From NCBI GenBank assembly GCA_945482995.1, contig CALYRM010000013.1, forward strand, positions 1 through 33,386: a stretch of DNA of 33,386 bases, given 5' to 3'. This stretch comes from an uncultured Clostridia bacterium (GTDB taxonomy: Bacteria > Bacillota > Clostridia > Christensenellales > CAG-1252). The notes under the pieces are model-generated. The model searched no databases and was not told the DNA's origin. It saw nothing but the letters and a program-made list of their open reading frames with translations. Made by a program: the position numbers and the translations under genes. Numbering within the stretch: the first letter of the stretch is position 1; every line of letters starts with the position of its first letter. Positions 1 through 33,386 of this stretch are shown here, piece by piece.

Positions 1-182
1 CAAACAAGGATGAGATCCTCACGACTCCGTTGCACTCCGCTCAGGATGACATTATAAGGATTAGATTCCTCGAACAACGCTTAAGAATGACAAACAAGGA
101 TTAGATCCTCACGACTACGCTACGCAACGCTTGAGGATGACATTATAAAAAGGATGACAAATTGTAACATAAGGATGACAAT
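1..182 (+). repeat. R1 short palindromic repeat cluster
   Basis: About three R1 units lie in tandem, starting near 7, 57 and 96. They read GGATgAGATCCT, then CACGACT, a CG-rich middle, then CTCAGGATGACA. The middle unit has ATTCCT pairing with AGAAT. Two short relics, AGGATGACAA-like, follow at about 150-182. The cluster lies beyond the terminator of the yicC-spoVM operon. I see no ORF with a ribosome site here. Confidence 0.85.
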
Positions 183-213
183 TGACGCAGAATAACAATA
201 TTAATTACGCATG

Positions 214-239
214 AAAAAAGTCCGCTCGGACTTTTTTTT
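214..239 (-). terminator. Rho-independent terminator of the yicC-spoVM operon
   Basis: A run of A, then GTCC, a GCTC loop, GGAC and a run of T form a symmetric hairpin. Read on the minus strand it ends in six U residues. It starts 12 bases after the stop codon of the small spoVM-like ORF, which supports that ORF as the last gene of the operon. The symmetry means it could also act on the plus strand, but I see no plus-strand gene reaching it. Confidence 0.85.
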
Positions 240-250
240 ACGAGCAGACT

Positions 251-331
251 TTATTCTTTACAAAACAATTTCTTAATACATCTAAGTACCTTTTTTATAA
301 TCTCGGGTGGATCAATGCAAATAAACTTCAA
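251..331 (-). CDS. spoVM: Stage V sporulation peptide SpoVM (26 aa, TTG start)
   Basis: This 26-codon ORF begins with TTG six bases after a strong AAAGGAGG site inside the end of thiN, and stops with TAA just before a terminator. As I recall it, B. subtilis SpoVM is also 26 residues and lies directly after thiN (yloS). The ungapped comparison matches at M1, K2, F3, I6, P9, R17, F23 and K25, with E26 for D26. Residues 10-25 can form an amphipathic helix: I11, I12, V15, L16, I19, L22 and F23 on one face, and K13, K14, R17, K20, K21 and K25 on the other. In the known family the peptide binds the convex forespore membrane and anchors the coat protein SpoIVA. Odd points are the TTG start, three cysteines (5, 18, 24) and D7-P8 where Bacillus has K-L. 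The call rests on length, position and these residues. Confidence 0.8.
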   Translation of the reverse strand: MKFICIDPPEIIKKVLRCIKKLFCKE

Positions 332-332
332 A

Positions 333-941
333 CTAAACCTCCTTTTGGAATACTCTGAAAATTAATGCGTCACCTCTATCTATCGTTATTGTTATGTTAT
401 CCCCTGTCGCAACATTGGATACGCATACCGTGTTAAACATATCGTATTCAACATTATTTATCTCATATTCCAAGCCTTCTGTACTCATTATATGCACTTT
501 CTCAGAATATGGTACTATTGATATAACTTCCCCTTTTACTGTGTTCAACTTGAATATGCTGTTTGCATAATAGGCGTCAAAGTCGTCGCCCTTTATCGTA
601 CATCTAACGCCCATTTTTGCGGCAATGGCAACAAGTCTTAGGTTGAACATAACGTGATCCAACCTACCGCCTGACGCACCGTAAACGTTTATTTTGCGAT
701 AACCCTTGTTGATAGCATATATTATCGCCAATTCGCCGTCGGTTTTATCCTTTCTTTTGTTGAATTTTATTACTTCAACGTCAGAGTCGATATTCTTAGC
801 GCTATCCAAGTCGCCTACTACCACTTGTGGTTTATAACCGTTCTTTTTCGCACGATTGTAGCCACCGTCCGCACAAATAATGTAATCTTCGGTGATTGCA
901 CGGGTAAAATCATAATTCAATACTACTGCACAGGTTTTCAT
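333..941 (-). CDS. thiN: Thiamine pyrophosphokinase
   Basis: Transfers pyrophosphate from ATP to thiamine to make the cofactor thiamine pyrophosphate in the cytoplasm. The 202-aa length fits the family. Visible motifs are ADGG (24-27), GDLDS (43-47), the acidic DKTDGE (65-70) and GGRLDH (91-96), in the N-terminal catalytic half. A small beta-rich C-terminal domain with TEGLEYEI (154-161) and a late SN (175-176) shapes the thiamine site. Its start overlaps the end of rpe by 4 bases, and its last codons contain the ribosome site of the spoVM ORF downstream. No TPP riboswitch-like sequence precedes it, so expression probably follows the operon. Confidence 0.95.
   Translation of the reverse strand: MKTCAVVLNYDFTRAITEDYIICADGGYNRAKKNGYKPQVVVGDLDSAKNIDSDVEVIKFNKRKDKTDGELAIIYAINKGYRKINVYGASGGRLDHVMFNLRLVAIAAKMGVRCTIKGDDFDAYYANSIFKLNTVKGEVISIVPYSEKVHIMSTEGLEYEINNVEYDMFNTVCVSNVATGDNITITIDRGDALIFRVFQKEV
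338..345 (-). promoter_or_regulatory. Ribosome binding site that sets the spoVM TTG start
   Basis: Reads AAAGGAGG on the minus strand, overlapping the last codons of thiN, with six bases between GGAGG and the TTG at 331-329. It is among the strongest ribosome sites in the window and is the main reason to treat the tiny downstream ORF as translated. Confidence 0.8.
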
Positions 942-1579
942 AGTCCTTTTAATCTCCTTATCGTCCGCTTTGGATTAGTTGAATTAAATACCGAACTTCC
1001 GCCAACCAATATGGTTACGCCGCTATCGGTTATTTCCTTTGCATTTTGTTCATTCACTCCCCCATCCAATTCAATAGTCATATCGGGGCGTAATTCTTTG
1101 ATTTTTTTAACCTTTTCCAATACCTCGGGAATAAATTTTTGTCCGCCAAAGCCCGGATAAACTCCCATAATTAACACCATATCGATTATGTCAAGATAGT
1201 CTAAAATAAGGTCAATAGGCTTATCGGGATTTAATACCAAGCCCACTTTTTTCCCTTTATTCTTAATCTTTTGTATAGTTGCTAAAACGTCCTTGCTTGC
1301 GTCGGGATGAAAAGTTACAATGTCCGCGCCGTCGTCGCAAAAGCGTTCAACGTATTTTTCGGGTTCAACTATCATTAGGTGAACGTCTAAGGGAATCTTT
1401 GCATAAGGCTTTATTGCCTTGCACATTGGCATTCCAAAGGTTATGTTATTGACGTATACTCCGTCCATAACATCAAAGTGGATATAGTCCGCTCCCCACT
1501 TTTGAGCCAATTTTACCGACTTTGCCATATTTGCAAAATCGCCCGACAAAATGCTCGGTGCAACCTTAATCTTCGTCAT
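938..1579 (-). CDS. rpe: Ribulose-phosphate 3-epimerase
   Basis: Interconverts ribulose 5-phosphate and xylulose 5-phosphate in the pentose phosphate pathway. It is a 213-aa TIM barrel with APSILS (7-12), the metal-ligand segment HFDVMDG (34-40), DVHLM (65-69), LDGGV (171-175) and a phosphate-binding VGGSSVF (192-198). The PGFGGQ loop (142-147) is preceded by GVY (139-141) where most family members have (S/T)VN. The ATG at 1579 has AGGAG about nine bases upstream and overlaps rsgA by 14 bases, so translation is probably coupled. rsgA-rpe-thiN is a standard Bacillota order. Confidence 0.96.
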   Translation of the reverse strand: MTKIKVAPSILSGDFANMAKSVKLAQKWGADYIHFDVMDGVYVNNITFGMPMCKAIKPYAKIPLDVHLMIVEPEKYVERFCDDGADIVTFHPDASKDVLATIQKIKNKGKKVGLVLNPDKPIDLILDYLDIIDMVLIMGVYPGFGGQKFIPEVLEKVKKIKELRPDMTIELDGGVNEQNAKEITDSGVTILVGGSSVFNSTNPKRTIRRLKGL

Positions 1580-2417
1580 AATTACGCACTCCTAATATAT
1601 TTAAGTACCTATAATATCTCTTTAAGTCGATTTTTCTCTTTTTTACAGCAGCCCTAATTGCGCACTCAGGCTCACGGACATGCTGACACATTCTATATTT
1701 ACACTCGCCAACTTTCATAAAGTCGGGATAGTATAAACATATCTCTTTTTTATCGGGTAGTCCTGCTTCCAACTTGCTGAATCCGCAGGTATCAATAAGT
1801 TCACACTTTGAATTGATGCGATGTATACTGACGTGTCTGGTCGTGTTTCTTCCACGCATTATTCTTGACAATTCGCCCGTTTCCTCGTTTTGTTCGGTTA
1901 TGACGTTTAATAGCGAAGTCTTGCCAACAGCGGATTGTCCGCAAAAACAAACTGTTCCTTGTAAACTTTCAACAAATTCCTTTATTCCGTCGCCGGTATT
2001 TGCAGATACCGAATATATCTTGATAAAGTCGCCGTAAACTCTTTCGACGTATTCCAAAACCGCCGTGGAAATATCAGTCTTATTGACACAAATAATGGGC
2101 TTTATATTATTATTATAACACGCAATTATCATTTTATCAAGTAGCACGTAATCGGGTTTCGGTTCGGATGCTAGTACCACAACCAAAACGTCGATATTGC
2201 TGACGGGTGGTCTTACCAATTCATTTTTTCGTGGATAAACCTTGGTTATCAACCAAGTTGGATCCTTGGTTAATTCAACGTAATCGCCTATCAAAATACA
2301 GTCGTCATCTCTTTTTAGTAGCCCTCTTGCAGGACAAACAATAACCCCCTCTTGGGTTTCAACAGAAAAGCTTCCGCCAACTCCTTTTATTACTCGTCCG
2401 TCAAGATTATTTGCCAA
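1566..2417 (-). CDS. rsgA: Ribosome small subunit-dependent GTPase A
   Basis: A circularly permuted GTPase that assists late 30S subunit maturation. An N-terminal OB-like domain (1-65) precedes motifs in permuted order: G4 NKTD (112-115), G5 SAN (138-140), G1 GQSAVGKTS (160-168), the TTR of G2 (192-194) and G3 DTCG (209-212). The C-terminal zinc site is C239, C244, H246 and C252. The usual G3 is DTPG, so P-to-C is unusual. The start is TTG with AAGGAG eight bases upstream, and the gene overlaps rlmN by 11 bases. In B. subtilis prpC and prkC lie between rlmN and rsgA; here they are absent. Confidence 0.96.
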   Translation of the reverse strand: MANNLDGRVIKGVGGSFSVETQEGVIVCPARGLLKRDDDCILIGDYVELTKDPTWLITKVYPRKNELVRPPVSNIDVLVVVLASEPKPDYVLLDKMIIACYNNNIKPIICVNKTDISTAVLEYVERVYGDFIKIYSVSANTGDGIKEFVESLQGTVCFCGQSAVGKTSLLNVITEQNEETGELSRIMRGRNTTRHVSIHRINSKCELIDTCGFSKLEAGLPDKKEICLYYPDFMKVGECKYRMCQHVREPECAIRAAVKKRKIDLKRYYRYLNILGVRNYDED

Positions 2418-3444
2418 TATATTTTCTCCTTAACTGTCCGCAAGCGCCACTTATATCCTCGCCCATTGTACGCCTTATCGTGCAAGATACCCCTAATTTT
2501 TCGAGATAACCTTGGAATTTCTTTACTTTTTCGGCGCTTGTACCTGTAAGCGACCTTTCCTTAACGTAGTTCAAGGCTATCAAATTGATATGAGCAGGGA
2601 AACCTTTCACCAACTCGGCAAGCCTTTTGGCGCAAGGCTCGGAATCGTTTACGCCTTGGATGAGCGAATATTCAAATACAATTCTTCTTCCCGTCGCATT
2701 AAAATATTTTTTTGCGGCTTCAATTACCATTTTTGTGTTAAACGCCTTATTGATTGGCATTATATCGTTCCTTATTTCGTCGGTTGGGGCGTGTAGTGAA
2801 AAGGTTAGTGTAACGAATAGTTTATCCTCAATAAGTCTATCTACTCCCGTCAATAATCCGCAAGTGGATAATGAGATATTTCGATAACTGATGTTCAAGC
2901 CTTTTTCATTATTTACAAGCCTTAAAAACTCAGCGACGTTATCGTAGTTATCAAAGGGTTCACCACTACCCATTAAAACAATATTTGTTATTTCTCTCTT
3001 TTTGAGAGTACCACCTAAACTCTTGTTTACGGTCAAAACCTCGGACAAAATCTCGCCTGACGTAAGATTTCGCACCAAGCCGTCCAAACCGGACGCACAA
3101 AAAGCGCAATTCATTCTACAACCGACTTGCGTGGATACGCAAATTGTGTTGCCATACTTATATTTCATTAATACCCCTTCGATTATGTTTCCGTCATTGA
3201 GTAAAAACAAATATTTTCGAGTTCCGTCGCTTGATACTAACGTCTTTAAAATCGATACGCCTTGAGCGGTATATTCATTAGAAAGTTTCTCAACAAAGGT
3301 TGAAGGCAAATTCGTCATTTCGGTGAGTTCCTTGCCCGAATTGATACCTTCGTAAAGTTGGGTTGCTCTAAACGGCTTTTCGCCAAGCGTAACGCACAAT
3401 TCTTTTAGTTTTTCTAAATTTAAGTCGGATAGAGCCTTTTTCAT
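2407..3444 (-). CDS. rlmN: 23S rRNA (A2503-C2) / tRNA (A37) methyltransferase RlmN
   Basis: A radical-SAM enzyme that methylates C2 of A2503 in 23S rRNA and A37 in some tRNAs. The 345-aa protein has an N-terminal helical RNA-binding segment, the cluster motif C109-x3-C113-x2-C116, the SAM segment MGSGEPFDNY (158-167; usually MGMGEP) and the methyl-carrier C335 in GACGQL. The ATG overlaps the rsmB stop as ATGA, indicating coupled translation. RlmN is separated from Cfr by operon context and by modifying C2 rather than C8; nothing here suggests resistance. Confidence 0.96.
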   Translation of the reverse strand: MKKALSDLNLEKLKELCVTLGEKPFRATQLYEGINSGKELTEMTNLPSTFVEKLSNEYTAQGVSILKTLVSSDGTRKYLFLLNDGNIIEGVLMKYKYGNTICVSTQVGCRMNCAFCASGLDGLVRNLTSGEILSEVLTVNKSLGGTLKKREITNIVLMGSGEPFDNYDNVAEFLRLVNNEKGLNISYRNISLSTCGLLTGVDRLIEDKLFVTLTFSLHAPTDEIRNDIMPINKAFNTKMVIEAAKKYFNATGRRIVFEYSLIQGVNDSEPCAKRLAELVKGFPAHINLIALNYVKERSLTGTSAEKVKKFQGYLEKLGVSCTIRRTMGEDISGACGQLRRKYIGK

Positions 3445-4706
3445 TCTTTTCTCCTAAGGTTGGCAACAAAAAATCCGTCGTTGCCGTTTTTGTCATTAGT
3501 AAATGTATAATAACTTGCGTTATCGGGTAAAACCTCGGTGTTTTCTAATTCAAAATTTGTATGCTTTTTTAAGAACGCCTCAACTACCTGTTCGTTCTCA
3601 ATTTTTAGGTTCGAGCAAGTGGAATAAACCATTCTTCCGCCCTTTTTAACATAATTTTGAGCTACCTCGATTAAGTTATGCTGTGTTCTCGATATGGCAA
3701 TTAAATCTTCTTTCGTTCGATTCAATATTATATCGGGATTGCCGTTTAGTACGCCTACGCCCGAACAAGGAACGTCTAAAAGCACATAGTCGAATTTATT
3801 AATCCATTCGTTATTTAGAATAGTGCTATCCATCACGTTCGCAACTATATTCGTAACGCCCATACGGTGAGCATAATCCTTTATAAGATTAACTCTATGC
3901 TCGTGAATATCAACCGCATAAACGGTTATGTCGGGATTATTCTCGGCAATATAAACCGCTTTACCACCCGGCGCGCTACATAAATCTAAGACGTCGGATT
4001 TTGCTTTGTCGGGTACTAACACTTTACAAATCGTTTGGCTATTAAGCGCCATTGGCGTCAACAAACCTCTTTTTATTTCGCTAGCAAATACCCCGGTCGA
4101 TTCAATCAAGTAGCCGTATATTGTTTTTTGATAGTTTACTTTTCGCTCGGCTAAAAGTCTTTCAAATTCTAACTCTGTAATACGGTTTAAGTTCAGTCTA
4201 ACGTGCGTATGTTTGTTTTTATTTGAGAAGATTTCCGCGGTTTTATCTAATCCGTATTCCTTTATGTACTCGTCTAATAACCATAAAGGAATATTATAGG
4301 CGATACCAAGCCCTTCCATTCCGTCGGGCAAGTCGTTCATAACCTTTTTATAGGCTTTTAGCGTTGCGTTGACAAAACCTGCTTGCTCCTTTTTGACAGT
4401 TTTGGTTAATTCGACAATCTCGTTTACCACCGCATAATCAGGAATGGAATCCATATATTTTAGGTAGTACATTCCTATTCTTAAACAAATCCTAACCGAC
4501 GGACGAGGTGACTTTTTACAAAGTTTTTTGAGCATATAACTAAATTCTTCGTTATGCTCTATAACTCCGTAAACCGTTTTGGTTACAATAGCCTTATCGT
4601 GGTTATCAAGATACGGTAAAAGTTCGTTCAACGCTATCGTAGAATACGCTCCGTCCTTATAAATTGAGGATAATGCTTGATAAGAGAATAAGATGTAGTT
4701 TTTCAT
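3441..4706 (-). CDS. rsmB: 16S rRNA (C967-C5) methyltransferase RsmB
   Basis: A SAM-dependent m5C methyltransferase of the NOL1/NOP2/Sun family. The 421-aa protein has an N-terminal NusB-like RNA-binding domain (about 1-130), SAM motif I LDLCSAPGGK (240-249), DVPCSG with C314, and the nucleophile C364 in YSTCS. The segment after DVPCSG reads GVLNGNPDI rather than the common GVIRRKPDI. No Shine-Dalgarno is visible before the ATG at 4706. A repeat relic begins about 15 bases upstream, so the original leader may have been replaced. The ORF has no other convincing start upstream. Confidence 0.94.
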   Translation of the reverse strand: MKNYILFSYQALSSIYKDGAYSTIALNELLPYLDNHDKAIVTKTVYGVIEHNEEFSYMLKKLCKKSPRPSVRICLRIGMYYLKYMDSIPDYAVVNEIVELTKTVKKEQAGFVNATLKAYKKVMNDLPDGMEGLGIAYNIPLWLLDEYIKEYGLDKTAEIFSNKNKHTHVRLNLNRITELEFERLLAERKVNYQKTIYGYLIESTGVFASEIKRGLLTPMALNSQTICKVLVPDKAKSDVLDLCSAPGGKAVYIAENNPDITVYAVDIHEHRVNLIKDYAHRMGVTNIVANVMDSTILNNEWINKFDYVLLDVPCSGVGVLNGNPDIILNRTKEDLIAISRTQHNLIEVAQNYVKKGGRMVYSTCSNLKIENEQVVEAFLKKHTNFELENTEVLPDNASYYTFTNDKNGNDGFFVANLRRKE

Positions 4707-4721
4707 AAGTTTTGTTATTAT

Positions 4722-4902
4722 GTCATGTCGACAATCAAATTGTCATTTTTAGCAACGTCGAAAAATATAGGAACTAATCCATTTTATGGAACGCTTATGG
4801 TTCATTCTCAAAAATGCGGCGTACCCTGTTTTAGAGATTCCTCCACTACGCTTAAGAATGACGAACAAGGATAGATCCTTCGACGTTGCTTGAGGATGAC
4901 AA
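4722..4902. repeat. Repeat cluster inside the fmt-rsmB gap
   Basis: It contains a reverse-oriented fragment TGTCATGTCGAC at 4722 and two plus-orientation R1 units, at about 4839-4862 (ATTCCT...AGAAT) and 4863-4902 (ATCCTTCGACGTTGC, then GAGGATGACA). The rest is degenerate. It occupies the only large gap in the yicC-spoVM operon. I find no terminator here, so read-through into rsmB is expected. A 60-codon minus-strand ORF across it has no ribosome site and consists of repeat sequence. Confidence 0.75.
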
Positions 4903-4941
4903 ATTATGCTTAAATAGCAACAAGTATGCACATAAGAGGAA

Positions 4942-5868
4942 TTAACTCTTTTTAAAACTAATACCTCTGATATTGTGCCCTATAATATAACTATTGGCGT
5001 CCATTTTTTTGCCACCCTCTTCTTGTACTTCTAAAAGTTTAATTCCGCCGTTTTTACAAGAAACAATAATGCCGTTTTTGGTGTCGGCAACTACAACTTT
5101 TCCTGTTTCCTCACCAAAATCACCCTCGACTATCTCGATTCTATGTATCTTGAAAAGTTTGCCATTGGGTAAATGAGTGTATGCGCTCGGCCACGGATTT
5201 AAACCCAAAACAAAGTGTTTCAGTTCTATAGGCGTTTTATTAAAATCGATATTACCAAAATCCTTTTCCAATTTATCGCAGTAGGTCGCTTTGCTGTGGT
5301 CTTGTGGAGTAAAAACTGCTTCTCCGCTTTCAATTAGTTTTAAGCCCTTAATAAGTGCCTTTGCTCCCAATTCAGCCATTCTGTCAAACAGTTCGCCTGC
5401 CGTTTCGTTTGGTAGAATCGGCACTCTTTCCACATTGAGAATATCGCCCGAATCCATTTCAAAAGCCGTGCGCATAATGGTTATACCTGTTTCGGTTTCG
5501 CCGTTTAGCACTGCGCTTTGTACGGGGCTTGCGCCTCTATATTTCGGTAGCAACGAGCCATGCACGTTAATTACGCCGTACTTTGGCAAAGAAAGCACCT
5601 TTCTAAACAAAAAATGTCCGAATGCACAGGTAATTATGCAATCGGGCTTTAGGTTTACCAAGTCGTCGAAGCCGTCTTTGCTTATATTTTCGCATTGATA
5701 CACAGGCAAACCTAGCCTTTTTGCTTCAACCTTGACAGGCGGTTCGATAATACGTCTGCCGTTGCCTCTATCGGGTTGAGTGAATACGCCGACTACTTCA
5801 AATTCTTTGGTGACGGCTCTTAATGACGGTATTGCAAAATCGGGTGTCCCGCAAAATACTATTCTCAT
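4942..5868 (-). CDS. fmt: Methionyl-tRNA formyltransferase
   Basis: Formylates the amino group of Met-tRNA(fMet) using 10-formyl-tetrahydrofolate, for translation initiation. The 308-aa length is usual. The N-terminal hydrolase domain shows catalytic N101 and H103 in INVHGSLLPKYRG (100-112) and D139 in MDSGD (138-142). A C-terminal tRNA-binding domain follows from about 205, with NPWPSAY (224-230). The start overlaps def by 4 bases (ATGA), a common def-fmt pair whose products act on the same N-terminal formyl group at opposite ends of its life. Confidence 0.97.
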   Translation of the reverse strand: MRIVFCGTPDFAIPSLRAVTKEFEVVGVFTQPDRGNGRRIIEPPVKVEAKRLGLPVYQCENISKDGFDDLVNLKPDCIITCAFGHFLFRKVLSLPKYGVINVHGSLLPKYRGASPVQSAVLNGETETGITIMRTAFEMDSGDILNVERVPILPNETAGELFDRMAELGAKALIKGLKLIESGEAVFTPQDHSKATYCDKLEKDFGNIDFNKTPIELKHFVLGLNPWPSAYTHLPNGKLFKIHRIEIVEGDFGEETGKVVVADTKNGIIVSCKNGGIKLLEVQEEGGKKMDANSYIIGHNIRGISFKKS

Positions 5869-6311
5869 TTCGTAACCGCCTTATCGTAAAATAGAATACC
5901 GTCTAAGTGGTCGGTTTCATGACTAACAACTACTGCATCGAAATCTTCAAGTTCTCTTATATGTTCATTGCCGTAACGGTCTTGATATTTAAGTTTTATA
6001 CGTTTTGGTCTGAGTACATCTTCGCTTCTTTTCGGACAGCTCAAGCAACCCTCGGGACCTATTTGCTCACCGCTTTTCTCTAAAATCTCCGGATTGACGA
6101 TTTCCAAAAGCTCGTTATTTTTTAGTTCGCAAATGGCAAATCTTCTTAAAAATCCGATTTGTGGAGCGGCTAAACCAACTCCGTCCGCTCTTTTCATAGT
6201 TTCAAGCATATCATCGAGTATTCTTGACAGTTTACTGTCAAAATCGGTTACAATTCTACTCTTTTTTCTGAGTATCGGATCGCCGTCCTTTACGATGTTT
6301 CTTATAGCCAT
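5865..6311 (-). CDS. def: Peptide deformylase
   Basis: A metallohydrolase that removes the formyl group from nascent peptides. At 148 aa it is the short type 1 form. All three motifs are visible: GVGLAAPQIG (44-53), EGCLS with metal ligand C89 (87-91) and HETDHLDG with H131, E132 and H135 (131-138). It lies 13 bases after priA and overlaps fmt. Confidence 0.97.
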   Translation of the reverse strand: MAIRNIVKDGDPILRKKSRIVTDFDSKLSRILDDMLETMKRADGVGLAAPQIGFLRRFAICELKNNELLEIVNPEILEKSGEQIGPEGCLSCPKRSEDVLRPKRIKLKYQDRYGNEHIRELEDFDAVVVSHETDHLDGILFYDKAVTK

Positions 6312-6324
6312 AGTTTTCTCCTTA

Positions 6325-8523
6325 TTAATTCAAATTTTGTGGATTCTGCTCCACAAATACCAAAACACCTTTCAATTTGTTTTTGTTGGTAATATCATAA
6401 ATAAGCGGAATTACCTCGTCCTCAAATTCGGGTTTGATTTTCATCATAATTTGATATCTAAATTTATTTTCCACCTTTTTTACAGGTGATTTCATTGCCT
6501 TTAATGATACGAAGGCGGTTTTATATTGTTCGGATAACTTTCTTGTTTCGCCGGTCAAGGTTTTTGTAAGCAAAAATACGTCATCCTCATTTTCACCGCT
6601 CAAAAGTATTCTCACAAGCTCGACAAACGGGGGAAAATTGGTAACTTCCCTAACGTTTATTTCCTTGCGATAAAAGCCCTCATAATCATTTTTAGAGGCA
6701 AAATGGAATACGTAATGATTGGGTGAGTAACTTTGCAATATAACGCGCCCCGCCAAAACGTCTCTCCCCGCTCTTCCTGCAACCTGCGTGACAAGTTGGA
6801 AAGTGCGTTCTATTGCCATGTAGTCGCCAATGTACAAACTCATATCTGCGTCTAATATTCCTACAAACGTAACTTTCGGAAAATCGTGTCCCTTCGCAAT
6901 CATTTGTGTACCTACAAGAACGTCCGCTTCCCCATTGCGAAAGGCGGTTAGTATGGATAGATGTCCTGTTTTACCCCGTGTTGTATCGTTATCCATTCGG
7001 ATAAATTTTGTAGTTGGGAATATTTTTTGTAAGTCGGCTACAATCTTTTCGGTGCCGTCTCGTCCGTATCTTATGCTATCGCTACCACACGACGGACAAA
7101 CCGACGGAACGGTAAACTGACTTCCGCAATAATGGCATTTCAAACGTTTTTCTTCACGATGCCAAGTAAGCGAAACGTCGCATTGAGTGCATTTCAAAAC
7201 GTAACCGCATTTTCGGCACATCATAAACGAGGAGTAGCCACGTCTATTGATAAAGACCATCGCTTGTTCACCCCTTGAAAGGGTGGCTTTTAGTCCGTCA
7301 ACGAATGCTTCCGACAAAATCGTTCGATTGCCCTTTTTAATTTCGGCGCACATATCAACGATTTCTATCTCGGGCAAAACTCTCTTGTTGACTCTGTTCT
7401 TCATTGTCACAAGTCGACTTTGACCATCTATTGCTCGTTTGAAACTTGCGATTGAGGGAGTCGCAGAGCCTTTAACCAATACCGCATCATTATATTTCGC
7501 TCTATATTCGGCTATAACCGCAGTATCGTATCTTGGGTTACTTTCGCTAGTATACGATGAATCGTGTTCCTCGTCGATGATTATTATACCTATGTTTTGC
7601 ATGGGCGCATATATCGCCGATCTTGCGCCTACTGCAATTTTTGCCTTACCTTTTAATAGGCTTAGCCATTCATCATATCTTTCACCTGCCGACAATCCGC
7701 TATGCAACAAGGCAACGTTATCTCCAAATCTTGCGCGGAATCTATTCATTGTCTGCGGAGTCAAAGATATTTCGGGAACGAGCATTATTGCGGTTTTGCC
7801 CATTTCTAACACTTTTTCTATACAGTCAAGATAGACCTCGGTTTTACCGCTTCCGGTTACGCCGAAAAGCAAATTCTCGCCACCTTTCATAATTTCTTGA
7901 ACCGCGGCGGCTTGTTCATCGGTAAGTTTATGTTTTTCGCCCATTCCGACTATTTCGGTGTAGGGTTTACGCTCGACTGTTTGTTCGAATATTTCAATGA
8001 AGCCTTTTTCTTCAAGCGTTTTTATGGGGCTAGCGCCAAACTCTTGAGCAAGCGCCGATTGCCACTCCCACGGAATATCGAACAACCTTGCCAATACTCC
8101 TCTTTGAGCAACCGCATTGGGTTTGATTTTACTTAAAGCCTCGTCAAAATCAATGCCCGATTTTAGTCTTACCGCATTCCTTTTTAGTTCTCTTACTCGT
8201 CCGCCCCTTAATTGAACGGGGATAAACAATCTCAAAATGTCGGCTAAACGCAAATTGTACTTCTTTTGCATATACCACATTAAGTCGATCATTTCAGGGA
8301 GAATCGCAGTAAAATCGTCAAGCCTTTTATTTATTGGTTTAAGTTTGTTAAAATCAAAGGATGAAGTCTCTTTCAAATTGATGACGATACCCTCAATATT
8401 GCGACCTGCAAAGTTTACCTCTACTCTATCGCCCAAATTAATACTTAAATCTTCGGGGATTAAGTAGTCAAAAACCTTATCTATTTCGCTTGTGGATATG
8501 TCAACAATTACTTCTGCTATCAT
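6325..8523 (-). CDS. priA: Primosomal replication-restart helicase PriA
   Basis: A superfamily 2 3'-5' helicase that recognises stalled forks and reloads the replisome. The 732-aa protein has an N-terminal DNA-binding region (1-110), Walker A GVTGSGKT (221-228), DEEH (317-320), GSATPS (352-357), a zinc module with C436, C439, C445, C448, C463, C466, C476 and C479, then GTQMIAKGHDF (538-548) and QVAGRAGR (580-587). All functional residues are present. Its ATG overlaps the coaBC stop as ATGA. Confidence 0.97.
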   Translation of the reverse strand: MIAEVIVDISTSEIDKVFDYLIPEDLSINLGDRVEVNFAGRNIEGIVINLKETSSFDFNKLKPINKRLDDFTAILPEMIDLMWYMQKKYNLRLADILRLFIPVQLRGGRVRELKRNAVRLKSGIDFDEALSKIKPNAVAQRGVLARLFDIPWEWQSALAQEFGASPIKTLEEKGFIEIFEQTVERKPYTEIVGMGEKHKLTDEQAAAVQEIMKGGENLLFGVTGSGKTEVYLDCIEKVLEMGKTAIMLVPEISLTPQTMNRFRARFGDNVALLHSGLSAGERYDEWLSLLKGKAKIAVGARSAIYAPMQNIGIIIIDEEHDSSYTSESNPRYDTAVIAEYRAKYNDAVLVKGSATPSIASFKRAIDGQSRLVTMKNRVNKRVLPEIEIVDMCAEIKKGNRTILSEAFVDGLKATLSRGEQAMVFINRRGYSSFMMCRKCGYVLKCTQCDVSLTWHREEKRLKCHYCGSQFTVPSVCPSCGSDSIRYGRDGTEKIVADLQKIFPTTKFIRMDNDTTRGKTGHLSILTAFRNGEADVLVGTQMIAKGHDFPKVTFVGILDADMSLYIGDYMAIERTFQLVTQVAGRAGRDVLAGRVILQSYSPNHYVFHFASKNDYEGFYRKEINVREVTNFPPFVELVRILLSGENEDDVFLLTKTLTGETRKLSEQYKTAFVSLKAMKSPVKKVENKFRYQIMMKIKPEFEDEVIPLIYDITNKNKLKGVLVFVEQNPQNLN

Positions 8524-9695
8524 AGTTTGATAATACTATCTAATATTACGTTTGCAACCTCTGTCTTTGGTAGTTTGGGATAATCGGTGATGTTACCCTC
8601 TTTATCGATAATTGTAACGATATTTGTATCCGTTCCAAAACCTGCGCCATCAAGTGTCACGTCGTTTGCTACAACTAAATCTGCGTTTTTCTTGATTAGT
8701 TTCTTCTTTGCGTTATCTACTAAATTCTCAGTTTCTGCCGAAAATACTACTAATCGCTTATCGCCCTTGATTTTGCCAAGGTGTGCTGCGACATCGGGAG
8801 TTTTCTTAAGTTCAAGAGTTAGCATATCGCTTTTAATTTTGTTTTCACAGACGTTGACCGGTTGATAATCGGCAGGCGCTGCCGCCATAATAAATATATC
8901 GTTATTGGGTTCTTCTTGAAGTACTGTATTCAACAAGTCGGTGGTTGATACTACGTCAATGCGCTTGATATAGTCGGGAACGTTTACCGAAACTCTTCCG
9001 CAAACCAAGGTGACGTCAGCGCCACGCTTATATGCCTCATCCGCAATGGCTATGCCCATTTTGCCGCTTGAAAAATTGGATAAAAACCTAACTCCGTCAA
9101 TGGCCTCTATGGTTGCCCCTGCTGTTACCAATACCCTTTTACCTTGATAGTCAGGCTTGATTTTAAGTAGGTTTAACACATATTCAACTATTTTCATAGG
9201 ATCGGGAAGTCTACCCTTTCCAGAGTCTCCACAAGCCAAGCGTCCCTCGTCCGACTCTATAAAATATGCTCCTTGCTGTTTTAGGGCTTCGACGTTTTTT
9301 AAATAAAAATCGTCGGTAATCATACCCGTATTCATAGCAGGAGCATATACCTTTATTCCTTTTGAAGCCATAACGGTAGTTGATAACATATCGTCGGCTA
9401 TACCATTTGCAACCTTTCCAATAAAGTTTGCAGTAGCAGGCGCAATTAGCACAAGGTCAGAGCTTTTTGCAAGTGAAATATGCTCGACCTCATAGGGAAA
9501 TTCACGAGAAAACATATCGGTAATAACACGATTACCCGAAACTGTTTCTAAAGTCAAGGGCGTTATAAACTTCGTTGCTGCGTCGGTCATAACTACGTGA
9601 ACGTCCACGCCTGCTTGTTTTAGTCTGCTTGCAATGGTGGGGGATTTGTAGGCGGAAATACCTCCCGTTATCCCTAATAATACTCTTTTACGCAT
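8520..9695 (-). CDS. coaBC: Bifunctional phosphopantothenoylcysteine decarboxylase / synthetase
   Basis: Performs two coenzyme A steps: CTP-dependent joining of cysteine to phosphopantothenate (CoaB) and decarboxylation with FMN (CoaC). The ATG at 9695 was chosen, giving 391 aa beginning MRKRVLLGITGG, because it directly follows rpoZ in a TAATG overlap. An in-frame extension to 9827 only reads through rpoZ. The CoaC half shows GGISAYK (11-17), catalytic H72, PAMN (119-122) and the C155 loop CGDSGKGRL. The CoaB half shows TAGATIE (191-197), NFSSGKMG (207-214), AAAPADY (271-277) and the lysine-containing KIKS (286-289). Confidence 0.96.
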   Translation of the reverse strand: MRKRVLLGITGGISAYKSPTIASRLKQAGVDVHVVMTDAATKFITPLTLETVSGNRVITDMFSREFPYEVEHISLAKSSDLVLIAPATANFIGKVANGIADDMLSTTVMASKGIKVYAPAMNTGMITDDFYLKNVEALKQQGAYFIESDEGRLACGDSGKGRLPDPMKIVEYVLNLLKIKPDYQGKRVLVTAGATIEAIDGVRFLSNFSSGKMGIAIADEAYKRGADVTLVCGRVSVNVPDYIKRIDVVSTTDLLNTVLQEEPNNDIFIMAAAPADYQPVNVCENKIKSDMLTLELKKTPDVAAHLGKIKGDKRLVVFSAETENLVDNAKKKLIKKNADLVVANDVTLDGAGFGTDTNIVTIIDKEGNITDYPKLPKTEVANVILDSIIKL

Positions 9696-9889
9696 TAGTC
9701 CTTGATAATCTTTACTTTGTCCTCGTAAATCTCTTTTGCAGCAACTGAAATAGCCTTTAACTTTTGCTCTCTCAAGCGGTCGCCCTCTTGTTGCAATAAA
9801 TCTCTTGCTCTTTTGGAAACTGCACAAACCAATTCATAACGGCACTCTGCTTTTTGGATAATTTTATCAATGGGTGGATCAACTAACAT
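9695..9889 (-). CDS. rpoZ: RNA polymerase omega subunit
   Basis: A small assembly and stability subunit of RNA polymerase. At 64 aa it is the short Bacillota form. It has the typical start with PPIDKI (5-10), the YELV (18-21) and SKRARDL (25-31) segments, and a helix ending in AVAAKEI-like SVAAKEI (48-54). It overlaps gmk by 7 bases and coaBC by one base. gmk-rpoZ-coaBC-priA is a widely conserved order, which supports the call for so small a gene. Confidence 0.93.
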   Translation of the reverse strand: MLVDPPIDKIIQKAECRYELVCAVSKRARDLLQQEGDRLREQKLKAISVAAKEIYEDKVKIIKD

Positions 9890-10521
9890 ATACTCTCTCC
9901 TTTCTTTAATTTTTCAATTTTATCAAGCTGATCGGAAGCAAGGAAGTCATTACACTTTACCCCCTCTCTTTCAGCTTTTACTATTCTCTCAACTGCATTT
10001 ACTGCATCCGAGAGATTATCATTGACTACGAAATAATCATAGTTGTTTGCTGTGTTTAATTCTTTTATAAAGTCGGCGTTTCTTCTATCGAAACTCTCCG
10101 CTGTTTCACTACCACGATTCCAAAGTCTGATTTTTAGGGCTTCAAAACTCTTTGGAATTACAAATATCATAACCGCTTCGGGATAAATCCTTTTTATGTT
10201 CATGGCACCAATGGGCTCTATATCCAGAAGAACGTCATGTCCTTTATTCATAATCCGCTCTAACTCGGCTTTTAGCGTGCCATAACTTGAGTTATATTTG
10301 CGAACGTACTCTGCAAACGCATTTTCGGATATCAATTCATCAAACCTATTTTGGTCGATAAAATAATAATGAACGCCGTCTACTTCATCCTTTCGAGGGG
10401 AGCGAGTTGTCGCGCTTATGGATAATTCGATATTAGAATTATGACTCCTAATTCTAGCGCTAATCGTTCCCTTGCCAACTCCCGATGGTCCTGATAATAC
10501 AAGAATTAATCCCTTTTTCAT
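9883..10521 (-). CDS. gmk: Guanylate kinase
   Basis: Phosphorylates GMP to GDP with ATP and so feeds GTP and (p)ppGpp pools. The 212-aa protein has P-loop GPSGVGKGT (11-19), the GMP-binding SATTRSPR (36-43) and EYVRKYNSSYGT (71-82), and LDIEPIGA (99-106). The family usually reads LDIDVQGA there, so the P-I pair is a local variant. About ten residues at the C-terminus, rich in lysine and glutamate, exceed the usual core. It sits 3 bases after yicC. Confidence 0.96.
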   Translation of the reverse strand: MKKGLILVLSGPSGVGKGTISARIRSHNSNIELSISATTRSPRKDEVDGVHYYFIDQNRFDELISENAFAEYVRKYNSSYGTLKAELERIMNKGHDVLLDIEPIGAMNIKRIYPEAVMIFVIPKSFEALKIRLWNRGSETAESFDRRNADFIKELNTANNYDYFVVNDNLSDAVNAVERIVKAEREGVKCNDFLASDQLDKIEKLKKGESIC

Positions 10522-10524
10522 AGC

Positions 10525-11403
10525 TTATTCAATGTTTTGTATTTGCTCTCGTAGCTTCTCTATTTCATTCTTTAGTTCGACAACAACTTTTGTAATATTG
10601 ACGTTATTCGCTTTACTTCCTATCGTGTTTGCCTCTCTATTCATCTCTTGTACTAAGAAATCAAGAGTTTTACCGACAGGTTGCTCAGAACAAATAATGC
10701 TATTAAACTGTGATATATGCGAAAAAAGTCTGTTTATTTCCTCGTCGATATTCACCTTATCAGAGAAAACCGCAACCTCAGTCAATAGCCTTGATTCGTC
10801 GGGATTAACCTCGCCTAAATATTCGGTTATTCTGTTTTTGAGTTTTTCTCGATAACTTTCAACAACCATTGGAGCAGATATAGCGATTGACTCGGCACTA
10901 TCCGATATTCTATTAAGGTGTTTAATCAAGGCCTCTTTTAGGTTGTCGCCCTCTTTTTGTCGCATTTCAATTAGTTTACTGGAGGCAACGCTCAATGCGC
11001 CTTTCAACAATTCAAGCAATTCGTCAGCGTTGTCGTCAAGACGCTTTTCTACAAGCGACTGTGGCAATCTCAATATATCCGCCATGGTCAAGTTGTTCTC
11101 AATACCAAATTGGGTGTTGATCTCCTTTGCCATTTTTAGATATGCATCAATTTGTTCTAGGTTATATGTGTATTCTTTGTTATTGGATAAACCATTAACC
11201 GAAACACTAATATAGCAGTCGATATGTCCGCGAGCAAAATCGGCTTGAATGGCTTTGCGAATATAGTCCTCAGCAAAATTGAACACAGACGGCGCTTTTA
11301 TAGATAAATCCAAGAAACGATGATTGACTGATTTTAGTTCAACCGTGACGGTCTTACTATTTAAGGTCATTTCACCCTTTCCGTAGCCTGTCATACTTTT
11401 CAC
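10525..11403 (-). CDS. yicC: YicC/YloC family endoribonuclease
   Basis: The family is implicated in RNA cleavage and sRNA turnover, but its cellular role in Bacillota is unsettled. The 292-aa protein has the N-terminal MKSMTGYG (1-8) and VNHRFLD (26-32), and the C-terminal DUF1732 signature EMNREANTIGSKA (253-265) followed by EKLREQIQNIE at the end. Translation starts at GTG (11403) with GGGAG seven bases upstream. It is the first gene of the long operon, 33 bases or so below a near-consensus promoter. In B. subtilis remA lies between yicC and gmk; here they are only 3 bases apart. Confidence 0.93.
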   Translation of the reverse strand: MKSMTGYGKGEMTLNSKTVTVELKSVNHRFLDLSIKAPSVFNFAEDYIRKAIQADFARGHIDCYISVSVNGLSNNKEYTYNLEQIDAYLKMAKEINTQFGIENNLTMADILRLPQSLVEKRLDDNADELLELLKGALSVASSKLIEMRQKEGDNLKEALIKHLNRISDSAESIAISAPMVVESYREKLKNRITEYLGEVNPDESRLLTEVAVFSDKVNIDEEINRLFSHISQFNSIICSEQPVGKTLDFLVQEMNREANTIGSKANNVNITKVVVELKNEIEKLREQIQNIE

Positions 11404-11435
11404 GATAGTACTCCCATTGTTCTATATTAACTAAT

Positions 11436-11464
11436 ATTATAGTACTAAAAAAAAATATTTGCAA
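11436..11464 (-). promoter_or_regulatory. Sigma-A-type promoter of the yicC-spoVM operon
   Basis: On the minus strand it reads TTGCAA, 17 bases, then a perfect TATAAT. Transcription would start near 11429, giving a leader of about 25 bases before the GTG of yicC, with GGGAG at 11411-11415. The upstream side is a strongly A/T-rich tract (11465-11510), as expected of an UP-like element. It is the only obvious promoter for the 13-gene unit. Confidence 0.8.
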
Positions 11465-11578
11465 TAAAATTATTATAAAAATATTAAAAGACTTTTTAAA
11501 AGATGCAACGTACAATTCACGACAACGCCAGTTAGAGATTATTCCTCAACTCATGCAACTGTTTGCAATTCATTTTTT

Positions 11579-11836
11579 AGCGGATGAGATTTCTCGACTT
11601 CGTTACACAATGCTTGCGAAAGACCACGCCATACAAATCACGAAGTCCAAAACCCGCCGAAGTGCGGATTTCATCACGAAGTGATTTCATCCTGTAAGGA
11701 TTTCATCTGCCAATTAAGGCAGATTTCATTCTTTGTTCCAACAAAGAATGGATGAGATCCTCACGACTCCACTTCGTTCCGCTCAGGATGACATTATACA
11801 AAGGATGAGATTCCTCCACTTCGGTCGGGATGACAA
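11579..11836 (+). repeat. Composite R1/R2 repeat cluster between yicC and ligA
   Basis: This holds most of the 497-bp gap between yicC and ligA. In order it has a degenerate R1 unit (11579-11625), the hairpin chain R2 copy A (11630-11749), an R1 unit (11750-11797, ATCCT...AGGAT) and another (about 11800-11836, ATTCC...GGGAT). A short relic, GGTCGGAATGACATTG, follows. The remainder of the gap holds the yicC promoter on one side and the ligA terminator on the other. I see no gene. Confidence 0.85.
11630..11749 (+). repeat. Hairpin-chain element R2, copy A
   Basis: Five consecutive hairpins occur. M1 has CCGC/GCGG (11654-11667). M2 is ATCAC-GAA-GTGAT (11673-11685). M3 is ATCCT-GTA-AGGAT (11689-11701). 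M4 is ATCTGCC-AATTAA-GGCAGAT (11705-11724). M5 is ATTCTTTGTT-CC-AACAAAGAAT (11728-11749), a perfect 10-bp stem. M1 to M5 are separated by the same three bases, TTC, and M2 to M5 begin and end in AT. A 25-base lead containing ATCACGAAGTCC precedes M1 in copies A, B and C. Confidence 0.85.
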
Positions 11837-11873
11837 TATGAATGGTCGGAATGACATTGTGGATTGGACATTG

Positions 11874-11906
11874 AAATAAAGGTTCACCAAGTGTGAACCT
11901 TTATTT
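11874..11906 (-). terminator. Rho-independent terminator of ligA
   Basis: A perfect 14-bp stem, AAATAAAGGTTCAC with GTGAACCTTTATTT, encloses a five-base loop. The stem begins inside the last codons of ligA and contains its TAA stop (11903-11901). On the minus strand the descending arm ends in UUUAUUU; on the plus strand it is followed by a longer T run, so it may work both ways. Confidence 0.8.
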
Positions 11907-13841
11907 TTTTATTCTTCTGATAAATTCATCTTCATCTATTATCTCAATACCATTCTTCTTTGCTTTATCGAGTTTACTTCCTGCGTTTTCGCCATAGACA
12001 ACCAAATTTACCGCTTTTGAAACCGTATCGCTAACCGTTCCGCCCAATGACCTTACAATTTGTTGTGCCTCTTGCCGTTTGTAGTTTTGAAGTGTTCCCG
12101 TGATTACAACGTTGTAACCTGTGAAAACACCCTCGGTAACTTCGTCTTCGGTAAACTCGATTCCTTTTGAAATGAGCTTGTCAACCTCTTCCGAATTTTC
12201 CTTGTCGGCAAAAAACTCAACTACCGAATTAGCCATAATCAAACCGAAGTCGTCAAGCGCAACTAAATCGTCAACTGTGGCTTTTTTTAGATTATCAAGG
12301 TTCTTAAATGCTCTTGCCAATTGTTCTGCGGTTTTCTTGCCTATATTTTGAATACCAATTGCCATTAAAAATCTTGGCAAAGTATTTTTTTTACTTTCTT
12401 GTATGGAATTATACAAATTTTCCGCTTTTTTCTCTTTAAATCCGTCAAGGCTTAAAAGACTTTCTTTTGTTAGGTCATACAAATCCGATGGCTTTTTAAC
12501 GTCAAGTTCATCGTACAACTGCTCAACGGTCTTTGTTGACAAGCCGTCTATATCCATTGCGTCCTTTGAGGCATAGTGAGATATTACCTCAATACTTCTC
12601 TTCAAGCAATTTTTGCTAGTACAATATAGGAAAACTCCCCTTTGCTCAATCGGGCTGTTACACATAGGACAATGGGTGGGAATAGATACCATAGTTGAGT
12701 TATTTGTATGTTCGGCTATGCCTAAAATCTCCGGGATTACGTCGCCCGATCTTCGGATAAATACCTTACTTCCAATTTTTAAGTCCTTTCTTAGAATCTC
12801 TGAAATATTGGAAAGCGTAGCCCTTTTAACGGTAACACCGCCTATATCGACCGGATCTACCTCGGCAATGGGATTGATTTTGCCTGTTCTCGAAACCTGC
12901 CAGACTACGTTATTAAGAGTAGTGACAACCTCTTCTGCTTTAAATTTATATGCAATTGCCCATTTAGGAAATTTTTCGGTATAGCCAAGTTCGTGGCGAA
13001 GTGCAACCGAATCAACTTTAAGTACCATACCGTCAATTAAAAAGTTTAGATTGGGGCGTTCTAACTCTACCTCGTCCAAAATGCTATTTAGGTCGCTATT
13101 AGCATCTATAACCTTAAAAAATATATTTGAATCGAAGCCTTGCTCCAATAAGAAACTGTGCATTTCTTGTTGAGAAGTAAAGTCTATGCCTTCGTGAAAA
13201 CCAATATTATAAGCGGTAAAACTAAGTTTTCGCTTTGCCGTTTCCTTGGGGTCAATATTTCTTAAACCACCGGCAGCAGCATTCCTTGCGTTTTTAAGCG
13301 GAACTGCAGCGGTTTCGTTATACTCTTTAAGAGCGGAAAGCTTCATATAACATTCGCCTAAAATGTCAATCTTCCCCTTAAAGGGTATACTTCCCAATAC
13401 ACCATCTACCGTCAAGGCTTGGTTGGTTACAATCTCGCCTTCAACGCCGTCACCTCTTGTTGTTGCTCTAATAAGCACGCCGTTATCGTAACTTAGGTTT
13501 AAGGTCAATCCATCAAACTTGTATTCTAAGGTGATAAGAACATCGTCGCCGCCTTCCTTACGGATTCTTTCTAACCACTCCTCGAGTCCTTCCTTGGTTT
13601 TTGTCTTGTCAAGGCTATAAAGTCTCTCTCTATGCTTGAAACTTGCAAAACCTTTTTGAAGATTTCCACCAACTCGCTTTGTAGGAGAATCAGGCAAAAC
13701 AACACCTAACTTGCTTTCTAAATCTAAAAGCTCGTCATAGAGTTTGTCATACTCCGCATCGCTCACGGTCGGAGAATCTAAATCGTAATATTCCTTGGCA
13801 TACTTGTTAAGTAGCGCTACAAGCTTAATCATTCTTTCCAT
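11901..13841 (-). CDS. ligA: NAD-dependent DNA ligase
   Basis: Seals nicks in replication and repair using NAD+. The 646-aa protein is slightly short of the usual 660-670. Its order is the Ia domain (1-70), nucleotidyltransferase with adenylated K108 in EYKFDG (106-111), OB fold (from about 312), zinc finger C391, C394, C407 and C412, helix-hairpin-helix region (430-545) and a BRCT domain (570-646). The ATG at 13841 has AGGAG six bases upstream. The gene is a single-gene unit with its own promoter and terminator. pcrA, its common partner in Bacillota, lies just upstream but is separated by 153 bases. Confidence 0.97.
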   Translation of the reverse strand: MERMIKLVALLNKYAKEYYDLDSPTVSDAEYDKLYDELLDLESKLGVVLPDSPTKRVGGNLQKGFASFKHRERLYSLDKTKTKEGLEEWLERIRKEGGDDVLITLEYKFDGLTLNLSYDNGVLIRATTRGDGVEGEIVTNQALTVDGVLGSIPFKGKIDILGECYMKLSALKEYNETAAVPLKNARNAAAGGLRNIDPKETAKRKLSFTAYNIGFHEGIDFTSQQEMHSFLLEQGFDSNIFFKVIDANSDLNSILDEVELERPNLNFLIDGMVLKVDSVALRHELGYTEKFPKWAIAYKFKAEEVVTTLNNVVWQVSRTGKINPIAEVDPVDIGGVTVKRATLSNISEILRKDLKIGSKVFIRRSGDVIPEILGIAEHTNNSTMVSIPTHCPMCNSPIEQRGVFLYCTSKNCLKRSIEVISHYASKDAMDIDGLSTKTVEQLYDELDVKKPSDLYDLTKESLLSLDGFKEKKAENLYNSIQESKKNTLPRFLMAIGIQNIGKKTAEQLARAFKNLDNLKKATVDDLVALDDFGLIMANSVVEFFADKENSEEVDKLISKGIEFTEDEVTEGVFTGYNVVITGTLQNYKRQEAQQIVRSLGGTVSDTVSKAVNLVVYGENAGSKLDKAKKNGIEIIDEDEFIRRIKK

Positions 13842-13861
13842 AAATAACTCCTATGGACTAT

Positions 13862-13890
13862 TTTATAGTATTCAATCATTCTTCTGTCAA
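13862..13890 (-). promoter_or_regulatory. Promoter of ligA
   Basis: On the minus strand a perfect TTGACA (13890-13885), 17 bases, and TATAAA (13867-13862) precede the ligA ATG. The start site would lie near 13855, only about 14 bases from the ATG, with AGGAG at 13852-13848. The -35 hexamer coincides with the end of a degenerate repeat copy at 13885-13929. Confidence 0.82.
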
Positions 13891-13929
13891 TTCACCTTCA
13901 ACTCCGTCTCACAACGCTTCAAAATGACA
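13885..13929 (+). repeat. Degenerate repeat copy with TGTCA/TGACA ends
   Basis: Reads TGTCAATTCACC, then a diverged middle, ACGCTT and AATGACA, so it starts with TGTCA and ends with the inverse TGACA. It resembles the copy at 22526-22561, which also starts TGTCAATTCACC. It lies between pcrA and ligA and provides the ligA -35 box. The rest of this gap up to 13994 is unremarkable AT-rich sequence. Confidence 0.6.
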
Positions 13930-13994
13930 TTGTGTAGAAGCACCACATACAATTAAAAAACTAAATTTAGCGAAGCGACTTCATTATTTATTAT

Positions 13995-16172
13995 TTAATC
14001 TATTGGCTCAATCGGCGCTATGCTTAGGCTCAATTTTTTAATTCCAACTACTTCAAATGCAATCGTTGCAATATCACCGCTAAGAGATATTACAGTACCG
14101 ATACCAAACTTTTTGTGCTTGACTTTTTGTCCAAGCCGTATTGAAACAGTTTTTTGGGTGTTTTGCGTATATTGTGCAACATATTTAGTATCGTTAGGAA
14201 CAACTTGATTTGTATTTGTAGCCGTGGTTTTGGGATATGTAACTTTTTTTGCTGTCTGCTTGGGTTCGGCAGTCCCTAGCAATTTTTGTTTTATCTCCGA
14301 CAAAAATCGGCTTTCTCTATTTTGTTCTCGTTTGCCAAAACGGAAGCGTTCCCAAACGCATGTCATATACAACTTAACTCTCGCTCTCGTGATTGCTACA
14401 TACATAACTCTGCGTTCTTCTTCTATTTCGTATTCACTCTTGTACAAAGCACCGGCAGGAAATACGTTTTCTTCTAGTCCAATTATGAATACAGTCTTGA
14501 ATTCCAAGCCCTTGACTGCGTGAACTGTTGCGACAGACACAAAATCATCGGTTTGTATGTCGTCACTGTCGGTCATCAACGAAACGTTTTGTAAAAATTC
14601 GGAAATACCTGCGCCTTGATTGGTCTTTTCAAATTCGGAGATTGCGTTGACCAATTCTTCCAAGTTCATTCTTCTATTTGTATCTTCATCGTCCGTACCC
14701 GAATAAAGCAACTGAAAGCCCGCTCTTTCAATTATGTACTTTGTTAATTCGGTTAATGTCATTGTGAGCGAATTATGGAATATATCGGTATATATATCTA
14801 TAAATACCCTTAGTTTCTTGACAATTTGAGGAGAAAAGATTGATAGGAAATTTCCAAATAGTACTTCGCTTATTGACTTTTGATATGCGGCTGCGGCGTC
14901 GACTAATGCGCTTATTACCGAGTCGCCTATTCCCCTTTTGGGTGTGTTGATAATTCGTAGCATTGCTTCATTGTCATGCGGATTAACTAGCACTCTCAAA
15001 TATGCCAAAACGTCTTTGATTTCTTTACGTTCAAAGAACTTCATACCACCGAATACCTTATAAGGTACTCCGTATGAAGTCAATCTTTCCTCTATTTTAT
15101 TGGTAAGTGCATTGAGTCTAACTAATACCGCAAAATCTTTTGGACTTGCACCTTTTTCAATTTCGCCGGCTATTATAGACGCTACATATTCGGCTTCGTC
15201 TATATCCGTACCTAATTTTCGGATTGTAACGTTTTCGCCCAAGTCCTCTTTCGTCCACAAGGTCTTACCATATCTATTTTTGTTATAGGATATTAAAGCA
15301 TTGCCTACGTTTAAAATGTTTCCCGTGCTTCTATAATTTTGTTCGAGTTTAATTACTACAGAATTAGAGAAATCCTTTTGAAAATTAAAAATATTCGATA
15401 TATCTGCGCCACGCCAAGCGTAAATACTTTGATCTTCGTCGCCTACTGCAAAAACGTTTCCATGCACGCTTGCAAGCATTTTGACAAGTATGTACTGAAT
15501 CTTATTTGTGTCCTGATATTCGTCTACGTGTATATATGTAAACCTATCGGCATAATACTCCAAAACATCGGGGAACTGCATGAACAGTTGTACCGTTTTC
15601 AACTGTAAATCGTCATAATCCAATGCGTTATTTGCCTTTAATTCGTCATCATAAGCCGCATAAACGTCTAAAATGACATCGGCATTATTACAAGAAATTT
15701 CCTTTGAGTATTGTTCAACGTTCATTCCTTTGTTTTTAGCATTCGATATATGCCATAAACAGTTATTTAAAAGATTTTTTTCTTCTAAATGTTTATTTTG
15801 GAGTATTCTCTTGACAACTCTTTGGGATTCCAACTCACCGTATATAGAATAATCTTTGCTATAACCCAATCTATCTATATGCTGTCGAAGCACCCTTGCG
15901 CAAAATGAGTGAAAGGTGGAAACCCATAAGCCATTTACCCGCGAACAAAGATTAGCAAGCCTTTCTTTCATTTCGTTAGCTGCTTTATTGGTAAAGGTTA
16001 TTGCAAGAATATTAAAGGGTGAAACTTGTAGGTCGTCAATAAGGTGTGCAATTCTATAAGTTAATACTCGTGTTTTACCACTGCCTGCACCGGCTATTAC
16101 CAAAACTCCGCCCTCTGTGGTGTATACACCCTTTAACTGTTGTTCGTTGAGTAAATTTTCTAATTCTAACAT
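13995..16172 (-). CDS. pcrA: ATP-dependent DNA helicase PcrA (UvrD/Rep family)
   Basis: A superfamily 1 3'-5' helicase for repair, plasmid replication and removal of stalled RNA polymerase. The 725-aa protein has Walker A AGAGSGKT (27-34), TNKAANEM (61-68), VDEYQDTN (216-223), GDEDQSIYAWRGA (244-256) and late YVAITRAR. A C-terminal Tudor-like segment from about 677, with GQKVKHKKFGIGTV, is typical of PcrA rather than Rep and contacts RNA polymerase. AAAAGG seven bases before the ATG overlaps the stop codon of the small ORF upstream, so the two are co-transcribed. Confidence 0.97.
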   Translation of the reverse strand: MLELENLLNEQQLKGVYTTEGGVLVIAGAGSGKTRVLTYRIAHLIDDLQVSPFNILAITFTNKAANEMKERLANLCSRVNGLWVSTFHSFCARVLRQHIDRLGYSKDYSIYGELESQRVVKRILQNKHLEEKNLLNNCLWHISNAKNKGMNVEQYSKEISCNNADVILDVYAAYDDELKANNALDYDDLQLKTVQLFMQFPDVLEYYADRFTYIHVDEYQDTNKIQYILVKMLASVHGNVFAVGDEDQSIYAWRGADISNIFNFQKDFSNSVVIKLEQNYRSTGNILNVGNALISYNKNRYGKTLWTKEDLGENVTIRKLGTDIDEAEYVASIIAGEIEKGASPKDFAVLVRLNALTNKIEERLTSYGVPYKVFGGMKFFERKEIKDVLAYLRVLVNPHDNEAMLRIINTPKRGIGDSVISALVDAAAAYQKSISEVLFGNFLSIFSPQIVKKLRVFIDIYTDIFHNSLTMTLTELTKYIIERAGFQLLYSGTDDEDTNRRMNLEELVNAISEFEKTNQGAGISEFLQNVSLMTDSDDIQTDDFVSVATVHAVKGLEFKTVFIIGLEENVFPAGALYKSEYEIEEERRVMYVAITRARVKLYMTCVWERFRFGKREQNRESRFLSEIKQKLLGTAEPKQTAKKVTYPKTTATNTNQVVPNDTKYVAQYTQNTQKTVSIRLGQKVKHKKFGIGTVISLSGDIATIAFEVVGIKKLSLSIAPIEPID

Positions 16173-16183
16173 ATTATTACCTT

Positions 16184-16294
16184 TTACATTTTATCCACTA
16201 CTTTCTTTAACATATTCTTACAGCCCTTGGTGCCTTTAGCAACAACAACACCTACTAACGAGCCTGCAAGTATGCCCATAACAAATTGCTTCAT
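16184..16294 (-). CDS. Small membrane-type protein upstream of pcrA (36 aa)
   Basis: I do not recognise the family. It has an ATG with GGGAGG six bases upstream, and a near-consensus promoter 33 bases further up. Its TAA lies inside the pcrA ribosome site. Residues 4-19 (FVMGILAGSLVGVVVA) form a short hydrophobic helix with small-residue spacing (G7, G11, G15). A basic tail follows with lysines at 20, 23, 26, 30, 31 and 35 and one cysteine at 25. The layout suggests a single-pass membrane peptide resembling the start of YtxH-type proteins, but this is only a shape resemblance. It is too short for ordinary gene callers and has no homologue I can name. Confidence 0.7.
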   Translation of the reverse strand: MKQFVMGILAGSLVGVVVAKGTKGCKNMLKKVVDKM

Positions 16295-16326
16295 AACATA
16301 CCTCCCGAAATTAGTATGGAAAGTTT

Positions 16327-16355
16327 TTTATAAATTATTACAAAACAATTTGCAA
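16327..16355 (-). promoter_or_regulatory. Promoter of the small ORF-pcrA unit
   Basis: On the minus strand TTGCAA (16355-16350), 17 bases and TATAAA (16332-16327) precede the small ORF. The predicted start is near 16320, giving a leader of about 26 bases that contains GGGAGG. The -35 hexamer matches that of the yicC promoter exactly. Confidence 0.75.
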
Positions 16356-16550
16356 ACCAACAATGAAGACGCTTCGCTAATTGTGTTTGGATTTTTCGAC
16401 GTTGCCGGAAGAACTGACATTTATAATCGGATTGGCTGTTCGTATGCTTCGCAAATAGTCGGTGCTTATATAGAGATGTCTCGACTACGCTCGACATGAC
16501 GGAACAAGGATGAGATCCTCACGACTACGCTACGCAACGCTTTCAGGATG

Positions 16551-16730
16551 ACATTGTATGGGTCAGGATGACAACCACCATCCCATACAAATCACGAAGT
16601 CCAAAACCCGCGTGAAAGGCGGATTTCATCACGAAGTGATTTCATCCTGTAGGGATTTAATCTGCCAATCAAGGCAGATTTCATTCTTTGATGGACTAAC
16701 AAAGAGTGGATGAGGTCCCTCGACTGCGCT
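16551..16730 (+). repeat. 180-bp direct repeat, left copy (with the copy at 18920-19099)
   Basis: Aligns without gaps to 18920-19099, with about four differences by eye (within the M3-M4 linker, the M5 loop and the trailing R1 middle). It includes R2 copy B. The two copies have the same orientation, are 2,369 bp apart and enclose the cysteine desulfurase and thioredoxin genes. Confidence 0.85.
16584..16709 (+). repeat. Hairpin-chain element R2, copy B
   Basis: Same layout as copy A with TTC linkers. One linker has become TTA, between M3 and M4. M1 is CCGC...GCGG with a GTGAAAG loop, M2 is identical to copy A, and M3 is ATCC-TGTAG-GGAT, which keeps a shorter stem. M4 has AATCAA in its loop. 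M5 has the same outer stem with a longer loop (GATGGACTAA). Confidence 0.8.
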
Positions 16731-16887
16731 TTCAGAATGACATTTTATGAATGGCTGTTCGTGTGCTTTGCAAATAGTCGGTGCTTATATAGAGATGTCT
16801 CGACTACTAAGACATGACGGAACAAGGATGAGATCCCTCGACTGCGCTCGGGATGACATTATGGTGTTCAGGATGACGGGACATGTA

Positions 16888-18018
16888 TTACTTATGTAAT
16901 AAACCAGATAAAATACCCTTTATTGCGTTAAGCGTATAATCTATTTCTTCAAGGGTGTTTTCCTCTCCGAAAGAAAACCTAACCGATGACGCGGCGTCTT
17001 CCTCGGATAAACCCATTGCCATCAGTACGTGCGAAGGCTCTAGTGAACCCGCGGTACAAGCGCTTCCTGCCGAAACTGCAATCCCCAAAAAATCAAGTCT
17101 TGTAAGTAGGACTGAAGCCTTTACGCCCTTAAAAGTGATATTACTAATCGACGGAACTCTATTTTTTCCGTTGATTTTTATATCAAATCCCATTTCAAGT
17201 AATTTTGTTTCAAAGTAGTTTTGAATTTCAACAAGTTTTTTTGTTCTATCCTTAATCGTCTGCTCGTTGTTCTTAAAAGCACACGCAAAACCAACGACAG
17301 AAGGCACGTTTGACGTTCCTCCCCTTAGAGCGGATTCTTGAGAGCCGCCCTCAATCAATGGACTTATAGTAACGCCATCTCTTACATACAACAAACCAAT
17401 TCCTTTCGGACCACTCATTTTATGAGCGGATATCGTCATTAGGTCTACGCCTAAATCGTTTACCCCTTTTTCTAACGTGGTGGCTTGCACAGCGTCGGTA
17501 TGGAATAAAACGCCATATTCCTTGCAAACTTGAGCTATTCCCTTTATATCGTTTATTACGCCTGTTTCATTGTTGACATACATTACGCTTACTAAAAAGG
17601 TATTGTCGTCAATTTCCTTTTGAACGCTAGAAGCAGTGATTACGCCATCTGAATTGGGATATATGTATACGACTTCAGCACCTAATTTGCTCAACGATTT
17701 AGCCGTTTCGATAATTGCGGAATGTTCAATCGCACTTACGATTAACCTATTTTTCTTGCCCCTGTTAGCTAGAAACAAACCCTTTATTGCCCAATTATCG
17801 GCTTCCGTTCCGCCCGAAGTAAAATAAATTTCCTTTGGCTTTGCCCCGATAACGTCGGCTATTATCTCTCTTGAAGTATCAAGATGCGCTACTGCCTTTC
17901 GTCCAAACGAGTGGCTACTGTTGGCATTTCCAAAGTCATCAAAAAAGCATTTCGACATTTCGTCGAAAACGCTTTTTGACATTTTGGTTGTAGCTGCATG
18001 ATCAAGATATATTTTCAT
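16888..18018 (-). CDS. Cysteine desulfurase (NifS/IscS class)
   Basis: A PLP enzyme that takes sulfur from cysteine as a protein persulfide for Fe-S clusters or tRNA thiolation. The 376-aa length fits the class. It has YLDHAAT (4-10), GGTEADN (69-75), H99, the HTDAVQ segment (173-178), the PLP lysine K200 in SAHKMSGPKG and the persulfide C321 in SAGSACTAG. No IscU, ThiI or MnmA gene is next to it, so its acceptor cannot be told and I give no symbol. It is a lone gene in repeats and has no clear Shine-Dalgarno; the ATG follows an AT-rich leader (AAAAAAATTT). Confidence 0.92.
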   Translation of the reverse strand: MKIYLDHAATTKMSKSVFDEMSKCFFDDFGNANSSHSFGRKAVAHLDTSREIIADVIGAKPKEIYFTSGGTEADNWAIKGLFLANRGKKNRLIVSAIEHSAIIETAKSLSKLGAEVVYIYPNSDGVITASSVQKEIDDNTFLVSVMYVNNETGVINDIKGIAQVCKEYGVLFHTDAVQATTLEKGVNDLGVDLMTISAHKMSGPKGIGLLYVRDGVTISPLIEGGSQESALRGGTSNVPSVVGFACAFKNNEQTIKDRTKKLVEIQNYFETKLLEMGFDIKINGKNRVPSISNITFKGVKASVLLTRLDFLGIAVSAGSACTAGSLEPSHVLMAMGLSEEDAASSVRFSFGEENTLEEIDYTLNAIKGILSGLLHK

Positions 18019-18078
18019 AAATTTTTTTGTATGTTAAATAGTCACATCCAATTAACTAAGTGCGATACACAAGCAAAG

Positions 18079-18099
18079 GTGCAATGTGCAATGTGCAAT
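18079..18099. repeat. Three tandem copies of GTGCAAT
   Basis: A 7-bp unit is repeated exactly three times upstream of the cysteine desulfurase gene. Similar CAATGTG strings occur singly near 18812 and 22314, both in repeat-rich gaps. It may be a slippage tract or part of a further repeat type. Confidence 0.6.
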
Positions 18100-18104
18100 G
18101 TTTC

Positions 18105-18350
18105 GATTGCTCGTGTGCTTCACAAATAGTCGGTGCTTATATAGAGATCCCTCGACTACGCTTAAGAATGACGAAAGCTGATGAGATCCTTCGACTACGC
18201 TTAGAATGGCATAATATGGATGAGATCCTTACGACTACGCTACGCAACGCTTTCAGGATGACACTCCGTGTCGGGATGACATAATATGGATGAGATCCTT
18301 ACGACTCCACTGCGCATCGCTTGAGGATGACATTATTGATGCTCGAGATG
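18105..18350 (+). repeat. R1/R3 repeat cluster between thioredoxin and the cysteine desulfurase
   Basis: In the 378-bp gap 18019-18396 there is an R3 unit (18105-18172) ending in AAGAATGAC, a short R1 unit (about 18180-18210), and two longer R1 units with ATCCT and AGGAT (about 18222-18264 and 18287-18333). Relics GTGTCGGGATGACA and GCTCGAGATGACA lie between and after them. No gene or clear terminator is visible. Confidence 0.8.
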
Positions 18351-18396
18351 ACATTTTATAATGTCACATTGCAGATTTTCATTGGATAATGTTCAA

Positions 18397-18708
18397 TTAC
18401 CCAATTAATTGATTAAATAAATCAACTAACTCTTGCTTTGATTTTAATCCAACAAATCTATCCTTATGAACTCCGTCAACAAATATATTTACATTCGGGA
18501 TATAATCTATATTATATTTCATTGCCAATTTTTCGGATTCGTCAACGTTTACCTTACAAAAGGCAATCTGCGGAAATTCTCCGCTTACTTCTTCAAGAAT
18601 TGGTGCAAGCATTTTGCATGGTCCGCACCAATCGGCATAAAAGTCCGCTACTACGTATTTGTTTTCGCTGAGTAATTTTTCAAATTTTTCTTGATTTACT
18701 AATTCCAT
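18397..18708 (-). CDS. trxA: Thioredoxin
   Basis: A cytoplasmic thiol-disulfide reductant. The ATG at 18708 was chosen because AAGGAG lies six bases upstream; an in-frame start at 18744 would place that ribosome site inside the gene. The resulting 103 aa is the usual length. The active site is WCGPC (27-31) within FYADWCGPCK. The cis-proline P71 is followed by N rather than the common T (IPN instead of IPT). No thioredoxin reductase is in the window. It is monocistronic in appearance, with repeats on both sides. Confidence 0.93.
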   Translation of the reverse strand: MELVNQEKFEKLLSENKYVVADFYADWCGPCKMLAPILEEVSGEFPQIAFCKVNVDESEKLAMKYNIDYIPNVNIFVDGVHKDRFVGLKSKQELVDLFNQLIG

Positions 18709-18714
18709 GTTATT

Positions 18715-18720
18715 CTCCTT
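18715..18720 (-). promoter_or_regulatory. Ribosome binding site deciding the trxA start
   Basis: AAGGAG on the minus strand, with six bases to the ATG at 18708. It argues against the upstream in-frame ATG at 18744. Confidence 0.8.
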
Positions 18721-18736
18721 ATGTATTGCTATGGTT

Positions 18737-18791
18737 ACAGCCACTAGGCTGTCCCCCTAAAAAAGTAGTGCTACGAAATCGAAAGATTTCG
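18737..18791 (-). promoter_or_regulatory. Two hairpins in the probable trxA leader
   Basis: A 6-bp stem (18737-18752, ACAGCC/GGCTGT, four-base loop) and a 7-bp stem (18774-18791, CGAAATC/GATTTCG, four-base loop) lie upstream of the trxA ribosome site. Between them the minus strand has a run of six T and five G. The T run is nine bases from the larger stem, so this is not a standard terminator. I match it to no known riboswitch, and no clear promoter is seen. Confidence 0.35.
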
Positions 18792-18919
18792 TCAAATTTG
18801 TTATCGTTCAATGTGCAATTCTCATATTGAATTGACGGTTTTGCATTCGTGAATTGAGACCTACCGATTGCAATAAATCATTTTAATGCGGATGAGATTC
18901 CTCGACTACGCTCGGAATG

Positions 18920-19099
18920 ACATTGTATGGGTCAGGATGACAACCACCATCCCATACAAATCACGAAGTCCAAAACCCGCGTGAAAGGCGGATTTCATCA
19001 CGAAGTGATTTCATCCTGTAGGGATTTCATCTGCCAATCAAGGCAGATTTCATTCTTTGATAGCCTAACAAAGAGTGGATGAGGTCCCTCGACTACGCT
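18920..19099 (+). repeat. 180-bp direct repeat, right copy (with the copy at 16551-16730)
   Basis: Near-identical to the left copy with no gaps. It begins ACATTGTATGGGTCAGG and ends inside an R1-like unit. The identity extends past the R2 hairpins on both sides, showing recent duplication or gene conversion of the whole composite rather than independent insertion of single units. Confidence 0.85.
18953..19078 (+). repeat. Hairpin-chain element R2, copy C
   Basis: As copy B, but with the canonical TTC linker between M3 and M4 and a different M5 loop (GATAGCCTAA). The M5 stem, TTCTTTG with CAAAGAG, keeps one G-T type pair near its base. Confidence 0.8.
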
Positions 19100-19224
19100 C
19101 GGAATGACGATTTGATTAGATTCCCAGGCTACGCTTAGACAAGGATTAGGTCCTCACGACTCCACTGCATTCCGCTCAGGATGACATTGTAGATTTTTAT
19201 GTCAGAATGATGATAATATATCAA

Positions 19225-21009
19225 TTATTCACTCTTTGTTATTTTAATATACAAGTCGTCTAGTTGTTTTTGCTCGACTTCGGCTGGTGCTTCGGTCATT
19301 AAGCAACAAGCATTTTGCATTTTCGGGAATGCGATAACGTCCTTTATGTTGTCGGTACCTGTCAAACTCATTACCATTCTATCTAAGCCGAAAGCCATTC
19401 CGCAGTGTGGTGGTGCGCCATATTTGAAAGCGTCTACAAAGAAGCCGAAACGGTATACGATATCCTCGGGAGTCATACCTAGCAAACCGAACATTTTTTG
19501 TTGCATTTCAACTGTATGTATTCTAACGCTACCGCCGCCTGCCTCTTCGCCGTTGATTACAAGGTCATAAGCCTTGGAACGTACTTTCAATGGATCGGTA
19601 TCTAAAAGTGGAATGTCCTCGTCCATTGGAGCAGTGAATGGGTGGTGAACTGCAACATATCTCTTTTCTTCGTCGTCATATTCCAAAAGAGGGAACTCTG
19701 TAACCCAAAGTAATTTATAGCCGTCTTGAACCAAACCGAATTGCTTTGCAACTCTGATTCTTAGTGCGCCTAATGATGCATATACAACGCTATCAACGTC
19801 GGACACGATAAATACAATATCTCCAACCTCGATATTTAGTTTTTCAACAAGTGCATTGATTTGTTCAACGCTTAAATATTTTGCGATTGGCGATGTGATT
19901 CCGTCTTCGGTTTTCTTCATCCAAGCGATACCCTTTGCACCGTAGTCTGCAATAAATGGAGTGAGTTTGTCGATTTCCTTGCGAGTATATTGACTAGCCA
20001 AACCCTTTGCGTTGATGGCTCTTACGCTGCCACCCTTTTCAATACATTGTTCAAATACTGCAAAACTGCTTCCCTTGACTATATCGGTTATGTTATTAAG
20101 TTCCATGCCAAATCTTAAATCGGGCTTGTCCGAACCAAATCTTTCCATCGCCTCACAGTATGGCATACGAATAATGGTTTCGGGAACGTCATAGTTGATT
20201 GTTTCTTTGAATACCTTGCGAACCAAGCCTTCCGCAATCTTCATTACATCCTCGGAATCAGAAAACGACATTTCAAAGTCGATTTGACTGAATTCGGGTT
20301 GACGATTGGCTCTTAAATCCTCATCTCTGAAACAACGCGCAATTTGATAATATCTATCAAATCCCGATATCATCAATAATTGCTTATAAAGTTGTGGAGA
20401 TTGTGGCAGTGCGTAGAATGAACCCGGGTGAACTCTTGACGGAACAAGATAATCTCTTGCGCCCTCGGGAGTGCTCTTGCCCAAGAATGGGGTTTCAATT
20501 TCCAAGAATCCGTTTTCTTCAAAGTAGTTTCTTGTCAAATGACATATCTTGCTACGAACAATCAATTTTTGTTGCAAGCTTTCTCTGCGTAAATCCAAGT
20601 ATCTATATTGATAGGACAAGGTTTCACTGTTCTTTGCTTTGTCGGAAATTACGATAGGCAATTCCTCTGCAACGTTTAAAATCTTAAGGTCGGTACAAGT
20701 AATTTCTACTTCACCTGTAGGCATATTGGCGTTGATATTCTTTTCGCCACGGCTTCTGACTACACCTGTTATGGCTAAAACGTACTCGTTACGAATTTTC
20801 TTTGCCTTTTCAAATAACTCCTGCGTTTGCTCGCCATATTCAAATGATACTTGAACAATACCCGATCTATCTCTTAAATCGACAAAGATAATAGGTCCTA
20901 AATTTCTATACTTTGCAACAAAACCCATTGCAACTACGGTATTTCCAATATCGGTTGAACGGAATTCTCCGCACATTTTTGTTCTTCTAAGATTTCCCAA
21001 TAAGTCCAT
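19225..21009 (-). CDS. aspS: Aspartyl-tRNA synthetase (bacterial type)
   Basis: A class II synthetase charging tRNA(Asp). The 594-aa bacterial form has an N-terminal anticodon-binding OB fold (1-110), RYLDLRR (136-142), TPEGARDYLVPSR (180-192), motif 2 RCFRDEDLRANRQPEF (225-240), the GAD insertion (about 290-420) and motif 3 GLDRMVM near the C-terminus. Most bacterial enzymes read DLRADRQPEF, so N235 replaces D. The ORF starts 5 bases after hisS, with AAGG inside the hisS end, so the two form an operon. There is no asnS or gatCAB in view to tell whether it also charges tRNA(Asn). Confidence 0.97.
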   Translation of the reverse strand: MDLLGNLRRTKMCGEFRSTDIGNTVVAMGFVAKYRNLGPIIFVDLRDRSGIVQVSFEYGEQTQELFEKAKKIRNEYVLAITGVVRSRGEKNINANMPTGEVEITCTDLKILNVAEELPIVISDKAKNSETLSYQYRYLDLRRESLQQKLIVRSKICHLTRNYFEENGFLEIETPFLGKSTPEGARDYLVPSRVHPGSFYALPQSPQLYKQLLMISGFDRYYQIARCFRDEDLRANRQPEFSQIDFEMSFSDSEDVMKIAEGLVRKVFKETINYDVPETIIRMPYCEAMERFGSDKPDLRFGMELNNITDIVKGSSFAVFEQCIEKGGSVRAINAKGLASQYTRKEIDKLTPFIADYGAKGIAWMKKTEDGITSPIAKYLSVEQINALVEKLNIEVGDIVFIVSDVDSVVYASLGALRIRVAKQFGLVQDGYKLLWVTEFPLLEYDDEEKRYVAVHHPFTAPMDEDIPLLDTDPLKVRSKAYDLVINGEEAGGGSVRIHTVEMQQKMFGLLGMTPEDIVYRFGFFVDAFKYGAPPHCGMAFGLDRMVMSLTGTDNIKDVIAFPKMQNACCLMTEAPAEVEQKQLDDLYIKITKSE

Positions 21010-21014
21010 ATTTA

Positions 21015-22256
21015 TTACCTTCTTTTAAAATATTCTATTATGTTATCTAATTGTATATCTTCACTAGTGCCGTTAAGCATATCCTTGACGGTTACTTGAT
21101 TGTTTTCTACTTCTCTATCACCTATGACTAACGTAAAGTGAGCGCCGATTTTATCCGCGTATTTCATTTGAGCTTTAATCGACTTTTCGCCGTACTCGGT
21201 CAAAGCAGATACGCCGATATTACGTAATTTATTAACAAGTGTTAGCGAATAATCCTTTTGCCCTGCGTTACAAACGTAAACGTCAACGGACTCGGTGTTT
21301 GGAATGTAATTTCCCATCGCTTCAACGGTTAATAACAATCTTTCGATACCCATACCAAATCCAACAGCAGGACACGGCTTACCGCCTAGGGACTCCACTA
21401 AGTTATTATATCTACCACCCCCACATACGGTGTCTTGAGAGCCCAATCCCTCGGACACAAACTCAAATACCGTTCGTGTATAGTAATCCAAGCCTCTTAC
21501 GATTTTTGGATTTTCTTGATAATCGATTCCTAAAAGCGTCAAGGTATGCTTTAATCCCTCGTGATGGGCTTTGCAATCGTCACACAAATAGTCAAGCACG
21601 GACGGTGCGTTTTGTAATAACTCTTTACAAGTTGGCACCTTACAATCAAGCACTCTCAAAGGATTCTTTTTTAGTCTTTCTTGACAGGTCGGGCATAATT
21701 TATCCTCGTTGTCGGACAAATATTCGGTCAACGCCTTATGATAGTCCTTGCGACACTCTGAGCAACCAATGCTATTGATATATAGTTTTGGATTTAAGCC
21801 TAAGCGATTAAAAAGAGTCTTTGCTATCGATATAACCTCGGCGTCGGCTTCGGGTGTATATAATCCAAAATACTCAACGCCAAATTGGTGGTGTTCACGA
21901 AGTCTACCAGCTTGCGGTCTTTCATAACGAAATACGGGAGTGATATAATAGGCTCTCAACGGCAAACTTTGTGACAAGTTATTCTCGATAAACGATCTTA
22001 CACAACCTGCCGTACCTTCGGCTTTAAGTGTAATACTTCTTTCGCCTTTATCTAAGAAAGTATACATTTCCTTGTTTACGACGTCGGTCGTTTCGCCTAC
22101 CCCACGCAAAAACAATTCGGTGTGTTCAAAGGTCGGCGTCCTAATTTCCTTTGCGTTATAAAGAGCCGTTATTTCTCTTATTTGTTCTTCGACGTAGTGC
22201 CATTTATAACTTTCTTCCGGCAGAACGTCTTTTGTCCCTTTTGGTATTTTAATCAT
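21015..22256 (-). CDS. hisS: Histidyl-tRNA synthetase
   Basis: A class II synthetase charging tRNA(His). The 413-aa protein has GTKDVLP (7-13), motif 2 FRYERPQAGRLREHHQFGVE (109-128), the histidine-binding GLDYYTRT (255-262) and a C-terminal anticodon-binding domain. The insertion domain carries cysteine pairs C165/C168, C188/C191 and C225/C228, as in clostridial enzymes. LKAEGTAG (77-84) replaces the usual RPEGTAG at one position. GGAG lies 11 bases before the ATG, a loose spacing. A weak TTGCAC / TATAAC pair (22316-22286, 19-base gap) may drive it. No T-box signature is visible upstream. Confidence 0.96.
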   Translation of the reverse strand: MIKIPKGTKDVLPEESYKWHYVEEQIREITALYNAKEIRTPTFEHTELFLRGVGETTDVVNKEMYTFLDKGERSITLKAEGTAGCVRSFIENNLSQSLPLRAYYITPVFRYERPQAGRLREHHQFGVEYFGLYTPEADAEVISIAKTLFNRLGLNPKLYINSIGCSECRKDYHKALTEYLSDNEDKLCPTCQERLKKNPLRVLDCKVPTCKELLQNAPSVLDYLCDDCKAHHEGLKHTLTLLGIDYQENPKIVRGLDYYTRTVFEFVSEGLGSQDTVCGGGRYNNLVESLGGKPCPAVGFGMGIERLLLTVEAMGNYIPNTESVDVYVCNAGQKDYSLTLVNKLRNIGVSALTEYGEKSIKAQMKYADKIGAHFTLVIGDREVENNQVTVKDMLNGTSEDIQLDNIIEYFKRR

Positions 22257-22317
22257 AGTTTAATTATCTCCAAAAATTATTATTGGTTATATTTATTGTT
22301 TAGTGTCACCGTGCAAT

Positions 22318-23040
22318 GTGTGACTCTTAGAATGACATAATATGGATGAGATCATTCGACGTTGCTCAGGATGACATTTTTAATAACGAAAGCGGATGAG
22401 ATCCTTCGACGTTGCTACGCAACGCTTGAGGATGACAATATGACATGAATGTCTATCCGTATGCTTCGCAAAGAGTCGGTGCTTGTAGTGAGGTCCCTCG
22501 ACTAGGCTCGGGATGACAGCGGTGCTGTCAATTCACCCTCGAACAACGCTTAAGAATGACAAACAAGGATGAGATCCTTACGACTCCACTTAGTTCCGCT
22601 CAGGATGACAATATCCATGTAATGTCATGTCGACCGTAGTGGAGACATCTAGAATCAATAAAGCGGATAGGTCCCTCAACGATGCTCGGGATGACACACA
22701 AGGATGAGATCCTTACGACTCCACTTCGTTCCGCTCAGGATGACATTTTTAATAACGAAAGCGGATTAGATCCTCACGACTTCGTTGCACTCCGCTCAGG
22801 ATGACATTTGGATTAGATCCTTACGACTTCGCTACGCTACGCTCAGGATGACAATTTATATGGTCAGGATGACATTATAAGGATTAGATCCTTACAACTT
22901 CGCTACGCAACGCTTGAGGATGACATTTGGATGAGATTCCTCGACGTTGCTCGGAATGACAAACAAGGATGAGATTCTTCGACTACGTTGCACTACGCTC
23001 AGAATGACATTATGGTGTCAGTATCACGTTATGCTGTTGG
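22318..23040 (+). repeat. Largest R1/R3 repeat cluster, between hslU and hisS
   Basis: The 792-bp gap 22257-23048 is almost entirely repeat. It has about ten or more R1 units, an R3 unit (22450-22518, GGTCCC...GGGAT), a TGTCAATTCACC-type copy (22526-22561) and one reverse-oriented unit (22621-22647, ATGTC...GACAT). The last units show ATTCC/GGAAT (22930-22960) and ATTCT/AGAAT (22965-23010). Spacing is irregular. No ORF with a ribosome site and no transposase remnant are seen. Confidence 0.85.
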
Positions 23041-23048
23041 AGTGACAT

Positions 23049-24374
23049 TTAGAGAATATATTTTCTCATATCGAGTCCTGTGGACGTTACGTCTAAATGC
23101 TCGTCGACGTATGCTCTATCAACGGACACTACTATCGGATTACCACAAGCCTCAAATGCTATATCTTCCATTAACTTTTCGATAATTGCGTGAAGTCGTC
23201 TTGCGCCGATATTTTCTTTAATCTCGTTGTCCGAATAAGCAATCTCTGCAAGTCTATCGATACCGTCGGCAGTGAATTGAAGCGATACGCCGTCAACAGC
23301 CAAAAGTTCTGCATATAACTTGGTGATTGCGTTGTCGGTTTCGGTCAAAATCTTGATAAAATCTTCCTTTGTCAAACTTGTCAATTCGCATATTACGGGG
23401 AAACGTCCTTGCAATTCCGGAATTAAGTCTTTGACGTCTGCAACGTGGAATGCGCCTGCTGCAATAAACAGAATATAATCGGTTTTTATCATTCCGTATT
23501 TAGTATTTACAGTGCAACCTTCGACTATTGGCAAAATATCTCTTTGAACGCCCTCTCTTGATACGTCGGGTCCGCCGTGATTACCTGTTGCTGCGGCTAT
23601 TTTATCGATTTCATCGATAAAAATAATACCATCTTGTTCTGCACGCTTTAACGCTTCTTGATTAATGCCGTCCATATCAACTAGACCTTCGCTAATTTCG
23701 TTGACGTAAAGTTCTATTGCGTCCTTGACGTACATTTCCTTGGTTTTAACTTTCTTGTTGCCGCCCATAATCGAGGACATCACAGTTGAAAAGTTGATTT
23801 CACTTGCAGCAGGATCGTTGGGGTTTATCTTGACCGGCTTTTCTTTTTCGGTGATTGTAAATTCGACCTTTAATCTATCAAGTTTGCCCTCTTTTAATTC
23901 TTGCTCTAGTTCGGCTTTTATTTGAGTGTCGGGAGTGTCTTTCATAACCTGTTTTTTGATAGGCATTAAAACCTTTGCGACATTTTCTATAGCCATATCC
24001 AAAGCCTTTGGACGAACTTCTGCATATTTTTCTTCTTTAACGATACGAACAGATGCCTCGACAAGATCTCTTATCATGCTTTCAACGTCACGTCCAACGT
24101 AACCAACCTCGGTAAACTTGGTTGCTTCAACTTTGACAAAGGGCGCCTTTACCAATTTTGCTAGTCGTCTTGCAATTTCGGTTTTACCAACGCCTGTCGG
24201 TCCTTTCATAATGATATTTTTGGGAGTTATCTCGTCCTTTATCTCTTGTGGCAATTTGCTTCTTCTATAACGATTTCTAAGCGCAACTGCCACCATTCTT
24301 TTTGCTTCGGCTTGTCCGATGATATATTTATCTAATTGTTCTACAACTTCTCTTGGAGTTAAATTCGTTGACAT
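23049..24374 (-). CDS. hslU: ATP-dependent unfoldase HslU (ClpY)
   Basis: An AAA+ ring that unfolds substrates for the HslV peptidase. The ATG at 24374 (441 aa) was chosen because AGGAGG lies six bases upstream inside the end of hslV; a longer in-frame start at 24389 is less likely. It has YIIGQAEAK (17-25), Walker A GPTGVGKT (58-65), pore loop GYVGRD (91-96), an I-domain (about 105-240) and Walker B IFIDEIDK (251-258). The C-terminal YIL tail is the piece that docks into HslV. In B. subtilis codY follows; here a repeat cluster does. Confidence 0.97.
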   Translation of the reverse strand: MSTNLTPREVVEQLDKYIIGQAEAKRMVAVALRNRYRRSKLPQEIKDEITPKNIIMKGPTGVGKTEIARRLAKLVKAPFVKVEATKFTEVGYVGRDVESMIRDLVEASVRIVKEEKYAEVRPKALDMAIENVAKVLMPIKKQVMKDTPDTQIKAELEQELKEGKLDRLKVEFTITEKEKPVKINPNDPAASEINFSTVMSSIMGGNKKVKTKEMYVKDAIELYVNEISEGLVDMDGINQEALKRAEQDGIIFIDEIDKIAAATGNHGGPDVSREGVQRDILPIVEGCTVNTKYGMIKTDYILFIAAGAFHVADVKDLIPELQGRFPVICELTSLTKEDFIKILTETDNAITKLYAELLAVDGVSLQFTADGIDRLAEIAYSDNEIKENIGARRLHAIIEKLMEDIAFEACGNPIVVSVDRAYVDEHLDVTSTGLDMRKYIL

Positions 24375-24375
24375 A

Positions 24376-24915
24376 TTACACCTCCTCAACGGTTAGGTTA
24401 CCGTTTGTGAAAATACAGATATCTCCTGCGATTTTCATAGCTTTTCTTGCAATCATCTCAGCAGTATAGCCTTCAATATCGTATAACGCTCTTGCTGCGG
24501 CTAGTGCAAAGTTTCCACCCGAACCAATAGCACAAACACCATCCTCGGGATCGATTACGTCTCCGTTTCCCGATATAATCAACAGATTATCTTTATCTGC
24601 GGCAATTAACATTGCCTCTAATTTTCTTTGTCTATCGCTCCGCCATAGCTCGGTCAATTCCACCGCTGCTCTCATAAGGTTTCCCGAATACTTTTGTAAC
24701 ATTTTTTCAAATTTTTCACTTAGTGAAAAGGCGTCGGCAACACTGCCTGCAAAACCAACTACGACTTTACCGCCGTAGATACGCTTAACCTTTTTAGCAT
24801 TGCCCTTAAAAACAACGCTTTCACCCATAGTAACTTGACCGTCGCCTGCTACTACCGTTACTCCGTCTTTTTTAACGGCACATATTGTCGTACTGTGAAA
24901 CTCTATATTACTCAT
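24376..24915 (-). CDS. hslV: HslV (ClpQ/CodW) peptidase subunit
   Basis: A proteasome-like threonine peptidase paired with HslU. The ATG at 24915 was chosen because AGGAGG lies five bases upstream; the frame is open to 24981 but that part runs into repeat DNA. The 179-aa protein carries an eight-residue leader before TT (9-10), as in the Bacillus form. Thr9 is the expected nucleophile after processing. GDGQVTMG (24-31) and GFAGSVADAF (54-63) are visible. hslU follows after one base. Confidence 0.96.
   Translation of the reverse strand: MSNIEFHSTTICAVKKDGVTVVAGDGQVTMGESVVFKGNAKKVKRIYGGKVVVGFAGSVADAFSLSEKFEKMLQKYSGNLMRAAVELTELWRSDRQRKLEAMLIAADKDNLLIISGNGDVIDPEDGVCAIGSGGNFALAAARALYDIEGYTAEMIARKAMKIAGDICIFTNGNLTVEEV
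24381..24386 (-). promoter_or_regulatory. Ribosome binding site deciding the hslU start
   Basis: AGGAGG within the last codons of hslV, six bases before the ATG at 24374. It supports the shorter hslU start. Confidence 0.8.
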
Positions 24916-24936
24916 AATAACCTCCTCATAATATAA

Positions 24937-25061
24937 TACAATCACGCAGTCCACAACCCGCTGATGTGCGGATTTCATCACATAGTGATTTCATCCACGT
25001 AAGTGGATTTCATCTGCCCTTTAGGACAGATTTCATTGTTTGATAGCGTGGCTTCAAACAT
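24937..25061 (+). repeat. Hairpin-chain element R2, copy D, filling the trmFO-hslV gap
   Basis: The most diverged copy. M1 is CCGC-TGATGT-GCGG, M2 is ATCAC-ATA-GTGAT, and M3 is ATCCAC-GTAA-GTGGAT, with a longer and different stem. M4 is ATCTG...CAGAT with one mismatch. M5 is TGTTTGA...TCAAACA (25037-25060). The TTC linkers are kept. It ends at 25061, the base next to the trmFO stop codon, and begins about ten bases from the hslV ribosome site. Confidence 0.8.
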
Positions 25062-26387
25062 TTAAAGCACAAATTCCTTGTACTTTAACATGTGTTCTAC
25101 CGCACGTATACCATATGCGGTTTTTCTTTCTTTTTTATCTCGAATACCCTCAATCGGCGGTAATAACCCGAAATTGGCATTCATTGGTTGTAATTGTTCG
25201 ATTGCCGGATTAGTTATGTACCTAACGAGCGAACCGATTATTGTATATTCGTCGGGGATGTCAAAAGTCTCGCCTTTTAATTTCTTTGCTAGTGATAAGC
25301 CTGCAATAAGTCCGCTCATTGCGCTTTCCATATATCCCTCAACTCCCGATAGTTGCCCTGCAACATATACAAGCGGATATTTTTTAAGCGAAAAATCGCT
25401 ATTTAAGATTTTTGGAGCGTTTACGTATGAGTTACGGTGCATAACTCCATATCTTAAAAATTCCGCTTTTTCAAGTCCCGGAATCAATCCGAATACTCGC
25501 TTTTGCTCGGGGAAAAGCAAATTTGTTTGGAAACCAACTATATTGTAGGCGTTTCCTTGCAAATTTTCTTTGCGTAGTTGAACTACAGCATAAAACTTTC
25601 TGCCATCGGGTGCATCCAAGCCAACCGGGCGAAGTGGACCAAACCTGATTGCATCTACTCCCCTTTTTGCCATAACCTCAACAGGCATACAGTTTTCATA
25701 GAATTCAGCGTCAATCAACTTATCAACGACGACTTCGGCATTGATTAATTCATTGTAGAATCTTTGGTATTCTTCCTTGTTCATTCCACAATTGAGGTAA
25801 TCGCCACCTTTGCCGTAGCGTGCGCCAAAGTACGCCTTGTTGTAATCAATGCTATCTGCCGACACGATAGGCGCAACAGCGTCACAAAAATGAAGATTGT
25901 CGGAACCGCCTATTTCTTGAAGTATGTCGCTTATCGCTTTGCTACACAAGGGTCCGCAAGCAATTACTGTCGGCGTGTTAAAATCAATATCCTTTACTTC
26001 TTCTCTAATCAAAGTAAAATTAGGATTTGCAAACAACGCTTCTTCGACTTTCAGTGACAAAACGTCTCTATCTACTGCAAGCGCTCCGCCGGCAGGCACT
26101 TTTGCGATTTCCGCGCATTTCAAAATAAGACTATCTAAAAGTCTCATTTCTGCTTTTAGCGTACCCGAAGCGGTATCGGGTAAATCGGATTTTAGGCTAT
26201 TAGAGCATACAAGTTCCGCTAGTTTATCCGTTTTATGCGCTCCCGTGGTGTTTTTAGGGCGCATTTCGTACATGATAACCTTGAAACCTTGCTTCAATAG
26301 TGCCCAAGCGCACTCAACGCCTGCCAAGCCACCGCCTATTATTTTTACTGTGCCTCTATCGTTTCCTTGTGTGAACATTTTGTACAT
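25062..26387 (-). CDS. trmFO: Folate/FAD-dependent tRNA (U54-C5) methyltransferase TrmFO
   Basis: Makes ribothymidine at position 54 of tRNA using methylene-tetrahydrofolate and FAD. The protein has the FAD-binding GGGLAG (18-23) and EMRPKNTTGAHKT (41-53), and the two functional cysteines C61 in LVCSNSLKS and C233 in YENCMPVE. QPMNANFGLLPP lies near the C-terminus. The start is uncertain: ATG at 26387 or 26378, both inside the end of topA and both without a good ribosome site. Homologues usually begin closer to VKIIGGG. Overlap with topA suggests coupled translation. Confidence 0.94.
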   Translation of the reverse strand: MYKMFTQGNDRGTVKIIGGGLAGVECAWALLKQGFKVIMYEMRPKNTTGAHKTDKLAELVCSNSLKSDLPDTASGTLKAEMRLLDSLILKCAEIAKVPAGGALAVDRDVLSLKVEEALFANPNFTLIREEVKDIDFNTPTVIACGPLCSKAISDILQEIGGSDNLHFCDAVAPIVSADSIDYNKAYFGARYGKGGDYLNCGMNKEEYQRFYNELINAEVVVDKLIDAEFYENCMPVEVMAKRGVDAIRFGPLRPVGLDAPDGRKFYAVVQLRKENLQGNAYNIVGFQTNLLFPEQKRVFGLIPGLEKAEFLRYGVMHRNSYVNAPKILNSDFSLKKYPLVYVAGQLSGVEGYMESAMSGLIAGLSLAKKLKGETFDIPDEYTIIGSLVRYITNPAIEQLQPMNANFGLLPPIEGIRDKKERKTAYGIRAVEHMLKYKEFVL

Positions 26388-28426
26388 TTATAAGTCTTTT
26401 GACCTTTTATATTTAATACTTTCATTGTTGCGCCACATTCAGGACAGAAATATGGCGCCGGTAAATCCCAAGAAGCAAAGTCGCAAGCAGGGAATCCCGA
26501 ACAGCCATAGAATACCTTGCCCGTTCTCGAAACCTTTTTTACCACGTCTCGTTTACACTTAGGACAGCTGCCTACTACTTCAGCAGCTAAATTTCTTGTA
26601 TTCTTGCATTTTGGATAATTGGGACAAGCAAGGAATTTACCGTTTTTGCCGTCCTTGATAACCATAAACGCACCGCATTTTTCGCATTTAATATCGGTAA
26701 CTTCGTCGGGAAGTTTTATGTGTCCGCCATTAGACATTGCATTGCGAACGTTCTCCATAAATCTCGGGTAAAAGTCAGCGATGAGCTTTTGCCATTCCAA
26801 TTTACCCAAACTTATCTCGTCTAAGCCACTTTCCATTTTAGCCGTAAATTTTAAGTCTAAAATATCCGAGAAGTTTTTGTTGATTTCTTCAACAACGACT
26901 TCGCCTAGATTGGTTGCTACCATATACTTGCCGTCTTTTTCAAAGTATTCTCTCTTTGCTAAAACGTTGATAATCGAAGCATACGTGCTTGGTCTGCCGA
27001 TACCGTTATCTTCCATTGCTTTGATAAGTGAAGATTCGGTATATCTAAGCGGTGGCTTTGTGAATTTTTGTTCGTATTTATAGTCTATTCTATTAACTAC
27101 GTCGCCCTCTTCCAACGGTGATGATATATCGCCGCTTTCCTCGGATGTTTGCGGTTGCGCTTCCGAATAAACTGCGGTAAAGCCTGCAAATTTAAGCGCT
27201 CTTCCTTTCATATGGAATCCGTAATCCTTTCCGTTACTTCCGGCACCCCCGATTCTTACGTCAAGAGTGTTGTATTGCGCTTGAGTCATTTGGCTTGCTA
27301 CAAATCTATCATAGATAAGTTTGTAAATTTGATATAGATTTTTGGGGAGTATCTTACGAAGTGATTCGGGCGTTTTGTCAAGTGAAATCGGTCTGATTGC
27401 TTCGTGCGCGTCCTGTGCTTGATTGCTCGTTTTATAGTTATTTGCCGTTTTGGGCAGGTACTCGGGAGCATATTTCTTTGATATATACTCTCTTACTGCC
27501 TTTATCGCATCATCCGATACTCTTACCGAGTCGGTACGAATGTACGTTACCAATGCAACGTGTCCTTCGTTCCCAAGTTCTACGCCTTCGTACAACTGTT
27601 GCGCAACGTTCATTACTTGCGGTGCGGTCATAGAAAACTTTGAGGTTGCGTCTTGTTGCAAGGTAGACGTGGTGAAAGGTGGTTTAGGAGACTCATTCTT
27701 AACTTGCTTTTTAACGTTTGTTACCGTAAAAGGAGCATCCTTTAATGCGTCAAGAATTGCGTCAAGTTCTGCCTTACTCTTAATCTTAGATTTTTTTCCG
27801 TTTACGTCTTCAAAGTTTGCCTTGAATTGATCTGCTCCCTTTGAAAAAATTCCTTGCAAAGTCCAATACTCTTCGGGTTTGAAGTTTCTTATGTCCTTTT
27901 CTTTGTCTACAAGCATCTTCAATGCAGCCGATTGCACTCTTCCTGCGCTAAGTCCCGATTTGATTTTTTTGCTAATAATCGGGGAAATCTTGTAGCCCAC
28001 TATTCTATCAAGCACACGCCTTGCTTGCTGTGCGTTGACTAGATTTATATCGATTTTTCTCGGAGATTTAAGCGCATTATTAACTGCCTTTTGAGAAATT
28101 TCGTGAAATTCTATTCTTATTTTGTCATCAGGCAAACCTAATGCGTTTTGTAAGTGCCAGCTTATTGCCTCGCCTTCGCGGTCAGGGTCGGTTGCTAAAT
28201 AAACTTCACTTGACTTGGAAATATCATTTTTCAACATTTCCAAGGTCTTCTTTTTGTCATCATTAACTACATATTCGGGTTTGAAATTATTATTTATGTC
28301 AATTCCCAAACTTCTTTGAGGTAAATCGCAAACGTGACCGCCAGACGCTCTTACTCTGAAATCCTTGCCTAAGTATTTTTCAATCGTCTTGGCTTTTTTG
28401 GGAGATTCTACTATAACTAATTTCAT
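26345..28426 (-). CDS. topA: DNA topoisomerase I
   Basis: A type IA enzyme that relaxes negative supercoils. The ATG at 28426 (693 aa) lies eight bases after AAGGAG (28440-28435); a TTG one codon earlier is possible. It has the TOPRIM start KLVIVESPKKAKTIEKYLG (2-20), DPDREGEA (80-87), catalytic Y295 in TYIRTDS, and three C-terminal four-cysteine zinc modules, each CxxC...CxxxxxC or CxxC. The length is normal. It follows dprA by 23 bases and overlaps trmFO, as in other Bacillota. Confidence 0.97.
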   Translation of the reverse strand: MKLVIVESPKKAKTIEKYLGKDFRVRASGGHVCDLPQRSLGIDINNNFKPEYVVNDDKKKTLEMLKNDISKSSEVYLATDPDREGEAISWHLQNALGLPDDKIRIEFHEISQKAVNNALKSPRKIDINLVNAQQARRVLDRIVGYKISPIISKKIKSGLSAGRVQSAALKMLVDKEKDIRNFKPEEYWTLQGIFSKGADQFKANFEDVNGKKSKIKSKAELDAILDALKDAPFTVTNVKKQVKNESPKPPFTTSTLQQDATSKFSMTAPQVMNVAQQLYEGVELGNEGHVALVTYIRTDSVRVSDDAIKAVREYISKKYAPEYLPKTANNYKTSNQAQDAHEAIRPISLDKTPESLRKILPKNLYQIYKLIYDRFVASQMTQAQYNTLDVRIGGAGSNGKDYGFHMKGRALKFAGFTAVYSEAQPQTSEESGDISSPLEEGDVVNRIDYKYEQKFTKPPLRYTESSLIKAMEDNGIGRPSTYASIINVLAKREYFEKDGKYMVATNLGEVVVEEINKNFSDILDLKFTAKMESGLDEISLGKLEWQKLIADFYPRFMENVRNAMSNGGHIKLPDEVTDIKCEKCGAFMVIKDGKNGKFLACPNYPKCKNTRNLAAEVVGSCPKCKRDVVKKVSRTGKVFYGCSGFPACDFASWDLPAPYFCPECGATMKVLNIKGQKTYKCTKCSHKETIEAQ

Positions 28427-28449
28427 CAAATATTCTCCTTAAGTTGTTT

Positions 28450-29535
28450 TTATAGTCCAAAGAAATTACCGGGCAATCTCTTTACAATTCCCACTAGTTC
28501 CAATTTTAATAGTATCGTGTTAAGCTCGTTGACTTGAAGTTTGCACGCCGATAAAATCTGTTCAAAGTGAAGGTCGCCCTTGTCAAGAAGATTAATTATC
28601 ATTGCTTCTTCAATTGTCAACTGCTCGTTTGTTGTTTCCTTTGCGTCTAATTTTATGTTAAGCGCGGATAATACGTCATTCGGTTCGGTTACCATTGTGC
28701 CTTGAAGTTCCTTGATAAGTTTATTACAGCCTGCGCTTTGCTTGTTGTATATGTTGCCGGGTACTACGAATAAATCTCTACCCTGTTCAATAGCATTGTT
28801 CGCAGTAATTAGGCTACCGCTAGGAACTCCTGCTTCCGAGATAAATACCGCCCTCGATAGTCCGCTGATTATACGGTTACGCTCGGTGAAGGTATATTGT
28901 TTGACGCCTGTACCCAAAGGATATTCGGTTACGACCAAGCCTTTATCTACAATACGCGCAAATAAGTCTTTATTTTCGCTTGGATATATCTTATCCAAGC
29001 CACAAGGACTTACAGCGATTGTTTTACCCGAAGAGGCAAGCACCGTTCTATGCGCAGTGGAGTCAACCCCTCTTGCAAGTCCGCTTACGACAGTTAGCCC
29101 CGCATCGACAAAACTCTTACAAAAGTTCTCGGTTACGTCAAGTCCGTATCTTGACATATTTCTTGTGCCGACAACGCCTATACAATCTGCTTTTAATAGA
29201 GAAACGTCGCCTAAACAATATAGCACAATTGGCGGTAAATACAATTCTCTTAACTTGTCCGGATATTCTTCGCTTGCAATCGTAACGATTTGTATGCCTA
29301 GTCTTGAATTATCGCCGATAAATTTATCGATAAGATCTATATCGTGATACTCAATAAGGTTACTATAATATTTTTCGCCATGAGCACCTACAATATACTC
29401 TTTATGCTTTTCAATATTTTGAAATAGCAATGCAACGTTATCCTCAAGCTCCATTAGATTTAATCTTCGCTTTCCTACCGTTCTATCCGCTAGTGATAAC
29501 CAAATATAAGCCTTTTCTTCTAGTGTAAAACTCAT
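28450..29535 (-). CDS. dprA: DNA-processing protein DprA
   Basis: Loads RecA on incoming single-stranded DNA during transformation. The ATG at 29535 was chosen since it overlaps the comM stop as TAATG and has GGAG just upstream; a TTG at 29544 also fits the frame. The 361-aa protein has an N-terminal helical domain (1-80), Rossmann fold VGTRNMSRYG (122-131), GLARGVD (152-158), ERNRIISGLS (218-227), SGSLITA (239-245) and a C-terminal winged-helix domain (about 303-361). No comEC or comEA is in view, so competence itself is not shown. Confidence 0.96.
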   Translation of the reverse strand: MSFTLEEKAYIWLSLADRTVGKRRLNLMELEDNVALLFQNIEKHKEYIVGAHGEKYYSNLIEYHDIDLIDKFIGDNSRLGIQIVTIASEEYPDKLRELYLPPIVLYCLGDVSLLKADCIGVVGTRNMSRYGLDVTENFCKSFVDAGLTVVSGLARGVDSTAHRTVLASSGKTIAVSPCGLDKIYPSENKDLFARIVDKGLVVTEYPLGTGVKQYTFTERNRIISGLSRAVFISEAGVPSGSLITANNAIEQGRDLFVVPGNIYNKQSAGCNKLIKELQGTMVTEPNDVLSALNIKLDAKETTNEQLTIEEAMIINLLDKGDLHFEQILSACKLQVNELNTILLKLELVGIVKRLPGNFFGL

Positions 29536-31076
29536 TATCTCCAATACTTCCTATCAAGCGATCTATATTGAATAGCCTCTGCAATATGCTCGGTTTGAAT
29601 ATTCTCGCAACCCTCTATATCCGCTATTGTTCTTGCAACTCTTAATATTCTATAACTTGCTCTTGCCGATAAGCCCAGTTTCACAAAGGCTATTTCGATA
29701 AGCGCTTGGCTTTCCTTGTCTATCTTACAAAACTTTTGTATATCCGCATTTGACATTTCCGCATTGGTATGTATACCCTTAGCGTTGTCCTTAAAGCGTT
29801 CTTGTTCAATTTCACGCACCCGTTTTACCCTTTCTCTGATTGCGCTTGACGGTTCGGACGGAGCCTCTTCTGCAAATTCTTCATAACTTATGCTGTCAAC
29901 CTCAACTTGAATATCTATTCTATCCAAGAGTGGCCCGGACAACTTTCCTATGTAATTACGAATTTGTTGTGGAGTGCAAGTACATTCCTTATTTCTCGAA
30001 CCAAAGTTGCCACAAGGACAAGGATTCATACTGCCGACTAACATAAATCTTGCAGGATAATCAACGGTTTGCATTACCCTTGAAACAGTGACTTTGCCAT
30101 CTTCCATTGGTTGGCGCAAGGCTTCAAGCGCCTTTCGGCTATACTCGGGAACTTCGTCTAAGAACAACACGCCGTAGTGTGCCAAACTGACTTCGCCGGG
30201 CTTTGCCTTACGATCTCCACCGATTAATGCAGGTAACGTAACCGAATGGTGGGGCGTTCTAAACGGTCTTGTCTTGACTATTCCGTTTGTAGCGTCCAAA
30301 AGTCCTGCAACCGAATGTATCTTTGTAACCTCAACAGCTTCTTCAAAACTCAACTCGGGCATTATGGTTAGCACACATTTTGCAAGCATTGTTTTACCTG
30401 CGCCGGGAGCTCCTACCATAAGTACGTTATGTCCGCCGGCAACTGCGATTTCCAACGCTCTTTTAGCTGTCGTTTGACCTTTAACCTCGGAAAAATCGAT
30501 GCCATATTTTGTTGTTGCCGTTGTATCGGCATCAAACTTGACGATTTCAAGCGGTTCGATAGGATTATTGCCCGAGATATGATCGACAACTTCTTTTAGG
30601 TTCCTTGCGGCGTACACCTCAAGACCCTCGACATAGCATGCTTCATTCCTATTTTCATATGGAATGATAAACTTTTTAAAGCCCTCTTGCACTCCTGATA
30701 TTAGTATCGCCATTAGCCCACTTATTCTTCGTAGCGAGCCGTCTAAGGATAACTCGCCTAAAAAGACGTAATCTTGCGTAGCCTTATAGTCGGTTTGCTC
30801 TGAGGCTGAAAGTATACCAATAGCAATTGGTAAATCGAAAATCGAGCCTTCCTTTCGCGTTTCGGCAGGAGCAAAGTTGATTGTCAATCGCTTTATCGGA
30901 TATTCATATTCCGAATTGACGATTGCCGATCTAACCCTATCCTTTGACTCTTTGACTACAGCGTCGGGCAATCCTACCATTTCAAGCGAGGGAACGCCAC
31001 CTGTAATGTCTACTTCAATATCTACGGCATAACCCTCTAAGCCTTTTAGTGCATAGCTTTTTGTTTTTGTAAGCAT
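29535..31076 (-). CDS. comM: ComM/YifB family Mg-chelatase-like AAA+ ATPase
   Basis: In other bacteria ComM is a hexameric helicase promoting branch migration during integration of transforming DNA. The 513-aa protein has an N-terminal ChlI-like domain with GLPDAVVKESKDRVRSA (35-51), Walker A GAPGAGKT (222-229), TPHHS (274-278), Walker B LFLDE (304-308), NPCPCG (351-356) and a C-terminal ARASYRILRVARTIAD region. It starts two bases after the membrane protein gene and overlaps dprA. The comM-dprA pairing fits a role in handling imported DNA. Confidence 0.94.
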   Translation of the reverse strand: MLTKTKSYALKGLEGYAVDIEVDITGGVPSLEMVGLPDAVVKESKDRVRSAIVNSEYEYPIKRLTINFAPAETRKEGSIFDLPIAIGILSASEQTDYKATQDYVFLGELSLDGSLRRISGLMAILISGVQEGFKKFIIPYENRNEACYVEGLEVYAARNLKEVVDHISGNNPIEPLEIVKFDADTTATTKYGIDFSEVKGQTTAKRALEIAVAGGHNVLMVGAPGAGKTMLAKCVLTIMPELSFEEAVEVTKIHSVAGLLDATNGIVKTRPFRTPHHSVTLPALIGGDRKAKPGEVSLAHYGVLFLDEVPEYSRKALEALRQPMEDGKVTVSRVMQTVDYPARFMLVGSMNPCPCGNFGSRNKECTCTPQQIRNYIGKLSGPLLDRIDIQVEVDSISYEEFAEEAPSEPSSAIRERVKRVREIEQERFKDNAKGIHTNAEMSNADIQKFCKIDKESQALIEIAFVKLGLSARASYRILRVARTIADIEGCENIQTEHIAEAIQYRSLDRKYWR

Positions 31077-31078
31077 AC

Positions 31079-33220
31079 TTATTCTTCCGTTTCTTTAGTT
31101 TCTTTTTTGCTCGGTACTTTAAACCAAGAGGACAAATAATTGAAATAATTGCAGTCTATCGAATTTACTTTTTTATCATTTTTGTTTATACAAATATCCC
31201 AAACAAGATAACCCATATAAACGGTTAAACCTACCCAAACAATTGAGAATATAATTGCAACGGGATCGCCTGCTGTCATTGCTATTTCTTGTGCGTTTGC
31301 TCCACCTGCAATGTACTTGCAAATCATAAGTTCATAGCACAATGAAAGCGTTGATATAATGCTCAATGCTGCGGTTGTTGTCAAAATTCTTCTCTCTCCT
31401 GTCAATATTGCAAACAAGAATAGTATAGATAAAGCAATTACACTGACCATAGGAGTCATACGAACGGCAAATGTAAATACAACCAACATTGTGTATCCTA
31501 CTAGCAGTATGAGTTGTTGTCTGTCTCTTGATTTGATATAAATTCCTATGCAATATAACATACCAAGCGCTACTAAAATTGCACTCATTACTATGCCTGC
31601 TGTGTTTACGCTAAGCCCGGATTGACCGCACATTGCATACAAGTTGAATGCACCGTCGGTGAATAGCTTGTTGGTCGAGAATATCGTGCAGTAGCGTTCC
31701 AATACGATAAACGGTCTGCCTGCGGCGAAGAAATTGAAGGACAAAGGTAGCGTTATAATATATGAAGCCACTATCGAAACTGTTGCAGAAACCGGCAATA
31801 CGGTTCTTGTTTCGGGATTCTTGATATATATAACTACCGCATACGCAATCAAAAGTGGTAATACCCATAAGCTTTCAGCCATAAATAGCACGGATAAGGT
31901 ATAATAAACGGTCAATTTGATAATCTTCTTATCTCTTGCGTTGATAAGAGCCAACATCAAGAACAATATTCCGATTGACAAGTATGAACCGTAAAGCGTG
32001 CTTAGCATAAATAATGCCGGGAATAGCGCATAAGCCAATGCAATTACAAATGATTTCATTGGACTTAGTTTCTTATTTGCTATTACAAATATTATGAATA
32101 CTATTATAATATCGGCAACAATAGCAGGTATTTTAAGGAATATCGCCATTCCTTGTGTGCCCGTCAAAAGTCCGAAAGCCTTTGCCAATAAGCCCATTAT
32201 CCAAAGAATATAGCTAACGCCCGGGGTATAATATATAGTCGAATTGAAATAATAAGAGATAATACCCTCTTTTGCAAAACCGTTTGCTTGAAGCATTAGG
32301 TTATTTAATTGGTCGCCATGTCCGTAAATTGTGAGCGATAATACTAATCTAATCAAGAAAGCGGCAAGTGCGGCTGCTGTCACCAAGAATGCGCTTGAAG
32401 TTAAGAATTTTTTCGCTTTTCCGCCCTTGTCATCATTTGGCGTTTGGAGAGAGTCAATATTATCCTTTGATTTTAATCTGCGATATGCAACGTATCCAAA
32501 GTACGTTAATGCAGAACCCAATACAACGATAAGCGTTGTGAATATAATTCCTCTTGTGGTTGTGAGGTAAGTCGATGAAAAACCGCTCGCGCCTTTACGT
32601 CCCAAATCAAATACAACCAAGCCTGTTGCTTCGGTAGCAGGGTCTTTAATTTTCTTTAATGAAATATTATCAAAGTAAGCGTAGCCTTGAGTTACGTTTG
32701 AAGCATCTGTTCCCAAACCAAAACGCACGTTTACTTTGTCGTATGAATTATTTTTGAAGCAAACTTGTATTGTTTGCCAGCCAACCGATAACTCAGTGAT
32801 GGATTGAGAAATCTGCGATGATTCAGCCAAGCCAACGAATGCGCCCAAACTACCCTCTTTTTTAATCTTTGACGTAATTTTCACATCTACCGACAAAACG
32901 TAAACCGCATTTTTATCCAATGCAACCTCTTGTGAAAAATAACCGTAAGAACCTGCGGTTTTGCTATCAATACCAATATAGGTACGACCATGTGCGGCAC
33001 TTTCATTTTCATAATCGGTAGTACCTGCAGTCAAAACCTTTTCGGTATAGGTAACCTTTGCATCTTCGTCGGTAAAGTACGTCCAATTTGCCGATTTATT
33101 TTCCAAATTGGAGTTTATCATTATTTCTTGGTTGTATGCAATAGTATCTTTACAACCAACCAATAGCATGGTTGATAAAATTAATATAGCTATTACACAT
33201 ATAATAATACCTTTTTTCAT
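31079..33220 (-). CDS. Lipobox / carbohydrate-binding-like / GT-C-like polytopic membrane protein
   Basis: I do not recognise an exact family. Residues 1-22 are a lipoprotein-type signal with lipobox LVGC (20-23), so C23 may be lipidated. Residues about 30-190 look like a beta-sandwich carbohydrate-binding module (CBM4/9-like), with GYFSQEV near 93 and YFDNISL at 182-188. A membrane helix follows (about 223-246), a charged linker, then about a dozen helices from 275. The loop YGHGDQ (299-304) before a YYTPGVSYIL stretch (330-339), and AFNLYAMCG (524-532), resemble GT-C glycosyltransferases that use lipid-linked sugars. D303 would be the candidate catalytic acid. The tail is basic and cytoplasmic-looking. 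It heads the comM-dprA-topA-trmFO operon, with GAGG before the ATG. The substrate is unknown. Confidence 0.7.
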   Translation of the reverse strand: MKKGIIICVIAILILSTMLLVGCKDTIAYNQEIMINSNLENKSANWTYFTDEDAKVTYTEKVLTAGTTDYENESAAHGRTYIGIDSKTAGSYGYFSQEVALDKNAVYVLSVDVKITSKIKKEGSLGAFVGLAESSQISQSITELSVGWQTIQVCFKNNSYDKVNVRFGLGTDASNVTQGYAYFDNISLKKIKDPATEATGLVVFDLGRKGASGFSSTYLTTTRGIIFTTLIVVLGSALTYFGYVAYRRLKSKDNIDSLQTPNDDKGGKAKKFLTSSAFLVTAAALAAFLIRLVLSLTIYGHGDQLNNLMLQANGFAKEGIISYYFNSTIYYTPGVSYILWIMGLLAKAFGLLTGTQGMAIFLKIPAIVADIIIVFIIFVIANKKLSPMKSFVIALAYALFPALFMLSTLYGSYLSIGILFLMLALINARDKKIIKLTVYYTLSVLFMAESLWVLPLLIAYAVVIYIKNPETRTVLPVSATVSIVASYIITLPLSFNFFAAGRPFIVLERYCTIFSTNKLFTDGAFNLYAMCGQSGLSVNTAGIVMSAILVALGMLYCIGIYIKSRDRQQLILLVGYTMLVVFTFAVRMTPMVSVIALSILFLFAILTGERRILTTTAALSIISTLSLCYELMICKYIAGGANAQEIAMTAGDPVAIIFSIVWVGLTVYMGYLVWDICINKNDKKVNSIDCNYFNYLSSWFKVPSKKETKETEE

Positions 33221-33231
33221 TAAAATTTACC

Positions 33232-33247
33232 TCATAAATATTTATGA
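33232..33247. promoter_or_regulatory. 16-bp perfect palindrome in the leader of the membrane protein gene
   Basis: TCATAAATATTTATGA lies between the predicted transcription start and the ATG, overlapping the GAGG ribosome site at one edge. It could be an operator or simply AT-rich chance. The rest of 33248-33386 beyond the promoter is AT-rich with no gene I can support. Confidence 0.35.
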
Positions 33248-33280
33248 TTACAGTAATACTATTTTACCGTAGTCACATTC

Positions 33281-33309
33281 ATTGTAATATCAATTAAGAT
33301 AAAAATCAA
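33281..33309 (-). promoter_or_regulatory. Promoter of the membrane protein-comM-dprA-topA-trmFO operon
   Basis: On the minus strand TTGATT (33309-33304), 17 bases and TACAAT (33286-33281) are followed by a predicted start near 33274 and a leader of about 54 bases. The region upstream is very AT-rich. Confidence 0.65.
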
Positions 33310-33386
33310 GTATATATAAAAAATATTATATTAAATATTTTTATTTAGTAATATTCAATATATAGTGCATATTCGTCATCATTGGC

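Follow-up and report, generated by a model that had tools for sequence, protein, structure and literature searches.

Does the 26-codon open reading frame (ORF) that closes an operon near the beginning of the window, by which we mean the whole 33,386-nucleotide stretch of DNA analyzed here, encode SpoVM, the peptide that in B. subtilis attaches to the outward-curved membrane of the forespore and serves as an anchor for SpoIVA? The ORF lies on the minus strand at positions 251..331 and encodes MKFICIDPPEIIKKVLRCIKKLFCKE; read from 331 to 251, its codons are TTG AAG TTT ATT TGC ATT GAT CCA CCC GAG ATT ATA AAA AAG GTA CTT AGA TGT ATT AAG AAA TTG TTT TGT AAA GAA TAA. An earlier reading of the locus made without database searches (the sequence-only reading) had described a Shine-Dalgarno sequence, a six-base gap, TTG, 26 codons, TAA, and a terminator directly after thiN, and this layout proved exact, both by sequence and by folding. 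The perfect Shine-Dalgarno sequence AAAGGAGG (338..345, minus strand) is contained within the last thiN codons, has an AGGAGG equivalent in 13 of 13 syntenic relatives, and is separated by six bases (337..332) from the TTG at 331..329 on the minus strand, with one base between the thiN stop codon (333-335) and this start. The intrinsic terminator (211..252, minus strand) begins in the stop codon of the ORF and consists of a 12-bp stem, a 12-nt loop, and a T-run with six T's after the stem; the hairpin folds at -16.6 kcal/mol versus a shuffle mean of -6.5 (z -4.15). A simple automatic scan reported no terminator after the ORF because it allows loops of at most 8 bases.

The operon, encoded entirely on the minus strand, has the order rlmN-rsgA-rpe-thiN-spoVM, and its genes overlap or nearly touch. 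The first visible gene (2407..3444) is an ORF for an rlmN-like rRNA methyltransferase of 345 aa, named after the RlmN (TIGR00048) at the same position in the relative L192. It is followed by rsgA (1566..2417), encoding a ribosome biogenesis GTPase of 283 aa (TIGR00157, 168 bits) and overlapping rpe; by rpe (938..1579), encoding a ribulose-phosphate 3-epimerase of 213 aa (TIGR01163, 257 bits) and overlapping thiN by four bases; and by thiN (333..941), encoding a thiamine diphosphokinase of 202 aa (TIGR01378, 153 bits, cut-off 76). B. subtilis spoVM is located at the end of an rsgA-rpe-thiN gene order, and of the expected rpe-thiN-spoVM neighborhood both rpe and thiN are present in the window. 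At most distant named thiN loci, no SpoVM-like ORF was recovered in the 900 bases that follow thiN. Other spoVM-bearing genomes have rpmB adjoining spoVM (PMC5607322); this gene is convergent and downstream of the peptide in most relatives of genus g2 and at many loci of the order, and its position in the window's genome is beyond the contig end. The contig itself starts inside a cluster of dispersed short repeats of the form AAGGATNAGATCCTCACGA...GAGGATGACA, which are found in the window at 1-200, around 4892, and at 11757-11828, 16506-16851, 18256-18325, and 22369-22965, and all 25 copies of GGATGACA in the window are on the plus strand.

The window's genome (G000; 2.12 Mb in 163 contigs) was compared with 19 relatives from the same family. 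A peptide of 22-30 residues is encoded 0-17 bases after the thiN stop codon in all 14 family genomes with a syntenic thiN, the window included, so that the same ORF, which had been expected after thiN in close relatives, is present in 13 of the 13 others; all 14 thiN-coupled copies have a TTG start and a strong Shine-Dalgarno sequence. Four genomes from the same genus as the window (G014, G016, G017, and G018) are missing thiN from the rlmN-rsgA-rpe operon and retain the peptide, which is encoded from an ATG directly after rpe in G014, G017, and G018 and near a contig edge in G016. Two of the four have a distant thiamine pyrophosphokinase elsewhere (L015 and L016), and no thiN match was found in the other two. 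Since the peptide is kept where thiN is absent from the locus, it is independent of thiN. The decay of the frame among relatives that the sequence-only reading had named as counterevidence was not seen: change is conservative in the pooled pairwise comparison of the family peptides over codons 2-19 (pS 0.79 versus pN 0.29), with 1136, 538, and 1616 differences at codon positions 1, 2, and 3, respectively. This pattern indicates purifying selection on the frame in the family as a whole; the branch of the window by itself is too short for such a test.

The curated models do not recognize the peptide. A search against the Pfam SpoV family had been proposed as a check, and it was negative: the Pfam search gave no match in the window's genome or with the window peptide, and the NCBIfam scan of the peptide gave no match to SpoVM. 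These cut-offs are detection thresholds rather than biological properties, and the Pfam SpoV cut-off is failed by 294 of the 297 genomes of the order, most of which encode spoIVA. Membership instead rests on intermediate sequences. With A1, a profile built from the family peptides, similar ORFs are detected at E<=0.001 in 110 of the 297 order genomes, where Pfam SpoV passes in three. One peptide, G030:C70 (MRFYCIKLPRFVGAVIRFVLGK...), is matched by both Pfam SpoV and A1 and reaches the cut-off of NCBIfam SpoVM_broad, and a continuous series, including MRIICVKAPKFLSGVLRLF, MKIICIKPPRFLRGILRLIF, MKIICINPPKFIKAILRVF, and MKFICINPPECVKAFLRLF, leads from it to the window peptide, although the nearest relatives score only 14-16 bits against SpoVM_broad (cut-off 31). 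When an alignment of 47 peptides (A3) was compared with the 177,635 sequences of the PDB, the sole match at E<=10 was B. subtilis SpoVM (2mvh, E 0.0023), with residues 1-17 aligned on 1-17. A four-residue gap that separated the window peptide from the rest in the first alignment was discarded, as the core is gap-free with 47 sequences. With a profile that contains no family member (A4), the window ORF ranks first in its 2.1-Mb genome (E 0.0017; most relatives are found at 1e-5 to 1e-11), scoring 20 bits versus 25-42 bits for relatives of the same genus. Because it is the best genome match of this family-free profile, is located at the expected site, and has a frame kept in relatives, the ORF is more than a chance occurrence, and it is confirmed as a real gene at 331..251. 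Judged by the intermediates, its place in the SpoVM family is secure, and the peptide is a new, if strongly divergent, member of this known family.

At 26 aa, the window peptide is within the size of SpoVM (under about 30 aa), and its M1, K2, F3, I6, P9, R17, F23, and K25 coincide without gaps with B. subtilis SpoVM, as the sequence-only reading had stated; the reference sequence was confirmed as PDB 2mvh. The proposed amphipathic helix is likewise borne out, with a moment of 0.81 for residues 10-25, a value that 0.02% of shuffles reach. Only M1 and P9 are invariant in A3, and little is conserved after position 17. Of the SpoVM residues, Pro9 alone is conserved throughout and is required to recognize curved membranes, Ile6 is needed for SpoIVA binding, and loss of Lys2, Ile6, or Ile15 disables B. 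subtilis SpoVM (PMC5607322); the window peptide has Lys2 and Ile6 and replaces Ile15 with the similar Val15. The B. subtilis protein (PDB 2mvh; PF08183; NF011327) thus shares with the window peptide its 26 residues, Lys2, Ile6, Pro9, Arg17, and an amphipathic C-terminal helix, but the window peptide has Cys5 for Thr5, Asp7-Pro8 for Lys7-Leu8, and Lys13-Lys14 for Gly13-Gly14, its gene starts with TTG tight behind thiN, and it scores below all curated cut-offs.

The three cysteines and Asp7-Pro8 had been suggested to mark a diverged subfamily, and this idea survives for Cys5 only. Cys5, common to at least 90% of the order peptides in A3 and replaced by Val or Ala in other Clostridia, marks the window's order, whereas Cys18 and Cys24 are not conserved, Asp7 is found mainly in the window peptide and that of its nearest relative (G015), and Pro8-Pro9 is widespread in Clostridia. 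Pro-Pro was dropped as the sign of a new subfamily, since MKIYVIKPPKFLSSIIKKLF and similar peptides of other Clostridia pass SpoVM_broad. This clostridial SpoVM family (NF033436) shares with the window the gene neighborhood and, in some members from other Clostridia, Pro-Pro at 8-9, but these members have Val or Ala at position 5 and mostly Lys at position 7, whereas peptides of the window's order have Cys5 and mostly Asn, Lys, Arg, or Asp at position 7. Several substitutions in the window peptide, such as K14 and C18, are unseen in relatives.

Being cationic and amphipathic, the peptide could also be another kind of short peptide (phenol-soluble-modulin-like, antimicrobial, or toxin-like) whose likeness to SpoVM is one of composition only, and the only library model that it reaches is indeed PSM epsilon (E 0.071, 12.9 bits); that score is below the cut-off of 33 and the identity was rejected. 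A resemblance in composition is hard to reconcile with the invariant P9, the residue-by-residue match to SpoVM 1-17, the spoVM gene neighborhood, the bridging sequences, and the near restriction of the peptide to genomes bearing spoIVA, and we consider this explanation extremely improbable.

The host had been implied to be, or to descend from, a spore former, with a check of its genome for spoIVA, spo0A, and sigE/sigG, and all of these genes were found, as was sigK; by gene content the host is a predicted spore former. SpoIVA scores 665 bits (cut-off 460) and keeps a Gly seven residues from its C-terminus that, from its position, probably corresponds to Gly486, with which Ile6 of SpoVM pairs. 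The genome also encodes Spo0A, SigE (beside a SpoIIGA-like gene), SigG, and SigK, the sigma factors scoring below the NCBI equivalog cut-offs yet best to the SigE, SigG, and SigK families. Among the 297 order genomes, spoIVA is present in 108 of the 110 with the peptide (the exceptions are G009 and G237), a co-occurrence with a Fisher p of 2e-8 by a statistic that ignores relatedness among genomes.

The upstream regions of spoVM suggest that in many members of the order it is expressed later than in B. subtilis and C. difficile. The motif CATANNNT is found in 65 of 139 spoVM upstream regions in the order versus 18 in dinucleotide shuffles, mostly 20-40 bases before the start, and alignment of the regions on this motif brings out GTNAC as a -35 element. 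The combined sigma-K-type pattern [AC]AC-N16/17-CATANNNT occurs in 41 of the 139 regions versus 0.6 in shuffles, all motif counts given here being inflated by related genomes and the pattern having been refined on the same data. Outside the thiN-coupled group it is present at 40 of 89 loci in the order, it spans at least eight families, and the one occurrence among 34 class loci is itself from an order member. A first "sigma-E full" pattern with a 12-16-base spacing was not enriched at spoVM. Within the order, the AC-type -35 element is found upstream of 0 of 39 spoIVA genes versus 41 of 139 spoVM genes (Fisher 1.7e-5), and the ATA-type upstream of 23 of 39 spoIVA genes versus 3 of 139 spoVM genes (Fisher 1.4e-15); where CATANNNT is present, AC at spacing 17 accompanies it in 38 of 65 spoVM regions and ATA at spacing 16-17 in 18 of 28 spoIVA regions. 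SigE of the window's genome reads ISQSYIS and SigK ISRSYIS, and a Gln/Arg difference in sigma sets the -35 preference in B. subtilis (PMC3789822); we read the Q/R in these two segments as that residue.

In both B. subtilis (PMC517825) and C. difficile (PMC5607322), spoVM is under the control of sigma-E, and the simplest reading of the motifs is that it became a late sigma-K gene in the window's order; a putative sigma-K-type promoter at spoVM in many members of the order is a new observation. The fuller scenario, in which spoVM moved from sigma-E to sigma-K while spoIVA stayed with sigma-E, such that SpoVM would not be the first recruiter of SpoIVA, and in which a subset of the family lost the promoter and uses a TTG behind thiN, has in our estimate an even chance of being correct. 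If sigma-K control holds, spoVM transcripts are expected to begin some 7-10 bases past an upstream CATATAAT and to appear later than those of spoIVA. The window gene appears to be of a second, promoter-less and TTG-started type, because the sigma-K-type motif is found in 0 of the 14 thiN-coupled family copies and no convincing sigma-E or sigma-K site lies in the 320 bases before the window gene.

The absence of a convincing own promoter within 320 bases, along with the TTG start, the substitutions not seen in relatives (K14 and C18), and the A4 score of 20 bits versus 25-42, is what one might expect if the ORF were a non-functional relic or a chance ORF ending a housekeeping operon, with the function of spoVM lost or dispensable in this species. 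The frame, ribosome site, and terminator are all intact, however, the same architecture is intact in 13 relatives, and purifying selection acts across the family, and we therefore regard a relic as very unlikely.

We are highly confident in the explanation as a whole, namely that the ORF is a diverged spoVM, the last cistron of its operon, whose product would act on the forespore membrane to tether or stabilize the SpoIVA layer, with SpoVM probably acting late in many other members of the order. The gene would be read as the last cistron of rlmN-rsgA-rpe-thiN-spoVM by means of the strong ribosome site and the TTG, and the thiN-coupled copy in the window probably yields a low-level product made with the operon. 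The 26-residue peptide would insert into the outward-curved forespore membrane of the sporulating cell through the helix that follows the Pro9 kink and there tether or stabilize SpoIVA, the basement layer of the coat, which it probably contacts through Ile6. For the window peptide we infer targeting to the membrane, binding to SpoIVA, the amount and timing of its expression, and, as the sequence-only reading had held, a continuing role in anchoring coat assembly. In the many order members where spoVM has a sigma-K-type promoter of its own, SpoVM probably acts late and would consolidate the coat or cortex once SpoIVA is in place, instead of being the first to recruit it.

C. difficile SpoVM offers a comparison: it conserves the critical B. 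subtilis residues, has rpmB as a neighbor, and binds SpoIVA in vitro, but its gene follows one of 50 aa, is transcribed under sigma-E, and is largely dispensable (PMC5607322), whereas many members of the window's order have the sigma-K-type promoter. This dispensability means that the function may be weak even where homology is certain, and the mild C. difficile phenotype suggests, in the same direction, a coat-consolidating role if SpoVM is late. At the class loci L222-L267, the frame before many clostridial spoVM ORFs resembles the last part of a small membrane protein, possibly comparable to the 50-aa CD25622 that precedes C. difficile spoVM.

Galperin et al. (2012) left open the existence of "distant versions of SpoVM" in clostridia without a detectable one (PMC3533761), and such distant versions exist throughout the window's order, whose members are mostly gut bacteria not yet cultured, in 110 of 297 genomes by profile versus three by Pfam. 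A widespread spore-coat peptide is thus recorded as missing, a point of weight when metagenome-assembled genomes are used to predict spore formation. The added value is an order-wide set of overlooked SpoVM genes, which shows the positions that evolution has left unchanged (M1 and P9), and a predicted sigma-K switch, under which spoVM would be expressed late in these bacteria, a prediction open to test.

SpoVM-like peptides of other forms were also encountered. Family f28, with small genomes of about 0.8-1.3 Mb, encodes a SpoVM-like peptide with an N-terminal extension, e.g., MKKDEEKQFKIICIKAPKWMRPLLKPFVKK, at loci L248-L252 (genomes G069, G089, G124, G046, and G138) and also at L253 and L255; in five genomes of this family the gene for the peptide follows spoIVA on the same strand at a distance of about 0.1-0.9 kb. 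In the class family f48 (L225, L226, L232, and L233), a SpoVM-like ORF reads MQIVVIRPPKxIRGILKLMF, and a match to spoIVA lies on the other strand in the same region of a few kb.
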